Shown here piece after piece: positions 1 to 64,000 of a DNA stretch of 64,000 nucleotides; position 1 is the first letter of the stretch, and the number at the start of each line of letters is the position of its first letter. The translations under genes and the position numbers were made by a program. Source of the stretch: Bradyrhizobium lablabi (GTDB taxonomy: Bacteria; Pseudomonadota; Alphaproteobacteria; Rhizobiales; Xanthobacteraceae). Below the pieces are notes generated by a model. It had not been told where the DNA came from, did no database searches, and was given only the letters and a program-made list of their open reading frames with translations. The stretch covers positions 24,353-88,352 of the forward strand of contig NZ_LLYB01000134.1 in NCBI RefSeq assembly GCF_001440475.1, read 5' to 3'.

Positions 1-147
1 TGCCAGATCAGGCATTCGCAAACCCGCGTAAGCAAGGTGCGAAAGACTATAGATCTCCCGCAACTCGTTCATCACCTTCAGGAGTTCAGTTGATTTGTGC
101 GCATGCGCAATCGCATCCAGAGCAGGCTCGATTCTCTTGCAGTCCAT
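1..147 (-). CDS. LuxR-family regulator, N-terminal fragment (cut by window edge)
   Basis: Forty-nine codons are open without a stop from an ATG at 147 to the window edge, read leftward. The ATG follows a good ribosome binding site (GAGGGTGGT). The peptide contains a helical stretch followed by HLAYAGLRMP, which resembles the start of the autoinducer-binding domain (PF03472) of LuxR-type quorum-sensing regulators. Family knowledge: such proteins bind acyl-homoserine lactones and carry a C-terminal helix-turn-helix. Neither the ligand pocket nor the DNA-binding domain lies in this window, so the class is inferred from a short segment. It could also be a LuxR solo, since no luxI-type synthase is visible here. 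Confidence 0.6.
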   Translation of the reverse strand, partial: MDCKRIEPALDAIAHAHKSTELLKVMNELREIYSLSHLAYAGLRMPDLA

Positions 148-612
148 ACCACCCTCGGCAAATTCGCTTACCGATACTTCCAGCAGGATCGATCAACTCA
201 AGTCGCGCATCGATCATTACAGGTGAAGTTGTGCGAGAATTCCATGCGACCTTATGTTGCGCAAGACCAAATCGTCTGCGCGAGCTTTCGGAAATGTCGA
301 AGGGCTGAGATTATTTGGAATGGCGCCGGCTGCGCGCGAATTCCCGCAAGAGCAATTTCATTTAGATTTCATTTACGATGGGCGATCGCGTAGCAGGTCA
401 ACAAACAACGAGCAGGCCAAGACAATCGGCACGCGCACGATAGAAAGCGCGCGTCAGCTCTTCAACAAGAGCTGACGCTTGTCAGGACAGTATCCGTTCA
501 GATGGCCGCGATGAGCTTGCCGCGTTTTGCATGGCAGCGTTGCGCAATCGCTTAGACGATTTGGTGCGCTGCGACTCAGCGATTGCGTTCCGCTTCGCCC
601 GCGAGACCTCGC
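148..612. other. Intergenic region, 465 bp
   Basis: Several short open frames overlap here, but none has a convincing ribosome binding site or a recognisable product. The GC content is lower than in the flanking genes. The part next to 147 should hold the promoter of the LuxR-type gene. The only clear structure is the perfect hairpin at 451-478. Confidence 0.5.
451..478 (-). terminator. Perfect 12-bp hairpin, possible terminator
   Basis: A GCGTCAGCTCTT arm, a CAAC loop and the exact complementary arm form a 12-bp perfect stem. It lies 135 bp downstream of the stop codon of the leftward DUF1993 gene, so it may end that transcript. There is no strong T-run on either side, so a factor-dependent terminator or a repeat-derived palindrome is equally possible. 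Confidence 0.35.
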
Positions 613-1137
613 TCAGCTTTTCTTCATCTTCATCCGCCCCATGAAATCCCGCTTGCCGAGCGGAACGCCGTTGGTGCGCAGGATGTCGTAGGCAGTCGTT
701 GCATGAAAATAGAAGTTCGGCAGCGAGAACGACATCAGGAAGCCCTCTGCCGTGAAGGGCAGCTTGTGTTCGCCGAGATGAAAGACGACGTCGCGGCCGC
801 CGAGCGCATTGACCGCCTCGGGCGTCCAGCCCTCCAGCGCCTCGCGGGTCTGCGTGACCAGCCCCTGCAATCCGGCATAGTCGTACGGCGTCCTGGATGC
901 AGGCGGACGGAATTCTCCGCTCTGCACGCCCTCGATGGCGCCGCGCGAATGCTGGGCGACGGAGATGATCTGGAAGCGCAACGGCAGCATGTCGGGTGCG
1001 AGCCGTGCCTCGACCATCGTTTCCGGATCGATATTGTTGTCACGAAAATGCTTGAGGCCGCGATCGAGGAAGCCGCCGACCGCACCCAAGGTTTGGAGAT
1101 AGTTCGCCACGGTGGCGTCATATAGTGTGAGAGCCAT
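613..1137 (-). CDS. DUF1993 family protein
   Basis: The 174-residue protein begins MALTLYDATV and matches the DUF1993 family, which belongs to the DinB/YfiT-like four-helix group of small proteins. The biochemical role is not established. The start at 1137 is chosen because GGAG lies eight bases upstream; an ATG two codons earlier is too close to that site. Conserved-looking segments are SVAQHSRGAIEG near the middle and SLPNFYFHATTAYDILR near the C terminus, whose histidines could bind metal as in DinB relatives (inference). It stands alone and is divergent from the broken membrane ORF on its right. Confidence 0.8.
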   Translation of the reverse strand: MALTLYDATVANYLQTLGAVGGFLDRGLKHFRDNNIDPETMVEARLAPDMLPLRFQIISVAQHSRGAIEGVQSGEFRPPASRTPYDYAGLQGLVTQTREALEGWTPEAVNALGGRDVVFHLGEHKLPFTAEGFLMSFSLPNFYFHATTAYDILRTNGVPLGKRDFMGRMKMKKS

Positions 1138-1260
1138 GTCCATTTCTCCCTGCGTAATTTTCTTCTCTTTCCGTCTAATGTCATAGCCGAAACTTGCCGG
1201 CTTGCAATCATCGACCGCCGGCGGATTGACGATCCTTCCCGTGCTCAACCGTTGTTCGCA

Positions 1261-1692
1261 ATGGAGTTGACCATGACCATCGCCATCAGACGCGCCATCC
1301 TGCGCGCCAATGCGGCGTTTCTTCTCGCAGCATCAGCGGGCGGTTTTGCAAGCGACGTACGCGGAATTTTCCTTGGCCTCGGGCCGATCGCCCGCGTCGT
1401 GGCCGAGGCGCCCCATGCCGGAATCGGCTTCATCGAGGCCCATGGGCTTGCCTTCATCCTGGGTATCCTGATGTGACGAGCCGAGCCGTTACGTGGCTGG
1501 CATCTCGCCGCTGCGGCCATTCACGTGTTGCTTGGCACCGCCAATGTGATCTTCTGGCAGTTCTTCATCGCAGCCGACATGTTGATGGTGGGTTACGTGA
1601 CGACGGCACTGCATGGCCTCTTCGTCGTACTGCAGATATCGGCTGCCGTCGCGGCGGGCCGCCGGACCTCCGTGCCAGTTCGATTTCCCTGA
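1261..1692 (+). pseudogene. Small membrane protein gene with an in-frame TGA
   Basis: The first 71 codons from the ATG at 1261 (or the ATG at 1273) run to a TGA at 1474-1476. The same reading frame then continues, with no shift, for another 71 codons to a TGA at 1690-1692. The downstream part reads GWHLAAAAIHVLLGTANVIF and continues with hydrophobic helices typical of a small membrane protein, so both halves look like one gene. A single change of TGG (Trp) to TGA would explain the break. The full product would be about 143 residues with roughly four membrane segments. I do not recognise the family. A sequencing error cannot be excluded. Confidence 0.6.
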
Positions 1693-1715
1693 GGCAACGA
1701 TCGTGGAGACGGATC

Positions 1716-2231
1716 ATGACCCCTGACCAGAAAACCGTTGCAATCGGCGCCGGCACCGGCGTGCTGACGATGATCGCCGCGATGGCCGGCATCTCACAAC
1801 TCTGGGCTGACACGTCGTTGCCGACCGATGTCGCCGGCCGACTTGCCTATACGCTAAAGGCGAACGCGCTTGCGGCGATACCGCTCCTCGTCGGCACCAT
1901 CACCGTCGGAAACAACCGCTTTCTCAGCGAAGCGATCGACCCGACGCTGCAGAAGGAGGACCAGGCGACACTCATCAACGGACGCGTGCTCGACAATACG
2001 CTGCAGCAATATGTGCTGTTCGTGGTCGGCACATTGGCCCTGAGCGTCAGCCTGGCGCCGGCCAACATGCCAGTCATCGCGGCGGCAACCATCGTCTTCA
2101 TCGTCGCCCGGTTTGCGTTCTGGATCGGCTACCGGATCCATCCGCTCTATCGGGCGTTCGGGATGGCGGCCACGATGTATCTGAACATCGGGATTCTCGC
2201 CTGGGCGGGCTGGAAGATGGTCGTGGCGTGA
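1716..2231 (+). CDS. MAPEG family membrane protein
   Basis: The 171-residue protein has about four hydrophobic segments and the MAPEG-like signature ANALAAIPLLVGT, NNRFL and LDNTLQQYVLF, followed by RIHPLYRAFGMA near the C terminus. MAPEG proteins (membrane-associated proteins in eicosanoid and glutathione metabolism) are trimeric membrane enzymes, often glutathione transferases; the bacterial substrates are mostly unknown. The start at 1716 follows GGAG at a usual distance. It begins 24 bases after the broken membrane ORF and may share its transcript. Confidence 0.8.
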   Translation: MTPDQKTVAIGAGTGVLTMIAAMAGISQLWADTSLPTDVAGRLAYTLKANALAAIPLLVGTITVGNNRFLSEAIDPTLQKEDQATLINGRVLDNTLQQYVLFVVGTLALSVSLAPANMPVIAAATIVFIVARFAFWIGYRIHPLYRAFGMAATMYLNIGILAWAGWKMVVA

Positions 2232-2234
2232 CGC

Positions 2235-2735
2235 CTAGCTCGGTTTTTTCGGCGTCGATTCAGCCGCGAGCAGGCGCTCCAGCCTCGCCTCTTCTTCTTC
2301 CGACAACTTCAGTTGCGCGGGATCGGCCGCGCTGCCGGCGCTTGAGCGGCGGCGGCTGTAGAACCACAGCGCCAGGCCGCCGCCGATCAAAGCCAGCGGC
2401 GGCAACAGCCAGAGCAGCAGCGTATGCGGCGTGAAGCGCGGCTTCAGCAGAACGAATTCACCGTAGCGGGCTACCAGAAAATCGATCACCTGGCTGTCGT
2501 TGTCGCCGCCCGCGATGCGCTCGCGCACCAGAAGCCGCAGGTCGCGCGCCAGCGGCGCATCGGAATCGTCAATCGACTGGTTCTGGCACACCATGCAGCG
2601 CAGCTCGCGCGACAGGTTGCGCGCACGCGCTTCCTTGGCAGGGTCGGCCATGATCTCGTCGGGCTGCACGGCGTAGGCCGCCGGCGCGGCTGACATCACC
2701 GCGGCGGCAAGTACGTATGCGAGGAGGCGCTTCAC
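2235..2735 (-). CDS. ccmH: Cytochrome c maturation protein CcmH (CycL)
   Basis: CcmH is a membrane-anchored periplasmic thiol protein that works with CcmF to reduce apocytochrome c and present its CXXCH site for haem ligation. The 166-residue product starts at a GTG (2735), four bases after the ccmF stop. It has a signal peptide (1-22), the defining LRCMVCQN motif with redox cysteines at 47 and 50, and a membrane helix near 105-127. The tail is charged. It is the last gene of the ccmI-E-F-H run and is translationally close-coupled to ccmF. A degP-type protease gene, which I remember following cycHJKL in other rhizobia, is absent here. Confidence 0.95.
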   Translation of the reverse strand: MKRLLAYVLAAAVMSAAPAAYAVQPDEIMADPAKEARARNLSRELRCMVCQNQSIDDSDAPLARDLRLLVRERIAGGDNDSQVIDFLVARYGEFVLLKPRFTPHTLLLWLLPPLALIGGGLALWFYSRRRSSAGSAADPAQLKLSEEEEARLERLLAAESTPKKPS

Positions 2736-2739
2736 CGCC

Positions 2740-4722
2740 CTACTCCGCCGGGGCCAGCGCACGGGCGGCCTTGGCCGGCTTCGGCGCGCCGACGCGCAGG
2801 CGGCGGTCGGACAGCGACAGCAGGCCACCGAACGCCATCAGGACAGGCCCCCACCAGATCAAAAGCACCAGCGGCTTGTGATAGATGCGCACCGCAATGG
2901 CGCCGTCGGCATTGGTGTCGCCGAGCGAGACATAGAGCTGGCTGGCGCCGCGGGTCAGCAGCGCGGCTTCGGTGGTCGAAGAGCCGCGCGTAGTGAAGTT
3001 GCGCTTCGACGGCGTCATCACCTGGAGCGTTTCGCCGTCGCGGCTGATGGTGAACTGCGCGATCATTTCGCGGAAATTCGGTCCCTGCCGCTGCGTGATG
3101 TCGTCGAGCTTCAACTGATAGCCGGCGACGGTTGCGACATCGCGCGGCTTCATGGTGCCGATATATTCGCTGTTCCAGGTGGTCTCGCAGACGATGCCGA
3201 TCAGGGCAACGCCGAGGCCCGCATGGGCGAATGCCGTGCCCCAGGTTGCCCGCGGCAAACCGCGCGCGCGGGCGATTGCGACTGCAAAGGGGGTGCGGAA
3301 CAGTCCCGTGCGCTCCGCGAGGTCGGTCAATGCGCCCGCGATGACGAAGACCGCAAGCCCGATCGCGAGCGGCGCGAGCGTAGCTCCGCCAAAAGTCCAT
3401 GCAAACAGCACCGCCACCGCGATCAAGGCCGCGATACCGGCCGCCATCAGCCGCTGCGCCGCGCCGATGAGGTCACCGCGCTTCCACGCCAGCAGCGGAC
3501 CGAACGGCACGGCCAGCAGCAGCGGCACGAATAGCGGCCCGAAAGTCAGGTTGAAGAACGGCGCCCCGACCGAGATCTTGTCGCCGGTCAGAACCTCCAG
3601 CGCCAGCGGATACAGCGTGCCGATGAAGACCGTCGCGCAGGCCGAGGTGAGAAAGAGATTGTTGAGCACCAGCGCGCCTTCGCGCGAAATCGGTGCGAAC
3701 AGCCCGCCCTGCTTCAACGCCGACGCGCGCCAAGCGTACAGCGAAAGACTGCCGCCGATGAAGAGGCAGAGGATCAAGAGGATGAACACGCCGCGCGCCG
3801 GGTCGGTCGCGAACGCGTGCACGGATGTCAGGACGCCCGAGCGGACGAGGAAGGTGCCGAGCAGCGACAGCGAGAAGGTCAGGATCGACAACAGGATGGT
3901 CCATACCTTCAGCGCGTTGCGCTTTTCCATCACGACCGCGGAATGCAATAGCGCGGTGCCGGCGAGCCACGGCATCAGCGAAGCGTTCTCGACCGGATCC
4001 CAGAACCACCAGCCGCCCCAGCCGAGTTCGTAATAGGCCCAGTACGAACCCATCGCGATGCCGAGCGTGAGAAAGATCCACGCCACCAGCGTCCACGGCC
4101 GCACCCACCGCGCCCAGGCTGCATCGATCCGGCCTTCGAGCAGGGCGGCGACGGCGAAGGAAAACGAGATCGAAAATCCGACATAGCCGAGATAGAGCAT
4201 CGGCGGATGCACGGCGAGACCGATGTCCTGCAGCACCGGATTGAGATCGCGGCCCTCGATCGGCGGGCGCGCGATACGCAGGAACGGATTCGAGGTGGCC
4301 AGGATGAACAGATAGAACGCGGCGGCAATCCAGCCCTGCACCGCCAGCACGTATGCCCGCAGCGACAGCGGCAGATTGTTGCCGAAGGCAGCGACCAGCC
4401 CGCCGAACAGCGCCAGAATCAACACCCACAGCAGCATCGATCCTTCGTGATTGCCCCACACGCCGGTGATCTTGTAGAGCAGCGGCTTCATCGAGTGCGA
4501 GTTCTCGAACACGTTGACGACAGAGAAATCCGAGACGACGTGCAGCATCGTCAGCGCCGCAAACGACGCACCCACGAACAGCAATTGCGCGAGCGCGGTG
4601 GAGCGCGCGACATTCATCAAGGCGTGATCGCCCCAGCGCGCGCCCAGGATCGGCACCGTGGACTGGATCAGCGCCAGTCCCAGCGCCAGCACCAGCGCGT
4701 AATGCCCGGCTTCCGCGATCAC
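2740..4722 (-). CDS. ccmF: Haem lyase CcmF (CycK)
   Basis: CcmF is the large integral membrane component of the system I haem lyase that joins haem from holo-CcmE to apocytochrome c in the periplasm. The 660-residue protein has many hydrophobic helices and the haem-handling tryptophan-rich WWD motif [13 protein letters not shown] at about residues 230-245. Histidines in conserved loops are present, for example in [10 protein letters not shown]. The start is a GTG that overlaps the ccmE stop (GTGA), indicating translational coupling. Length is normal for the family. Confidence 0.97.
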
Positions 4723-5210
4723 TTCGAGGCCCCCTGAACCGGCGCAGACGCGGCCGTGGCGGCGGGCTTGGCGCCGTAATCGTCCTTCCAGTGCCCCTGC
4801 TTCTTCAGCGCGTCGGCGACATCCTTGGGCATGTAGGTCTCGTCATGTTTTGCGAGAACGGTATCGGCCTTGAACACGCCTGACGCATCGAGCGCGCCTT
4901 CGGCGACGACACCCTGCCCTTCGCGGAACAGGTCCGGCAAGATCCCCTTGTAGGCAACCGGCAGCGTGGCGCTGCCGTCGGCGACGGAAAAGTTCACGGC
5001 GAGATTGTCGCCCTTCACCAGCGAGCCCGGCTGGACCAGGCCGCCAAGACGGAACCGCTTGCCCGCCGGGATCTGTTTCTCCGCCGCCATCGTCGGCGTG
5101 GAGAAGAACACGATGGAATCGCGCATGGCGTTCAGCACCAGCGCCGCCGCGATCGCGAGCACCGCGAGCGAACCGCCGATCATGGTCAAACGCCGTTGCT
5201 TGCGCGTCAT
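4719..5210 (-). CDS. ccmE: Periplasmic haem chaperone CcmE (CycJ)
   Basis: CcmE covalently binds haem and carries it to the CcmF/H lyase. The 163-residue product begins MTRKQRRL at an ATG (5210) after GAGGATAGAA. It has one N-terminal membrane anchor (about 9-28), then the OB-fold domain. The haem-attaching histidine is seen at H122 in LAKHDETY, with the conserved tyrosine four residues later. The C-terminal tail is Ala/Pro rich. It lies 40 bases after ccmI, and its stop overlaps the ccmF start. Confidence 0.97.
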
Positions 5211-5250
5211 TTCTATCCTCTGTCTTCCCTTGCGCGTCCCGCCACCCTGC

Positions 5251-6354
5251 TCATCCATCAAGCCCTAGATTCTTCAGGCCCGTATTGAGCTGGCGCAAGC
5301 GTTCCGCATCGCCCGCGACCGCCTGCCGCGCCTCTGCGACCGCGCTCGTCGCCTTGTCGCGCTCGCCCATCACCAGATAGGCCCGCACCAGCCGTAACCA
5401 TCCCTCGACATCTTCGCCGTTCTGCTTCAGCCGGGTCGCGAGCCGATCGACCATGCCACGGATCATCGCGCCGCGGTCATCTTCATTCATGTCCTTGGCG
5501 GCGGCCATCGCATCGTTGGAGAGCGCGGGAACGGTAGATCCGCCGACCCGGGCCAACGCCGCCTGGATCAGTGGACGCCATGGCGCGTCGGCGGGCGACT
5601 TGGCGAGCATGCCCTGCCAGATCGCGGCGGCATCGGCCTGACGGCCATCCTGCTCTGCGGCGAGCCCGAGGAAATAATTGGCCTTAGGGTCATCGGCGTT
5701 TTGCGCCACGGCGCGTTCGAATTCGGCCTTGGCCTCCGCCGTGACGACGCCACCGGCGGCACCCGCAAGCGCCTCGCCGAGATCGGAGCGGCGCTCGGCG
5801 CTGTCCCCGGCATGGGTGATGGAGTTGCGATAGGCACGAACCGCGTCATCGTAACGGCCGAGCCGCGCCAGCACCGGCGCCAGCACGGTCCAGCCACGGC
5901 CGTCGGTCGGATTTTTCTCCAGATGCGCCTCGACCTGCGCCACCATGTTTTCGAGCGGCTGGCTGGCATCCGCGGTGCGGGTGCGCTCGGCGAGCGGAAA
6001 ATCGCCGAGCCGCGGCGATCCGACCGCGAGGTAGAACGTCACCGCCGCGATCGGCAGCCCCACCAGCGCCAGGATGGCCGAGCCACGGCGCAGGCCAAGG
6101 TTGGCGCGCGCCGGCAGGCCGGGCTCTCCGTCCGCGGCGGCGAGCAGGCGGCGGCCGATTTCGACACGCGCGGCCTCGGCCTCGGACACGCCGATCAGAC
6201 CCGCTGCAACATCGCGATCGATTTCGGCGAGCTGATCCCTGTAGACCGCCGCCTCGCTGCCGCCCCCTTGCGCAGAAGAGCCGCGGCTCAACGGCCAGAG
6301 CACGGCGAAGATCGCCGCGACCGTCATCAGCGCGAACACAAACCACAGTGTCAT
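5251..6354 (-). CDS. ccmI: Cytochrome c biogenesis protein CcmI (CycH)
   Basis: CcmI is an apocytochrome c chaperone with an N-terminal two-helix membrane part and a periplasmic TPR domain. The 367-residue product begins [12 protein letters not shown] at an ATG (6354); the codon before it is a TTG and less likely. The first hydrophobic helix covers residues 2-21. The sequence [11 protein letters not shown] typical of CcmI follows, a second helix lies near 95-113, and TPR-like repeats such as [23 protein letters not shown] and [14 protein letters not shown] make up the rest. It is the first gene of the ccmI-E-F-H transcript. Confidence 0.93.
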
Positions 6355-6502
6355 CAAGCGGTTCCCGGGCGGAGCGGCGCATCCAGGCGAGCGCCGATGC
6401 GCCGCTTTACACCACCGGCGGCAAGCCCGGCAATTGACAATTGCTTCAGGAAAACCGCCCGGACGGGAGGCGCCGGACGGGGGATTTTGCGGAATTGCAG
6501 GC

Positions 6503-7912
6503 CTACTCGGCCTTGGTCGCCTTGCGCTCGCCGGTCATGGCATTTTCGGCCGCCCGGTTCATCAGCGACGCATAGTCATGGCCGAACAGGATCTCGCAGA
6601 AGCGGATCGCCGCCTTGGCCTGCATCAGCCGGTAGGCACGCGCCTTGGTATCGCCGCCGCGCAGCGTCTGCACCAGGCTCTCGGTGGAATGCTCGACGTA
6701 ATGCTGCAGGTCGGAATAGGTCCGCAAGGTGACCTCGTTGATGGCGAGTTCGCTCGCATAGGTGCGGCACACCGCCACGAAGTCGATCAGCGCAGCGATA
6801 TCCTCGACCTCGGCGGCGTCGATCTTCGGCGCCGAGGCGATGTCCTTGTCGGCGCGCTGGCGCAGGATGCGGCGGACCCGGCCAGGTACGCTCTCGATTT
6901 CCGACTGCAGGGAATTGGAAATATCGGCACGGATCGACGTGAGCTGGCGACCCCACGCGGAATCGTTGCGCAGATCGAGCTCGGTGCGCAGGCCCCGCAC
7001 GCCGTCGTGCAGGATTTTCAGCTGGTCGCCGACATTATCGAAATGGCCGCGCCGGATATCCGTGCGCAGGCAGGCCGTGAGGAAGGAGAGATCGTGCAGC
7101 GCGATCGTGACAGCGATGCCATAGGGTGTGGCCGCCACGCGAATTTCATCGTCGGAAGCCGCCATCTTGATCGCGAGGCGAATGATCTGCCACGGCGCCG
7201 CCAGCCGCTGCATGATCAGCGACAGCGCGAACGGCAGCAATTGCGGCGTCTGCAACGAGGGCACGTTGAGCGCCGCCGTCACCATCTCGAGCTGGGAGGG
7301 CGTCAGCACCCTGATCTGGCCGGGAAGCTTGCCGCCGAGCGTATCGATCGCCTCACGTGCCCGCAGCACCGCGCCGATCGACAGCAGATCCTCGACGACG
7401 TTCGGCGGACCGATCCGGGAAAGCGTGCGCTGCCGGTCGTCGCCCTGCACCGGGGTTGCGACCTGGACAATCGCCTCGGCCGCGGCGAGCTGAAACTTGC
7501 GGGTGGCGGCTTCCAGACCGGCGGTCGAGCCGCTTTGCCTGATCGCGGCGAGCGCAGCCTCGAAAGCCGATGCCGCCTCGGGCGCGCCGTCGCGGCCGAG
7601 CCACTGCCAGACCGGCGTCAGCGAGGTGCGCCTGACCTGCCCGGCCCGCATCGGAAAGTTGCTCTCGATCAGAAACGGCTCGAGCGGACGGAACAACAGC
7701 CGTGCCGGGTCGTCGGTCCGCGGCCGCGCCTCGTCGTCGTCGTCCTCGGTTCCACGCACGACCTTGCGCAATTGCTCGAGCACAAAGTTGGCGACGGCAA
7801 CGTCCTCGCCGCGTTCGATGGCGCGTTCGAACTCGCGCATCAGCAGCGCCTGCGCCTGGGGCGGGAGCTGGGCGAGATATTCCCTCAGCCGCTCGGTGGA
7901 TGTCTGGCTCAT
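6503..7912 (-). CDS. Conserved hypothetical protein, 469 aa
   Basis: The product is a soluble, mostly helical protein without a signal peptide or membrane segment. It begins MSQTSTERLREYLAQLPPQA and has an acidic stretch EDDDDE near residue 57. I do not recognise a catalytic motif or a characterised family. I recall similar uncharacterised proteins of this length in Rhizobiales. It lies between feuPQ and the ccm genes on the same strand, 149 bases upstream of ccmI and 160 bases downstream of feuQ, so it is probably its own transcription unit. The ATG at 7912 is the first in a long open frame; codon use is like its neighbours. Confidence 0.75.
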   Translation of the reverse strand: MSQTSTERLREYLAQLPPQAQALLMREFERAIERGEDVAVANFVLEQLRKVVRGTEDDDDEARPRTDDPARLLFRPLEPFLIESNFPMRAGQVRRTSLTPVWQWLGRDGAPEAASAFEAALAAIRQSGSTAGLEAATRKFQLAAAEAIVQVATPVQGDDRQRTLSRIGPPNVVEDLLSIGAVLRAREAIDTLGGKLPGQIRVLTPSQLEMVTAALNVPSLQTPQLLPFALSLIMQRLAAPWQIIRLAIKMAASDDEIRVAATPYGIAVTIALHDLSFLTACLRTDIRRGHFDNVGDQLKILHDGVRGLRTELDLRNDSAWGRQLTSIRADISNSLQSEIESVPGRVRRILRQRADKDIASAPKIDAAEVEDIAALIDFVAVCRTYASELAINEVTLRTYSDLQHYVEHSTESLVQTLRGGDTKARAYRLMQAKAAIRFCEILFGHDYASLMNRAAENAMTGERKATKAE

Positions 7913-8072
7913 GCGCCCGGTGTGAATATGCGTGTGTCATGCGGACGGCAAAACGCGTCCGCTAACGATCTTAGAAGTGCGCGCGTTAAGAAGGCGTTTA
8001 GGAATAACGAAATCGCCTCCGGCGCGTTGCCGGATACCGCCCTCAACCCAAGGTCATCGCCAGACAGCGGCC

Positions 8073-9446
8073 TCAGATCCCCGGCAGCACCAGTTCCGCC
8101 CGCAGGCCGCCGATCGGCGCGTCGCCCAGGACAAGGCTGCCGCCATAGAGGCCGGCGAGATCGACCACGATCGAAAGCCCGAGCCCGGAGCCCGGCTTGG
8201 ATTCATCCAGCCGCTGGCCGCGCCGGGAGACCTGCGCGCGTTCGGCGGCGGACAGTCCGCGGCCATCGTCATCGACGATAATCCGCAGCCGCGGCCCGCT
8301 GCCGGCCGAGATCGGCGGCTCCGCGCGCACCTCGATGAAGACCTGCGAGGCCGCCCATTTGCAGGCATTATCGACCAGGTTGCCGGCCATCTCCTCGAGG
8401 TCCTGCCGCTCGCCACGGAACTTCGCTTGCGGATCGGCCTTCACCGCGATGGTGATGCCGCGATCGCGATGAATCTTTTCCATGGTCCGTCGCAGCGCCT
8501 CGATGGCGGGTGCGACCTCGGTGACGGTGCCGACGATGGTGACGCGCGCGGCGATGCGGGCGCGCTCGAGATGATGGGCGACCTGATCCCGCATCACATC
8601 GGCCTGCTCCAACACCTTGCTGGCAAAGGGATCTACCGCGTGGGCCGCGGCCTCGTTGACGATGACGGAGAGCGGCGTCTTGATGGCATGGGCGAGATTG
8701 CCGACATGGGTGCGCGCGCGTTCGACGATCTCCCGGTTGGCATCGATCAGCGCGTTGGTCTCGCGCGCCAGCGGCGCGATCTCGACAGGAAATTCGCCCT
8801 CCAGCCGTTCGGCGCGGCCGGAGCGGATGTCGGCAATCGATTCCGAAATCCGCTTGAGCGGCGCCAGTCCGAAACGGACCTGGAAGATCGTGGTGAGCAG
8901 CAGCACGATGCCGAGCGCTGCGAAGGTGCCGCCGAGGTAATAGTCGAAGGCGCGGATTTCGTCGAAAATCTCGGAGGCGTCGCCCGCCACGCTGACGAGA
9001 TACTTGCCGTCGGCGCCGAGATCGACCGGCCGCTCGACGACCCGCAAACTCTGGCCCTCGGGCCCGTCGATATAGCCGAGACGGATCCCGGCGGGGGTGA
9101 GATCCGCGCCGATATCCTCGAGCTTCGGCAGCTTCTTGTCCCACAGCGAACGCGACGCCTTCGACTCGGCCTTCTCGTCCGTGCGGACGATCTGCCAGTA
9201 CCAGCCGGACAGCGGCAGTTCGAACAGCGGCTCGCCGAGCGACTGGAACTGGTGGTCCGGCGGCTCGTCCGGGGTCGCGACTTCGGCGATCAGGGTGCGG
9301 AGATAGAGGTTGATGCGGCGGTCGAAGGCGCGCTCGGTCGCGTTGCGATAGACCGACGACAGGATCACGCCGGTTATGACCAGAATCACGACCACCCACG
9401 CGGTCGCCGACAGGAACAACCGCGTGGCGAGCGAGCTTCCGCGCAT
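8073..9446 (-). CDS. feuQ: Membrane sensor histidine kinase, FeuQ-like
   Basis: This is an inner-membrane sensor kinase partnered with the regulator just upstream. Counting from MRGSSLATRLF at 9446, there is a helix at about 9-31, a periplasmic domain of about 140 residues, a second helix near 170-190, a HAMP region, a HisKA motif with the phospho-acceptor in GNLAHAIKTP, and an ATPase domain with LVDNACKWA, DDDGRG and GSGLGLSIV. The frame stays open to an ATG at 9545 that overlaps the feuP stop, but the extra residues (9447-9545) read through an interspersed repeat, so the shorter start is preferred. Rhizobial FeuPQ responds to periplasmic conditions including cyclic glucan export (family knowledge); the signal here is unknown. 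Confidence 0.82.
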   Translation of the reverse strand: MRGSSLATRLFLSATAWVVVILVITGVILSSVYRNATERAFDRRINLYLRTLIAEVATPDEPPDHQFQSLGEPLFELPLSGWYWQIVRTDEKAESKASRSLWDKKLPKLEDIGADLTPAGIRLGYIDGPEGQSLRVVERPVDLGADGKYLVSVAGDASEIFDEIRAFDYYLGGTFAALGIVLLLTTIFQVRFGLAPLKRISESIADIRSGRAERLEGEFPVEIAPLARETNALIDANREIVERARTHVGNLAHAIKTPLSVIVNEAAAHAVDPFASKVLEQADVMRDQVAHHLERARIAARVTIVGTVTEVAPAIEALRRTMEKIHRDRGITIAVKADPQAKFRGERQDLEEMAGNLVDNACKWAASQVFIEVRAEPPISAGSGPRLRIIVDDDGRGLSAAERAQVSRRGQRLDESKPGSGLGLSIVVDLAGLYGGSLVLGDAPIGGLRAELVLPGI

Positions 9447-9544
9447 CAGATCAAGATCCCGAAGAGCATATCCCAAGGCTCCGATCCGGCGGATCGGGGC
9501 CTGCTTTCGGATAAGATCATGCTCGAATAAAAGAGCAAGGCTCA
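9447..9544. repeat. Copy of the gagcatgatc interspersed repeat between feuP and feuQ
   Basis: Read on the minus strand, this segment contains GAGCATGATC, then TTATCCGAAAGC and a GATCCGCCGGATC palindrome. It resembles the longer palindromic repeat at 38527-38630, which starts with the same ten bases. Translated in the feuQ frame it gives LFEHDLIRK, a peptide I associate with read-through of this repeat family rather than with real kinase N termini. Confidence 0.55.
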
Positions 9545-10216
9545 TCAGGCGCCGGCTGATGGCGGCGTGAGGAGATAGCCGAGCCCGCGCACGGTCTGGA
9601 TGATGTCGACGTCGAGCTTCTTGCGGATGCGGCCGACGAAGACCTCGATGGTGTTGGAGTCGCGGTCGAAGTCCTGGTCGTAGAGGTGCTCGACCAGTTC
9701 GGTGCGCGACACCACGCGCCCGGTGTGGTGCATCAGGTAGGCCAGCAGCCGGTACTCATGCGAGGTCATCTTGATCGGGTTGCCCGACACGCTGACGCGG
9801 CCGGTGCGCGTATCCAGCGACACCGGACCGCAGGTCAGTTCCGACTGCGCATGACCGGTGGAGCGGCGCAGCAGCGCGCGAATGCGCGCCAGCACCTCCT
9901 CGAGGTGGAACGGTTTGGCGACGTAATCGTCGGCGCCAGCGTCGAAGCCCTGCACCTTGTCGCTCCAGCGATCGCGCGCCGTGAGGATCAACACCGGCAT
10001 CCCCCGACCGTTACGGCGCCACGCCTCCAGCACCGAAATGCCGTCCATCTTGGGCAGCCCGATATCGAGCACCACGGCGTCGTAGGGCTCGCTGTCGCCG
10101 AGATAGTGCCCCTCCTCGCCGTCGAACGCGCGATCGACCACATAGCCGGCATCCGTCAGAGCCGTCGTAAGCTGACGGTTGAGATCCGGATCGTCCTCAA
10201 CAACAAGCAGGCGCAA
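9545..10216 (-). CDS. feuP: OmpR-type response regulator, FeuP-like
   Basis: This is a two-component transcription regulator of 223 residues. The receiver domain has the acidic pair at 8-9, the phospho-acceptor D51 in VVLDIGLP and the lysine in YVAKPF. The winged-helix DNA-binding domain (about 130-220) ends with VRGLGYLL. The preferred start is a TTG at 10216, giving MRLLVVEDDPDLN, which matches FeuP/PhoP N termini as I remember them; GGAGG lies five bases before it. A TTG four codons upstream overlaps that site. The gene precedes its kinase partner on the same strand. Confidence 0.85.
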   Translation of the reverse strand: MRLLVVEDDPDLNRQLTTALTDAGYVVDRAFDGEEGHYLGDSEPYDAVVLDIGLPKMDGISVLEAWRRNGRGMPVLILTARDRWSDKVQGFDAGADDYVAKPFHLEEVLARIRALLRRSTGHAQSELTCGPVSLDTRTGRVSVSGNPIKMTSHEYRLLAYLMHHTGRVVSRTELVEHLYDQDFDRDSNTIEVFVGRIRKKLDVDIIQTVRGLGYLLTPPSAGA

Positions 10217-10462
10217 GCTGGCCTCCAAAAATGAGCCCTAGGATATCAGATCCCAAGATGAGGCTAACCGGCGTGAACGGGCCATGAACAGGGCGCACGG
10301 TGCAATGTTACTTTTTCGTTATGCGAGCTTCGCAGCCGGGAGCATGCCCGCAAAACCGCAGGCCGAACGCCTAACATACCCAATCGAATGCCCCAAGCGC
10401 CCAGCCGGCTGCTTCCCATCCGCAAGGGATCGCGGGGCCTGTCGCACCGCCCCGGTCAGCCC

Positions 10463-10615
10463 TCACGTACGGAAGAATACGAACCAGACGATACCCAGGA
10501 TGAGAATCGCGAGCCCGGTCGAAACGGACAGCAGCGCGAGCACCGACGGGCCGGGTTCGGCCTGGCGCGCCTCGGTCGGGGTTTCGATGATCTGGCCATG
10601 TCGTTGCGTTGCCAT
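10463..10615 (-). CDS. Small single-helix membrane protein, 50 aa
   Basis: The protein begins MATQRHGQIIETPTEARQAE, followed by one membrane helix (about 25-47) ending in WFVFFRT. The ATG at 10615 follows GAGG at a usual distance; an upstream ATG at 10672 is not needed. The motif ETPTEARQ followed by a helix is one I recall in small hypothetical proteins of Bradyrhizobium. The function is unknown. It faces away from the Ku gene. Confidence 0.7.
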   Translation of the reverse strand: MATQRHGQIIETPTEARQAEPGPSVLALLSVSTGLAILILGIVWFVFFRT

Positions 10616-10869
10616 GGTGACCTCTTCGAGTAAGTGCCTGTAAATGCCAGCGAATGCTTCGACACCGGCCATTAAAGCAACGCTTGATGGGAGATGATGT
10701 TCCGGACCTCGGCCCTGCCCGATGGCAGCGAGTAAAAGTCGCAGGCCGGCGGCAGAACAGGTGCTCCAACGGTTAACGCCGTTCCGCGATTCCCCGCTCC
10801 GGCATATTTGAGACGAGATGATCCAATGGTATCCTCGCTGGTTGTCTGTTGCGTTTTTCGGAGTAGCCC

Positions 10870-11835
10870 ATGGCCCCCCGCGCCAACTGGAAGGGTTTTC
10901 TGCGTTTGTCGCTCGTGACTTGTCCGGTCGCCCTTTATCCGGCGACGTCGGACACCGAGAAGGTTTCGTTCAACCAGATCAACCGCAAGACCGGCCACCG
11001 CATCAAATACGCCAAGGTCGACGCCGAGACCGGCGAGGAAGTCGCCAACGACGACATCATGAAGGGCTACAAGATCGACACCGACACCTATATCGAGGTG
11101 TCGAAAGACGAGCTTGACGACATCGCGCTGGAGTCGACCCGCACCATCGAGATCGACGAGTTCGTGCCGCGGACCGATATCGACAGCCGCTATGTTATCC
11201 GTCCCTATTATCTCGTGCCGGACGGCAAGGTCGGCCACGATGCGTTTGCGGTGATCCGCGAAACCATCCGCAGCATGGACAAGGTCGCGATCGGGCGCGT
11301 GGTGCTGACCAACCGCGAGCACATCATCGCGCTGGAGCCGCTCGACAAGGGCTTGATGGGAACGCTGCTGCGCTATCCCTATGAAGTCCGCGGCGAGAAG
11401 GAATATTTCGAGGATATCCAGGACGTGAAGATCACCAAGGATATGCTTGATCTGGCGAAGCATATCGTCGAGCAGAAATCCGCTTCATTCGAGCCCGAGC
11501 AGTTCGAGGACCGCTACGAGCAGGCGCTGATCGACCTGATCAACCAGAAGCGCAACGGCCTGAGCACCAAGGCCAAGGCGGCGCCGAAGACCACCGGCAA
11601 CGTCATCAACCTGATGGACGCGCTCAAGCGCAGCCTCGCCAGCGAAAAGCAGGCGGCCCCTGCCCCCGCCAAGAGCAAGGGCAAGAAGCCGAAGAAGGCA
11701 GCCGCCGGCCAGCGCGAGATGCTGTTGCCGATCAGCGGCGGCGGCAAGCGGGCGGCCAAGGAAACGGTCAAGGAAGCGCCGAAGAAGGCGGAGAAGCCGG
11801 TACGTACCGCCGCCCGCACCAAGAAGGCCGGATGA
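10870..11835 (+). CDS. ku: Non-homologous end-joining protein Ku
   Basis: Bacterial Ku is a homodimeric ring that binds DNA double-strand ends and recruits ligase LigD. The 321-residue protein begins MAPRANWKGFLRLSLVTCPV, the usual Ku N terminus. The bridge/core domain runs to about residue 250, and IDEFVPRTDIDSRYVI and PYYLVPDGK are recognisable. The last 80 residues are rich in Lys/Ala/Pro, as in many rhizobial Ku proteins, and may bind DNA non-specifically. The start follows GGAG. No ligD gene lies in the window, so the partner must be elsewhere. Confidence 0.95.
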   Translation: MAPRANWKGFLRLSLVTCPVALYPATSDTEKVSFNQINRKTGHRIKYAKVDAETGEEVANDDIMKGYKIDTDTYIEVSKDELDDIALESTRTIEIDEFVPRTDIDSRYVIRPYYLVPDGKVGHDAFAVIRETIRSMDKVAIGRVVLTNREHIIALEPLDKGLMGTLLRYPYEVRGEKEYFEDIQDVKITKDMLDLAKHIVEQKSASFEPEQFEDRYEQALIDLINQKRNGLSTKAKAAPKTTGNVINLMDALKRSLASEKQAAPAPAKSKGKKPKKAAAGQREMLLPISGGGKRAAKETVKEAPKKAEKPVRTAARTKKAG

Positions 11836-11870
11836 CAGGCAAGGAGCGCGATAGCATCATCTAGCGCGCG

Positions 11871-12107
11871 ATGCCGTGGTCGATCCCATTCGATGATCCG
11901 ATACCGCTTCACGGCGGAGGCAGGCTGGCGACGCTGCAGCAGGCTGCCGATTACGTCATGTCGTTGCCGGAAGAAGTGCAGCACGAGGCCCACTGGCAAG
12001 TCGCGGTGCAAAATCTGATCAATGCGGCTGAGACCGGCGGCGGCTGGCTGATGTTCGCACGGATCGCAATGATCCGCGCGCTCAATGCGGACGGGAAACA
12101 AGGCTAG
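11871..12107 (+). CDS. Conserved small hypothetical protein, 78 aa
   Basis: The protein reads MPWSIPFDDPIPLHGGGRL, then LQQAADYVMSLP and AAETGGGWLMFARIAMIRAL. I recall short Bradyrhizobium proteins with the same plan (DDPIPLP, then a TLxDAADYI helix and a MxARIAMLRAL ending), of unknown function. It lies 36 bases after ku on the same strand and may be co-transcribed, but nothing in it suggests a DNA-repair role. Confidence 0.7.
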   Translation: MPWSIPFDDPIPLHGGGRLATLQQAADYVMSLPEEVQHEAHWQVAVQNLINAAETGGGWLMFARIAMIRALNADGKQG

Positions 12108-12144
12108 CCGCAGGATCCCATCGCGGCCTTCGTGCCCGCCCCGC

Positions 12145-12309
12145 CTACTTGATCGAGGTGCCGACGTCGACGAATTTCGCGCTGAGCGCGCTGCCGACGC
12201 CGTTGACAGCGGTGACGATCACGATGCTGACGCCGGCCGCAATAAGACAATATTCGATGGCGGTAGCACCGCGCTCATCATCGACAAATCGTGCAAGTAA
12301 TCGACGCAT
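12145..12309 (-). CDS. Flp/Fap-type type IVb pilin, 54 aa
   Basis: This is a short pilin subunit. The minus-strand frame from the ATG at 12307-12309 starts MRRLLARFVDDERGATAIEY. That is the type IVb prepilin signal: a short basic leader, cleavage after G14, then the glutamate at +5 and tyrosine at +6. A long hydrophobic helix follows (to about residue 38) and a short tail ends TSIK. GGAG lies eight bases before the ATG. Flp pilins are processed by TadV/CpaA and assembled by the Tad machinery for surface adhesion. No tad/cpa gene occurs in this window, so this is an orphan pilin gene. Confidence 0.88.
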   Translation of the reverse strand: MRRLLARFVDDERGATAIEYCLIAAGVSIVIVTAVNGVGSALSAKFVDVGTSIK

Positions 12310-12528
12310 AAAAAAACTCCTGTCGACGCTCCCCGGAAGTCTCCCGCGCCATACTGGTTAAACTCTAGATTGGAACCGTTGAAGAGGCCTTGAGGAACAG
12401 AATGAACGATTGATTAAGGCAGATGAGGAAATCCGTGCCCCCGGAATCGTACGGTACGGAAAATTTACCATCGATTGTCCGTCGCCCGTCCATCGTCGCC
12501 CGATCGGCGTCCTGCGGAGTGAGCGAAC

Positions 12529-12696
12529 ATGGCGGCGCAAAAGCGCGAAACGGGAAAGAATTACATCGGGCTCCTGCATGAGGAGACCGAGGAGCAGCGC
12601 GTCGCCAAACTCTCGCCGGCCGCGGCGTACCCGATCCTCGACCAGATACTCGGCCTGGTGGCCGCGATGTTCAGCCGCCGCAGCGAAGCAAGGTAG
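12529..12696 (+). CDS. Small hypothetical protein, 55 aa
   Basis: The ATG at 12529 follows GGAG nine bases upstream. The product begins MAAQKRETGKNYIGLLHEET, with a charged N-terminal half and a mildly hydrophobic helix (AYPILDQILGLVAAMF) near the C terminus. Codon use is typical of the neighbourhood. I do not recognise it. It is convergent with the porin and separated from it by the terminator at 12722-12754. Confidence 0.5.
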   Translation: MAAQKRETGKNYIGLLHEETEEQRVAKLSPAAAYPILDQILGLVAAMFSRRSEAR

Positions 12697-12721
12697 CTAC
12701 CCCGCGCCCTGCGGCGGCGCT

Positions 12722-12754
12722 AAAACAAACGGACCGGGCAATGGCCCGGTCCGC
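12722..12754 (-). terminator. Rho-independent terminator of the porin gene
   Basis: A cggaccgggc arm, a short AAT-containing loop and gcccggtccg form a 10-bp GC-rich stem. On the minus strand it is followed by TTTGTTTT. It sits about 25 bases beyond the porin stop codon, as expected for a highly expressed outer-membrane protein gene. Confidence 0.85.
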
Positions 12755-12781
12755 AAGGTCGTTCTTACAAGGTCGTTCTTA
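12754..12781. repeat. 14-bp tandem duplication at the porin stop codon
   Basis: The 14 bases caaggtcgttctta occur twice without a gap. The copy nearer the gene contains the porin TAA stop (on the minus strand), so the duplication leaves the protein unchanged and only lengthens the spacer to the terminator. Confidence 0.9.
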
Positions 12782-14374
12782 GAAGTTACGCTGGGCGCGG
12801 AGCTGGAGCAGGACGGTGTCCTGATCCTTGAACTCGTAGAGCGCGTTCGGCTTCGGAGCGGTCGCCGCGAACACCGACGAACCCGACATCTTCTGATCGA
12901 GATGGAACCACTGGACTTCGCCGGAGAACGTCAGGTTCTTGACCGGGGTCCAGCGGGTAACGATACCGAGCTGCGAGACGTTGAAGTCGGGGTTGCAGGT
13001 GTAGTTGCCTGCATTGTTTCCGTTCAACGCCTGTCCCGAGTGGCTGGCGGCGAAGGCGGCGCAATAAGCCCCCTTGGCCGTCGTGGTGCCGGCGCCGAGC
13101 AGATTGTCATTGGTGCCGCCGTCATAGCGGACCGCGGAATAGCTGCCGAACAGGCTGGTCGACCAGTAGGGATTCCAGTTGTGATTGAACGCACCGCGGA
13201 CGCCCCAGGCCGTCGTCAGGACGATGCCGCCGGTACCGGCTGCGCCCGGCATATAGACGCCGTCAGTGGTCGCGCCGAAGCCGACGCTTTGGTAGCCGAA
13301 GCCGCTGCTGCCGAACATCGCAAAGTTCGGCGAGGTGCCGCTGGTGGCGATCACGTTCTTGGTCGTACCCTTGGCGTAGGAGGCGTCGATCTTGATGTCG
13401 TCGCCGGCGCCGGTCGGAATGTTCTTGATCTGCAACGCCGCCATCACCGAGCCGCCCCACTTGCTCTCGGGGTGGCCGCTGATCTCGGAAAGGTTGTTCG
13501 GCGCGCCGCCGGCGGCCAGCGTGTTGTAGGTCCCGCTAACCTCATGGGCCGCGGCCGACAACTGGAACAGACCCCAAGCCTGATCGACCCGGATGTTGCC
13601 GACGATGTCGGGCGAACGCACGCCGGCATAGGCATTCGATCCGGTGCCGTTGGCGCCGATCGCTGACGGGATGCCGAGGTTGTAGACGGCGGTGCGGTTC
13701 CACACGGTCGGGTCGTCGAGACCGATCGAGGCCGAAACGCCGTTGCCGAACTGGGCGGTGTACTGGATGTTGTTGACGCCGGTGTCGGTGTTGTTGCCGC
13801 CCAGCAGGCTCGAGTTGATGTTGCCCGGGAAGCCGTTCCAGGGCGTCGAATAGGCCGACGACGACTTACCGAAGGTGAAACCGGCGAACTGGATGAAGAG
13901 GTATTCGACCGCAACATAGCCGCCGCCCGCCGTGGAAAGCAGAGCGCTATTGAGGGGCGTGCCGGTGTTCAAGGTAGTTCCGGGGTTAGTCGATCCGAAG
14001 TTCTGGAACTGGAAGTCACCCTGGCCGAAGGTGCGGACCACGCCGTACTCGGTCGCGGTGCGGGTATCGAACGTCAGCGCCATGCGGGAGCGGCCGAGGA
14101 AATAATCGCGGTAACGGTTTTGCTGGCCGAGATCGCCATTCCAGGCCGGCGCGCCGTGGGCACCGCCGTTGAACGTGAGGTCCGCGCGCAGATAGCCACC
14201 GATCTTGATGCAGGTGTCGGTGCCCGGGATGAAGAAGAAGCCCGCGCCGTAAAGCGAACAGACCCTTACGTATTCGACAGCCTTGGCCTTGACCGGAAGA
14301 TCGGCCGCCTGTGCGCTGCCCAGGGCCATCAGACCCGCCGCCGAGCCGAGAATAAGTGAACGCGCCGTATTCAT
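12779..14374 (-). CDS. Outer-membrane porin, Porin_2 family
   Basis: This is a trimeric beta-barrel porin for passive diffusion of small hydrophilic solutes. The 531-residue precursor has a signal peptide ending in GSAQAADLPVKAK, the classic alphaproteobacterial porin start, then VEYVRVCSLYGAGFFFIPGT with the CxLYG and paired cysteine (DTCIKIGGYLR) features. The protein ends in an aromatic, RNF, as required for barrel assembly. Glycine/asparagine-rich loops are long. The start at 14374 follows AGGAGAC. The 5' untranslated region holds a CATGCAGTTGCATG palindrome (14397-14410). A strong terminator follows the gene. Confidence 0.93.
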   Translation of the reverse strand: MNTARSLILGSAAGLMALGSAQAADLPVKAKAVEYVRVCSLYGAGFFFIPGTDTCIKIGGYLRADLTFNGGAHGAPAWNGDLGQQNRYRDYFLGRSRMALTFDTRTATEYGVVRTFGQGDFQFQNFGSTNPGTTLNTGTPLNSALLSTAGGGYVAVEYLFIQFAGFTFGKSSSAYSTPWNGFPGNINSSLLGGNNTDTGVNNIQYTAQFGNGVSASIGLDDPTVWNRTAVYNLGIPSAIGANGTGSNAYAGVRSPDIVGNIRVDQAWGLFQLSAAAHEVSGTYNTLAAGGAPNNLSEISGHPESKWGGSVMAALQIKNIPTGAGDDIKIDASYAKGTTKNVIATSGTSPNFAMFGSSGFGYQSVGFGATTDGVYMPGAAGTGGIVLTTAWGVRGAFNHNWNPYWSTSLFGSYSAVRYDGGTNDNLLGAGTTTAKGAYCAAFAASHSGQALNGNNAGNYTCNPDFNVSQLGIVTRWTPVKNLTFSGEVQWFHLDQKMSGSSVFAATAPKPNALYEFKDQDTVLLQLRAQRNF

Positions 14375-14728
14375 TAAAGTCTCCTGTCCTGCGATTCATG
14401 CAGTTGCATGCGGAACAGGTAATCCAAAAATCCTTACCGGGAATGACAAGGATGTGATGCGGCTCTACTTGGATCGCGGCTGTGATGTTTTCGCAACGCG
14501 GGCCGATCGAACGACACGTCAGGCAATACTTTTCATTCAGATAATACGCGTTCGCAGCAACAATATTCTCGCCCTATGGACGGTCGATCCCGGCACCAAG
14601 TTACAAAACGCATATCAGCACTTCCGCACGCACGCGCTGCCCTCGCTTTACCGGGCTGGAAAATCCTGTTCCTACTATCGCAAAGCAACCGGACCAAACC
14701 GGCCTGCAACCAAGGGGGAGAGACCGTC
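14375..14728. other. Divergent intergenic region between porin and ThDP enzyme
   Basis: These 354 bases must hold the porin promoter (leftward) and that of the ThDP gene (rightward). Visible are a palindrome CATGCAGTTGCATG at 14397-14410 in the porin leader and an AT-richer stretch around 14530-14570. I see no confident promoter or RNA gene. Confidence 0.4.
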
Positions 14729-16363
14729 ATGAAGCTCGGCGCCGCCATCGCGGAAATCATGAAGCGGGAGGGAATCGAGATCCTCTGCGGCTATCCGGTC
14801 AATCATCTCATCGAATATGCGGCCAATGCCGACATCCGCCCGGTGATGGTGCGCCAGGAACGCATCGGCGTACACATGGCGGACGCGATCTCGCGCGTCA
14901 CCTCGGGCCGGTCGATCGGCGCATTCTGCATGCAGCATGGGCCCGGCGCCGAGAACGCGATGGGCGGCGTGGCGCAATGCTACGGCGAATCGGTCCCCGT
15001 GTTGGTGCTGCCGATGGGCTATGCGCGCCGGCTTGCCAATATCGACCCGAACTTCAATTCCAGCCAGGCGATGAAGGCGTTCTCGAAATCGTCCGAGCCG
15101 ATCAATATCGCGGCGGAAGTCTGCAACATCTTTCGCCGCGCCTTCACCAAATTGAAGAATGGCCGCGGCGGGCCGGTGATCGTCGAAATCCCCGCCGACA
15201 TGTGGAACGAAGAAGTACCGGAACCCCTGAACTACACGCCGGTGCTGCGCACCCGCTACGGCGCCGATCCGGTCCATGTGAAGGAAGCGGCCGCTCTCCT
15301 CGTCGCGGCGAAGCGGCCGGTGATCTATGCCGGCCAGGGCGTGCACTACGCCAAGGCGTGGCCGCAGCTCAGACGGCTGGCCGAGCGCCTCGCCATTCCC
15401 GTCACGACCAGCCTCGGCGGCAAATCGTCATTTCCCGAAACGCACCCGCTGTCGCTGGGCTCGGGCGGCCTCGCCGTGCCGCGCGCGGTGCCGAAATTTT
15501 TGGGCGACGCCGACGTGATCTTCGGCATCGGCTGCTCGTTCACCGAAACGTCATTCGGCATCGCCATGCCGAAGGGCAAGACCATCATTCACTCCACGCT
15601 CGATCCCAACCATCTCAACAAGGATGTCGAGGCCAAGGTCGGGCTGGTCGGCGATGCCGGCCTGGTGCTCGACGCGCTATTGGAAGAGATCGGCAAGACC
15701 GTCACCTCCGATCGCGATGCGACAGCGGTAGCCGCCGAGATTGCCGCTTCCCACAGGGAGTGGCTGGCGAAATGGATGCCGAAGCTGACCCACAACGACG
15801 CGCCGCTGAACCCCTACCGCGTGCTGTGGGACCTGCAGCACACCGTCGACATCAACAACACGATCATCACCCACGATGCCGGCAGCCCGCGCGACCAGTT
15901 GTCCCCGTTCTGGAAATCGGTCGAGCCGCTCTCCTATATCGGCTGGGGCAAGACCACGCAGCTCGGCTACGGCCTTGGCCTCGCAATGGGCGCCAAGCTG
16001 GCAAAACCCGACAAGCTCTGCATCAATGTCTGGGGCGACGCCGCGATCGGCTTCACCGGCATGGATTTCGAGACCGCGGTGCGCGAACGCATTCCGATCA
16101 TGTCGATCCTGCTGAACAATTTCTCGATGGCGATCGAATTGAAGGTGATGCCGATCTCGACCGAGAAATACCGCTCCACCGACATTTCCGGCGACTACGC
16201 CGCGATGGCCCGCGCCTTTGGCGGCTATGGCGAGCGGGTGACGAAGCCGGAAGACATCATCCCCGCCATCAAGCGCGGCATTGCAAAGACGCAGGAAGGC
16301 GTGCCGGTGCTGCTGGAATTCATCACCAGCAAGGAAACCGAAGTGTCGAGGCCGGGGACCTGA
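14729..16363 (+). CDS. Thiamine-diphosphate-dependent enzyme, acetolactate synthase-like
   Basis: The 544-residue protein has the three-domain layout of ThDP decarboxylases and synthases. The N-terminal domain contains the cofactor-activating glutamate in VRQERIGVHMAD, the central domain covers about 190-330, and the C-terminal domain has the ThDP/Mg motif WGDAAIGFTGMDFETAV ending in LLNN. The reaction is not predictable from sequence; it differs from IlvB in having a poor FAD-region match. The start at 14729 follows GGGGGAG. A class I glutamine amidotransferase gene begins 21 bases after its stop, so the two probably form an operon. Confidence 0.85.
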   Translation: MKLGAAIAEIMKREGIEILCGYPVNHLIEYAANADIRPVMVRQERIGVHMADAISRVTSGRSIGAFCMQHGPGAENAMGGVAQCYGESVPVLVLPMGYARRLANIDPNFNSSQAMKAFSKSSEPINIAAEVCNIFRRAFTKLKNGRGGPVIVEIPADMWNEEVPEPLNYTPVLRTRYGADPVHVKEAAALLVAAKRPVIYAGQGVHYAKAWPQLRRLAERLAIPVTTSLGGKSSFPETHPLSLGSGGLAVPRAVPKFLGDADVIFGIGCSFTETSFGIAMPKGKTIIHSTLDPNHLNKDVEAKVGLVGDAGLVLDALLEEIGKTVTSDRDATAVAAEIAASHREWLAKWMPKLTHNDAPLNPYRVLWDLQHTVDINNTIITHDAGSPRDQLSPFWKSVEPLSYIGWGKTTQLGYGLGLAMGAKLAKPDKLCINVWGDAAIGFTGMDFETAVRERIPIMSILLNNFSMAIELKVMPISTEKYRSTDISGDYAAMARAFGGYGERVTKPEDIIPAIKRGIAKTQEGVPVLLEFITSKETEVSRPGT

Positions 16364-16384
16364 GCAACAGACGAACAGTCACCG

Positions 16385-17098
16385 ATGCCGCGCGTTACCA
16401 TCATCGAAACCGGGCTCGTCAGCCCCAAGAACCGCGAACTCCACGGATCGTATCCGCAGATGTTCGAGCAGATGATCGGCGCCGCCGACGCCAGCATCAC
16501 GTTCGATACCGTCAGCATTGCCGCTGGCGAGCCGCTGCCGGATATCGAAGGGCTCGAGGCGATCCTCATCACCGGCTCCGCGGCGGGCGTCTACGATCCG
16601 CTGGACTGGATAGCGCCGCTCGAGGATTTCGTGTGCACAGCCCACGACAAGCAGGTGCCGATGGTCGGGGTCTGCTTCGGCCATCAATTGATCGCGCAGG
16701 CGCTGGGCGGCACGGTGCGCAAATCGGAGAAAGGCTGGGGCATCGGGCGGCATATCTATGACGTCACACCTCATAATGGCCTGATCGACGGCATGCGCGT
16801 TGCCCTCGCCGCCTCGCACCAGGACCAGGTCATCACGCCGCCGGCCCGCGCCAGCACCATCCTGTCCTCGGATTTCACGCCGCATGCCGGCCTGCTCTAC
16901 GCCGGCGGCACCACGCTCTCGGTGCAGCCACATCCGGAATTTTCCGTCGGCTTCGCGCTGGCCTGCTGCGAGATGGTGCATACCAAAGGCCATGCACCTG
17001 ACAGCCTCGTCGCCGCCGCCAAGGCCTCGCTCACCGAGCCGCTGGACAGCGAGCGTCTCGGAGGCGCGATCACGCGCTTTCTCACGCGATCAAGGTGA
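16385..17098 (+). CDS. Class I glutamine amidotransferase-like protein
   Basis: The 237-residue protein has the GATase fold with the nucleophile C97 in GVCFGHQ and the His/Glu pair H183 and E185 in QPHPEF, so the triad is complete. Stand-alone members hydrolyse glutamine or act on gamma-glutamyl substrates; GuaA-like and PuuD-like activities are possible. The oxyanion segment ILITGSAAGVYD is present. It follows the ThDP enzyme by 21 bases on the same strand. The pairing suggests a joint pathway (inference), but neither substrate is known. Confidence 0.85.
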   Translation: MPRVTIIETGLVSPKNRELHGSYPQMFEQMIGAADASITFDTVSIAAGEPLPDIEGLEAILITGSAAGVYDPLDWIAPLEDFVCTAHDKQVPMVGVCFGHQLIAQALGGTVRKSEKGWGIGRHIYDVTPHNGLIDGMRVALAASHQDQVITPPARASTILSSDFTPHAGLLYAGGTTLSVQPHPEFSVGFALACCEMVHTKGHAPDSLVAAAKASLTEPLDSERLGGAITRFLTRSR

Positions 17099-17248
17099 CG
17101 CGATGGCGGGCGACCGCCCAAGAAAGGCCGCCTCAAGCCCTCCATGAGCGCTGGCTCTGACGCTTCCGGGATGAAATAATCCGACTGGAACCGCGGCGAG
17201 ACGGCCCAATCGGCCTTGGCCCGCGCCCGGACACAATGGATCGTTGGA

Positions 17249-20200
17249 ATGGCGACGCTTCCCGAGGACCTGTCGGTTGCGATCGAAGAGCTGGGATCAG
17301 CCATCACCGAGATGGAGTCGCATCTCGAATCCGTTCGCGCCGAGCGCGACGAGGCGAAGGCGCGCCAGGACGAGCTCGAAACCGAGAATGCGAATATGCG
17401 CCGGGAACTGAACCTCGCGCGCGAGCAGCAGAAGGCTTCCGCCGGCATCCTCAGTGTCATCAGCAGCTCGGTGGCCGATACCAAACCGGTATTCGAAAGC
17501 ATCCTCTCCAGCATCAAGCATCTTTTTGACAGCGAGGAGAGCCTGATTTTTCTCACCAGCGACGAAGGCCTGTTGCAAATTGCGGCCGCGCGCGGCGCAA
17601 ACGCCGAGGCGGCGCGCGAGCGGTTTCCGATTCCGATTGAAGGAACGGCAAGCGAGCTTGCGATTCGCGAGCGGCGACTGGTGCGTTCTGCCGACGTCCA
17701 GAACGATCCGGACGTGCCGATCGACCTGCGCGAGACCGCTCGCAGGATCGGGCAAAACTATTCGATGGCCATTGCGCCCATGCTCTGGGAAGACAAGGCA
17801 ATCGGCACGATTTTTGTGGGCCGCACCTCGATGGTGCCGTTTACGGACAGAGAGTGCGAGCTGCTGAACGTTTTCGCCGATCAGGCGGTCATTGCAATCC
17901 AGAACGCGCGGCTGGTCAACGACACCCGCGAGGCGCTGGAGCGGCAGACGGCCACCGCCGACATCCTCAAGGTGATCGCCTCGTCGCCCTCGGATGTGCA
18001 GCCGGTGTTCGAAGCCATCGCAGAAAGCGCCAAGCGCTTGCTGGGCGGGTTCTCGACCACGGTACTGCATTTCATCGGCGAAGAGCTTCATCTGGTCGCC
18101 TACACACCGACCAGTCCCGAGGCCGATGAAGCGCTGAAGGCCTCCTTCCCGCGCAAGCTTAAGGAATTCCCGGTCTTTGCGCTGGTCCGGAACGGCGAGA
18201 CCATGCAGTTCGCCGACACCGAAGCCGAAGGGGTGCCGGAAGCGAACCGGGAATTGGCCCGGCTGCGCGGCTTCCGCAGCGTGCTGTTCACCCCCCTGAT
18301 GAACCGCGGGACACCGGTCGGCATGATCAGCGTCACGCGGGCGGAGCCCGGCGCCTTCGCGCCTCACCACGTTCAACTGCTCAAGACCTTCGCCGACCAG
18401 GCAGTGATCGCCATCGAAAATACACGTCTCTTCAACGAAACGCAGGAAGCGCTGGAGCGACAGACGGCAACGGCTGATATCCTGAAGGCCATCGCGAGTT
18501 CGCCGTCGGACACAACCCCGGTGTTCGATACCATCGCCGACAGCGCCAACCGCCTGATCGGCGGTTTTTCGGCCGCCGTGTTCCGTTATATCGACGACAA
18601 GATTCATCTGGCGGCCTTCACGCCGACCGACGCAGACGGCGACACCTTCCTGCGGTCCTCATTCCCGGTCCCGCTGGACAAGTTTCCGCCCTACCAGCTG
18701 ACGCGCCAGGGGGCGCCGGTTGAATTGCCCGATACCGATCTCGAGCCGGCGGCGCGCGACATTGCGCGGGCCCGCGGTTATCGCAGCATGCTGTTCGCGC
18801 CGCTGATGAATGACGGTGAGGCCGTCGGCATCATCACCGTCACCCGCGTCGCGCCCGGCCCATTCGGCGAACAGCACACCCGCCTGCTGCAGATGTTCGC
18901 CGACCAGGCCGTGATCGCGATCAAGAATGTCGGACTGTTCAACGAGGTGAAGGCGCGGACCGACGACCTCAGCGAATCCCTGCGACAGCAAACCGCCATC
19001 GGCGACGTGCTCAAGACCATCAGCCGCTCGACTTTCGAATTGCAGCCGGTACTCGACACGCTGGTGCAGTCGGCGGCGCACCTTTGTGACGCCGACATGG
19101 CCTTCATCATGCGCCGCGTGGACGGCGAATACCGCGCAGGTGCCGCCGTCGGCTACACCGAAGCCTATATCGATTTCCTTACCAACCACCCGCTGGCCGT
19201 CAATCGCGGCACGGTGACTGGCCGCTCCGTGCTCGAGCGGCGCCCGGTGCAGATTCTGGATGTGATGGCTGACCCCGAATACACGCTTCGAGAGACTTAC
19301 ACTCTCGCCGGCCAGCGCACCGCGGTCGGCGTGCCGTTGTTGCGCGAGAACGACCCAATCGGCGTGATCGTGCTGGCACGCCGGCGCGTCGAACCATTCA
19401 CGCAGAAGCAGATCGACCTTGTCGCCACCTTCGCCGACCAGGCCGTGATCGCGATCGAGAACGTCCGGTTGTTCAACGAAGTTCACCAGCGCACCGAGGA
19501 CCTGAGCGAAGCCCTTCAGCAGCAGACCGCCACCGGCGAGGTGCTGAAGGTGATCGCCTCCTCGCCGACCGACGTAAACCCCGCCCTCCAGGCCATTGTC
19601 GAAAGCGCCTGCACCTTTTGCAATGCCTATGATGCCGGCGTGCTGCTGAAGATTGGCGACAATTTGCATTTCAGCGCCCATCACGGACCCATTCGGACAG
19701 GTCAAGAGCCGCGTCCAATCAACCGAGACTGGGTCGTAGGTCGCTCGGTCATCGACAAGGCACCGGTGCAGGTGTCCGATTTTCAGGCTCTCGAGGCCGC
19801 CGAGTTTCCGGAGGGACAGCGGCAGTCGCGCGAACAGGGGCACCGCTGCACGCTCAGCGTACCGCTGTTGCGGGAGGGCGAGGCGATCGGCGCAATCGCA
19901 CTGCGTCGCCTGGAGCCGCTAGCCTTCAGCGACAAGCAGATCGCGCTGCTGCAGACCTTTGCCGACCAGGCCGTGATCGCCATCGGCAATGTGCGGCTGT
20001 TCGAAGAGGTGCAGGCCAAGACGCGCGACCTGTCGGAAGCCCTCACCTATCAGACCGGAAGCGCCAATATTCTCCGCGTCATCGCCTCGTCGCCGACTGA
20101 CATCAATCCTGTCCTCAATGCCATCGTCGAAAGCGCCTGCGAGCTCTTGAACGCTTATGATGCGGTATTGCGCCTGAAGAAGGCCGACAATCTCTGCTTC

Positions 20201-21958
20201 AGCGCCCACCATGGCCCGATATCGACGTTCAGGAATGAACGGCCCATCAACAGGGACTGGACGGCAGGTCGAGCGGTCGTCGACCGGAGACCGATACAGA
20301 TCAACGACCTGCTTGCTCCGGAGGGAGATGAATTTCCCGAAGCGCGGGAATTGGCTCTGCAGCAGGGCCACCGCACCATCATGAGCGTGCCCCTGCTGCG
20401 CGAAGGCGAGAGCCTGGGTGCGATTACGCTTCGTCGCCTGGAGGTGAACCCATTCAGCGACAAGCAGATCGCCCTGCTGCAGACCTTCGCCGACCAGGCC
20501 GTAATCGCCATCGGCAATGTCCGCCTGTTCGAGGAGGTGCAGGCCAAGACGCGCGATCTGGAGGAATCGCTGCAGCAGCAGACCGCGACCGCGGACGTGC
20601 TCAGGGTGATCAGCGCCTCGCCCGGAGAACTAGAGCCGGTGTTCCAGGCCATGCTGGAAAACGCTGGGCGACTCTGCGAGGCGAAATTCGCGATGCTGCG
20701 CCTGTTGAAAGGCGACCAATTTCACGGCGTCGCCGCGTGGAATTTGCCTCCCGCCTTCGGCGAATTTCTTGCGCAGACTCCGATCCGCGTCGACCCCAAG
20801 CTTCCGCTGGGCAGCGTCGTCACTACAAAGCGGCCGGTTCACGTCCATGATGTTTTGCAGCATGAGGCCTATCTTGAGCGCTATCCGGGCATGATCGCAC
20901 TCGCGGAAATCGGCGGCGGCCGCACGCTGCTGCAGGTGCCCATGCTCAAGGAGAATCAACTCGTCGGAACGATCGGCCTCTACCGTCAGGAGGTCCGGCC
21001 GTTCACCGAGAAGCAGATCGCTCTGGTGCAGAACTTTGCTGCCCAGGCCGTGATCGCGATCGAAAATGCTCGCCTGCTCAACGAACTCCGCCAACGCACC
21101 AGCGACCTGTCCCAATCGCTGGACGACCTGCGCACCGCGCAGGACCGCCTAGTGCAGACCGAAAAACTCGCCTCGCTTGGCCAGCTCACCGCCGGCATCG
21201 CCCACGAGATCAAGAATCCACTCAACTTCGTCAACAATTTCGCTGCCCTTTCAGTGGAATTGACCGAGGAGTTGAACGATGCGCTCAAGCAAGTCGAAGT
21301 CGCCGGGGAAATCCGTGCGGAAGTAGACGAATTAACGGGGCTCCTGAGGGGTAACCTCGAGAAGGTCGTGCAACACGGCAAGCGCGCCGATTCCATCGTC
21401 AAGAACATGCTCCTGCATTCGCGCGAGGGTGGCGGCGAGCACCGGCTGTCCGACATCAACGCACTGGTGGATGAGAGCCTCAACCTGGCCTATCACGGCG
21501 CCCGCGCCGAGAAACCGGGCTTCAACGTCACGTTGGAGCGCGATTTCGATCCGGCCGCAGGCGAGCTCGACCTGTTCCCGCAGGAGATCACCCGCGTGAT
21601 CCTTAATCTGGTCTCGAATGGCTTTTACGCGGTGACCAAGCGCAACAAGGAAGGCGGCGAGGCCGGCTTCGAGCCGACGCTGCGGGCGAGCACGAAAAAC
21701 CTCGGCGAAAGCGTCGAGATCCGCATCCGCGACAACGGCATCGGCATTCCGCCCGAGGTAAAGGAAAAGATGTTCAACCCCTTCTTCACCAGCAAGCCGG
21801 CCGGCGAAGGGACCGGGTTGGGTCTGTCGATGAGCCATGACATCGTCGTGAAACAGCACGGCGGGACAATTGACGTGGAGACCCAGCCGGGCCATTTCAC
21901 CGAATTCCGCATCGTGTTGCCGCGAACAAGCGATTTTGCAGAAAAGTCTAGAGGGTAG
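17249..21958 (+). CDS. Cytoplasmic histidine kinase with seven GAF domains
   Basis: The 1,569-residue kinase has no membrane segment. After a coiled coil (about 15-65) come seven GAF domains whose ends are marked by FADQAVIAI..RL (FAAQAVIAI in the last) near residues 209, 382, 550, 728, 903, 1078 and 1260. Six of the seven are introduced by a linker of the type LERQTATADILKVIASSP. The kinase part has TAGIAHEIKNPLNF (phospho-His near 1317) and an ATPase domain with DNGIGIP and GTGLGLSMS. GAF domains bind small ligands or haem; the signals here are unknown. The ATG at 17249 is preferred over a TTG at 17216, though neither has a strong binding site. The next two genes encode its likely outputs. 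Confidence 0.93.
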   Translation: MATLPEDLSVAIEELGSAITEMESHLESVRAERDEAKARQDELETENANMRRELNLAREQQKASAGILSVISSSVADTKPVFESILSSIKHLFDSEESLIFLTSDEGLLQIAAARGANAEAARERFPIPIEGTASELAIRERRLVRSADVQNDPDVPIDLRETARRIGQNYSMAIAPMLWEDKAIGTIFVGRTSMVPFTDRECELLNVFADQAVIAIQNARLVNDTREALERQTATADILKVIASSPSDVQPVFEAIAESAKRLLGGFSTTVLHFIGEELHLVAYTPTSPEADEALKASFPRKLKEFPVFALVRNGETMQFADTEAEGVPEANRELARLRGFRSVLFTPLMNRGTPVGMISVTRAEPGAFAPHHVQLLKTFADQAVIAIENTRLFNETQEALERQTATADILKAIASSPSDTTPVFDTIADSANRLIGGFSAAVFRYIDDKIHLAAFTPTDADGDTFLRSSFPVPLDKFPPYQLTRQGAPVELPDTDLEPAARDIARARGYRSMLFAPLMNDGEAVGIITVTRVAPGPFGEQHTRLLQMFADQAVIAIKNVGLFNEVKARTDDLSESLRQQTAIGDVLKTISRSTFELQPVLDTLVQSAAHLCDADMAFIMRRVDGEYRAGAAVGYTEAYIDFLTNHPLAVNRGTVTGRSVLERRPVQILDVMADPEYTLRETYTLAGQRTAVGVPLLRENDPIGVIVLARRRVEPFTQKQIDLVATFADQAVIAIENVRLFNEVHQRTEDLSEALQQQTATGEVLKVIASSPTDVNPALQAIVESACTFCNAYDAGVLLKIGDNLHFSAHHGPIRTGQEPRPINRDWVVGRSVIDKAPVQVSDFQALEAAEFPEGQRQSREQGHRCTLSVPLLREGEAIGAIALRRLEPLAFSDKQIALLQTFADQAVIAIGNVRLFEEVQAKTRDLSEALTYQTGSANILRVIASSPTDINPVLNAIVESACELLNAYDAVLRLKKADNLCFSAHHGPISTFRNERPINRDWTAGRAVVDRRPIQINDLLAPEGDEFPEARELALQQGHRTIMSVPLLREGESLGAITLRRLEVNPFSDKQIALLQTFADQAVIAIGNVRLFEEVQAKTRDLEESLQQQTATADVLRVISASPGELEPVFQAMLENAGRLCEAKFAMLRLLKGDQFHGVAAWNLPPAFGEFLAQTPIRVDPKLPLGSVVTTKRPVHVHDVLQHEAYLERYPGMIALAEIGGGRTLLQVPMLKENQLVGTIGLYRQEVRPFTEKQIALVQNFAAQAVIAIENARLLNELRQRTSDLSQSLDDLRTAQDRLVQTEKLASLGQLTAGIAHEIKNPLNFVNNFAALSVELTEELNDALKQVEVAGEIRAEVDELTGLLRGNLEKVVQHGKRADSIVKNMLLHSREGGGEHRLSDINALVDESLNLAYHGARAEKPGFNVTLERDFDPAAGELDLFPQEITRVILNLVSNGFYAVTKRNKEGGEAGFEPTLRASTKNLGESVEIRIRDNGIGIPPEVKEKMFNPFFTSKPAGEGTGLGLSMSHDIVVKQHGGTIDVETQPGHFTEFRIVLPRTSDFAEKSRG

Positions 21959-21960
21959 CC

Positions 21961-22350
21961 GTGAGTGTTCTGGTTCTGGTTGTCGATGACGAGCCCGATG
22001 TGGAAGCGTTGTTCCGCCAGCAATTCCGCCGCGACCTGCGCGCGCAGCGTTTCGTCATGGACTTCGCCAGTTCCGCGTCGGACGCGCTGGCGCGCGTCGG
22101 CTCCCCCACCGAGCACTCGCTGATCCTGATCCTGTCCGACATCAACATGCCCGGCATGACAGGGCTGGAAATGCTGCCCAAGGTCAAGGAAATGCGGCCC
22201 GAGGTGCCGGTCATCATGATCACGGCCTATGGCGATGCCGACACCAAGCGCAAGGCGCTGGAGAACGGCGCAACCGACCTTCTGACCAAACCGATCGACT
22301 TCGCGACGCTGCGTCAGGAGATCGATGCCAGGGTCGAGCAAGCCGCATGA
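21961..22350 (+). CDS. Single-domain response regulator
   Basis: The protein is a 129-residue receiver with acidic residues at 9-11, phospho-acceptor D60 in LSDINMPG, T in MITAYGDAD and K in LLTKPIDF. There is no output domain. It starts with a GTG two bases after the kinase stop, and its own stop overlaps the next start (ATGA), so all three genes are translationally coupled. It probably takes phosphate from the multi-GAF kinase, either as a CheY-like messenger or as a phosphate sink for the cyclase receiver (inference). Confidence 0.92.
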
Positions 22351-23594
22351 CCGCAACCATCCTCGTGGTCGATGATGAGCCGGATCTGGAGGCGCTGATC
22401 CTTCAGAAATTCCGGCGGCAGGTTCGCGAGGGTCTGGTCAGCTTCATGTTTGCGCGCGACGGGCTCGAGGCGTTGCAGTCGCTCGAAGCGCATCCGCACG
22501 TCGATCTGGTGGTCTCCGACATCAACATGCCGCGAATGGACGGCTTGTCGCTGCTCGCCAGGCTGCAGGAATCCGAGGACAAGAAATCGACCATTATCGT
22601 GTCGGCTTACAGCGACATGAGCAACATCCGCACCGCGATGAATCGCGGCGCATTCGACTTCGTGACCAAACCGATCGATTTCGTCGATCTTGAAGCGACG
22701 ATCGACAAGACCCTGCGGCACATCGAAATGCTGCGCGAGACGCGGCGCCGTCAGGCGGAAGCCGAGCGCGCCCATGCCTCGCTCTCCCGCTATTTCTCGC
22801 CCGAACTCGCCAAGCGGCTTGCGTCCAGCGTGGGCGACGGCATGGAGGTGGCCTGGCGCGACGTTGCGGTCATCTTCACCGATATCACCAACTTCACCGC
22901 GCTCGTGGAGACGGCCCCGCCCGAACTGCTTGGAGAACTGCTCAACGAATATGTGGCCGGAATGACCGACGTCGTCTTCGCGCATGAGGGGACCGTGGCG
23001 AAGGTGATCGGCGATGCCATCGAGGTGCTGTTCAATGCGCCCAGCGACCAGCCCGACCATGCGACGCGCGCGGTCGCCTGCGCGGCGGAGCTCGACGCAT
23101 GGGCGGAAGCGTTTCGCGAACGGTGGAAGGCGAGAGGCGTGAATTTCGGCGCCACCCGCATCGGCGTTCACGCCGGTCCTGCGCTGGTCGGCAATTTCGG
23201 GGGCGGCCGCTTCTTCGACTACACGGCTTACGGCGACGCCATCAACACGGCGGCGAGGCTTGAAGCGGCGAACAAGGTTCTCGGCACCCGGATCTGCGTC
23301 AGCGCGACAATTGCAAACGCTGCTGAGAATTTCAGGGGCCGGCCGGTCGGCGATCTCGCGCTGCGCGGGCGCAGCGAACCATTGCGTGCCTACGAGCCTT
23401 TATCGGCAGCGAGGTTTGGCGCGCCGGCGACATCGCAGTACGGCGAAGCTTTCGCCAGGCTCGAGGCCGGTGACGGCACCGCCATGCCGGCCTTTGCCGC
23501 ACTTGTCGGCGCGCACCCCGAGGATCCTCTGGCCAATTTTCACCTGAAGCGGCTGCTCAACGGCGCGAAGGGTGTCCTTATGCAGCTTGAGTAG
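22347..23594 (+). CDS. Response regulator with class III adenylate/guanylate cyclase domain
   Basis: The 415-residue protein has an N-terminal receiver (1-125) with phospho-acceptor D58 in VVSDINMP and K in FVTKPID. A helical linker ([24 protein letters not shown] region) leads to a class III cyclase domain (about 165-345). Metal-binding aspartates are in FTDITNFT and VIGDAIEV. The lysine before IGDAI and the threonine in YTAYGDAIN sit at the purine-selecting positions and favour ATP (inference). It is coupled by ATGA to the preceding regulator. Phosphorylation by the multi-GAF kinase would link its sensory input to cAMP production. Confidence 0.93.
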
Positions 23595-23604
23595 CCAGGC
23601 GGCC

Positions 23605-25179
23605 CTACTCCGCCATCTCCGTCGGCGTCGAGGGACCGGCCAGCGGACGTTCCTCCATCGCGAGGATGCAAACCGCAGCAGTTGCGAGCAGCGCGGTGGC
23701 GGCGCCGAAGACATAGCGGAACGCGGTGATCATGTCGGCGACGGGAATGGCATTCGCCGGTCCCCGGTGCTCGCCGAGCGAGATGCCCGCGCCCAGCGAC
23801 ATCAGCAGGATCGCGCTGAAGGCCGCGACCGCGAACGACGACATCAGCGCGCGGAAGAAATTCATCGCACCGGTGACGGTGCCGATTTGCGGGCGCACCA
23901 CCGAGTTCTGCAGCGAGACCACGCTGACCGGGAAAGTCGTGCCGAGCCCAAGCGCGAACAGCGACAGGACGATCAGCAAGCCCCACAGCGGCAGCGTCGT
24001 CACGGTCAGCACCACGCCGAAGGTGGTCGACACCAACGTTCCGGCGATCGCAACGCGCTTGTAGTGCTTGGCGCGCGCCATGGTCCGTCCGGCGATCGCC
24101 GCGCCACAGGTGGAGATCGCGGCGAGCGGGATCAGCGCCAGCCCCGCCTCGCTGGCCGTGAGATGGTAGACCACCTCGTAATACAGCGGCAGATGCACGG
24201 TCAGCCCGGTGATGGCGCCCAGCGCGCAGGCGCCGGCCACGATGGCGTAAGGCACCACCGTTCCGCCCAGCAGCGACAGCGGCAGGAACGGCTCCTCGGC
24301 GTTGCGCGCATGCCAGACAAAGGCGAACGCCAGCGCCACCGACGCGCTGATCATCGCCATGATCGCAGGCGACAGCCAGGCGTAACGATTGCCGCCCCAG
24401 GTCAGCACCAGCATGACCACGACAGCGGCGGCCATCAGCAGCAATCCGCCGAGCCAGTCGACCTTGCGCCGGCGGTGGAATACGGGGATCTTGCCCATCT
24501 TCGGCAGCAGCAGGAACAGCGCTCCGACCGCAAGCGGCACGTTGATCCAGAAGATCATCGACCAGTGCAGATGCTCGGCGAACACGCCGCCGAGCACGGG
24601 GCCCAACAGGCCCGCCGTCATCCAGACGCCGCTGAAATAGGCCTGATATTTGCCGCGCTCGCGTGGGCTGACGACGTCGGAAATCACGGTCTGCACGACC
24701 GGCATGATACCGCCGCCGCCGACCCCCTGCAGGCCACGCGCGACGATCAATACCGGCATGTTGGGCGCCACCGCGCACAGAATCGAGCCAGCCGTGAACA
24801 GGACAAGCGAAACCGTGATCATGACGCGGCGGCCGTAGATGTCGCTCAGCGTACCGAATACGGGTGCTACCGCGGTCGAGGCCAAAAGATAGGCCGAGAT
24901 CACCCAGGAGAGATTGCTGACGTCATTGAACTGGCGGCCGATGGTCGGCAGCGCCGTCGCCACGATGGTCTGGTCGAGGGCGGCCAGGAACATCGTCAGC
25001 AACAGGCTCATCAGGATGGTGCGGACCTCGTCCTGGCTCAGCGGCGCGGGCGGTGCGATCGGTGGCGCATCGCTGACATCCATGACCTCGGTCGAGATGT
25101 GCGAAAGCTCGCTGCCAATATCATCAGGCAATGTCGTCTGGTCGGCGGGCTCGCGGCCCAGCCGCTGGTGCTGGTTCAT
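23605..25179 (-). CDS. MFS drug/proton antiporter, DHA2 (EmrB/QacA) type
   Basis: The 524-residue inner-membrane exporter has about 14 helices. Family motifs are visible: LDQTIVATALPTI in helix 1, GTLSDIYGRRVMI (motif A) and GLLGPVLGGVF (motif C). A polar stretch of about 50 residues precedes the first helix. The ATG at 25179 (MNQHQRLG) is chosen as the first ATG in frame; upstream codons are weakly coding, and an ATG at 25083 is an alternative. It converges with the cyclase gene, 10 bases away. The substrate is unknown; no EmrA-like partner or TetR regulator is adjacent. Confidence 0.9.
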   Translation of the reverse strand: MNQHQRLGREPADQTTLPDDIGSELSHISTEVMDVSDAPPIAPPAPLSQDEVRTILMSLLLTMFLAALDQTIVATALPTIGRQFNDVSNLSWVISAYLLASTAVAPVFGTLSDIYGRRVMITVSLVLFTAGSILCAVAPNMPVLIVARGLQGVGGGGIMPVVQTVISDVVSPRERGKYQAYFSGVWMTAGLLGPVLGGVFAEHLHWSMIFWINVPLAVGALFLLLPKMGKIPVFHRRRKVDWLGGLLLMAAAVVVMLVLTWGGNRYAWLSPAIMAMISASVALAFAFVWHARNAEEPFLPLSLLGGTVVPYAIVAGACALGAITGLTVHLPLYYEVVYHLTASEAGLALIPLAAISTCGAAIAGRTMARAKHYKRVAIAGTLVSTTFGVVLTVTTLPLWGLLIVLSLFALGLGTTFPVSVVSLQNSVVRPQIGTVTGAMNFFRALMSSFAVAAFSAILLMSLGAGISLGEHRGPANAIPVADMITAFRYVFGAATALLATAAVCILAMEERPLAGPSTPTEMAE

Positions 25180-25341
25180 GTCGGACGTAATATTCTTCTG
25201 CGCGGCCAAGCCCGCCGGGATGGAATCGCCATATGTGAGGCACTCTAGAGGGCGAACTTCCCCCGCGGCAGCACCTTGCGCGCATGGGAGCATCCCGCGC
25301 AGGGACCATCGCGTTTCCGTGAAAGGTCCAGGGATTTGTGT

Positions 25342-25857
25342 TCAGGCTTTCGGACGCTTCTTCAGCCGGGCCCGCTTCGGTAGCAGCGCCGGCCATTGCA
25401 CGATGTGATCCTCGAGCTCCTCATCCGGGATCTCGTTCTCGGTGCCCTGCACCCTGCCGCGGACGGAAACGCCGGCTTCGTGCACGGTATTGGGATCACC
25501 CGAAATCAGCGGGTGCCACCAGTAGAGATCGCGCCCCTCGGCGACCAGCTTGTAGCCGCAGCTCGGCGGCAGCCAGTTCAGGGTGCGGACGTTCTCGGGC
25601 GTCAGGCGGACGCAATCGGGAACCTTGTCGGAACGGTTCTGGTAGTCCTTGCAGGCGCACAGGCCGGAATCGAGCAGTTTGCAGGAAACGTGGGTGAAAT
25701 AGATTTTCCCGGTGTCCTCGTCCTCGAGCTTTTCCAGGCAGCAGCGCGCGCAGCCGTCGCACAGGCTTTCCCATTCGGCGTTGGACATCTCCTCCAACGT
25801 CTTGGTTTTCCAGAAGAATCCCTCCTGGGCCGAGGGTCGTTTGGGCGGCGCGGTCAT
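25342..25857 (-). CDS. UPF0260 / YcgN-family cysteine-cluster protein
   Basis: The 171-residue protein contains CDGCARCC and later cysteines in VSCKLL and CACKDY, the cysteine cluster of the YcgN family (UPF0260, YkgJ-like), which may bind an Fe-S or zinc centre. The function is not established. The start is taken as the ATG at 25857 ([11 protein letters not shown]); a TTG at 25914 would add 19 residues. Typical downstream features, [14 protein letters not shown] and [12 protein letters not shown], are present. It stands alone between the exporter and the penicillin-binding protein. Confidence 0.88.
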
Positions 25858-26069
25858 GAAGTCGGTTGGTTTCCGGGTCGGGTTCGGCTGTGGCACATCT
25901 AGTGGGTCCACCAACCAGGGCGCAAGCGGGTCGATAACGGGAGCAAAAAAGGTGGGACGGCGTTAGGGCTGACCGTCAAAATGGTGAGCGGAAGCATTGG
26001 TTTATGGCGCCCGCTCAGATAGAACAAATGTGAGTCCCCAGGGTCGCGAGAGCGAGCCGTAAAAGCGCC

Positions 26070-28439
26070 TTGGGTTTGCCGCAACATGAAAGCAAGACGT
26101 CTCGACAGCGCCCGGACCGGGTGCGTGAGCGTTTCGAACGACCAAGGGTCCCGGTGCGCCAGATCCTACCTCCTGATGTGAAGCAGAAGATCCGGAACTT
26201 CTTCCTGGATCTGGACGCGCGTATCGACTCGACGTTGTTCTCGTCGGGCAAGGGCCTGCGCGAGCTCTACGAGCGCTACTCCACCTTCATGGATCGCTTC
26301 TATGTCGGCCGCTGGAAGCGCTGGGTCTTCATCGAGCCGTTTTCGGAGGCCGCCACCCTCGGCCTAGGCGGCCTGATCATGATGCTGGCGCTGGCGATCC
26401 CGGCGTTTCGCGAAACCGCCGACGACGACTGGCTGAAGAAATCCGATCTGGCGGTGTCGTTCCTCGACCGTTACGGCAATCCGATCGGCAGCCGCGGCAT
26501 CAAGCATAACGACTCGATCCCGCTGGAAGATTTTCCGGACAATCTGATCAAGGCGACGCTCGCCACCGAGGACCGCCGCTTCTACGACCATTTCGGCATC
26601 GACATCCCCGGCACCGCGCGCGCGCTGGTGACCAACGCGCAGGCCGGCGGCGTGCGCCAGGGCGGTTCGTCGATCACGCAGCAATTGGCGAAGAACCTGT
26701 TCCTCAGTAACGAGCGCACCATCGAGCGCAAGGTCAAGGAAGCGTTCCTGGCGATCTGGCTGGAGACGCGGCTGACCAAGAACGAGATCCTGAAACTATA
26801 TCTCGATCGCGCCTATATGGGCGGCGGCACCTTCGGCGTCGACGGCGCGGCGCATTTCTACTTCAACAAGTCGGCGCGCGACGTCACTCTGGCGGAATCG
26901 GCCATGCTGGCCGGCCTGTTCAAGGCACCGACCAAATACGCCCCGCATATCAACCTGCCCGCCGCCCGCGCTCGCGCCAACGTCGTGCTCGACAACCTCG
27001 TCGATGCCGGCTTCATGACCGAGGGCCAGGTGTTCGGCGCCCGCCGCAACCCTGCCGTCGCTGTCGACCGGCGCGACGAGAATTCGCCGAACTACTATCT
27101 CGACTATGCTTTCGACGAGATGCGCAAGCTGGTCGACACCTTCCCGAAATCCTACACCGAGCGCGTCTTCGTGGTCCGTGCCGCGATCGACATGAACGTG
27201 CAGCGCGCCGCCGAGGAAGCGGTCGAAAACCAGCTCCGACAGTTCGGCCGCGACTATCACGCGACCCAGGCTTCCGTCGTGGTCGCCGATCTCGACGGCG
27301 GCGTGCGCGCCATGGTTGGCGGCCGCGACTACGGCGCGAGCCAGTTCAACCGCGCGACCGACGCCTACCGGCAGCCCGGTTCATCGTTCAAGCCCTACGT
27401 CTACGCCACGGCGCTGATGAATGGCTTCAAGCCAACCTCGATCGTGGTCGACGGCCCGGTCTGCATCGGCAACTGGTGCCCGCAGAACTATGGCCACTCC
27501 TATTCCGGCTCGGTGACGCTGACCCAGGCCATCACCCGCTCGATCAACGTCGTGCCGGTGAAGCTCTCGATTGCGCTCGGCGGCAAGACGCCGAACCCCG
27601 CCAAGGCCGGCCGCGTCAAGATCACCGAGGTGGCGCGGAAGTTCGGCCTCACCGCCCCCTTGCCGGATACGCCGTCGATGCCGATCGGCTCGGACGAGGT
27701 CACCGTGCTCGAACACGCCGTCGCCTATGCAACCTTCCCGAACAGGGGCAAGGCCGTGAAACCTCACGCGGTGCTGGAAGTGCGGACCGGCGCCGGCGAC
27801 CTGGTGTGGCGCTTCGACCGCGACGGTAAGAAGCCGACGCAGGCCATCCCGGCCTCGGTCGCCTCCGACATGGCGGAGATGATGAGCCATGTCGTCAGCG
27901 AAGGCACCGCCCGCCGCGCCGCGATCGACGGCATTCCGACCGCCGGCAAGACCGGCACCACCAACGCCTATCGCGACGCCTGGTTCGTGGGCTACACCGG
28001 CAACTTCACCTGCGCCGTCTGGTACGGCAATGACGACTACTCGCCGACCAATCGCATGACCGGCGGTTCGCTGCCCGCGCAAACCTGGCACGACATCATG
28101 GTGGTCGCGCATCAGGGCGTCGAGGTGAAGGAAATCCCGGGCATCGGCATGGGCCCGAAGCTGCCGCCGCAGCCCCAGTCCGCCAACGCCGCGGGCAACA
28201 GCGCGGCACGGGTGCTGGATACCAAGCCGGGACCGCCCCCGGTATTGACCAAGCGCGGCGCGGATATTCTGGTACGCGTCGAAAAGCTGCTCGACGAGGC
28301 CGGCAAGGTCGCGGGCAAGACCTCGGCCAACGACCAGAAGCAGCCGGCGAAGCCGGTCAATTCCGGCGCGCTGGCGTTTCCGGAGAATTATATCGCAGCC
28401 GCCGGCGACCAGCCTGCACCGGCGCAGCGGAAGAATTAA
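26070..28439 (+). CDS. Class A penicillin-binding protein (PBP1A-type)
   Basis: This is a bifunctional peptidoglycan synthase of 789 residues. A basic cytoplasmic N terminus of about 90 residues precedes one membrane helix (GLGGLIMMLALAIPAF, near 98-113). The glycosyltransferase 51 domain has EDRRFYDHFG with the catalytic Glu (about 168) and QGGSSITQQLAKN. The transpeptidase domain has SSFK (about 437), SIN and KTGTTN (about 627). The frame opens with a TTG at 26070; a GTG at 26154 is an alternative start, and no ATG occurs before residue 73. The C-terminal tail is Pro/Ala rich. It may belong to the PbpC/MrcA-like paralogues common in Rhizobiales. Confidence 0.92.
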   Translation: MGLPQHESKTSRQRPDRVRERFERPRVPVRQILPPDVKQKIRNFFLDLDARIDSTLFSSGKGLRELYERYSTFMDRFYVGRWKRWVFIEPFSEAATLGLGGLIMMLALAIPAFRETADDDWLKKSDLAVSFLDRYGNPIGSRGIKHNDSIPLEDFPDNLIKATLATEDRRFYDHFGIDIPGTARALVTNAQAGGVRQGGSSITQQLAKNLFLSNERTIERKVKEAFLAIWLETRLTKNEILKLYLDRAYMGGGTFGVDGAAHFYFNKSARDVTLAESAMLAGLFKAPTKYAPHINLPAARARANVVLDNLVDAGFMTEGQVFGARRNPAVAVDRRDENSPNYYLDYAFDEMRKLVDTFPKSYTERVFVVRAAIDMNVQRAAEEAVENQLRQFGRDYHATQASVVVADLDGGVRAMVGGRDYGASQFNRATDAYRQPGSSFKPYVYATALMNGFKPTSIVVDGPVCIGNWCPQNYGHSYSGSVTLTQAITRSINVVPVKLSIALGGKTPNPAKAGRVKITEVARKFGLTAPLPDTPSMPIGSDEVTVLEHAVAYATFPNRGKAVKPHAVLEVRTGAGDLVWRFDRDGKKPTQAIPASVASDMAEMMSHVVSEGTARRAAIDGIPTAGKTGTTNAYRDAWFVGYTGNFTCAVWYGNDDYSPTNRMTGGSLPAQTWHDIMVVAHQGVEVKEIPGIGMGPKLPPQPQSANAAGNSAARVLDTKPGPPPVLTKRGADILVRVEKLLDEAGKVAGKTSANDQKQPAKPVNSGALAFPENYIAAAGDQPAPAQRKN

Positions 28440-28591
28440 TAGGCATGATCCGGCAGAACCTTAATCGGCTTTCCTCAGAACAGATGCGAAGCGCCTGTGC
28501 CGGCATGTTCGAGCGAAAAGATGCGCTTCAGGCTTCGGATGAAGCCGGTTCAAGCGGAATCTGATGCCGTGAGATTTCGGAGCACTGGCCC

Positions 28592-29170
28592 GTGCGGCTG
28601 ATCTTCATCACCTTGCTGGCGTTGGCGCTTGCCACGGCCGTCGGCCTCGGCTCGACCTATATGACGGCGACGCGCGGCACCGACCTTGGCACACTCACGA
28701 TCGGCGCCTGGACCGCGCGGCCCAAGAGCGGCACCTCCGAGGTCGATCCCTATTCGCGCGCCTCGATTGCCCGCAGCGGCGAATTGCCTGTAGGCACCGG
28801 CGACGGCATCGCCTTTACGGCCACCACCGACGACAAGAAGAAACCGCTCGACGGGCGCTGCGACGTCGTCGTCAGCGGGGTGACACCGGCCGCGCGCTTC
28901 TGGACGCTGACGCTGTTCGACCGCAAGGGACATCTGGTCGCCAATTCGCTGCAACGCTACGGCTTCACCAGCCAGGAAATCGTCCGCGGCTCCGATGGCG
29001 GGTTCGAGATCCGGGTCGCCGCACGCTCGCGCGCCGGCAACTGGCTGCCGACCGGCGGCATCGAACGCTACGCGCTGATGCTGCGGCTGTATGATACGCC
29101 GGTTGGGGTCGCGACGCGGACGCAGCGGGACGCGCCGATGCCCTCGATCTCCACGGTGAACTGCCCATGA
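28592..29170 (+). CDS. DUF1214 domain protein
   Basis: The 192-residue protein has an N-terminal hydrophobic segment (1-22, signal anchor or signal peptide) and a beta-rich DUF1214 domain, with GDGIAFTATTDD, FWTLTLFDRKGHLVANSL and RYALMLRLYDTP as landmarks. The start is a GTG at 28592. Its stop overlaps the start of the DUF1254 gene (ATGA). In many bacteria DUF1254 and DUF1214 occur together in one protein; here they are two coupled genes. The role is unknown, probably periplasmic. Confidence 0.85.
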   Translation: MRLIFITLLALALATAVGLGSTYMTATRGTDLGTLTIGAWTARPKSGTSEVDPYSRASIARSGELPVGTGDGIAFTATTDDKKKPLDGRCDVVVSGVTPAARFWTLTLFDRKGHLVANSLQRYGFTSQEIVRGSDGGFEIRVAARSRAGNWLPTGGIERYALMLRLYDTPVGVATRTQRDAPMPSISTVNCP

Positions 29171-29784
29171 TCCGGCTGCTATTCACCATCATTGCGGGCG
29201 TGCTGCTGGGCGGTGTGGTGCATCTCGTCAGCGTGCTGGCGCTGCCGCGCATTGCCACCCAGGATGCCTATTCGCGGCTGACGCCGATGACCAAGGAGAA
29301 CGCCGTCACGGCGTTGCCGCTCGCCGAACCCAACAATGCGCCGATGCCGTTCATGGACCCGGCCTTCGCGGTCGCGATCTGCCGCTACGACCTCAAGGAT
29401 GGCCCGCTGAAACTCACCGTGCCGGTCAGCCAGGCCTATACCTCGGTGTCGTTCTACACGCGCAACGAGGTCGCCTATTACGCCATCAACGACCGCTCCG
29501 CCGGCCGCAAGGTGATCGAGCTCGATCTGATGACGGAAGCGCAGCATTCCGAATTGCCGGAGGATGAGGAAGTCACCGCCGCTGACCGGCTGATCATCGA
29601 CTCCCCGACCGTCACCGGCCTGATCGTGCTGAAGGCGCTGGCGCCGGAGCCCGGCCTGATGCCGCAGGCACAGGCCTCGCTCGCGGCATCGCGTTGCACG
29701 ATCGAGACCGAGCCGCCGGCCAAGCAACCCGAGCCGCCAGCGCCCGCGCCGCCCCCCGCCCCGGCGCCGAAAGGCAAGCGCTGA
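29167..29784 (+). CDS. DUF1254 domain protein
   Basis: The 205-residue protein has a hydrophobic N terminus (1-26) and a DUF1254 domain with MDPAFAVAICRYDL and SVSFYTRNEVAYYAIND. The last 25 residues are a Pro/Ala stretch ending PKGKR, a likely wall-spanning or disordered tail. It is coupled to the DUF1214 gene by an ATGA overlap. Its position after a peptidoglycan synthase gene hints at an envelope role, but about 150 bases separate them, so a shared transcript is uncertain. Confidence 0.85.
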   Translation: MIRLLFTIIAGVLLGGVVHLVSVLALPRIATQDAYSRLTPMTKENAVTALPLAEPNNAPMPFMDPAFAVAICRYDLKDGPLKLTVPVSQAYTSVSFYTRNEVAYYAINDRSAGRKVIELDLMTEAQHSELPEDEEVTAADRLIIDSPTVTGLIVLKALAPEPGLMPQAQASLAASRCTIETEPPAKQPEPPAPAPPPAPAPKGKR

Positions 29785-29850
29785 TTGCGTCCGCAGGCAC
29801 TGCGCGCGTCCGCCAGGGATCCACTGATCGGAGCGCGCTTGAGGCAGGGT

Positions 29851-31062
29851 TTACAGGGCTTCAGCCACAGGGGCGCCCGGCCGGGCCCTCGCCTGCAGGC
29901 GGGACACCGCCTCGGCCAGCGGAACGTCGGCCTGTGACCCGTCGCGCTCGCGCAAGGTCACCCGGCCTTTCCTCATCTCGCGCCCGCCGACGATAGCCAT
30001 CACCGGCACCGCCATTTCATGTGCCGCCACGATGCGCCGCGAAAGGGTATCGGCGCCGTCATAGGCGGCGGCCCTGATCCCGGCATTCTCGAACGCTGCC
30101 AGCACGTCCGCGCCGTATCCGGCCTGGTCTTTCGAGATCGGCGCGACCGCGACCTGGTCCGGCGACAGCCAGAACGGAAGCACGCCGCCATGGTGCTCGA
30201 GCAGGATCGCGATCATGCGGCCGAGCGATCCGAAGATGGCGTGGTGGATCATCAGGGGCCTGGCGCGGCTGCCGTCAGGGGCGACATAGGATGCCTCGAG
30301 CCGCTGCGGCAACACGCCGTCGAGCTGCACCGTGCCGCACTGCCAGAATCGTCCGAGCCGGTCGCGTAGCGCGAATTCCAGCTTCGGTCCGTAGAACGCG
30401 CCTTCGCCGGGATTGATTTGAGGCACGAGGCCGCATTGCCGCGCGGCATCGTCGAGCTTCGCTTCCGACCAGTCCCACGTCGCGTCGTCGCCGGCGCGCA
30501 CCGCCGGACGCGTCGCCAGCGCCACCTCGTAGTCGGGAAAACCGAGCTCGCGGTAGACCTCGCCCAGCAGGGCGATGAAGCACGCGACCTCGGCCTCCAC
30601 ATCCTGCTCGCGGCAGAACACATGGGCGTCGTCCTGCTCGAAGGCGCGCGTCCGCATGATACCGTGGAGCGAGCCGGAAGGCTCATTGCGGTGGCAGGCA
30701 CCGAACTCGGCATAGCGGATGGGAAGCTCCCGCCACGAGCGCAGCCCCTTGTTGAAGATCTGCACGTGGCACGGGCACGACATCGGTTTCAGCGCCATTG
30801 CCAGTTCGCCGTCGTCGACCCGGAACATATGCTCGCTGAACTTGTCCCAGTGGCCGCTGCGGCCCCAGAACTCCTTTGGCAGCAGCTGCGGCGTCCGGAC
30901 CTCGGCATAGCCGGCTCGGCGCATTTTGCGCCGCAGATAGTCCTCCAGCAGCCGGTAGACGGCGTAGCCGCGCGGATGCCAGAACACCATGCCCGGCGCA
31001 TCTTCCTGAAGGTGCCAGAGTTTGAGTTGTACGCCGAGATTTCTGTGGTCGAGATCGTCCAT
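29851..31062 (-). CDS. Threonyl-tRNA synthetase paralogue without editing domain
   Basis: The 403-residue protein starts right at the class II catalytic core (DHRNLGVQLKLWHLQEDAPGM region), so the TGS and N2 editing domains of normal ThrRS (about 640 aa) are missing. The zinc ligands of the E. coli enzyme correspond to C96 in KPMSCPCH, H147 in EQDDAHVF and H273 in MIHHAIFGS; all are present. Motif 2 (RYAEFGACHRNEPSG) and motif 3 (GSLGRMIAILLEHHGG) are intact, and the anticodon-binding domain follows with VPVMAIVGGREM. It should charge tRNA-Thr but cannot clear Ser-tRNA-Thr itself. A Thr-rich leader ORF and terminator lie directly upstream. A housekeeping thrS presumably exists elsewhere. Confidence 0.9.
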   Translation of the reverse strand: MDDLDHRNLGVQLKLWHLQEDAPGMVFWHPRGYAVYRLLEDYLRRKMRRAGYAEVRTPQLLPKEFWGRSGHWDKFSEHMFRVDDGELAMALKPMSCPCHVQIFNKGLRSWRELPIRYAEFGACHRNEPSGSLHGIMRTRAFEQDDAHVFCREQDVEAEVACFIALLGEVYRELGFPDYEVALATRPAVRAGDDATWDWSEAKLDDAARQCGLVPQINPGEGAFYGPKLEFALRDRLGRFWQCGTVQLDGVLPQRLEASYVAPDGSRARPLMIHHAIFGSLGRMIAILLEHHGGVLPFWLSPDQVAVAPISKDQAGYGADVLAAFENAGIRAAAYDGADTLSRRIVAAHEMAVPVMAIVGGREMRKGRVTLRERDGSQADVPLAEAVSRLQARARPGAPVAEAL

Positions 31063-31105
31063 GGCTTAAGTTCCTTGTGATGGGAAAAAGCGCGGACGGG
31101 GACTG

Positions 31106-31153
31106 TCAAAAACCAGAAAAGGCCCCGTCCGTCGCCGGCGGGGCCTTTTCTGG
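31106..31153 (-). terminator. Attenuator terminator upstream of the ThrRS paralogue
   Basis: On the minus strand CCAGAAAAGGCCCCG pairs perfectly with CGGGGCCTTTTCTGG (15 bp, 11-base loop), followed by TTTTT. It lies 17 bases after the leader ORF stop and about 45 bases before the synthetase ATG, inside the untranslated leader. Such a position is expected for an attenuator. A CGGCGG segment in the leader ORF (31196-31201) could pair with CCGCCG in the ascending arm (31136-31141) and prevent the terminator from forming. Confidence 0.9.
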
Positions 31154-31170
31154 GTGAAGTACGCTTGTCT

Positions 31171-31248
31171 CTAGCGCGCGCAACCAGCAGGCGATCCGCC
31201 GTAAGCGGTCGCGGTGGTGGTCAATGCGGCTGAGCGAAGCTTGTTCAT
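31171..31248 (-). CDS. Threonine-rich leader peptide, 25 aa (attenuation)
   Basis: An ATG at 31246-31248 opens 25 codons ending in TAG at 31171-31173. Codons 10, 11, 12 and 14 are all ACC (Thr), within the stretch LTTTATAY. A hairpin over these codons (31191-31212: GCGACCGC with GCGGATCGC, one bulged A) resembles a pause hairpin. The strong terminator at 31106-31153 follows, then the threonyl-tRNA synthetase paralogue. This is the layout of ribosome-dependent attenuation: stalling at Thr codons when Thr-tRNA is scarce would favour read-through. There is no Shine-Dalgarno sequence, consistent with leaderless translation. Confidence 0.82.
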   Translation of the reverse strand: MNKLRSAALTTTATAYGGSPAGCAR

Positions 31249-31252
31249 GCGC

Positions 31253-31283
31253 TGTATATGGCGGCAAAACGCTCAAGCGTCAA
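31253..31283 (-). promoter_or_regulatory. Candidate promoter of the Thr leader/ThrRS unit
   Basis: On the minus strand TTGACG (31278-31283) forms a good -35 box. A -10 region CATATA/TATACA lies at 31253-31260, 17 bases away for CATATA. Six bases further is position 31248, the A of the leader ATG. Transcription would thus start at or next to the AUG and give a leaderless mRNA. The -10 matches consensus only partly. Confidence 0.5.
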
Positions 31284-31703
31284 CGCCGGACGCTTGGCGT
31301 CGCGGAATATGGATGATGCGTGGGGACATCAACACTCTGTGGCGTCCGGCCTAGGGCGTGGACTCATCTGTGGACGCCCCGCGAGATGCAAGCGATTTTT
31401 GAAGCGCATTGGCGCGTAGTCGGATGCTGCCATCTGTCCGGTCTCTGATGCAGCGATGAAGCTGCGGGCCCGTATGGGAGTTCGCAGACCGGAACCAAAT
31501 CACAAGCGCGTGCTCTGTAGGCACGATGAGTCCACCTGGTTCTTCCGGCCTAGTCTCGCCGACTGTTGCAGGCCCCGGTTGGACGCTTACGGGGAAGAAG
31601 CGGACATCAGCCAGCCGACAATCACCGCTCAAACCGTCGAAAATGACCTAAAGCTGACTCTCGTCGGGGCGACGGCTCGGTCGGGAATCGGACACGGCTC
31701 GGT
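31284..31703. other. Intergenic region, 420 bp
   Basis: Short overlapping frames exist on both strands (for example 31351-31632 minus), but none has a binding site or a recognisable product. The sequence has the character of decayed or repetitive intergenic DNA, with motifs such as aagcggacatcagcc that I associate with degenerate Bradyrhizobium sequence. Nothing functional is supported. Confidence 0.4.
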
Positions 31704-32087
31704 CTATCGCAGCGTCTTCAAGTACGCGATCAGATCGGCGCGTTCAGCCTTATCGGGAATGCCTCCGAACGGCATGCGCATGCCAACAATGTAGCTCTGC
31801 GGATCAGCAAGATAAGCATCCAGCGTCGACTCATCCCACACGATATTGGCTCGCACGATTGCTCGACTGTACCGAAAGTCGTCGAGTGCTCCCGACCTGC
31901 GCCCAATGACGCCAATCAGCGTCGGACCCTGGCCGGTGCTCTTGGGGTCGAGTTCGTGGCAGACAATGCACGCCTCATAGACGGCTTTGCCTCTGGTTGC
32001 GTCTTGTGCCCCCGCGCTCGGGACCGCCAAACCGAGCATGACAGCTATAGCCATGCAATGCCTGAACGTTGTCACTTTAGGCCTCAC
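31704..32087 (-). CDS. Periplasmic c-type cytochrome, dehydrogenase electron acceptor
   Basis: The 127-residue class I cytochrome c has a signal peptide (1-27, ending SAGAQ), one haem site CIVCH at 40-44, and a methionine ligand probably in VGMRMPFGG. The start is a GTG overlapping the stop of the flavoprotein gene (GTGA), so it is translationally coupled as the third gene of the operon. It most likely passes electrons from the GMC flavoprotein to the respiratory chain. It needs the Ccm system, which is also encoded in this window. Confidence 0.9.
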   Translation of the reverse strand: MRPKVTTFRHCMAIAVMLGLAVPSAGAQDATRGKAVYEACIVCHELDPKSTGQGPTLIGVIGRRSGALDDFRYSRAIVRANIVWDESTLDAYLADPQSYIVGMRMPFGGIPDKAERADLIAYLKTLR

Positions 32088-33841
32088 AGGAACCGCGGGC
32101 GCTCAAGATAGGATATGAGGTCATCAGCGAGCCGCAACCCCAGTGCGCCAACAGTCCCCGTTGGATTGTAACCCGAGTTCTGCGGGAACACTGAGGCGCC
32201 GGTGATGAAGAGATTCTGTGCGTCCCAGCTTTGCAGATGCGGACTCACAACGCTCGTCGCATGGTCGGCACCCATGATGGTGCCACCCGTGTTGTGTGTG
32301 CTTTGATAGATACGCGAATCAAAGGGTCCACGCCGCGGCGCGGGTGTCCCAACGATGGTAGCCCCTGTAGCCTTGGCGATATCATGGGCCTTCTGCGTCA
32401 CGAATAAAGACATCTTCAAGTCGTTCTCCGGGAAGTCGAACGCGATGCGCAGAAGCGGTCGGCCATAGGCGTCACGATAGTCTGGGTCTAGGTCCATGCA
32501 GTTGCCGCGGTGGGAGTAGCTCGTGCCGTGGCAGCTAATATTAAAGGACCGCAGATACCACTTTGCGTTTGCCGCCTTCCAGGCCGATCCCCACCGTGGG
32601 GTGCCCGGTGGAAGCGCGCGTGTCGTTATGGGCCGCCCGTTCGTGATCGTCGCATTAATGAATGCCCCGCCGAAGAAGCCAAGACCGGAGTGGTCGAAGT
32701 GGTCATTGTTGAACTCATCAATCACCATGCCGTAGGCACCGGCGCCCATGAAGGGATTTATGTAGCGGTCCTCAAAGAACACGCTCACGCCGGAAATCGT
32801 TTGATAGCAGTAGTTCTTGCCAACGACGCCCTTTCCTGTCCCGGGCTCGTAGGGCTCGCCGATACCGGAGAGCAGCAACAATCGTGTGTTCGACAAGACA
32901 TAGCTGCCAAGCACAATCGTGCTCGCAGGCTGCGCAAATTCTTCGCCTGTCTCGGTGTCGATGTAGGTGACCCCAGTCACGCGTCGGTCCGCCTTGTCAT
33001 AGTTGATGAGGAACGCCTCAGCGTGAGTGCGCAACTCGAAGTTTGGCTTGTCTGCAATAAATGGAAACAGCAATCGGTCTGGGCTTGCCTTCGCGTTGGC
33101 CTCGCATACGAAGCGCTCGCAGTGCCCGCAGTACTGGCACGCGCCGAGCTTCATGCCATCCGGGTTGGTATAGGCGCGGCTTGCATTTGCCGCGGGCATT
33201 GGGAATGGCTTGTAGCCAAGTTTCTCCGCAGCAGCTTTGAAGATGAGGCCGGCCTCAGACGGTTCTAGCGGCGGCAGCGAAAATTCCTCGGCGCGCCAGG
33301 GCTCGAATGGATTGCCGCCTTCCTGCTTTACCCCCTTGATGTTGCCGGCCTTGCCCGAGATGCCGAACAGTTTCTCAAACAGAGTGTAGTAGGGCTCGAG
33401 GTCTTCGTAGCGGATGCCCCAATCCTGCACAGTCATGTCGCTCGGAATCGCAGCCTTTCCGTACCGTTGTTCGAGATGTGAGCGCAGAATGTAGTCCGTC
33501 GTCTGAAAACGCCAAGTCTGGCCGTTCCAGTGCGAGGCCCCTCCGCCGACGCCGAAGCCTGGAAGGAACGATAGCAGGCGCCGCATCGGGAGAGCGGTCT
33601 CCTCTGGCGTGTGGCGCAGTGTGTAGGTCTCGACGTTCTCACGTTGCACGAGGCCGCGCTGGATTCCCCAGCGCAGCTCGTCGCGCTGCGAAGGGAGTTG
33701 GCTTTCTGATCCACTTCGCGGCGCACCACGCTCCAGAACAAGTACATCCCGACCGAGCGGCACCAACTTGCGCGCGATCAGACCGGCCGAGAGACCGCCG
33801 CCAACGATTACGACTTCGCGCTCTTTGAGGGTCGTTGCCAT
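32084..33841 (-). CDS. GMC oxidoreductase, large subunit of a periplasmic dehydrogenase
   Basis: The 585-residue FAD protein has the Rossmann motif VVIVGGGLSAG (10-20), the GMC segment GVGGGASHWNG, and the C-terminal active-site region STHNTGGT with SGYNPTGTVGALGLRLADDL. A cysteine cluster CQYCGHCERFVC lies near 231-242 and may hold an Fe-S centre as in FAD-glucose or fructose dehydrogenases (inference). It lacks a signal peptide; in this family the small Tat-type subunit carries it across the membrane. It follows the small subunit gene by 10 bases and overlaps the cytochrome gene. The substrate is probably a sugar, sugar acid or alcohol. Confidence 0.9.
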   Translation of the reverse strand: MATTLKEREVVIVGGGLSAGLIARKLVPLGRDVLVLERGAPRSGSESQLPSQRDELRWGIQRGLVQRENVETYTLRHTPEETALPMRRLLSFLPGFGVGGGASHWNGQTWRFQTTDYILRSHLEQRYGKAAIPSDMTVQDWGIRYEDLEPYYTLFEKLFGISGKAGNIKGVKQEGGNPFEPWRAEEFSLPPLEPSEAGLIFKAAAEKLGYKPFPMPAANASRAYTNPDGMKLGACQYCGHCERFVCEANAKASPDRLLFPFIADKPNFELRTHAEAFLINYDKADRRVTGVTYIDTETGEEFAQPASTIVLGSYVLSNTRLLLLSGIGEPYEPGTGKGVVGKNYCYQTISGVSVFFEDRYINPFMGAGAYGMVIDEFNNDHFDHSGLGFFGGAFINATITNGRPITTRALPPGTPRWGSAWKAANAKWYLRSFNISCHGTSYSHRGNCMDLDPDYRDAYGRPLLRIAFDFPENDLKMSLFVTQKAHDIAKATGATIVGTPAPRRGPFDSRIYQSTHNTGGTIMGADHATSVVSPHLQSWDAQNLFITGASVFPQNSGYNPTGTVGALGLRLADDLISYLERPRFL

Positions 33842-33851
33842 GACGCGCCCC

Positions 33852-34622
33852 CTAGCTAAAATCCTGGATCGATTGCGGGTTGGCAGAGCGCGGGTGCGCC
33901 TTGCCTCGAAACCGCACCACGTCTTGGTTGTAGACCGCCGGCAGACCGGGATAGCCGATCATCTTCCACGCCGCTTTGTCGCGATTTCCTCCATAAACTG
34001 GATCGGCGAATGCCCCCTGCACGAACAGAGGATATGCAAGCCCATTAAACCATGCTGCTAGATCCAGCGGTCCCTCTTTGACCTTTCCGCTGGCGAGCTC
34101 TTGCAGGAATTGCTCACGGTCGGCTGCCGCAAGCCGTTCGAAGCTCCGGCCAAATCGCTTTTGGCATGCCGTGGCGATCGCAGATGCGCCAGCTCGGTAA
34201 TATTGTGCCGGCGTCAGCGGAAGCTGGTAGCCATGCTGCGGCTTGCCCATTCGGAACGGGCCCTGCGCGTACAGCCGATCACCCTGCCCGAAAGCGCCTG
34301 CGAGCTGGCGATCGATAAAGGTGGCGATTCCGAGTTCCGTACCTGACGGCGACAGCTGATCCTTCGGCCACATGTGGTCAACGAGCGCTTCCGTGAAGGC
34401 AACTTCGTCCAGGCTGAGGAACTGGTGTCCCGTTGCTGCGCCGGGTGCAGCCGCAGACGAGGGTGCGGCGGCCGCAGGCGGTTGCGCCTGTGCAATCTGA
34501 GGCTTGGGTTCTGCGGCCTCGGCGCGGCTGGCTGCGCCAATCGTCGGCAGGACCACAGTTGCGATCCCTGCACTTTTGAGAATTGCTCGCCGGTCAATCG
34601 GCGGTAATGACTGCTCGGACAT
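33852..34622 (-). CDS. Gluconate 2-dehydrogenase subunit 3-like (small subunit)
   Basis: The 256-residue protein begins MSEQSLPPIDRRAILKSAG, a Tat-type signal (DRRAILK, a relaxed twin-arginine form) with a hydrophobic stretch ending ASRAEA. A Pro/Ala linker (about 40-65) and a Gluconate_2-dh3 domain follow (FLSLDEVAFTEALVDHMWP, GIATFIDRQLAG). It is the first gene of the operon: small subunit, flavoprotein, cytochrome c. In known three-component dehydrogenases this subunit is needed for maturation and export of the flavoprotein. Confidence 0.9.
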   Translation of the reverse strand: MSEQSLPPIDRRAILKSAGIATVVLPTIGAASRAEAAEPKPQIAQAQPPAAAAPSSAAAPGAATGHQFLSLDEVAFTEALVDHMWPKDQLSPSGTELGIATFIDRQLAGAFGQGDRLYAQGPFRMGKPQHGYQLPLTPAQYYRAGASAIATACQKRFGRSFERLAAADREQFLQELASGKVKEGPLDLAAWFNGLAYPLFVQGAFADPVYGGNRDKAAWKMIGYPGLPAVYNQDVVRFRGKAHPRSANPQSIQDFS

Positions 34623-34904
34623 GAGTATTCGCCCTCCGCGTTTCCAACGTTAGGCGACGTATCCCGTCGTTCTTGCCTAGAGTAATGGTCGTAACGGCAG
34701 ATGGCCACATCAGCCATGGATGCCTCGAAAGGTTCAAGGTAACGCGCGGGAAGCGCGTCCGCAATGATCCCAATTTGCTGCGCTGGCAGGTCCGTTCGTG
34801 GCCCATCGCGCCATACTGCGCTGCCGCACGAATTTGGTCGCTATAGGAGCAAAGCGGACGTAGTTACCAGTCACATGACGTCGCCGGGTTTATAGGTACA
34901 AGGC

Positions 34905-35732
34905 CTAATGCTGACCGCAACGGCAGTTGTCATAGTCCACTGGATCATGGCTGTTGAAGATCGTCACGGCGTCACCGTGATTGGCCTTGAGCGCCCGCAA
35001 GCGTTCCTGGTTTTCGATCCGCATGGCGCGGTCCATGTCGCCGCGGCGCTGAAACAGGCCGAGCACCAATGGCACCCGCGGCGAAGCCTGCATCTGACCA
35101 TGGAAGAAATAGGCATCACCGGCGTGCAGCAGCCATTTGTCACCGCTCCGCACGGCGATGCCGCAATGACCGAGCGTATGGCCGTGTAGCGGGATCATCA
35201 GGACATCGGGCTCGCGGTCGCCAAGCGCGCGCACGCCCTTGAAGCCGAACCAGTCCTCACCGCCCTCCCCATAGAATGCCCATTGCGGACCATGCTTCCA
35301 CTGGTCGGTGATGTAACGCCCCTTCGGCGCAGGCACGGTGCGCGCCACGGCCATGTCGTGCTCGCGGCGGTGGACGTGCACCTTGGCGTTCGGGAAATCC
35401 GGAATGCCGCCGGCATGATCGCGGTCGAGATGGGTCAGTAACAGATGCCGCACGTCGTCGCGCGAATAGCCGAGCGCCTCCACTTGCCGCACGGCGGTCT
35501 CGGCCGGGTCGAGCCGCGGCGTGGTCTGCCGGACCCATTTCGGTCCGAGCCGCGGCGGGTTGGCGATATCGTCGAGGCCGATACCGGTATCGACCAGCGC
35601 CAGTCCGTCATTGGTCTCAATCAGCAGGCAGTGACAGACCATGCGGGCGTGCTGAAAAATGCTGCCGGTGCCGTTCACCAGACGCCGGCCGATCGGGCAC
35701 ATCGTGCCGGTGTTGAGATGATGGACGCGCAT
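34905..35732 (-). CDS. MBL-fold hydrolase, N-acyl-homoserine lactonase-like
   Basis: The 275-residue metallo-beta-lactamase-fold protein has the first metal motif as THLDRDH (H101, D103, D105, H106). The second histidine of the usual HxHxDH is therefore an aspartate. Further ligands are HGHTLGH and HAGDAYFF. The layout (INxG-type start, DTGIG, long insertion) resembles AHL lactonases and related quorum-quenching enzymes; the real substrate could be another lactone. It is divergent from a LysR regulator 92 bases away, which probably controls it. Confidence 0.85.
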   Translation of the reverse strand: MRVHHLNTGTMCPIGRRLVNGTGSIFQHARMVCHCLLIETNDGLALVDTGIGLDDIANPPRLGPKWVRQTTPRLDPAETAVRQVEALGYSRDDVRHLLLTHLDRDHAGGIPDFPNAKVHVHRREHDMAVARTVPAPKGRYITDQWKHGPQWAFYGEGGEDWFGFKGVRALGDREPDVLMIPLHGHTLGHCGIAVRSGDKWLLHAGDAYFFHGQMQASPRVPLVLGLFQRRGDMDRAMRIENQERLRALKANHGDAVTIFNSHDPVDYDNCRCGQH

Positions 35733-35791
35733 GACGATGTCTCCTCCGGATCAGGCGTCTTGCTTGCCATGCGCTATACCATAGGTAAAAT

Positions 35792-35813
35792 ATTGATATC
35801 CGATAGTATCAAT
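35792..35813. promoter_or_regulatory. Inverted repeat between MBL gene and LysR gene
   Basis: ATTGATA and TATCAAT form a perfect 7-bp inverted repeat separated by eight bases, centred in the 92-bp divergent intergenic region. It contains a T-N11-A arrangement as in LysR operators and lies just upstream of the LysR start, where an autoregulating LysR protein would bind. A second AT-rich element (ataccataggtaaa) is next to it and may include the leftward promoter. Confidence 0.6.
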
Positions 35814-35824
35814 AGGACTGGACT

Positions 35825-36676
35825 ATGGATATCCGCGAGCTCCGCTATTTCGCCGCCGTGTTCAGGGAGCGCAACCTCACGGCCGCGGCCAGGCGCTGCT
35901 TCATCTCGCAGCCCTCGATCTCGGCGGCGATCACCAATCTGGAGGCCGAACTCGGCACGGCCCTGTTCATCCGGCACAAGAAGGGCGTGGCGCCAACGGA
36001 AGCAGCCGAACAATTCCATGCCATCGCCCGCCGCATCATCGACGAAGCGGACGCCGCGAAAAACCTGTTCCGAAAACCGGCGAAACGGAATTCGCTGACG
36101 CTCGGCCTGATGCGCACGCTCGACCGTCCCCGAACCATCGCGCTGCTGAAGCCGCTGACCGGGACTTCCGACATCGCGCTCCGCCTCGTCGGCGTCGACG
36201 ATAACGCGGACGCGCGGATCGTCTCCAAAAACCTGCTGCGCAAAGACGAACATTTCGTTCCGCTCTGGGTTGAGCGCTACGTTGCGGCACTGCCGCCCTC
36301 GCATCCGCTGACGCTGAAGGAACGGCTGCGCACCTCCGACCTTGCAGGCGTCGCCATGGTCGATCGCTGCCATTGCGAACAGAGCGAATTCTTCGGCCGT
36401 GCCGCATCTTCATCACGCCAGCCGGCGGCGATCGCGGAATCGGAAGATTGGGCGATGGCGCTGGTTGCCGCCGGTGTCGGGATTGCCATCGTCCCCGAAG
36501 GCGTGGCGCGCGCCAATCCCGATGTCGCCGTGCGCGAGATCGATGTCGACGTGAAGCGCGAAGTCGGCCTCGCCTACAGCGCGGCGCGGCCGCCGTCGGA
36601 GGTGCTGCAGAATTTCATCGCGAAGCTGCAGGGCCAGCGTCGCAAAGCGGGCCGCGCCAAATCGAAGGCTCGGTAA
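35825..36676 (+). CDS. LysR-family transcription regulator
   Basis: The 283-residue protein has an N-terminal winged helix-turn-helix (MDIRELRYFAAVFRERNLT, then AARRCFISQPSISAAITNLE) and a periplasmic-binding-like effector domain (about 90-270), with LVAAGVGIAIVPEG near the end. The C terminus is Arg/Lys rich. The divergent lactonase-like gene is the probable target, together with autorepression through the inverted repeat at 35792-35813 (inference). The effector is unknown. Confidence 0.92.
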   Translation: MDIRELRYFAAVFRERNLTAAARRCFISQPSISAAITNLEAELGTALFIRHKKGVAPTEAAEQFHAIARRIIDEADAAKNLFRKPAKRNSLTLGLMRTLDRPRTIALLKPLTGTSDIALRLVGVDDNADARIVSKNLLRKDEHFVPLWVERYVAALPPSHPLTLKERLRTSDLAGVAMVDRCHCEQSEFFGRAASSSRQPAAIAESEDWAMALVAAGVGIAIVPEGVARANPDVAVREIDVDVKREVGLAYSAARPPSEVLQNFIAKLQGQRRKAGRAKSKAR

Positions 36677-36991
36677 ACCGCCTGGCCGCAATGAGCGCGT
36701 TGGGACAGGGTGACTGCCGGATAACTTGCTTGCGCCAATGGAAGTTTGAGCATTGAATTCGCCTTCGATGCCGCCACTACCGCAAGTAACTTTGCAAGTG
36801 TCCGTACTCTCGCAGCACGAAATGATGAAGAAACTCGCCTGGGCATGAGGCGCGTGTGATGGCCTCATGCGCAGTTGAACGGGAGAATACGGCTATTTCG
36901 TCCATCTAACTGACCGGCAGTGGCCAAGCGCGCGGGCCTCATGCGCGCACCGACCAGCATCGTCGGTGGCGCCCAAGGATGGAGAAGAACA
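36677..36991. other. Intergenic region, 315 bp
   Basis: No ORF with a binding site was found. A repeated gcaagt element occurs (gcaagtaactttgcaagt, 36782-36799), with related inverted cttgc copies around 36724-36732. These could be operator half-sites for the amidohydrolase promoter; this is only a suggestion. Confidence 0.35.
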
Positions 36992-38500
36992 ATGAGCACC
37001 TGGCTTAGTGAGCGAGAGCAGCGTCTTGTCGCGGGCGCGGAGGCGGCATCGGCGGCAACGCCTATTCCCACCCAGATTGTTTCCAACGGCGAGTACCTGC
37101 CGCCCCCGCAGAGCGCCGTGCAAAAGAAGGTCGAGGCACGGATCAACGAGCTCGCCGACGTTAACGGCAAGCACCTCGGCTTAAGCCGCAGGCAGTTCCT
37201 GCACACGAGTTGCGGCATGGCGGCGGCATTCCTCGCCATGAACGACGTCTACGGCAATGTTTTCCAGGTCGCGCCCGCAGAGGCTCGAGAGCCTGAATTG
37301 ATGCTGGCGCGCGCGCAGGGACTCTCCAGCCAGTTCATCTTCGACGTTCAGACCCATTTCGTGCGCGACGACTTCGATCACAAGGAGCTTTTGGGGCTGG
37401 CCGACTTTGCAAGCCAGCACTGGAATCCGAAGATGAAGGAAGAAGGCGTCTCCTCGCTCGGCCGCTACAAGTTCCAGAATTATGTAAAAGAGATCTACTA
37501 CGACAGCGACACCAACGTGGCGCTCCTGAGCGGAGCGCCGTTCGACGATCCGAGCTGGTGGCTCCTGTCCAACGAGCAGATCGTCAAGGCCCGCGAACTC
37601 ATCAACGACTTCGCCGGTTCGCGCCGCCTGCTGGCGCACAGTGTCATCACCCCAAAGCAGCCCGGCTGGATGGAGGAGGTCGACAAGGCGATCGAGGTCT
37701 ACAAGCCGGATTCCTGGAAGTCCTACACGATCGGCGATCCGCTGGCGCCCTCCAAGTTTCCCTGGCGGCTCGACGACGAGCAGGTGATGTATCCGTTCTA
37801 CGAGAAGGCCGTGAAGGCCGGCATCAACACGCTGTGCATCCACAAGGGGCTGCTGCCGCCCGATTACGAGAAGTCGTTCGCCGGCGTGTGGGAATACGCA
37901 ACCGCGTGGGACATCGGAAAGGCGGCGAAGGACTGGCCGCAGATGAACTTCGTGATCTATCACTCGGCGCTGCGGGCATTCCTCGAGCTGCCGGACAAGG
38001 CGTGGGCGGAGTTCGAGCAGACCGGCCGCATCCAATGGGCCACGGATCTCGCGGAAATCCCGCAGAAGTTCGGCGTCACCAATGTCTATGCCGAGCTCGG
38101 CACGTCCTTTGCCAACTCGGCGGTGGCTCATCCCAAGTTCTGCGCCGCGCTGGTCGGCACCCTGATCAAGGGCATGGGCGTAGACCACGTGATGTGGGGT
38201 ACTGACTCGGTCTGGTACGGCTCACCGCAGTGGCAGATCGAGGCGCTGCGCCGCCTCGAAATTCCGGAGGACATGCAGAAGAAGTACGGCTTTGCACCGC
38301 TCGGCGACGCCAATAGCGCCACCAAGCAGCAGATCTTCTCGGGCAACGCGCTCAGGTTTTACAAGATCAAGCTCAAGGCGGCCGAAAACACCAGGATGCC
38401 CACCTTTTCCGAGGACCGCCTTGCGGCGCTCAAGAACGAGTACGCTCAAGCTGCGATGCAGCCCTCGAACCTCCGCTACGGTTACGTTCGCGCCGCCTGA
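36992..38500 (+). CDS. Amidohydrolase family 2 protein
   Basis: The 502-residue protein begins MSTWLSEREQRL at an ATG (36992) after GGAG. The TIM-barrel amidohydrolase_2 domain starts near residue 110 with IFDVQTHFV (metal-binding His) and continues through NTLCIHKG, FVIYHSAL and VMWGTDSVWYGSP (catalytic Asp). Members include ACMSD-like decarboxylases and hydrolases. An internal segment, LSRRQFLHTSCGMAAAFLAM (about residues 63-82), looks like a Tat signal but lies well inside the N terminus, which is unusual. It is preceded by the LysR gene on the same strand, but the 315-bp gap argues for its own promoter. Confidence 0.85.
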   Translation: MSTWLSEREQRLVAGAEAASAATPIPTQIVSNGEYLPPPQSAVQKKVEARINELADVNGKHLGLSRRQFLHTSCGMAAAFLAMNDVYGNVFQVAPAEAREPELMLARAQGLSSQFIFDVQTHFVRDDFDHKELLGLADFASQHWNPKMKEEGVSSLGRYKFQNYVKEIYYDSDTNVALLSGAPFDDPSWWLLSNEQIVKARELINDFAGSRRLLAHSVITPKQPGWMEEVDKAIEVYKPDSWKSYTIGDPLAPSKFPWRLDDEQVMYPFYEKAVKAGINTLCIHKGLLPPDYEKSFAGVWEYATAWDIGKAAKDWPQMNFVIYHSALRAFLELPDKAWAEFEQTGRIQWATDLAEIPQKFGVTNVYAELGTSFANSAVAHPKFCAALVGTLIKGMGVDHVMWGTDSVWYGSPQWQIEALRRLEIPEDMQKKYGFAPLGDANSATKQQIFSGNALRFYKIKLKAAENTRMPTFSEDRLAALKNEYAQAAMQPSNLRYGYVRAA

Positions 38501-38526
38501 GCGCCAGCGGCGGCGTCGGCTCGCCA

Positions 38527-38630
38527 GAGCATGATCCGGAAAAGTGGGCACCGGTTTTCCGAAAAGATCATGCTCAAATCAAAGAGACGGAGCGGGATGA
38601 CGATTCGAAGAAAAGTCATCACGCTCTAGT
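38527..38630. repeat. Composite palindromic interspersed repeat
   Basis: The first part (38527-38575) is bounded by GAGCATGATC and GATCATGCTC, with ccggttttcc inside. The second part (about 38587-38630) pairs agcgggatgac with gtcatcacgct. I recall this type of repeat from intergenic regions of Bradyrhizobium genomes. It lies between two convergent genes and could also act as a transcription end. Confidence 0.8.
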
Positions 38631-38640
38631 GAACCGCGCC

Positions 38641-39414
38641 CTAGCCTTTTACGGTCACGGCACGCCCGATCACGGGCTGGGCCGCGACCGGCGGATTGGC
38701 GGTCTGCGCCGCGAGTTCGCCGATCAGGCGGTCGGCGTCGGCGGCGATGCCGTCTGGCGCGTGGATCACCAGCCGCTCCAGCGCCCAGCGGTATGAAGAG
38801 ATGCGCCGCTCCAGGCATTGCTGGACCCATTGCACGATCAGCGTGTTCTCTTCCATGCGGGCGATCGCATCGGCCTGCTCGGCCGGCGACAGTTCCGATA
38901 CCATCTTCAGACTGGCGCTGCGCTTGCGGTCGAGTTCGATGACGCGCAAGGCGGAGGCAAAGAACGGTTCGAACCGCGTGATGTCGTTGCGGACGTCCTC
39001 GATGATCTGCTGATAGCGCGAGGTATGCGAACGGTGCGGCTCGTCGATCAAGGCGCGCCCGTAGGTGGTGCGGTCGAACACGACCTTCTGCCGCCACGGC
39101 GAGGGCAGCGGCTGGTAGTCGCCGAACACGCTCTTCCATGCGGGCCGCGAATGCGGCGGCTCGATCAGGGGATAGGCGAGATCGCGAAGCTGGCGCTCGT
39201 TTTCGGTGAGCTGGAAGTGCGAAGGCTTGAGGCCGATGCTTGCAGTCGCCTCGGCGCCCAGCCAGCGGTGCATGTCGTCGTTGCGCATGTCGGCGCGGGT
39301 GCGGCCGAAATCGCCGCCGCTGCAGCCGCCAAGCACCGCGCCTGCCACGAGCAGCATGAGAGCCGGGAGTGACCGAAGCCCGGTGTTCCGGATCGGGAGG
39401 CACTGCTCCGGCAT
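38641..39414 (-). CDS. Hypothetical lipoprotein, 257 aa
   Basis: The signal peptide ends in a lipobox, AVLGGCSGG, with the lipidated cysteine at about residue 31 counted from the ATG at 39414 (MPEQCLPIRN). The mature part is mostly helical and charged, with repeated aromatic/Arg segments such as HRSHTSRYQQIIEDVRND and ERRISSYRWALERL. I do not recognise the family. The next upstream gene on this strand ends 16 bases away, so the two may be co-transcribed. Confidence 0.75.
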   Translation of the reverse strand: MPEQCLPIRNTGLRSLPALMLLVAGAVLGGCSGGDFGRTRADMRNDDMHRWLGAEATASIGLKPSHFQLTENERQLRDLAYPLIEPPHSRPAWKSVFGDYQPLPSPWRQKVVFDRTTYGRALIDEPHRSHTSRYQQIIEDVRNDITRFEPFFASALRVIELDRKRSASLKMVSELSPAEQADAIARMEENTLIVQWVQQCLERRISSYRWALERLVIHAPDGIAADADRLIGELAAQTANPPVAAQPVIGRAVTVKG

Positions 39415-39430
39415 TTCAAAATTCCGTCGT

Positions 39431-39631
39431 TCAGGGGCGCCGACGGCGACGGCGACCGGGCGCAGTGCCCTCTTCCGGTCCGCGCCCATCGCCGGTCTCG
39501 CCGGCTTTACGCTCGATACGGACAACAGGAAGAATCAGCACGGTTCCCAGACCATCGCGTGGAGCGCCATCCATGGTTGAGCCCGGCCGTCGCGAAGCCG
39601 CATCCGCCGGAAATTCAATGATGGTGCCCAT
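39431..39631 (-). CDS. Small conserved hypothetical protein with poly-Arg tail, 66 aa
   Basis: The protein reads MGTIIEFPADAASRRPGST, then LGTVLILPVVRIER, and ends GRRRRRRP. I recall similar short proteins in Bradyrhizobium. The ATG at 39631 follows AGAGAG. The basic tail could bind nucleic acid (inference). The lipoprotein gene begins 16 bases downstream. Confidence 0.7.
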   Translation of the reverse strand: MGTIIEFPADAASRRPGSTMDGAPRDGLGTVLILPVVRIERKAGETGDGRGPEEGTAPGRRRRRRP

Positions 39632-39878
39632 GTTCCGTTCTCTCTGGTTGCCGCGCGGACACGATTTGACCGGCGACATGCCATTATTCAGAACAGAACG
39701 TGGTTAACGGCATCTTAATTTGTGGAGACGGTACAGTTACGGGCCTCGCCGCTCAATCAGCGCACCGAAAGCTCAAATTTTATCGGATTTCTTCAGGGGC
39801 TGTTTTCCTTAACCAACTCTTAAAGCGCCCTGCGTAGGCTGCCGCGAAGGGAATTACCGAAGTCGCGTACAACCTCAC

Positions 39879-40856
39879 ATGACGGCAGCTCCATTGTTTC
39901 CGGGATTCGACGGGCTGATGACGCTCTCGCGCCGCGAGGGCGTCGATATCCGCCCGACCCTGCTGCGCGTGCTGACCGACCTTTATGTCCAGGCCAGCGC
40001 CCACTCTGCCGACGAGGAACGGCAGTTCGTCGAACTGACGTCCCGCCTGATCGACCAGGTCGACGACGCCACCCGCGCCGCGGTGCGGGCGCGGCTTGCG
40101 ATCTATCCGGCAACACCGGCCGCGATCATGGTCAAGCTCGGCCTGCGGCGTTCGCAGCCCAGCGAAGCCCTGCCGGTTGCGGCTGCGATTGCCGCGGCTC
40201 CAGCCGATGCGCCGATGGTGAAGCCACTGAGCGACGCGCAGTTGCGGATGGCAGCCAGCCTGTCGATGCGGCCCAATGATGCCGCCGAAATTACCGACAT
40301 GTTCTTCACGGCCGGCCCGAGCGAGCGCGCGCAGATTCTGCACAATCTCTACGACACGCCGCTGAAGGCCGCGCCGCGAATTTCCGCCGCGCGCGCCGCC
40401 CGCGCGCTTCATATCCTGGAGATGGCCGCCTTCGCCGAGGACGTCGAAAACTTCACACTCGAACTTGGCGACGCGCTGATCCTGCCGTCGCGGATCGCGG
40501 CGCAGGTCGTCAATGACCCCGGCGGCGAGCCGCTGGCCTGTGCGGCGCGCGCGCTTGACATGCCGAGCGCGGCCTTCCAGCGCGTGCTGTTGTTTCTCAA
40601 TCCCGAGTTCGGCTCATCCGTGCACAACGTCTATCGCTTGTCGCGGCTCTATGATCGGCTGAGCGAACGATCCGCGCTGGTCATGCTGGCCGCGTGGCGC
40701 GGTTCGACCATGGCGGTCAGCCGCGCCAAATATCGCGCCGCGCTCTACGACGACGAACGCCATCGCGCCCGCATGCCGAATTCGCAAACGCGGCCGGCCG
40801 TGCAGCCGGGAACCGCGCCGGCGATTCGCACCGGCACCGACGGTTCGAAGCGGTAG
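39879..40856 (+). CDS. DUF2336 domain protein
   Basis: The 325-residue, helix-rich soluble protein has repeated helical segments (LTDLYVQASAHSADEERQF, AAIMVKLGLRRSQPSEALP, AARALHILEMAAFAED), as in the alphaproteobacterial DUF2336 family. Family function is not established; some DUF2336 proteins in Caulobacter are linked to envelope or stress regulation. The C-terminal 40 residues are polar and probably disordered. It appears to be a single-gene unit. Confidence 0.82.
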   Translation: MTAAPLFPGFDGLMTLSRREGVDIRPTLLRVLTDLYVQASAHSADEERQFVELTSRLIDQVDDATRAAVRARLAIYPATPAAIMVKLGLRRSQPSEALPVAAAIAAAPADAPMVKPLSDAQLRMAASLSMRPNDAAEITDMFFTAGPSERAQILHNLYDTPLKAAPRISAARAARALHILEMAAFAEDVENFTLELGDALILPSRIAAQVVNDPGGEPLACAARALDMPSAAFQRVLLFLNPEFGSSVHNVYRLSRLYDRLSERSALVMLAAWRGSTMAVSRAKYRAALYDDERHRARMPNSQTRPAVQPGTAPAIRTGTDGSKR

Positions 40857-40895
40857 GCGTGAGCTTCTGAACTAACAATGGCGCTTATCTCAAGT

Positions 40896-40996
40896 CGTCA
40901 TCCTGAGGTGCGAGCGCAGCGAGCCTCGAAGGATGAGCGGCCCGGCTGTTGGCCGTCGTCCTTCGAGACGCGCGTTCCGCGCTCCTCAGGATGACG
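40896..40996. repeat. Long inverted interspersed repeat (cgtcatcctgag type)
   Basis: It is bounded by cgtcatcctgag at the left and ctcaggatgacg at the right, with inner complementary blocks (cctcgaaggatga / tcgtccttcgag). This gives a roughly 100-bp imperfect palindrome, of a type I recall in many copies in Bradyrhizobium genomes. It lies between convergent genes. Confidence 0.85.
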
Positions 40997-41008
40997 GATT
41001 TGGCACCT

Positions 41009-41353
41009 TTACGCTTTCGCCAGTTCCAGAAAATGCCGCCCTGCCCGGTCCTCGGTCTCGACGATCCAGGCGTCGGGATCGAAGCGGAGTTCCTTGGCAA
41101 GGCGTTCCTCCACCGATTGCTCCGGCACCGGCTGCGGCGAAGCCGGCGCAAACAGCCGCTCGGCGGGCCGGCTCTCGTCATAGACGGTCTGCGGCGCGGG
41201 CGCATACAGCATGGCGTTGCCGTCAAGCAACGCCACCTTGATAAACACCGCCCCCGCCTCCTCCGCGCCGCGCTTGCGCACGGCGCCAAAGATTCCCTCA
41301 TTCTGGCAGCGGCGCAGGTAAGCGGCCACCCAGATGCTTGATTTCAATCGCAT
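41009..41353 (-). CDS. DUF1491 family protein
   Basis: The 114-residue protein begins MRLKSSIWVAAYLRRCQNEG and contains AVFIKVALLDGNAMLYAPAP and ELRFDPDAWIVETEDRAGRHFL, the typical layout of DUF1491 proteins in Alphaproteobacteria. Its role is unknown. It lies 33 bases downstream of the peptidoglycan-binding protein gene on the same strand and is probably the third gene of an operon with the PAS histidine kinase. Confidence 0.88.
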   Translation of the reverse strand: MRLKSSIWVAAYLRRCQNEGIFGAVRKRGAEEAGAVFIKVALLDGNAMLYAPAPQTVYDESRPAERLFAPASPQPVPEQSVEERLAKELRFDPDAWIVETEDRAGRHFLELAKA

Positions 41354-41386
41354 GGAATCGACGATAGGCCAGCGACCGGACGGACG

Positions 41387-42124
41387 CTAGTCGATCGGGT
41401 GCCCGATCATGGTGGTGAGCTCCTTCACCAGCCGATCGGACATCTGCCCGGTCACCGGGAGCTTGCGGTCGCGCTCGAATTTCGAGATCGCGGTCTGGGT
41501 GTCCGCACCGACCGCCCCGGTCGGCTTCAACTGGCCATAGCCATATTGGGTGAGCGCGCGCTGCACCGCCGCCACGCGGCGCGCACCGGCGCTTTGCGTA
41601 GTCGCCGGAATCGGCGCCGGCGGACGCGCCACATTGGCAGACGCTGCTGCAGGCGCGCCGGTCGACTTGACCACCAGATTGGCCATGGGATCGGCATTCC
41701 TGGGGTCAGCGTTCCTGGAATCGGAACTCTTGGGATCAGAACTTTTCTCAGAACTCTTGGGCTCAGCGCTCCTCACCTCGACCGGCCGGATTTCCGGCGG
41801 ATCTGAATCGCCTTGCCTTCCGGTCAATTCGACCGGGCGCGGGCGCGGCAACGGGCTTACGACAGCGGCTTGCAGCGCCGGCAACGTCACGACCGAGCCG
41901 AACATCGGCGAGGGATGACGGCCGGCCTGCAGGAACAATGCATTGGCGACGATGGCGCAGATCGCAGCGGCCGCGAGCAGGCCCGCGATCATGTCCTTCG
42001 GGCTGTGCAGGAAGATGCGCATCACGAGGCCGCGCTGTTCCTCCGCTTCGATCGCAACCGCTTTCGCACCACGGCGGCGGCGGCGCGGTATCTCCTCTTC
42101 GTCGTCATCAATACGCCTAGGCAC
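41387..42124 (-). CDS. Membrane-anchored peptidoglycan-binding domain protein
   Basis: The 245-residue protein has a charged cytoplasmic N terminus (PRRIDDDEEEIPRRRRRGAK), one membrane helix (about 46-66), a low-complexity Pro/Ser/Asp region with SSDPKSSDSRNADPRNADP repeats (about 120-145), and a C-terminal PG_binding_1 domain (RRVAAVQRALTQYGYGQLKP, then DTQTAISKFERDRKLPVTGQ). It probably tethers the inner membrane to the cell wall. The start is a GTG overlapping the end of the histidine kinase gene by eight bases, suggesting coupling. Confidence 0.85.
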   Translation of the reverse strand: MPRRIDDDEEEIPRRRRRGAKAVAIEAEEQRGLVMRIFLHSPKDMIAGLLAAAAICAIVANALFLQAGRHPSPMFGSVVTLPALQAAVVSPLPRPRPVELTGRQGDSDPPEIRPVEVRSAEPKSSEKSSDPKSSDSRNADPRNADPMANLVVKSTGAPAAASANVARPPAPIPATTQSAGARRVAAVQRALTQYGYGQLKPTGAVGADTQTAISKFERDRKLPVTGQMSDRLVKELTTMIGHPID

Positions 42125-43928
42125 GCTTCTTCACCTGATGGGCTTCGTCCTGAGATTCGGGTCGCTGCGCCGGTATCAGCGTCGCGATGTTGCTTGAAGG
42201 CGCCAGCGACGGCGCAAAGTCAAGTGGCAAGGTAACGGTCACCGTGGTTCCCTCGCCGACGCTGCTCTGCACGTTCATCTCGCCACTATGCAATGCGACC
42301 AGTCCCTTCACGATCGACAGGCCGAGGCCGGTGCCTTCGTGCTTGCGCTGATAGGTCTTGCCGGCCTGGAAGAACGGATCGCCGATCCGCGCGAGGTCCT
42401 CGGCCGCGATACCGACCCCGGTGTCGGTGACACTGAGCATCAGTCGCGATCCCTCGACCGCGGCGGAAACCGTCACGCTGCCGCCGCGCTCGGTGAACTT
42501 GATGGCATTGGTGATGAGGTTCAGCGCGATCTGCTTGAATGCTCGGGGATCGCCGTTCATGACCGGCAGATCCTCCGCTGCGCGGGTGATCAGGTCGACG
42601 CCGTTGTCGCGCGCCTTCAGCGCCAGCAGATTACAGCAATGCAACAGCGCCGCGCGCGGCGCGAACGGCTCCGGCGAAATTTCGAAATTGCCGGTTTCCA
42701 TCTTGGACATGTCGAGGATGCCGTTGACGACCGACAACAGATGCTGACCGGAATCGTTGATCAGTTGCGCATATTCCCTGCGGCGCGCGGTATCGAGCAT
42801 CATCGCTTCTTCATGCACGATCATCTCGGAGAAGCCGATGATGGCGTTCAACGGCGTGCGCAGTTCGTGGCTCATGGTGGCGAGGAAGCGCGTCTTGGAG
42901 GCATCGGCCTGTTCGGCGGCGGCGCGCGCCGTTTCGAGGGCCTGCTCCTGGAGCTTGCGGTCGGTGATGTCGCGCATCACCGCGACGACCTCGGCCTCGG
43001 GCGAAGCCTGCTCGAGCGGCCGGCAGCGCATTTCGACCCAGATGAAATCGGCGGACGCGTTCTGGCCGCGCACCGCATCGCGGCGCAGGCGGAACTCGAC
43101 GCTGCGCTGCTCGCTGCCGCCCGCGGCATCCGACAGCGCCGTGAGATAGGCCGGCCGATCGGCGACATGGACGCGATCGAACAGGCCATGGCCGGTGAGC
43201 CGGGCGCCGGGTGCGCCGAGCATGGCTTCCGCCGCCGGTGAAATGAACCCCACAGCGCCATTGCGGCTGTGACGCGAAATCACGTCGCTCATGTTCCGCG
43301 CCAGCAGGCGGTAACGATCCTCTTCGAGATAGAGCAGCGACACTGACGTGCGCGCCAGCGATTCGGCGCTGACGGCCAGTCCCGCCGCATAGAGGGTCGC
43401 CGAAGCAAGGCCCGCCCCCATCAGGACGGCGTGCAGCGTCGCGTTCGGCTCCGCCGCCGGCAGGAGGTGAAAATGTCCGAGTGTGATCAGCAAGGCGACG
43501 CATGACAGCGCCAGCGCGGAAGCGAACGCGACGACGCGGCGCGAGGCCGATAGCGCAGCTTCCAGCGGAACGACGATGAGCCAGACCGCGGCGAAGGATT
43601 CGATGCCGCCGGTGGTCACGGCGACCATCATGACGAGGCCCGCCAGCGCCAGCGCGGAAAGGATATGCGCGCCTTCGTAGCGGCCGGTGCGCGACAGGAA
43701 CCAGGACAACAGAATCGGAGCGATCAGCCAGGCGAAGGCCGCAACCTCGAGCGCCGTGGGCGCCCCGCGCATCGCCAGATAGACCGGAAAAGCCGCAAGC
43801 GCCACCAGGCTGCCGAGCAGCCGCGGCGCCATGAACGCGCGATGACGCGCACGCGTCAGCGCATCATATCGTGCCGAGGGATGCAGCAACGCATCGAGAC
43901 AATCGCGGATGATACTCAAAACAATCAC
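42117..43928 (-). CDS. Membrane PAS sensor histidine kinase
   Basis: The 603-residue inner-membrane kinase has about six hydrophobic helices in the first 190 residues, a PAS/PAC segment (about 205-330, ending AVMRDITDRK), a HisKA motif FLATMSHELRTPLNAIIGFSEMI (His near 350) and an ATPase domain with LNLITNAIKF, DTGVGI and GTGLGLSIV. The HisKA segment resembles PleC/DivJ-type cell-cycle kinases, and the membrane topology fits DivJ best; this is inference. The start is a GTG. Downstream genes encode a wall-binding protein and DUF1491, with no adjacent response regulator. Confidence 0.9.
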   Translation of the reverse strand: MIVLSIIRDCLDALLHPSARYDALTRARHRAFMAPRLLGSLVALAAFPVYLAMRGAPTALEVAAFAWLIAPILLSWFLSRTGRYEGAHILSALALAGLVMMVAVTTGGIESFAAVWLIVVPLEAALSASRRVVAFASALALSCVALLITLGHFHLLPAAEPNATLHAVLMGAGLASATLYAAGLAVSAESLARTSVSLLYLEEDRYRLLARNMSDVISRHSRNGAVGFISPAAEAMLGAPGARLTGHGLFDRVHVADRPAYLTALSDAAGGSEQRSVEFRLRRDAVRGQNASADFIWVEMRCRPLEQASPEAEVVAVMRDITDRKLQEQALETARAAAEQADASKTRFLATMSHELRTPLNAIIGFSEMIVHEEAMMLDTARRREYAQLINDSGQHLLSVVNGILDMSKMETGNFEISPEPFAPRAALLHCCNLLALKARDNGVDLITRAAEDLPVMNGDPRAFKQIALNLITNAIKFTERGGSVTVSAAVEGSRLMLSVTDTGVGIAAEDLARIGDPFFQAGKTYQRKHEGTGLGLSIVKGLVALHSGEMNVQSSVGEGTTVTVTLPLDFAPSLAPSSNIATLIPAQRPESQDEAHQVKKRA

Positions 43929-44350
43929 GGCTCTCGCGCTTCGGCTTGTTCGTCAGACAGACGCGCCGGAACGCCCCCATTATCCTTGACGCCACCGTGT
44001 CAGAGCGAGCTTAAGCGAACGCTAAGGCGATGCGGATTGGCGCCGAGCACCGCGTCTTCGCAGGGATTTCGCGCCTTGCGCGAGCTCCATTCGACGCGGA
44101 TGGTGAACGATAGGTTTCCGGCACTGAGGTTCTATGGTTTCGAAATGGTGGACGCGCTGCCGACGGCAGCCTTGCCGCGTACTCATCGCCATCAATCGAA
44201 AATTTACACCGAATCGCATCTTTCAAATTTTCTGCGAGTTTTCGCCGAATTTACTTCAATGCAAACACTTAGGATTTATCGACGACTGTTAATCAGAAAC
44301 GAAGCTGCGGGTTAACCGCGGCACAACCAAAAGACGACCGGGATCGCGAG
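43929..44350. other. Divergent intergenic region, 422 bp
   Basis: It lies between the PAS kinase (leftward) and the DUF5330 gene (rightward). Open frames here (for example 44011-44226 minus) have no binding site and low coding character. The part from about 44190 to 44300 is AT-rich and probably contains the DUF5330 promoter. No RNA gene was recognised. Confidence 0.4.
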
Positions 44351-44776
44351 ATGTTTTTTATGCTTCGCATGGCGTTCTGGCTCGGGCTCGTGCTCGTGCT
44401 GCTGCCCAGGGAAAAGACGCCTGAATCGGACAAGGTGCCGCAGATCAGCGCGTCCGAGGCTGTATCGGCTGCGACCGCCGCCGCCTCCGACATGGGGCAG
44501 TTCTGCAAGCGCCAGCCGGCGGCTTGCGAGGTCGGCGGCCAGGCCGCGACGGCGATCGGCCAGCGCGCCCAGGATGGCGCCCGCCAGTTGTACAAGATCA
44601 TCACCGACAAGAAGTCCGAGCTTCCCGCCGTCCCCGACAAGAAGCCCGACCATACCAGTTCGGTCGGCACCGACGCCGAAGCCGTGGTCGCGAACACATC
44701 GCCCGCCGACGCCCTGACGGACGACGACATGGCGATCGAATGGCGGATGCCGCGGACGCCTCTGGCCGCAAAATAG
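44351..44776 (+). CDS. DUF5330 domain protein
   Basis: The 141-residue protein has an N-terminal hydrophobic segment (MFFMLRMAFWLGLVLVLLP), then ISASEAVSAATAAASDMGQFCKRQPAACEVG and QRAQDGARQLYKII, the pattern of DUF5330 proteins in Rhizobiales. It is probably exported, with two cysteines that may pair (C in GQFCKR and AACEVG). The function is unknown. It precedes sufE by 82 bases. Confidence 0.82.
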   Translation: MFFMLRMAFWLGLVLVLLPREKTPESDKVPQISASEAVSAATAAASDMGQFCKRQPAACEVGGQAATAIGQRAQDGARQLYKIITDKKSELPAVPDKKPDHTSSVGTDAEAVVANTSPADALTDDDMAIEWRMPRTPLAAK

Positions 44777-44858
44777 GCCACGGAACCAGTTCCATTTCCG
44801 TCGCTTTCGTCCGATCCGCGTCCTATATAAGACTTTAAGGAAACGGACGCGGACCAAG

Positions 44859-45287
44859 ATGACGATCGACGAAATCAGGGACAATTTCGAGCTGCTGGAC
44901 GAGTGGGACGACCGCTACCGGTACGTCATCGAACTCGGCCGCACACTTGACCCGATGCCGGAAGCCGAGCATTCCGCCGAGAACAAGGTCAATGGCTGCG
45001 TCAGCCAGGTCTGGCTTTCGAGGCAGATCGACCGCAGCGGCAATAGCGAACCGCGGCTGAAATATCTGGGCGACAGCGACGCTCACATCGTGCGCGGCCT
45101 GATCGCAATCCTGCTGACGCTGTATTCCGGCCGCACGCCGCAGCAGATCCTTTCGACCGATGCGCTCGCAGTGTTCGACGAGTTTGGATTCCGGGAGCAC
45201 TTGACGCCGCAGCGTTCCAACGGCCTGCGCTCCATGGTCGAGCGTATCCGCTCTGATGCGCGCGAGTCGCTGGCCGCCGCCTCTTAG
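44859..45287 (+). CDS. sufE: SufE-family sulfur acceptor
   Basis: SufE takes persulfide sulfur from the cysteine desulfurase SufS and delivers it to the SUF Fe-S scaffold. The 142-residue protein has the sulfur-carrying C47 in VNGCVSQVW, the family ENKVNGC context and the C-terminal FGFREHLTPQRSNGL segment. The length is typical. It lies outside any suf operon here, so its SufS partner must be elsewhere. An interspersed repeat follows. Confidence 0.95.
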   Translation: MTIDEIRDNFELLDEWDDRYRYVIELGRTLDPMPEAEHSAENKVNGCVSQVWLSRQIDRSGNSEPRLKYLGDSDAHIVRGLIAILLTLYSGRTPQQILSTDALAVFDEFGFREHLTPQRSNGLRSMVERIRSDARESLAAAS

Positions 45288-45294
45288 ACGCCGC

Positions 45295-45433
45295 CGTTGC
45301 GAGCGTAGCGACTTGTCCGCCGAAGCTCGAAGATAGATGGATTGCCTCGTCGCGGAGCCTGTCATCGGGCGCGCATTCGCGCGACCCGTTGGCACCCTTG
45401 CGCAAACGCTTTGCGTTTGTCGCAGCAATGACG
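45295..45433. repeat. Interspersed repeat between sufE and mucR
   Basis: The segment runs from gagcgtagcgacttgtccgc through ggattgcctcgtcgcggag to gtcgcagcaatgacg. I recall this block from intergenic repeats of Bradyrhizobium. It contains several short inverted repeats (gcgcgcattcgcgcg; gcaaacgctttgcgtttg), fills the space between two convergent genes and may stop transcription from both sides. Confidence 0.7.
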
Positions 45434-45438
45434 AAAAA

Positions 45439-45852
45439 CTACTTCCGCTTCCGCGCCTGCTGACCGAGGCCCATCTTCTTGGCGAGCTGCGAACGCGCCA
45501 CCGCATAGTTCGGCGCCACCATCGGGTAATCCGGCGGCAGGCCCCATTTGTCGCGGTACTGTTCCGGCGTCATGTTGTACTGTGTGCGCAGATGGCGCTT
45601 GAGCGACTTGAAGCGCTTGCCGTCCTCCAGACACACCAGATATTCCGGAGTTATCGACTTCTTCATCGACACCGCCGGCTTGGCCGGTTCGAGCGGCGTC
45701 TCGGGGCGGCCGCTCGACACCCGCATCAGCGCAGCGTGGACCTGGCTGATCAGGTTCGGGATCTCAGAGGCTTGGGTCGGATTGTTGCTGAGATAGGCCG
45801 AAACGATATTGGCGGTCAGTTCGACGGGCGTTTTGCCGGAGGGATCAGTCAT
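45439..45852 (-). CDS. MucR/Ros-family transcription regulator
   Basis: The 137-residue DNA-binding protein has an N-terminal oligomerisation region (MTDPSGKTPVELTANIVSAY) and a Ros-type finger region VCLEDGKRFKSLKRHLRT, ending TPEQYRDKWGLP. Compared with the Ros zinc ligands (two Cys, two His), C74 and H87 are kept, but the other positions are D77 and Y92. Zinc-free Ros homologues with such changes are known from Mesorhizobium, so the fold is probably still functional. MucR proteins act as H-NS-like repressors of surface, motility and symbiosis genes, and usually repress themselves. Confidence 0.92.
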   Translation of the reverse strand: MTDPSGKTPVELTANIVSAYLSNNPTQASEIPNLISQVHAALMRVSSGRPETPLEPAKPAVSMKKSITPEYLVCLEDGKRFKSLKRHLRTQYNMTPEQYRDKWGLPPDYPMVAPNYAVARSQLAKKMGLGQQARKRK

Positions 45853-46032
45853 GGCTCAACCTTCTGGGTCACCAACGCATCTGTCGGCCACACGATTCGG
45901 ACAGTATCCGACCGCGCCTATACATCAGCGAAAGCTCGTACAACTTGGCGCATATGACCGAAGTGCCGGGAAACTGACAAGAACGGCGGCGCTTTATTTT
46001 CAATCACCGTGTTCCCGGCAAGTATTGCCGGC

Positions 46033-46911
46033 TCAGAGCCGCTGATCGAGATGCGCGCGCAGTTCGTCGATCGAGGCGAAACGCATCATCCCTTCCGGCA
46101 TCTGGGCCTCGATCGAACCATCGGAATAGAGCGAATAGGCCATGCCATCGACAATGCCGGACTTCAGCACTGTCACCGCCGGCTGATCCTCCGTGCGCAT
46201 CGGTCCAGCATTGGCTTCCGCGAGCGTTGGAGACATGCGTCCACCGCGCCGCGGCGGCAGCGGCGGCAGCGGGGCTTCAGCAGCTTTCGCGCGCTCCGCT
46301 CTCGGCCAGGCATCATCGAATGACCCCCGCGGCGGTTCGGCCGGCCCGACCGGCGGTACGTCGGGCGGACTGGAGCGAAGGTCCGATGGCAACAGGTCCG
46401 GCGGCAGCGGCTCGCCGGCCCGCGATTGCGCGCGCTCGCGTTCCTTTCGCGATGTCGAGGAAAACAGCAAATTGCGCTTCGGTTTCGGAACTGACGGCGG
46501 CGGTTCGGGGTGCATCGGCTCCGGGATCGGGTGATCACGCAAGACAGTCTCGTTCTGCCACGGCGGCGGTGCCGTTGGCGAAAATGGTCCGGGACCGCCC
46601 GACTGTTCAGCAGTCTGAAAACTGGGGGCAACCGGGGCAACGTCGCGCGCCGCGGCGTCAGGAAGCACCGGCCGCATCGCGGCCTCACCGCGCGCTTCAG
46701 GGATGCCAGCGCCAAGCTGCCGCGCGATGTTCTTCAATTCCCGGACCGCCACCCACAGCGCAAACATGATTGCGCCGGTGCAAACGCCGATGACGCCGGC
46801 GATAATCAGCGTGTTGCCGGTACTGAATTCCTTGATCGGGATCCCGAAGCCGATCGCCAACAGGCCCGCCAAAACGAGGCCGATCCCGGCGACCAACACG
46901 ACAAACATCAT
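46033..46911 (-). CDS. Hypothetical membrane protein with Pro-rich region
   Basis: The 292-residue protein has two N-terminal membrane helices (about 2-24 and 32-55), a long Pro/Ser/Arg-rich, probably disordered segment (about 85-230), and a short conserved-looking C-terminal domain (VTVLKSGIVDGMAYSLYSDG, then MRFASIDELRAHLD). I do not recognise a named family. The C-terminal part looks like a small beta domain followed by a helix. Start: the first of two adjacent ATGs. Confidence 0.72.
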   Translation of the reverse strand: MMFVVLVAGIGLVLAGLLAIGFGIPIKEFSTGNTLIIAGVIGVCTGAIMFALWVAVRELKNIARQLGAGIPEARGEAAMRPVLPDAAARDVAPVAPSFQTAEQSGGPGPFSPTAPPPWQNETVLRDHPIPEPMHPEPPPSVPKPKRNLLFSSTSRKERERAQSRAGEPLPPDLLPSDLRSSPPDVPPVGPAEPPRGSFDDAWPRAERAKAAEAPLPPLPPRRGGRMSPTLAEANAGPMRTEDQPAVTVLKSGIVDGMAYSLYSDGSIEAQMPEGMMRFASIDELRAHLDQRL

Positions 46912-47256
46912 TGAACCAACCCCTCAGCCGCGCCCGAAACGCTCGCCAGCCGCCCCACGCCACGATACCGTCATCTTGTGTGCACCGCCAACCGCCAATT
47001 GCGTTCCCGGTTCCATAACGGCGTCGTCCGTTTGCCGGATTCCGATTTCGGACAAATGTTGCCATTCAGGTACCGTTCAGCCCGCCGGCCGTAGTTATAC
47101 CGGCTACTAATTACTGCCCTTTTGTTGCATTGCATCAGGGCTTTAGGCCACAATTCCCAATTACTTGGAAATGGAACTAGGCTATATGGGTACCCGGGGA
47201 ATGCGGCTCAACAATATCCTAGGTGGGCCATAGGGGACTCTGGGTTACCAATCGCC
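46912..47256. other. Divergent intergenic region, 345 bp
   Basis: This region separates the hypothetical membrane protein (leftward) from the glycosyltransferase-like gene (rightward). Upstream of 47257 the frame is open back to 47122, but the encoded sequence lacks coding character and the ATG at 47257 gives a normal N terminus. The stretch 47040-47200 is AT-richer and likely contains the promoter. No RNA gene was recognised. Confidence 0.4.
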
Positions 47257-48906
47257 ATGTCATCCATCACGACTTCTGCCTTCGATACGCCCATGCGGCG
47301 CTCGGTGGAGCGGACCTGTGACGATCTTGCCATCTTTGTGCTGGCCGTGGTCGCGCTGGTCGCGGGCCTGACTTTCCGCGACTACGGGCTGGGCTGGGAC
47401 GACTACACGCACGCCGAATATGCCGACCTGCTGTTGCGGATGTACGGTTCCGGCTTCAAGGATACCGGCGCGCTGTCGTTTGCCAATCTCTACATGTATG
47501 GCGGCGGCTTCGACATGGCGGCCGCCCTGCTGCACAAGATCATCCCGCTCGAACTGTTTGAAACGCGCCGCCTGCTCGGCGCCGTCGTCGGCCTGATAGG
47601 CCTTGGCGTAACCTGGCGGCTGGCACGGCGCGTCGGCGGTCCGCTGGCGGGGCTCGCGACGCTGCTGCTGCTCTCGCTGTGCCCGACGTTCTACGGCCAC
47701 ATGTTCATGAACCCGAAGGACGCGCCGTTTGCCGTCTCGATGGTGATCCTGATCCTGGGCCTGGTGCGCCTCGCCGAGGAGTATCCCGCGCCCTCGCCGC
47801 GAACCATTTTGATCGTCGGCATCGGCGCCGGCCTCTCCATCGGCTGCCGGATTCTCGGCGGGCTGGCGCTGGTCTATGCGATGGTCGGCTTCATCCCGCT
47901 GCTGATCGAGGAAGTTCGCAAGCAGGGCGCACGCGAAGCCACCCGCCGCTTCGCCCATGTCGTCTACGTGCTGCTGCCCGGCCTCGTGCTCGGATACCTG
48001 ATCATGGGCCTGGTGTGGCCGTGGTCGATCATGGAGGCGGACCATCCCTTCAAGGCGCTGACCTATTTCTCGCACTTCTTCGAGAAGCCCTGGAAGGAAA
48101 TGTTCGACGGCGCGCTGGTGTCGGTGCCTGACATGCCGTGGTCCTACCTGCCGACGCTGTTCGCGCTGCAGCTTCCCGAAATAATGCTCGCGCTCCTGGT
48201 CGCCGGCGTCGTCGGCACCTTCATGTCGCTGTCGCGCAAGGATGTGCCGGCCCGCCGCAAGACCATCTTCCTGATGCTGACGCTGGCAGCCAGCCTGCCG
48301 CTGGTGATCGCGATGGTGAAGCGGCCGGCGCTCTACAACGGTATCCGGCATTTCGTTTTCGTCATCCCGCCGATGGCGGTGCTCGCCGGCGCATCGTTCG
48401 CCTGGGGCATGAACTGGCTCAAGAATAATCACCGCCGCTGGCAACCCGCCGCGCTGGCGGTGTTCACGTTCGGCCTGCTGTTGCCGCTGAGCGAGATGAT
48501 CCGCCTGCACCCGTACGAATACACCCATTTCAACCACATCGCCGGCACGGTGCGCACCGCCGACAATTACTTCATGCTGGACTATTGGGGGCTGGCGCTG
48601 AAGCAGGCGTCCGACGGCCTGCGCGAAGAGTTGGTCGAGCGCCAGGAAGTGGCTCCGGCGGGTCGCAAGTGGAAGGTCGCGGTATGCGGTCCGCAGCGTC
48701 CGGCGCAGGTCGCGCTCGGCCCCGACTTCACGATCGGCTGGGACAGCCAGTCCGCCGACTTCGCGATGACGCTGGGCGAGTTCTACTGCAAGGGCCTCAC
48801 CGCGCCCGTCATGGTGGAGATCAAGCGCGACGACGTCGTGTTCGCGCGTGTCTATGACATCCGCGGCCGTCCCATTCCGACGCTGCTCGCCATTCCGGCC
48901 CCGTAA
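47257..48906 (+). CDS. GT-C-like membrane glycosyltransferase-related protein
   Basis: The 549-residue integral membrane protein has roughly ten or more helices. The first loop contains FRDYGLGWDDYTHAEYAD, an acidic pair in the position of the catalytic motif of GT-C (ArnT/PMT, GT39/GT83) transferases. Later landmarks are FYGHMFMNPKDAPF and YNGIRHFVFVIPP, as in uncharacterised bacterial relatives. The C-terminal 100 residues are soluble. It would transfer a sugar from a polyprenyl phosphate to a periplasmic acceptor, but donor and acceptor are unknown. The minus strand carries a very long open frame that is an artefact of high GC. Confidence 0.75.
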   Translation: MSSITTSAFDTPMRRSVERTCDDLAIFVLAVVALVAGLTFRDYGLGWDDYTHAEYADLLLRMYGSGFKDTGALSFANLYMYGGGFDMAAALLHKIIPLELFETRRLLGAVVGLIGLGVTWRLARRVGGPLAGLATLLLLSLCPTFYGHMFMNPKDAPFAVSMVILILGLVRLAEEYPAPSPRTILIVGIGAGLSIGCRILGGLALVYAMVGFIPLLIEEVRKQGAREATRRFAHVVYVLLPGLVLGYLIMGLVWPWSIMEADHPFKALTYFSHFFEKPWKEMFDGALVSVPDMPWSYLPTLFALQLPEIMLALLVAGVVGTFMSLSRKDVPARRKTIFLMLTLAASLPLVIAMVKRPALYNGIRHFVFVIPPMAVLAGASFAWGMNWLKNNHRRWQPAALAVFTFGLLLPLSEMIRLHPYEYTHFNHIAGTVRTADNYFMLDYWGLALKQASDGLREELVERQEVAPAGRKWKVAVCGPQRPAQVALGPDFTIGWDSQSADFAMTLGEFYCKGLTAPVMVEIKRDDVVFARVYDIRGRPIPTLLAIPAP

Positions 48907-49014
48907 CGGCGCATCACTGCGACGGCATGACTGCCACGCAGGATGGCCGCCTTGCTGGCTGTCCGGCGCAGGACTAGGCTCGCTCCCGAAATCGCAACAC
49001 GCGGGAGAAGCGCC

Positions 49015-49794
49015 ATGTCGCCAGCCGAAGCACGCCTTAAGCAAGCCCCGTCCGGCATGACGGACGCTGAGTGGAACCAGCGTGTCAATCTCGCCGCCTG
49101 CTATCGCCTCGTCGCGCTCTATGGCTGGGACGATCTGGTCGACACCCATATCTCGGCGCGCGTGCCCGGCCCCGACCACCATTTCCTGATCAACCCATAC
49201 GGATTGATGTTCGAGGAGATCACGGCGTCGAGCCTGGTGAAGGTCGATCTCCACGGCAATCAGCTCAGCGAGAGCGAATACAGCATCAACCCCGCAGGCT
49301 TCACCATCCATTCGGCAATCCACGAGGTGCGTGAGGATGCCGGCTGCGTGCTTCATCTGCACACGCCCGACGGAACGGCGGTGGCGAGCTGCATGGAGGG
49401 TCTGCTGCCGATGAACCAGACCGCGCAGTTCGTCACCCACGACCTCGCCTATCACGATTACGAAGGTGTGGCGCTGGACCATGACGAACGCCCGCGGCTG
49501 CAGAAGGACCTCGGCAACAAGAACCACATGCTGTTGCGCAATCACGGCACGCTGACGGTGGGCCGTTCGGTCGCTTCCGCCTTCGAGCGCATGTACCATC
49601 TGGAGCGGGCCTGCACGATGCAGGTGCGCACCCGCATGCTCGGACCGACCGCCTACCCGGTCGAACAGGCCGTGATCGACAAGAACGAACAGCTGTTCAG
49701 CAATCCCGATTTCGCGGAACGGCGCTCGACCAATCTGGTGTGGCCGCCGCTGTTGCGAAAACTCGATCGGATCGATCCGAGCTACAAGAGCTGA
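49015..49794 (+). CDS. Class II aldolase/adducin-domain protein
   Basis: The 259-residue protein has the class II aldolase fold. Zinc-ligand candidates are HLHTPDG (the first HxH) and LLRNHGTLTVG, with DTHISARVPG near the N terminus. Members cleave or epimerise phosphorylated sugars (for example fuculose phosphate or ribulose phosphate), but many rhizobial homologues are uncharacterised. The start at 49015 follows GGGAG. An epimerase gene follows after an interspersed repeat. Confidence 0.9.
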   Translation: MSPAEARLKQAPSGMTDAEWNQRVNLAACYRLVALYGWDDLVDTHISARVPGPDHHFLINPYGLMFEEITASSLVKVDLHGNQLSESEYSINPAGFTIHSAIHEVREDAGCVLHLHTPDGTAVASCMEGLLPMNQTAQFVTHDLAYHDYEGVALDHDERPRLQKDLGNKNHMLLRNHGTLTVGRSVASAFERMYHLERACTMQVRTRMLGPTAYPVEQAVIDKNEQLFSNPDFAERRSTNLVWPPLLRKLDRIDPSYKS

Positions 49795-49800
49795 ACCTGG

Positions 49801-49904
49801 CTAGAGTCCGGTTCTGACTGAATCAGAGCCGGGCTCTAGATTCTTCCTTTGACGCGTTTTCTTGACACGAACCGGTGTCCACTTCGCTCGAAAACGCTAT
49901 AGCA
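49801..49904. repeat. Interspersed repeat with terminal palindrome
   Basis: It starts with a 39-base imperfect palindrome (ctagagtccggttctgac ... gagccgggctctag, 49801-49839), followed by ttcttcctttgacgcg and aaaacgctatag. I recall this unit from many Bradyrhizobium intergenic regions. It begins six bases after the aldolase stop and may also terminate that transcript. Confidence 0.82.
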
Positions 49905-49923
49905 CGCGAAAGGTCGTAGCCTC

Positions 49924-50907
49924 GTGACGGTACTGGTGACCGGCAGTTCCGGCCATTTGGGCGAGGCGCTGATGCGTACCCTGCGGGCGCAGCCACGCGA
50001 TGCCATCGGCATCGACATTCTGCCCGGCCCATTCACGCATCATGTCGGCTCGATCGCTGACCGGGCCTTCGTGCGCCGCTGCATGCGAGGCGTCACGACG
50101 GTGCTGCACGCCGCGACGCTGCACAAGCCGCATGTGGCAACGCATAGCCGCCAGGACTTCGTCGACGTCAACATCACGGGCACGCTCAACCTGCTCGAAG
50201 AGGCCGCCGCAGGCGACGTCTCGGCGTTCGTCTATACCAGCACCACCAGCGTCTTCGGCGATGCGCTGGTGCCGCCGCCGGGCGAGCCGGCGGCCTGGAT
50301 CACCGAAGACGTCACCGCGGTGCCGAAAAATATCTATGGCGTCACTAAGGCTGCCGCGGAGGATCTGTGCCAGCTGTTCGCGCGCAATCATGCGCTTCGC
50401 GCGATCGTGCTGCGCACCTCGCGCTTCTTTCCCGAAGAGGACGACAATCGCGCGACGCGCGAGGCGTTTAGCGACGCCAACGCCAAGGCCAACGAGTTCC
50501 TGTATCGCCGCGTCGACATCGAGGACGTGGTCAGCGCGCATCTGTTGGCGGCACAGCACGCGCCATCGGCCGGCTTCGCGAAATACATCATCAGCGCCAC
50601 CACCCCGTTCGCGTGCCACGACGCGGCGGAATTGCGCAACAACGCGCCGCGCGTGGTCCGCCGCTGCGTGCCGGACCATGAGGCCGAATTTGCACGGCGT
50701 GGCTGGACGATGATTCCGGGCATCGATCGTGTCTATGTCAACGACCGCGCACGCGCCGAACTCGGCTGGCAGCCGCGCCATGATTTCCGCGCGCTGATGG
50801 CGCGGCTAAAGGCCGACGATGACATCCGCAGCCCCCTCGCGCGCGAAGTGGGAAGCAAGGGCTATCACGACCGCATTTTTGACGAGGGGCCCTACCCGGT
50901 GGAGTGA
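49924..50907 (+). CDS. NAD(P)-dependent epimerase/dehydratase (extended SDR)
   Basis: The 327-residue protein has the nucleotide motif VTGSSGHLG (4-12) and the catalytic Ser/Thr region YTSTTSVFG with YGVTK (about 138-142), so the extended SDR triad is complete. NAD is more likely than NADP because an acidic D follows the second strand (IGIDIL). It may act on nucleotide sugars; the exact substrate is unknown. The start is a GTG at 49924 just after an interspersed repeat. Confidence 0.88.
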   Translation: MTVLVTGSSGHLGEALMRTLRAQPRDAIGIDILPGPFTHHVGSIADRAFVRRCMRGVTTVLHAATLHKPHVATHSRQDFVDVNITGTLNLLEEAAAGDVSAFVYTSTTSVFGDALVPPPGEPAAWITEDVTAVPKNIYGVTKAAAEDLCQLFARNHALRAIVLRTSRFFPEEDDNRATREAFSDANAKANEFLYRRVDIEDVVSAHLLAAQHAPSAGFAKYIISATTPFACHDAAELRNNAPRVVRRCVPDHEAEFARRGWTMIPGIDRVYVNDRARAELGWQPRHDFRALMARLKADDDIRSPLAREVGSKGYHDRIFDEGPYPVE

Positions 50908-50984
50908 GGGCACGGGAATATCTGGTGGACGAACCGCGCAGATGCGCTAAACTGCCGGCCACATACCTCTACACGACCGGAATC

Positions 50985-51016
50985 AAAACGCTGCCCAATC
51001 CCGGGCGGCGTTTTTA
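50985..51016. terminator. Bidirectional terminator between epimerase and PAS kinase
   Basis: aacgctgccc pairs with gggcggcgtt (10 bp with one T-G wobble; loop aatccc), followed by TTTTTA on the plus strand and by T-residues on the other. The flanking genes are convergent, so it can end both transcripts. Confidence 0.85.
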
Positions 51017-51047
51017 TTTGGGGACGGCGGTGTGGCTGGCGTAACGC

Positions 51048-52664
51048 TCACGTCCTGTCCGGGATCTGTCTTGGGAGTATGATCCTTACGTCAGTCCCCT
51101 CCCCGGGTTCGCTACTCAAGCGAAGCTGGCCGCCCAGGCGATCCGTCACCACGCTATAGACGATATGCAGGCCGAGACCAGTGCCGCCCTGGTGGCGGCG
51201 GGTGGTAAAGAACGGATCGAACGCCTGCCGCCTGACGTCCGGGCTCATGCCGCAGCCGTCATCACTAAAGATGATCTCGACATCACTGTTGCCGCATGCA
51301 CTCACCTTGATCGCAATTTTTCCCTGCCGGCCGTCCGGAAACGCATGTGCGATCGAGTTGAGGAAAAGGTTGGTCAGCACCTGCCCGTAGGAGCCGGGAT
51401 AGCTGCTGATCGAAAGGTCCTGCTCGCACTCGACGTTCAGCGTCACGCCGTGCTTTGGCAGAGCCGGTCGTAAGCCCGTGGCGACCTGCTCGGTGAGATC
51501 GCCGAGGTCGAACGACCGAAGCTCCGAATTGTTGCGGTCGGAGGCCACCTGCTTGAACGACTGGATCAATTCGGCCGCACGGTTCAGGCTCTCCTGAAGC
51601 TGCGCAGAGCCGTTGCGCACTGCGTCCACAAACTCGTTGAGGCTCGATCGCTTGAGCGTTCCCTGCGCCGTTTCCGCGGCAAACAACCGGCTTTTGCGCT
51701 CCAGCGATGACGCGACCGTGAGACTGGTGCCGAGCGGATTGTTGATTTCGTGCGCGACGCCGGCGACCAGCCGGCCGAGCGCTGCAAGCTTTTCCGCCTC
51801 GATCAGCCAGTTCTGAGTCTCGCGCAGATTTTGCAACGCGGCTTCGGCCGCATCCCTGGCCCGACGCACTTCCCGCTCGCTGCGCTGGCGTTCGCTGATG
51901 TCGATATGGGTGCCGATCCAGCCATAGACCACGCCGTGGGGATCGCGCAGCGGAACGACGCGCGTCAGAAACGGACGATACTCGCCGTCCTTGCCGAGCA
52001 GCGACAGCTCCGACTCCAGGGCGGTGCCGGTTGCCAATGCCTCGGTCCAGCGATTGCCAAGCACCGTGTGCCAGGCATGCGGATCGATCTCGCCGGCGGG
52101 CCTGCCCGTGTATTCATACCAATGACTGTTGAGCCAGTAGATCGCGCCATCGGCGTGCGTCATCCACACCAGTTGCGGAATCGAATCCGCCAGCGTGTGG
52201 AACTGGCGTTCGCTGGCCCTCAGCGCGGCCTCGGCGCGCTTGCGCTCGGTGATCTCCTCGGCGGCGACGTTGACGCCGACGATCTCACCGTCCGCGTTGC
52301 GATGCGGATGCCAATAGGTGACCCAGAACCGCTCATCGGTCTGGTCGGCGCGTTGGCCGGCCACCTCGATGCCGGTGACGGGATCGCCGGTGCGCATGAT
52401 TGACTGCACGATGCCTTCGACCGCGTCCGCCAGCGCCGGTACGCAATCCCGCACATAGCGGCCAAGATGATCCTCAACTGATATGCCGCAGATATCGGTC
52501 AGGCGCTGGTTGATCTGTAGGTAGCGGCAGTCAGGCGACAGGAACGCAAGGCCGATTGGCGCAGCGTCGTAGATCGATTGCAGGGTCGGCTGCCGCTGAT
52601 CGAACACCTCGTCTGAAAAGCGCGGCGGTACGCCGGTCGTGATTGAGGATTGATATGGTGTCAT
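51048..52664 (-). CDS. Soluble PAS-PAS sensor histidine kinase
   Basis: The 538-residue protein has no membrane helices. Two PAS/PAC modules (about 28-145 ending VAAEEITERKRAE, and 150-270 ending GTHIDISERQRSE) are followed by a HisKA motif VAGVAHEINNPLGT (His near 310) and an ATPase domain with LTNLFLNSIAHAF, DDGCGMS and GTGLGLHIV. The sensed signal is unknown. No response regulator lies nearby, so its partner is elsewhere. The ATG at 52664 overlaps the stop of a small possible ORF upstream. Confidence 0.9.
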   Translation of the reverse strand: MTPYQSSITTGVPPRFSDEVFDQRQPTLQSIYDAAPIGLAFLSPDCRYLQINQRLTDICGISVEDHLGRYVRDCVPALADAVEGIVQSIMRTGDPVTGIEVAGQRADQTDERFWVTYWHPHRNADGEIVGVNVAAEEITERKRAEAALRASERQFHTLADSIPQLVWMTHADGAIYWLNSHWYEYTGRPAGEIDPHAWHTVLGNRWTEALATGTALESELSLLGKDGEYRPFLTRVVPLRDPHGVVYGWIGTHIDISERQRSEREVRRARDAAEAALQNLRETQNWLIEAEKLAALGRLVAGVAHEINNPLGTSLTVASSLERKSRLFAAETAQGTLKRSSLNEFVDAVRNGSAQLQESLNRAAELIQSFKQVASDRNNSELRSFDLGDLTEQVATGLRPALPKHGVTLNVECEQDLSISSYPGSYGQVLTNLFLNSIAHAFPDGRQGKIAIKVSACGNSDVEIIFSDDGCGMSPDVRRQAFDPFFTTRRHQGGTGLGLHIVYSVVTDRLGGQLRLSSEPGEGTDVRIILPRQIPDRT

Positions 52665-52921
52665 CGGCTGCTATCGGCTTCCATCGCCAATCCTCCCGCG
52701 CACGACACAACTAAATCCGGTACGTTTGTAGAGGTATTGATCGCTTCGGCATGTGTGCCGCCGGGGATCCGGATCAAGTCGCCGACCGTCTCGTCTGCCG
52801 GCGGTAGATCGAACCGGTCCGTATCGGGCGACGAGACGGTTATCTGCGGGATTGAACGCGTCAAAAAAGTGGCGTGCAATACACAGTAACCCGGACTTGC
52901 GTGGAATCGGTCCGGAACCAC
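52661..52921 (-). CDS. Possible small ORF coupled to the PAS kinase
   Basis: A GTG-initiated frame of 86 codons ends with TGA overlapping the kinase ATG (ATGA). The product would contain DETVGDLIRIPGGTHAEAIN and no recognised motif. Third-position GC is lower than in neighbouring genes and no ribosome binding site is evident, so it may be leader sequence only. Confidence 0.25.
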   Translation of the reverse strand: MVPDRFHASPGYCVLHATFLTRSIPQITVSSPDTDRFDLPPADETVGDLIRIPGGTHAEAINTSTNVPDLVVSCAGGLAMEADSSR

Positions 52922-53030
52922 TACATGTTGGGTGCCGGCAGGCCCGGTGTGGTGCCCACCGCGGTCGCCGCAATGACGGTGTCGAGCGCGGCAGGGAGCG
53001 CAAAGCCAGCGGGTCTACCCATCGCGCGCG
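52665..53030. other. Intergenic region, 366 bp
   Basis: It holds the upstream region of the PAS kinase gene on the minus strand and the 3' side of the M20 peptidase gene. Apart from the doubtful small ORF at 52661-52921, nothing was recognised. No terminator hairpin is obvious after the peptidase stop. Confidence 0.4.
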
Positions 53031-54431
53031 CTACTTCGCTTCTGCGAGTGCTCCCAAAATCCGCGCCCAGGAGCGGATGCCCTTGTGGAAGCTCTTGAGG
53101 TCATACTTCTCGTTCGGCGAATGGATGTTGTCGTCGTCGAGGCCGAAGCCGATCAGCAGGCTGTCGAGGCCGAGCGTGCGCTTGAAATCCGCGACGATCG
53201 GGATCGAGGCGCCGGAGCCGACCAAGAGCGCCTCCTTGCCCCATTCCTCGGTCAACGCGCGCTTGGCAGCTGCCAGCGGCTTCATGTTCCAGTCGAGCGC
53301 GATGGCCGCCCCACTGGAGTGCTCGGTGAAGACGGCCTTGCAGTCACCCGGAAGCCGCGCGGTGACATAGTCGCGGAACGCTTTCTTGATCTTCTGCGGA
53401 TCCTGGCCTTCGACCAGACGGAAGGAGATCTTTGCGGAAGCTTCCGCCGGGATCACGGTTTTCGAGCCCTCGCCGGTATAGCCGCCGATGATGCCGTTGA
53501 TGTCGCAGGTCGGGCGCGAGGACACCTGCTCGATCAGCAGCCGATCCTTTTCGCCGGCAGGGATCGAGAGGCCGATTGGCTTCAGGAACGACTCCGGCGT
53601 GAGGTTCAGGTTCTTCCACTGCGCCAGGATATCCGACGGCAGATCCTTCACGCCATCATAGAAGCCGGGAATGGTGATGCGGCCGTTGTCGTCAAACAGG
53701 CCGCCGAGGATGTTGGTCAGCACGCGGATCGGATTGCGCGCGCCGCCGCCGAACACTCCGGAATGCAGGTCGCGGTTGGCGGCCTTGATGGTGACCTCGT
53801 CATACATCAAGCCGCGCAGCGAGGTTGTGATGGCGGGCGTGTTCGGGTCCCACATGCTGGTGTCGCAGACCAGCGCGAAGTCGGCCTTCAACTCATCCTT
53901 GATCGCCTCCATGAACGGCACGAAATTCTTCGAACCGACTTCTTCTTCGCCTTCGATCAGGATCGTGACATCGACCGGCAACGATCCCGTCACCTTCTTC
54001 CAGGCCCGGCAAGCCTCGACGAAGGTCATCAACTGGCCCTTGTCGTCCTCCGCGCCGCGCGCCACGATGACCTTGCGGCCGTCGGCGTGATCGGTGACGA
54101 CAGGCTCGAACGGCGGACGGTGCCACAGATTGAGCGGATCGACCGGCTGCACGTCATAGTGGCCGTAGAACAGGACGTGCGGCCGGCCATCGGTGCTGCC
54201 ATTGGCCTTAGCTACGATCGCGGGATGCCCCGCCGTCGGCCTCACCTCGGCGTTGAAGCCGAGCGTGGCAATATCCTTCGCAAGATGATCGGCCGCCGCC
54301 TTGCAATCGCCGGCGAAGGCCGGATCGGCCGAGATCGACTTGATCCGCAGCAGCGCGAACAACCGCTCGAGGCTGTTGTCGAAATCGGCGTCGATATGAT
54401 CGAGAACCGGCTGGATCTTGGCGTTGGACAT
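53031..54431 (-). CDS. M20-family peptidase / dipeptidase
   Basis: The 466-residue zinc peptidase has metal ligands in LFYGHYDVQPVD (His, Asp), the bridging residue in ARGAEDDKGQ, the catalytic Glu in ILIEGEEEVGS, and further ligands in VCDTSMWD and NIHSPNEKYD near the C terminus. The insert of about 120 residues (dimerisation domain) is present. It resembles CNDP/PepV-like cytosolic dipeptidases. It stands upstream of the PAS kinase, and a 60-base gap separates it from the HerA-like gene on the same strand, so co-transcription with that gene is possible. Confidence 0.93.
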   Translation of the reverse strand: MSNAKIQPVLDHIDADFDNSLERLFALLRIKSISADPAFAGDCKAAADHLAKDIATLGFNAEVRPTAGHPAIVAKANGSTDGRPHVLFYGHYDVQPVDPLNLWHRPPFEPVVTDHADGRKVIVARGAEDDKGQLMTFVEACRAWKKVTGSLPVDVTILIEGEEEVGSKNFVPFMEAIKDELKADFALVCDTSMWDPNTPAITTSLRGLMYDEVTIKAANRDLHSGVFGGGARNPIRVLTNILGGLFDDNGRITIPGFYDGVKDLPSDILAQWKNLNLTPESFLKPIGLSIPAGEKDRLLIEQVSSRPTCDINGIIGGYTGEGSKTVIPAEASAKISFRLVEGQDPQKIKKAFRDYVTARLPGDCKAVFTEHSSGAAIALDWNMKPLAAAKRALTEEWGKEALLVGSGASIPIVADFKRTLGLDSLLIGFGLDDDNIHSPNEKYDLKSFHKGIRSWARILGALAEAK

Positions 54432-54491
54432 GGCTGATTATCCCTGGCTGTGAGCCTTGTTATTGACGTCAAGTTGTAGCTTGCCGTGGCC

Positions 54492-56117
54492 TTACCGCCG
54501 CAGCAATCCGCCCAGCGCGCCGCGCACCAGCGCGCGTCCGACTGAACTGCCGAGCGATCCGCCCACCGATTTGCCGAGATCGGCGACGATGCCGCCGACC
54601 ACCTTGTTGGTAACCGAACGCGTGACATCGCGCGCGATGACCTGGCCGGTCGAGAGCCGGCCACGCTTGACATTGGTACCGAAGATCGTGCCGACGATCG
54701 AGCCGATCTGTCCGAGAACGCCGCCGCCCTGGCCATCCGCAGGCGCCGCCGTGTCGGCCACGCGCTTTTGCAGCATCTCATAGGCGGATTCGGCGTCGAT
54801 CGCGGTGTCGTATTTGCCCTTGAACGGGCTCTTGCTCATGATCGCCTTGCGCTCTTCCGGTGTTATCGGCCCGATCCGTGCGGTCGGCGGCCGGATCATC
54901 ACGCGCTCGACCATGGTCGGCGTGCCGCCGCCTTCGAGGAACGACACCAGCGCCTCGCCCTTGCCGAGTTCCATGATGACGCGGGCGGTATCGAGCTTCG
55001 GGTTCGGCCGAAATGTCTCCGCCGCCGCTTTCACCGCTTTCTGATCGCGAGGCGTAAAGGCGCGCAACGCGTGCTGCACGCGGCCGCCCAACTGGGCCAG
55101 CACCTTGTCCGGCACGTCGATCGGATTCTGCGTGACGAAGTAGACGCCAACGCCCTTGGAACGGATCAGGCGCACCACCTGCTCGATCTTGTCCATCAGC
55201 GCATCCGGCGCATCGTCGAACAACAGATGCGCCTCGTCGAAGAAGAACACCAGTTTCGGCTTCGCCAGATCACCGGCTTCCGGCAATTCCTCGAACAGCT
55301 CCGACAGCATCCACAGCAGGAAGGTGGCATATAGCTTCGGGCTCTGCATCAATTTGTCGGCGACCAGGATGTTGACCACGCCGCGGCCGTCGCTGTCGGT
55401 CTTCATGAAGTCCTTCAGCGTCAGCGCCGGCTCGCCAAAGAATTTCGTTGCGCCCTGGTTTTCCAGCACCAGGAGCTGACGCTGAATGGTTCCGACCGTT
55501 GCCTTGCTGACATTGCCGTAGCTCTGCGCGGCCTTTCGAAGCGCGGCCTTGAGCTCCTCGTTGTCGTCAGGATCGTCGTCCGCAGCGGCTGCCTTCTTGG
55601 CGACCGGCGCGATCGCATCCAACAGCGACCGCAGATCCTTCATGTCGATCAGCGTCAGGCCGTTTTCATCCGCCACACGGAATGCGACGTTGAGAACGCC
55701 TTCCTGCACGTCGTTCAGGTCGAGCATCCGCGACAGCAATAGCGGCCCCATTTCCGTGACCGTGGCGCGAACCGGATGGCCCTGCTCGCCGAACACGTCC
55801 CAGAACACGGTCGAGAACTGATCGGGCTGGAAATTGAGGCCCATCTCTCCGGCGCGCTTGAGGATGAAGTCCTTTGCTTCGCCGACTTCGGCAATTCCGG
55901 ACAGGTCGCCCTTTATATCGGCGGCGAAAACGGGAACACCGGCGCGGGCAAAACCCTCCGCCATCACCTGCAGCGACACGGTCTTGCCGGTTCCGGTCGC
56001 TCCGGTGACAAGGCCGTGCCGATTGGCAAGCGCGAGCGTCAGCCAAGCCGTCTGTTCGCCCTTTCCGATAAAAATTTTCTCGTCGGTATCGGCGGTCTTG
56101 TTATCGGAGGTTACCAT
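54492..56117 (-). CDS. HerA-like ATPase, DUF853 family
   Basis: The 541-residue AAA+-type ATPase of the HerA/FtsK superfamily has Walker A GATGTGKTVSL (about 38-48), Walker B KLVFFFDEAHLL (about 290) and the downstream FVTQNPIDVPDKVLAQLGGRVQHALRAFTP region typical of DUF853 (YjgR-like). The C-terminal 80 residues are Gly/Val rich. The start is the ATG at 56117 after GAGG. E. coli YjgR-type proteins have unclear roles; a DNA-linked function is assumed from the fold. Confidence 0.92.
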   Translation of the reverse strand: MVTSDNKTADTDEKIFIGKGEQTAWLTLALANRHGLVTGATGTGKTVSLQVMAEGFARAGVPVFAADIKGDLSGIAEVGEAKDFILKRAGEMGLNFQPDQFSTVFWDVFGEQGHPVRATVTEMGPLLLSRMLDLNDVQEGVLNVAFRVADENGLTLIDMKDLRSLLDAIAPVAKKAAAADDDPDDNEELKAALRKAAQSYGNVSKATVGTIQRQLLVLENQGATKFFGEPALTLKDFMKTDSDGRGVVNILVADKLMQSPKLYATFLLWMLSELFEELPEAGDLAKPKLVFFFDEAHLLFDDAPDALMDKIEQVVRLIRSKGVGVYFVTQNPIDVPDKVLAQLGGRVQHALRAFTPRDQKAVKAAAETFRPNPKLDTARVIMELGKGEALVSFLEGGGTPTMVERVMIRPPTARIGPITPEERKAIMSKSPFKGKYDTAIDAESAYEMLQKRVADTAAPADGQGGGVLGQIGSIVGTIFGTNVKRGRLSTGQVIARDVTRSVTNKVVGGIVADLGKSVGGSLGSSVGRALVRGALGGLLRR

Positions 56118-56448
56118 CGCATCGCCTCTTCGCGCATCGGGAAGGTTTGGTTGGCAATCATATCGCATCCTGCCCGCCGATTGAAACCGTCGGGCGCCGC
56201 ATACGTTGCGCGTTCGCCTGCCTCGTCGCTCGGATCTCTCATACTTTTTTCCTGTCTCCGGCGGAGAAAACGGGAACGCAGCGCAGCAAGCTCGCGTGAA
56301 TCCAGCCTTTACTCTTGCATTGCTGCAACACTCAGCGAATCAAAATCATCTCGATGGGCGCGGTTGCTTGTATTTCAGATCGCAGGCGCTCAAGATCAAA
56401 AGACGAGCAGCAACCGGCAAAAGCCGGTTGTTGGGGACGGGGCAAATT
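56118..56448. other. Divergent intergenic region with a 5'-UTR hairpin
   Basis: The region separates the HerA-like gene (leftward) from a small ORF (rightward). A perfect palindrome caaccggc-aaaa-gccggttg (56411-56430) lies 18 bases before the ATG at 56449 and would form a stable hairpin in the 5' untranslated RNA close to the GGGG-type binding site. No gene was recognised. Confidence 0.6.
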
Positions 56449-56814
56449 ATGGACGAACTGATTGGGCGGCTGGCCTCGAAGGCCGGCATCGATAGTGTTG
56501 TCGCTGAAAAAACCATCGGCATCGTTCTGGGTTTTCTCCGCAATGAGGGGCCCTCCGACAAGGTTCAGGCTCTGATTGACCAAATTCCAGGCGCCGAAGC
56601 TGCAATTGCGGCTTCCAGCAGCAATGGCGGATTCGCGCGGCTGTTGGGCGGAGGCTTGATGGCGGTTGGCACCAGGCTGATGGCGCTGGGTCTGGGCATG
56701 AACGAGATTCAGAACGTGGCACGTGAACTTTTCAGGTTCGGTCGCGACAAAATCGGAGCGGATCAAATGAGCGAAATCATTTCAGGGACGCCGGGCCTCA
56801 GCCAGTTCGCATAG
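56449..56814 (+). CDS. Small helical hypothetical protein (DUF2267/DUF2780-like)
   Basis: The 121-residue protein begins MDELIGRLASKAGIDSVVAEKT and continues with GFLRNEGPSDKVQALIDQIPG, then a Gly-rich helix (LLGGGLMAVGTRLMALGLGM). It resembles small helical proteins of the DUF2267 or DUF2780 type; I cannot decide which. The ATG at 56449 follows TTGGGGACGGGG. Fifty-five bases separate it from the DUF4332 gene. Confidence 0.65.
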   Translation: MDELIGRLASKAGIDSVVAEKTIGIVLGFLRNEGPSDKVQALIDQIPGAEAAIAASSSNGGFARLLGGGLMAVGTRLMALGLGMNEIQNVARELFRFGRDKIGADQMSEIISGTPGLSQFA

Positions 56815-56869
56815 TCAGCAGCTTGGTGAGCATATTCAGCCCGGACATAGTCTTTTTTCATCTGGTATC

Positions 56870-57277
56870 ATGACTTATCCTCTTTCCGAGATCGACGGCC
56901 TGACCGCCTACTCTGCCTCGAAACTGAAATCGTTGGGCATTCGCACCACCGATGCGCTGCTGGAAGCCGCCCGCACGATGAAGGGCCGCAAGGCACTGGC
57001 GGCGAAGACCGGCATCAGCGAACAGCAACTGCTGGAATGGGCCAATTTTTCCGACTACATGCGCATTCCCGGAATGGGCAAGGCCAAGGTTGGTCTGGTG
57101 CGCGCGGCCGGCGTCACCACCGTGCGTGAGCTCGCCCACCGCAATCCGGCGCGGCTGGCCCAGAACATGAAAGACGTCAACACAAAGCGTAAACTCGTCC
57201 GGGTTCTGCCTTCCGAACGATCGGTCGAGCAACTGATCGAGCAGGCGCGCAAGCTTGCGCCGAAGATCAGCTACTGA
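56870..57277 (+). CDS. DUF4332 helix-hairpin-helix protein
   Basis: The 135-residue protein is composed of helix-hairpin-helix-like repeats (IDGLTAYSASKLKSLGIRTT; MRIPGMGKAKVGLVRAAGVT), the DUF4332 pattern, usually related to DNA binding. Function is unknown. The start at 56870 gives MTYPLSEIDGL. folP starts 74 bases after its stop on the same strand. Confidence 0.85.
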   Translation: MTYPLSEIDGLTAYSASKLKSLGIRTTDALLEAARTMKGRKALAAKTGISEQQLLEWANFSDYMRIPGMGKAKVGLVRAAGVTTVRELAHRNPARLAQNMKDVNTKRKLVRVLPSERSVEQLIEQARKLAPKISY

Positions 57278-57350
57278 GCCCGCCCCGGCCGGCCCGCGGG
57301 CACAGCTCTCACACCTTGACTCCCCGGCGCGGACCGCGCAAAGCGACCGC

Positions 57351-58208
57351 ATGACCGCAGCCAAGCCCAGATCAACCGCCGCAACCGGTCCGGCCGGTCA
57401 TCCGGTGCTGCCCGCGCTGCTGTCCAGGCCCTATCCGGCGGTGATGGGCGTACTGAACGTAACGCCGGATTCATTCTCGGACGGCGGGCAATTCGCGGCC
57501 CCCGAGCAGGCGCTGGCCCAGGCCCGGCAGATGATCGCCGAGGGCGCCGACATCATCGACATCGGCGCGGAATCCACCCGGCCCTATGGATCGGAACCGA
57601 TCCCGGCGGAAGAAGAATTGAAGCGCCTGCAGCCGGTGCTATCAGACGTCGTGGCGCTCGGCATTCCCGTGTCGATCGACAGCATGAAATCGGCCGTCGT
57701 CGCCTGGGCGCTCGATCAGGGCGCCGCCATCGCCAACGATGTCTGGGGCCTGCAGCGCGATTCCGGCATGGCGGGCCTCGTCGCCGAGCGCCGCGTGCCC
57801 GTCATCATCATGCACAACCGCGACAGCGCCGATCCCGCCATCGACATCATGCAGGATATCGCTGATTTCTTCGCGCGTTCGCTCGATATCGCCGCCAAAC
57901 GCCGCATTTCGCCTGACAGAATCGTGCTCGACCCCGGCATCGGCTTCGGCAAGACACCAGAGCAGAGCATGACCGCGCTGGCGCGGCTCGGCGAGTTGCA
58001 ATCGTTCGGGCTGCCGCTCTTGGTCGGCGCCTCGCGCAAACGTTTCATCAGCACGGTGACGCCGTCGGAGCCGTATCAGCGCCTCGGCGGTTCGATTGCC
58101 GCGCATCTGCTGGCGGCGCAGAACGGCGCGCGGATCATCCGGGCGCACGACGTCGCGGAAACGGTACAGGCGCTGCGGGTCGCGGCGGCAATCAGGGAAC
58201 GGGCATGA
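57351..58208 (+). CDS. folP: Dihydropteroate synthase FolP
   Basis: FolP joins p-aminobenzoate to the pterin diphosphate in folate synthesis and is the sulfonamide target. The 285-residue TIM-barrel protein shows GVLNVTPDSFSDGG, DIGAESTRP, ANDVWGL, VLDPGIGFGKT and LVGASRKRF, all expected motifs. The ATG at 57351 gives a normal N terminus; an upstream frame extension overlaps the DUF4332 gene and is rejected. It overlaps folB by four bases (ATGA). Confidence 0.97.
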   Translation: MTAAKPRSTAATGPAGHPVLPALLSRPYPAVMGVLNVTPDSFSDGGQFAAPEQALAQARQMIAEGADIIDIGAESTRPYGSEPIPAEEELKRLQPVLSDVVALGIPVSIDSMKSAVVAWALDQGAAIANDVWGLQRDSGMAGLVAERRVPVIIMHNRDSADPAIDIMQDIADFFARSLDIAAKRRISPDRIVLDPGIGFGKTPEQSMTALARLGELQSFGLPLLVGASRKRFISTVTPSEPYQRLGGSIAAHLLAAQNGARIIRAHDVAETVQALRVAAAIRERA

Positions 58209-58576
58209 GCGATACGATCTTCATCACCGGCCTCGTTACCCATGCCCGCCACGGCGTGATGGAGCACGAGACCAAAGTCGGGCAACGGTTCGTGATCGAC
58301 CTCGAACTCTCCATCGACTTGTCGGAATCCTCGCACTCCGATCGGCTGTCCGACACCGTGTCCTATGCCAGCGTGGTCGAGACTGCGACCGCTGCATTCA
58401 CGAATACCCATTACAAGCTTTTGGAGCGTGCGGCCGGTGCCGTTTCGGACGCGATCTTCGCGGCGTTCCCACGCGTCCATGCGGTCAAGGTCACGGTCCA
58501 CAAGCCGCATGCGCCGATTGCCGAGATCTTCGAGGATGTCGGCGTCGTGCTCGTACGCAAGCGGCCATCGCCCTGA
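58205..58576 (+). CDS. folB: Dihydroneopterin aldolase FolB
   Basis: FolB makes 6-hydroxymethyl-dihydropterin from dihydroneopterin. The 123-residue protein has the conserved HARHGVMEHETKVGQRFVIDL segment (in short pieces HARHGVME, GQRFVIDL), SDTVSYASVV and the C-terminal VHKPHAPI. It starts within the folP stop (ATGA) and is followed one base later by folK, so the three folate genes are tightly coupled. Confidence 0.95.
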   Translation: MSDTIFITGLVTHARHGVMEHETKVGQRFVIDLELSIDLSESSHSDRLSDTVSYASVVETATAAFTNTHYKLLERAAGAVSDAIFAAFPRVHAVKVTVHKPHAPIAEIFEDVGVVLVRKRPSP

Positions 58577-58577
58577 C

Positions 58578-59069
58578 ATGGCGGACGTGCTGATCGCGCT
58601 CGGCGGCAATGTCGGCGACGTCCGCACGACATTCAAGAAAGCCATCGCCAATATTTGCGGCATGACGCAGGCCGCCCTGCTCGCGCGCTCTTCCGATTAC
58701 ACAACCCCGCCCTGGGGCGAGGAAGACCAGGCGCCCTTCACCAACGCCGTCATCGAGATCGAGACCAGCCTCGATCCCCATGCGCTGCTGTTCACGCTGC
58801 ACAAGATCGAGAAGAGGTTCGGCCGCGATCGCGCCCACGAGACGCGCTGGGGGCCGCGCACCCTCGACCTCGACCTGATCGCCTATGACGATGTCCGGCT
58901 CGACAAGCCGGAACTGACGCTGCCGCATCCGCGGGCTTTGGAGCGCGCTTTCGTGCTGGTGCCGCTCGCCGAAATCGCGCCCGACCGCGTCATCGCGGGA
59001 CGCCGTGTCGCCGACGCGCTGGCGCGGCTTTCAACCGAGGGTATCCGGCGCCTGCCCGACCTCGATTGA
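58578..59069 (+). CDS. folK: HPPK, 2-amino-4-hydroxy-6-hydroxymethyldihydropteridine diphosphokinase FolK
   Basis: FolK activates the pterin with ATP before FolP acts. The 163-residue protein begins MADVLIALGGNVGD and contains PPWGEEDQAPFTNAV, FGRDRAHETRWGPRTLDLDL and PHPRALERAFVL, the family's substrate and Mg motifs. It starts one base after folB. The order folP-folB-folK covers three consecutive reactions of folate synthesis. Confidence 0.96.
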   Translation: MADVLIALGGNVGDVRTTFKKAIANICGMTQAALLARSSDYTTPPWGEEDQAPFTNAVIEIETSLDPHALLFTLHKIEKRFGRDRAHETRWGPRTLDLDLIAYDDVRLDKPELTLPHPRALERAFVLVPLAEIAPDRVIAGRRVADALARLSTEGIRRLPDLD

Positions 59070-59151
59070 CCCAAAACATCGTTTGGCTTGGCGGCCGCCC
59101 CGTGGCAATTTCCGGCCAAACAGAAGAGACGACCGAGGAACAATAGTCCGG

Positions 59152-61017
59152 ATGACCACCAAAACTGACGAACTGACCCTGGCCGCGGAATTTGTCCCGG
59201 CGACTTATGAGGACTGGCGCAAGCTGGTCGACGGGGTGCTGAAAGGCGCGCCGTTCGAGAAACTGGTCAGCAAGACATCCGATGGGTTGAAGATCGATCC
59301 GATCTATCGCCGTGCGCAGGGCGCCGCTCCGGTCGCCGGCCGTGCCGCCGCCGCGCCCTGGCAGATCATGCAGCGGATCGACCATCCCGACGCGAAAGCG
59401 GCCAATGCACAGGCGCTGCACGATCTGGAGAACGGTGCGACCGGGCTGACACTGGTGTTCTCGGGCGCCAATGGCGCCCATGGTTTCGGGCTCGATCCCT
59501 CGCCGGAGGCCGTCGCGCAGGTTCTCGACGGCATTTTTCTCGATGCCGGCATCGGCATCGAGCTGCAGATCGGCCCGCAGTCGCGCATGGCAGCCATTCA
59601 CGTGGCCGAATACATCAAGCGCAGGGGTATCGATCCTGCTGCCTCCGACATCCGTTTCGGCCTCGACCCGCTGGGAGCCGGTGCGGTGTGGGGCTCCAGT
59701 CCCTATAGCTGGGACGAAATCGTGCCCGCGGTTACCAGCGCCATCAAGGGCCTCGCTGCGATGGGCTTCAAGGGCCCGCTCGCCGCTGCCGATGGACGGG
59801 TCATCCATGATGCCGGCGGATCGGAAGTCCAGGAATTGGCATTCGTGCTGGCGTGCGGCGTCGCCTTTCTGCGCGCGATCGAGCAGGCCGGGGTTTCGCT
59901 CGAGGACGCCCAACGCATGGTGTATGCGCGGCTCAGTGCCGACGCCGACCAGTTCCTGACACTGTCGAAATTCCGCGCGCTGCGGCTGTTGTGGGCGCGC
60001 GTCGAGCAGGCCTGCGGGCTGACACCCAAACCCTTATTCATTGCGGCCGATACCGCCTGGCGCATGCTGACGCAGCGCGATGCCTATGTGAACATGCTGC
60101 GCGCGACGATGGCGACCTTTTCGGCCGGTCTCGGCGGCGCCAATGCCATCACCGTCTTGCCGCACACGCTGGCGCTGGGATTGCCCGATCCGTTCGCGCG
60201 GCGCGTCGCACGCAACACCCAACTGGTGCTGCTGGAAGAATCCAACCTCGCCAAGGTCAGCGATCCCGCGGCCGGCTCCGGCGGCATCGAAACGCTGACA
60301 AAGCAGCTTTGCGAAGCTGCATGGTCGCTGTTTCAGGAAATCGAAAAAGCGGGCGGCATCTTTGCGGCGCTCGGAGAGAACCTGATCCAGAAGAAGGTCG
60401 CCGCCACCCGCGCCGCACGGGAAGTCAACATCGCCAAGCGGCGTGACGTGCTGACTGGCGCCAGCGAATTCCCGAACCTGCACGAGGACGAGATCGCCGT
60501 TCTCAACGCGACGCCGATCGTGCTGCCGCCCTATGGCGAGGCGAAATACAAATTCGATCCGCTGCCGCCGATGCGGCTCGCAGCGCCGTTCGAGGCGCTG
60601 CGGGACAAGTCAGACGAGAGGCTGAAAACATCGGGCGCACGGCCCAAAATCTTTCTCGCCAATCTCGGCACGGCAGCCGCCTTCACCGCGCGTGCCACCT
60701 TTGCCAAGAGTTTCTTCGAGACCGGCGGCATCGAGGCGATCGACACGCAAGGATTTGCCGACCCCGCCGCGCTGGCCTCCGCGTTCAAGACGTCCGGAGC
60801 GGCCATCGCCTGCCTGTGCTCGTCCGACAAGGTTTACGCGGAACACGCAGGCCCCGCCGCAAAGGCCCTTCAAGCGGCCGGCGCGAAGCATATCTATCTG
60901 GCAGGGCGGCCCGGCGAACAGGAGGCCGTGCTGCGCTCGGCCGGCGTCGGCGATTTCATCTTTGCCGGCGGCGACGCGCTGGCCATGCTGCAGGAAGCCT
61001 GGCGGCGGATGGAGTGA
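59152..61017 (+). CDS. Methylmalonyl-CoA mutase small (beta) subunit
   Basis: The 621-residue protein belongs to the methylmalonyl-CoA mutase family but lacks the B12-binding DxHxxG motif in its C-terminal domain (ILANLGTAAAFTARA stands in that place), as in the non-catalytic subunit of heterodimeric mutases (MutA/McmA1 type). The TIM-barrel part has RARAAPWQIMQRIDHP and LAFVLACGVAFLRAIEQAG. The start at 59152 follows GAGGAAC. The catalytic subunit is the second gene downstream. Confidence 0.92.
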   Translation: MTTKTDELTLAAEFVPATYEDWRKLVDGVLKGAPFEKLVSKTSDGLKIDPIYRRAQGAAPVAGRAAAAPWQIMQRIDHPDAKAANAQALHDLENGATGLTLVFSGANGAHGFGLDPSPEAVAQVLDGIFLDAGIGIELQIGPQSRMAAIHVAEYIKRRGIDPAASDIRFGLDPLGAGAVWGSSPYSWDEIVPAVTSAIKGLAAMGFKGPLAAADGRVIHDAGGSEVQELAFVLACGVAFLRAIEQAGVSLEDAQRMVYARLSADADQFLTLSKFRALRLLWARVEQACGLTPKPLFIAADTAWRMLTQRDAYVNMLRATMATFSAGLGGANAITVLPHTLALGLPDPFARRVARNTQLVLLEESNLAKVSDPAAGSGGIETLTKQLCEAAWSLFQEIEKAGGIFAALGENLIQKKVAATRAAREVNIAKRRDVLTGASEFPNLHEDEIAVLNATPIVLPPYGEAKYKFDPLPPMRLAAPFEALRDKSDERLKTSGARPKIFLANLGTAAAFTARATFAKSFFETGGIEAIDTQGFADPAALASAFKTSGAAIACLCSSDKVYAEHAGPAAKALQAAGAKHIYLAGRPGEQEAVLRSAGVGDFIFAGGDALAMLQEAWRRME

Positions 61018-61019
61018 GC

Positions 61020-61487
61020 ATGACGGAAAACAACCACAAGACGGTCCTGACCGGCGGCTGCCAGTGCGGCGCGGTTCGCTTTGCACTGTCGGTGCCGCCG
61101 CCCAAGGTCAGCATCTGCCATTGCCGGATGTGCCAGAAGGCATCGGGCGCGCCCTTCGCCTCCCTCGCCGATATCGAGCACGAGCACTTCACCTGGACCC
61201 GCGGCAAGCCGGCGACGTTTCAGTCCTCCTCCATCGCCGAGCGCGATTTCTGCTCGGCCTGCGGCACGCCGCTGACCTACCGGCTGATCGGCGGCCCTCG
61301 GATCGAAATCATGACCGGTACGTTCGACCGCCCCGACCGCGTGGTGCCGACCCGGCAATATGGAACCGAATCCCGGCTCGGCTGGGTAGTCGGAATCGCC
61401 AACCTGCCGAGCCAGACCACGATGCAGAATTACGGACCGGAGAAGATGGCGACCATCACCAGCCACCAGCATCCGGATCATGATTAG
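61020..61487 (+). CDS. GFA-family (CENP-V/glutathione-dependent formaldehyde-activating-like) protein
   Basis: The 155-residue zinc protein has GGCQCGAVRF (C14, C16), ICHCRMCQK (C33, C35, C38) and FCSACGTPL (C78, C81), the zinc-binding pattern of the GFA family. Only some members act on S-hydroxymethylglutathione; the function is usually unknown. It starts two bases after the small mutase subunit gene and lies between both mutase subunits, so it is co-expressed with them. Confidence 0.92.
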   Translation: MTENNHKTVLTGGCQCGAVRFALSVPPPKVSICHCRMCQKASGAPFASLADIEHEHFTWTRGKPATFQSSSIAERDFCSACGTPLTYRLIGGPRIEIMTGTFDRPDRVVPTRQYGTESRLGWVVGIANLPSQTTMQNYGPEKMATITSHQHPDHD

Positions 61488-61529
61488 GGGTGACCTGCCC
61501 TCGACTTCACATATGCTATGATGGGTACC

Positions 61530-63689
61530 ATGAGCCGCATCCCGAACTTCGCTGATATCGCCTTTGAAGCCTTCGCGCCCGAGGCACCCGCCGGCAGCGC
61601 CGAGCCGTGGCTGACGCCCGAGGGCATTCCGGTAAAGCCGGCCTACAGCGAGGCCGATCTCGAAGGCATCGATTTCCTCGACACCTGGCCGGGCGTCGCG
61701 CCCTATCTGCGCGGCCCCTACCCGACCATGTATGTCAACCAGCCCTGGACGATCAGGCAGTATGCCGGCTTCTCCACGGCGGAAGATTCCAACGCGTTCT
61801 ATCGCCGCAATCTTGCAGCGGGGCAAAAGGGTCTCTCGGTCGCGTTCGACCTCGCCACCCACCGCGGCTACGATTCCGATCATCCGCGCGTCTCGGGCGA
61901 CGTCGGCATGGCGGGCGTCGCGATCGATTCCATCTACGACATGCGCACGCTGTTTGCGGGCATTCCGCTCGACCAGATGAGCGTGTCAATGACCATGAAC
62001 GGCGCGGTACTGCCGATCCTCGCGCTGTTCGTCGCAGCCGCCGAGGAACAGGGCGTTCCGCCGGAAAAACTCTCGGGCACCATTCAGAACGACATTCTGA
62101 AAGAGTTCATGGTGCGCAATACCTACATCTATCCGCCCGCGCCCTCGATGCGGATCATCTCCGACATCTTTGCGTACACCTCGCAACGGATGCCCAAGTA
62201 CAATTCAATCTCGATCTCCGGCTATCACATGCAGGAAGCCGGCGCGACGCAGGACCTCGAGCTGGCCTATACGCTGGCTGACGGCGTCGAATACCTGCGC
62301 GCCGGCCTTGCCGCCGGCCTCGACGTCGACCGTTTTGCACCGCGGCTGTCGTTCTTCTGGGCGATCGGCATGAATTTCTTCATGGAAGTCGCCAAGATGC
62401 GCGCGGCGCGGCTACTCTGGGCGAAACTGCTGAAGCAGTTCAACCCGAAGGACCCGCGCTCGCTGTCGCTGCGCACCCATTGCCAGACTTCCGGCTGGTC
62501 GCTGACCGCGCAGGACGTCTTCAACAATGTGATGCGCACCACGATCGAAGCGATGGCGGCCACCCAAGGCCACACCCAATCCCTGCACACCAATGCGCTT
62601 GACGAGGCGCTGGCGCTGCCGACAGATTTCTCGGCCCGCATCGCCCGCAACACGCAGCTTTTCCTGCAGCAGGAAAGCGGCACCAACCGCATCATCGATC
62701 CCTGGGGCGGCTCCTATTACGTCGAGCGGCTGACGCGCGACCTTGCGGAGAAAGCCTGGGGGCACATCCAGGAAGTCGAGGCGCTCGGCGGCATGGCCAA
62801 GGCCATCGAGGCCGGCGTGCCCAAGCTGCGCATCGAGGAAGCCTCCGCCAAGACCCAGGCCCGGATCGATGCCGGTCGGCAGGCAGTGATCGGCGTCAAC
62901 AAGTACAAGCCGGTCAACGAGGCCGCGATCGACGTGCTCAAGGTGGAGAATTCCACCGTGCGGCGGCTGCAGATCGACAAGCTGAAGCGGCTGCGCACCG
63001 AGCGCGACCAGAAGGAAGTCGAGCAGGCGCTGGCGGCGCTGACGCGCAGCGCCGGCGAAGGCAACGGCAATCTGCTCGCGCTCGCCATCGACGCGGCGCG
63101 CGCAAAGGCGACTGTCGGCGAAATTTCGGACGCGATGGAAAAGGTGTTCGGGCGTCACCGCGCCGAGATCAAGTCCATCACCGGCGTCTACAAGCGGGAG
63201 GCGTCGGCCATGTCCAACCGGGTCGAAAAGGTGCAGGAACTGATCGATGCGTTCGAGACTGCCGAGGGCCGCCGGCCCCGCATCCTCGTCGCCAAGATCG
63301 GCCAGGACGGTCACGACCGCGGCCAGAAGGTGATCGCATCAGCCTTCGCCGATGTCGGCTTCGACGTCGATATCGGGCCGCTGTTTGCCACCGCCGATGA
63401 GGCGGCGCGGCAGGCGGTGGAGAACGACGTGCACATCCTCGGCGTCTCGTCGCTGGCGGCCGCCCATCTCACCGCGGTGCCGGAACTGAAGGCGGCGCTG
63501 AAGAAGCACGGCCGCGAGGACATCATGATCATCATCGGCGGCGTCGTGCCGCCGCAGGATTATGACGCACTCTATGCGGCCGGCGCCGAAGCGATCTTCC
63601 CGCCGGGCACCGTGATCTCGGACGCCGCCGAAGAGCTGATCCGTAAGCTCAACGCCCGGCTCGGCCACAGCAGCGAGGCGGCGGAGTAA
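61530..63689 (+). CDS. Methylmalonyl-CoA mutase large (catalytic) subunit
   Basis: This enzyme interconverts succinyl-CoA and methylmalonyl-CoA with adenosylcobalamin, connecting propionate and odd-chain/branched carbon to the TCA cycle. The 719-residue protein has the TIM-barrel landmarks [13 protein letters not shown]-like ([15 protein letters not shown]), [26 protein letters not shown] (seen in parts [11 protein letters not shown] and [10 protein letters not shown]), and the B12-binding DGHDRG near residue 592 with later [14 protein letters not shown]. The start is taken as the ATG at 61530 (MSRIPNF); two ATGs four and three codons upstream are possible. Confidence 0.96.
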
Positions 63690-63726
63690 TTCTTCGCCCG
63701 CGCTCACTTCTTCCAAAGGATCGCCC

Positions 63727-64000
63727 TTGCGCAGCATTGCATTCGTCACGTTCGCCCGCACAATTGCCTTTGCGGGCGCAATCGCATGCACTGCGACGCT
63801 GGCGTTTGCCGCCGACCCCAAGCCGGATTTTTCCATCAAGACCAAATGGGTCGAAGCCAGCATCTTCCTCGACGCCGGGATCAAGGCCGAGCCGGCGCTA
63901 GCGGCGAACTGCCTCGCCGAGGGCAAGGCATGGGCGACAAAGAACAAGGCCGATGCCGACAAGGAGCGCAAGCAGGACCCGGACCTGTTCCGCAATGCGT
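63727..64000 (+). CDS. Secreted protein, N-terminal part (cut by window edge), possibly DUF3298/RsiV-like
   Basis: A TTG at 63727 follows AAGGA by six bases and opens a frame that stays open to the window edge (91 codons). The first 30 residues form a signal peptide ending TLAFAADPK. The mature part has KPDFSIKTKWVEASIFLD and CLAEGKAWATKNKADADKERK. I recall rhizobial DUF3298-domain proteins with such a start, but the domain itself lies beyond the window, so the call is tentative. The frame on the opposite strand is a shadow. Confidence 0.6.
   Translation, partial: MRSIAFVTFARTIAFAGAIACTATLAFAADPKPDFSIKTKWVEASIFLDAGIKAEPALAANCLAEGKAWATKNKADADKERKQDPDLFRNA

Follow-up and report, generated by a model that had tools for sequence, protein, structure and literature searches.

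A candidate threonine attenuator upstream of an auxiliary threonyl-tRNA synthetase gene in Bradyrhizobium lablabi and its relatives

A gene for a 403-aa threonyl-tRNA synthetase (ThrRS) paralogue in Bradyrhizobium lablabi appears to be controlled by a ribosome-mediated transcription attenuator that senses threonyl-tRNA; judged from sequence evolution, we put the probability of this reading at about 0.87. The element lies on the minus strand of the window, the whole stretch of 64,000 nucleotides that was analysed. The same switch precedes relatives of the gene, which makes it most likely that it turns a spare enzyme on when charged threonine (Thr) tRNA is short. Comparison of sequences supports the Thr frame of the leader, the terminator core, a covarying antiterminator, the position of the promoter, a single clade of paralogues and the co-occurrence of the leader with the gene; from there we infer ribosome stalling, termination efficiency, induction by low Thr-tRNA and the role of the enzyme.

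Reading 5' to 3' along the minus strand, the locus begins with a predicted -35 box TTGACG (31278..31283, sequence read and promoter-pair scan) and, after a 17-nt spacer, a -10 box CATATA (31255..31260) that ends 6 nt upstream of the ATG (31248) of a leader ORF. This ORF (31171..31248), MNKLRSAALTTTATAYGGSPAGCAR, has 25 codons and stops with TAG at 31171. Direct reading of the strand bears out what the first-pass annotation had said of it, namely that ACC (Thr) occupies codons 10, 11 and 12 (31221-31213) and 14 (31209-31207), the regulatory Thr codons of the proposal (31207..31221). The same annotation had placed a hairpin over these codons. The hairpin is present at 31191..31212 (the putative 1:2 protector hairpin, GCGACCGC/GCGGATCGC, from the predicted fold and swap tests), but it spans codons 13-19, so that only the fourth Thr codon lies inside it. 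In an alternative outer form of this hairpin GCGACC is predicted to pair with GGTTGC at 31186-31181.

The 5' strand of the putative antiterminator, region 2 (31173..31201, from stalled-state folds and covariation), is made up of CGGCGG (31201-31196), GCCT, CTGG, TG and GCGCT and reaches the leader stop codon. Its 3' strand, region 3 (31136..31165), is made up of AGCGT, CA, CCAG, AGGC and CCGCCG (31141-31136) and overlaps the 5' arm of the terminator. A pairing of CGGCGG with CCGCCG had been suggested as a possible antiterminator, and it proves to be the outer stem of a longer predicted one. The Rho-independent terminator (31108..31153) is where it had been placed, with a 15-bp stem of CCAGAAAAGGCCCCG (31153-31139) paired with CGGGGCCTTTTCTGG (31127-31113) and the U-run TTTTT (31112-31108). 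Beyond it come region 5, CCCCGTCCG (31093..31101), whose 9 nt are complementary to the terminator segment CGGACGGGG (31131-31123), then a Shine-Dalgarno (SD)-like AAGGAA (31071..31076, sequence read) and, as had been said, the synthetase gene (29851..31062, ATG at 31062), encoding a class II catalytic core (PF00587) and an anticodon-binding domain (PF03129). The folding energy of the 198-nt leader is 5.5 standard deviations below that of dinucleotide shuffles.

On the far side of the attenuator, genes for a cytochrome c, a GMC oxidoreductase and gluconate 2-dehydrogenase subunit 3 (31704-34622, also on the minus strand) separate it from a lactonase-like gene (34905-35732). In B. jicamae (L036) the lactonase-like gene is immediately upstream of the attenuator, and the three-gene block therefore looks inserted or lost.

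The proposed switch would work as follows. Transcription would begin at or beside the leader ATG. With Thr-tRNA plentiful, the ribosome would run on to the stop codon in the apex of the antiterminator and mask region 2; region 3 would then pair with region 4 to give the terminator, and transcription would end before the gene. With Thr-tRNA short, the ribosome would stall on the Thr run and cover region 1, and regions 2 and 3 would pair as the antiterminator (CGGCGG:CCGCCG, CTGG:CCAG and apical stems), blocking the terminator so that the 403-aa ThrRS is made. The second ThrRS would thus be called up when the housekeeping ThrRS fails to keep tRNA-Thr charged, through starvation or inhibition.

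Is the Thr-rich frame kept in other lineages? The comparison set consisted of 29 non-redundant leaders from 17 lineages, with paralogues down to 55% protein identity in other Alphaproteobacteria and in Burkholderiaceae. A Thr-rich leader ORF was found in all 29, with 3-10 Thr codons drawn from ACC, ACG, ACT and ACA (for example MSALFVTTTTTTTTTANGGPGGGCTS) and a distance of 21-36 nt from leader stop to terminator core. Candidate ORFs needed at least two Thr codons and had to end upstream of the terminator, and where several ATGs were possible, preference went to one lying 5-11 nt from a promoter; because of these requirements on Thr content and position the 29/29 count is not blind, and the fair comparisons are counts made by one rule against housekeeping genes and shuffles. 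Both gene groups were screened by a single fixed rule, which asked for a small Thr-rich ORF no more than 330 nt upstream. The ORF was found before 29/29 paralogues versus 3/66 housekeeping thrS genes and 4/30 alphaproteobacterial housekeeping thrS genes, and the combination of ORF, hairpin and TTTT before 20/29 versus 0/66 and 0/30. The 66 housekeeping loci (from 89, of which 18 lacked the core motif and 5 were dropped by length and flank filters) are mostly from Betaproteobacteria and lower in G+C (mean 49%), which is why 30 of 33 alphaproteobacterial loci, together with shuffles, served as a second control. Dinucleotide-shuffled upstreams of the 29 paralogues yielded a Thr-rich small ORF in 82 of 1160 cases and the full combination in 3.

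Closer to the window, each of the 59 Bradyrhizobium-type and allied leaders that were entered has this layout (57 by rule, plus L171 and L174, which the rule missed and which were read separately; some of the 59 represent the same genome in two collections). A set of 23 distinct leader DNAs of the Bradyrhizobium type has Thr at codons 10 and 12 throughout, with synonymous variation (ACC/ACG/ACT), and at codon 11 in 21; codon 14 is invariant, and codon 5 varies over five amino acids. One leader, recorded as B. murdochi (L037), has lost two Thr codons and kept only two while its gene is intact, which argues against a strict need for the full Thr run. In L223 and L242-L245 the leaders (MQSIILTVATIKVTAVGG... 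type) contain Ile, Leu and Val codons besides those for Thr and are reminiscent of enteric thrL; these leaders may sense several amino acids.

The predicted promoter keeps its place as well. The gap between the end of the best -35/-10 pair (boxes 17 or 18 nt apart) and the leader ATG downstream of it measures 5-10 nt in 28/29 leaders, the exception being L055, where the -10 box ends 4 nt from the ATG and the -35 is poor. TTGAC[AGC] is the best -35 in 26/29. Shuffled upstreams reached the promoter score in 6/100 cases for the window and in 0/100 for 15 of the 29 leaders. The predicted transcription start thus coincides with the leader ATG or lies no more than a few bases from it. A predicted promoter so near the ATG implies a leaderless message, suggesting that the leader would be translated from an mRNA with no untranslated region ahead of it. 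The trpL transcript of S. meliloti begins at its ATG (according to an excerpt of PMC7298713), and most leaders of S. lividans, thrL included, are transcribed leaderless (excerpt of PMC8079986).

The terminator core is present in 33/33 loci compared, including all 29 non-redundant leaders; by a strict TTTT criterion the T-run is intact in 20/29 and interrupted in 9/29 homologues, the window having TTTTT. The untranslated window leader is predicted to fold with the terminator formed. In the stall model, the first Thr codon of the run is in the A site and the 3' arm of the terminator is not yet made; under these conditions at least 5 of the last 13 bases of region 3 enter a long hairpin with region 2 in 29/29 leaders. 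When the stall is moved to the last Thr codon, region 3 is engaged (at least 5 of its last 9 nt) in only 6/29, so that the early codons should matter most. The predicted antiterminator has CGGCGG:CCGCCG as its outer stem, inner stems around CTGG:CCAG and the leader stop codon in its apical part.

Covariation was examined in two alignments. In the first (A4), 28 leaders were aligned by covariance model (28/28 found at E<=6.3e-6), three antisense matches and five loci being excluded; 90.7% of antiterminator cells are paired and 13 of the 21 pairs have changed on both sides. Cells changed on both sides number 47 versus 15.9 in shuffles (0/500 as high) and at most 21 with slid partners, in an alignment that, being fitted to the antiterminator model, favours that structure. 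The second covers 27 distinct closer leaders, aligned with MAFFT and not fitted to the model; of its antiterminator cells 94.4% pair versus 33-51% when slid, and only two changes affect both sides (22/500 shuffles as high). One of the two lies in the outer stem of L055, with U-A in place of the C-G of other leaders, and the base change that retains this antiterminator pair breaks a terminator pair. The terminator itself has no both-side change in the alignment, as expected of an arm obliged to pair with two partners. For the 1:2 hairpin, 94.4% of cells are paired in alignment A2, and one pair has both-side changes.

An alignment-free swap test set each leader's own halves against halves of other lineages (17 lineages). 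In a first partition the antiterminator as a whole scored z -4.0 and its inner part -2.1; the terminator scored -4.2 and the 1:2 hairpin -2.8. In a second partition the scores were -1.8 for 2:3, -4.3 for 3:4 and -1.9 for 1:2, and 14 clearly non-partner pairs gave -2.3 to +0.9. Region 2 against the stop-to-terminator spacer, where the 3' strand of the inner antiterminator lies, scored +2.05, against the model. The swap test being mixed for the inner stem, the case for that stem rests on the stalled-state folds and the fitted covariation. At the level of sequence, then, the locus has a translatable leader ORF with a run of cognate codons, an intrinsic terminator between ORF and gene, and a predicted antiterminator mutually exclusive with that terminator, the region 2:spacer swap being contrary on this last point.

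Aligning related upstream regions had been proposed as the check on the first-pass annotation. In the homologous leaders the frame is still rich in Thr, the terminator core is kept, and so is the antiterminator pairing, with compensatory changes; the comparison supports a reading as ribosome-dependent attenuation. None of the housekeeping thrS genes examined has this combination. An Rfam scan of the window gave no family at gathering score, and seven loci scanned with Rfam gave no T-box row at E<=0.5. Thr_leader (RF00506) scored 26.6 bits on the window copy (whole model) and 28.0 on L246, below its gathering threshold of 55.

The gene behind the leader had been called a ThrRS paralogue, correctly: its product matches TIGR00418 (thrS) above cut-off, only from model position 172 on, and an ordinary ThrRS is encoded in a 674-aa frame on another contig of the same genome. 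The paralogue has no N-terminal TGS/editing (proofreading) region and is not a full-length bacterial ThrRS; the 36 longer paralogues have frames of 393-425 aa. With residues numbered as in E. coli (by offset from the alignment), the Zn ligands Cys334, His385 and His511 and the catalytic Arg363, Gln381 and Asp383 are kept in 36/37 paralogues, and we take the exception to be L059, a truncated frame of 134 aa. Since active-site and Zn residues are kept, the 403-aa enzyme is probably an active second ThrRS without a proofreading domain of its own. Only a few positions differ in a near-fixed way from the housekeeping cores (Ser333, His512, Leu526, Leu578, Arg580). In a quick tree of 30 + 30 rows, which omits seven paralogues (six close copies and one truncated frame) and 50 of the 80 housekeeping cores, the paralogues form one clade opposite the housekeeping cores (SH-aLRT 100). 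No common neighbour gene was noticed by eye among the predicted proteins of 15 loci. A single clade with no shared neighbours noticed fits a promoter-leader-gene unit that moves as a whole.

What would such a unit be for? It might above all be a resistance device: by lowering Thr-tRNA, borrelidin or obafluorin would stall the ribosome on the leader and so induce an insensitive ThrRS. This proposal concerns the purpose of the cassette and can be compatible with the attenuator explanation; we hold it to be unlikely, yet the most credible of the alternatives. The logic would be that of the auxiliary TrpRS1 of S. coelicolor with indolmycin (cited in PMC4787780), the paralogue is patchily distributed, and position 488 is Val in the 36 full-length paralogues versus Asn in 65/80 housekeeping cores. 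The resistance of ObaO to obafluorin is ascribed to a change of Gly463 to Ser (excerpt of PMC11252418), and His309 and Leu489 are positions of borrelidin resistance (excerpt of PMC4389257). These changes are absent from the 36 full-length paralogues, all of which keep Gly463, His309 and Tyr462, while 35 keep Leu489 and one has Met; nor were biosynthetic neighbours noticed by eye among the predicted proteins of the 15 loci.

Region 5, which reads CCCCGTCCG in the window, is conserved and complementary to the terminator 3' arm, and in several divergent homologues it can pair with the synthetase SD instead (swap z -4.1 for 5:SD, -2.6 for 4:5). Such pairing, open to many homologues, would suit a leader that works mainly on translation, with stalling exposing the start site of the synthetase and the hairpin no more than a weak terminator. 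Freeing region 4 raises predicted SD accessibility in 10/29 leaders and lowers it in one, and the interrupted U-run of 9/29 points the same way. In the window, however, predicted SD accessibility stays at 0.36 when region 4 is freed (0.36 to 0.36), masking of the start site versus shuffled region 5 gives z -0.08 (mean over 17 groups -0.75; the gene start of L055 was set by hand for both calculations), and the terminator has a 15-bp stem followed by five U. With SD accessibility unchanged and masking at chance level, a translational gate through region 5 is not supported for the window, and we consider mainly translational control improbable. In some homologues the modelled pairings make a link between region 5 and translation initiation possible.

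E. coli thrS is autoregulated by ThrRS binding to its own leader, and operator binding in E. coli goes through the N-terminal region of the enzyme. If the present synthetase likewise bound its own leader, the leader ORF would be incidental. For this it can be said that E. coli ThrRS is mentioned as regulating its own expression (in an excerpt of PMC2965389). We judge it very improbable here, given that the Thr codons are conserved with synonymous changes, that the Thr run persists in diverged leader RNAs and that the N-terminal region is missing from the paralogue.

The idea that ORF and terminator are unrelated remnants of an intergenic region can be set aside almost entirely: a second exact copy of the terminator core behind a 23-codon ORF and the Thr-rich ORF of 82/1160 shuffles speak for it, but the ORF in 29/29 paralogues, and ORF, hairpin and TTTT in 20/29 versus 3/1160 shuffles and 0/30 housekeeping genes, speak against it. 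That copy came from a search of the B. lablabi genome for the terminator core (up to 3 mismatches), which gave two places. The second place (L116/L118) has the exact core CCCCGCCGGCGACGGACGGGG at L118:1141-1200 (G000:C55:21663-21683) and was set aside because its 23-codon ORF, MRGFNRTAPTMCASLILESTLSG, has no Thr run.

The attenuator and the synthetase gene occur together in scattered genomes. Among the matches listed for 198 genomes of the family, six genomes, the window's own included, have a paralogue at >90% identity, and the other family rows are mostly full-length ThrRS at 43-49% identity. R1, a covariance model of the leader, scores at least 114 bits in 41/265 genomes of the genus, the next match among those listed scoring 45 bits; the paralogue is found at E<=1e-150 in 39/265, and 38 genomes have both. 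In the three leader-only genomes the start of a paralogue lies downstream, in frames of 265, 269 and 100 aa, and we interpret these as decay or draft error. G641, the only genome in which the paralogue occurs with no strong R1 match, has a divergent Thr leader of its own. A truncated-type paralogue at 55-70% identity occurs in at least 12 of 385 genomes of the class, the window's own not counted (L215-L226), and 398 genomes of the phylum add at least three in one family outside the class and at least one from the order (L234-L237). The family outside the class, which we infer to be Burkholderiaceae, has the paralogue in 3/41 genomes searched. Megaplasmids of Caballeronia and Burkholderia arboris carry it at places where the gene table lists no gene. 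More distant paralogues may exist; the phage collection gave only matches below 60% identity.

Several loci hold shortened frames behind a matching leader. In G669, G733, G642, G747 and G807 (L209-L213) the paralogue frames are 265, 269, 100, 134 and 310 aa and R1 scores 122-167 bits; such loci could have decayed recently, could reflect errors in the drafts, or could point to a separate function of the leader RNA or peptide. G631 and G762 have only partial protein matches to the paralogue.

Weaker R1 matches (22-45 bits) seem not to be this element. Twelve such loci were inspected: in seven a small ORF is preceded by another conserved leader, and in the remaining five we recognised no Thr leader. 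In Bradyrhizobium, L124-L128, L132 and L135 (e.g. G196:C6:68310-68449) have a leader of about 25 codons, such as MIKCSRKVNFNHMTRFGWAVEGVVR, without a Thr run, followed by nearly the same terminator core and then a small gene (DUF1127 in L125, the one scanned). The element of L125 is downstream of an ORF that by eye resembles MurJ, and R1 matches of similar score occur in many further genomes of the genus.

How does the element compare with known systems? The attenuator of the E. coli thr operon (RF00506) is alike in its Thr-rich leader peptide, hairpin and terminator with U-run, but it controls thrABC, whereas the window's element would control a synthetase and has its predicted promoter placed for a leaderless mRNA. 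Attenuators before synthetase genes have been described in Streptomyces. Vecchione and Sello reportedly showed in 2010 that the auxiliary TrpRS1 of S. coelicolor is under an attenuator and has a role in indolmycin resistance. Classical attenuators also lie upstream of Streptomyces trpS and leuS, and pheST is cited too (excerpt of PMC1262725). The Streptomyces attenuators resemble the window's element in having a leader-peptide attenuator before a synthetase gene, and TrpRS1 in being a second, inducible enzyme; they differ in using Trp or Leu codons, in belonging to Actinobacteria, in the genes controlled and, for TrpRS1, in the stated antibiotic-resistance role. In S. lividans a leaderless thrL with two Thr codons and no clear terminator precedes thrS (excerpt of PMC8079986). 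That leader peptide is likewise leaderless and Thr-containing, but its host is an actinobacterium and its gene is described there simply as threonine-tRNA ligase.

T-box elements read tRNA directly, without a leader peptide. One of them governs B. subtilis thrZ, a second ThrRS gene under tRNA-charging-dependent antitermination (excerpt of PMC2494555), which is alike in placing a second ThrRS under charging-dependent control and unlike in its T-box and in belonging to Firmicutes. The trpL/rnTrpL system of S. meliloti is an alphaproteobacterial attenuator whose transcript starts at the leader ATG; unlike the present element it concerns Trp and a biosynthetic operon, and the liberated RNA and peptide act in trans (excerpt of PMC7298713). 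Anabaena has a second ThrRS, T2, with impaired editing, which is induced by stress and for which the first ThrRS proofreads in trans (excerpt of PMC4787780); T2 is under Zur and zinc control and has kept its editing domain, whereas the window's paralogue has none.

The open-licence literature yielded no description of this element in Proteobacteria, and none of a leader-peptide attenuator paired with a ThrRS lacking the editing region. The first-pass annotation knew of no description of the arrangement, which in that literature holds for this element in Proteobacteria and not for attenuated synthetase genes as such, which are already known; what appears new here is a candidate Thr attenuator without an Rfam listing before a proofreading-less spare ThrRS. 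The leader alignment could seed a new RNA family entry.

More speculatively, and with the odds clearly against the scheme in its entirety, promoter, leaderless Thr leader, attenuator and proofreading-less ThrRS might form a self-contained, horizontally travelling emergency-synthetase cassette that comes on exactly when correct Thr charging fails. Translation would then be sustained at the cost of Ser-for-Thr misreading, or with the housekeeping ThrRS supplying proofreading in trans. A further lock, formed in some lineages by the terminator 3' arm, region 5 and SD, would keep leaky read-through untranslatable, so that transcription and translation would open together.

If the attenuator reading is true, a leader-peptide switch of the thr/trp type would have been recruited to an auxiliary tRNA synthetase in Proteobacteria, and switch and synthetase would have spread as one transferable unit through Alphaproteobacteria and Burkholderiaceae. 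It would also raise a question about the cells that carry them: are Thr-to-Ser errors accepted when charged tRNA-Thr is exhausted, or does the old enzyme proofread for the new?
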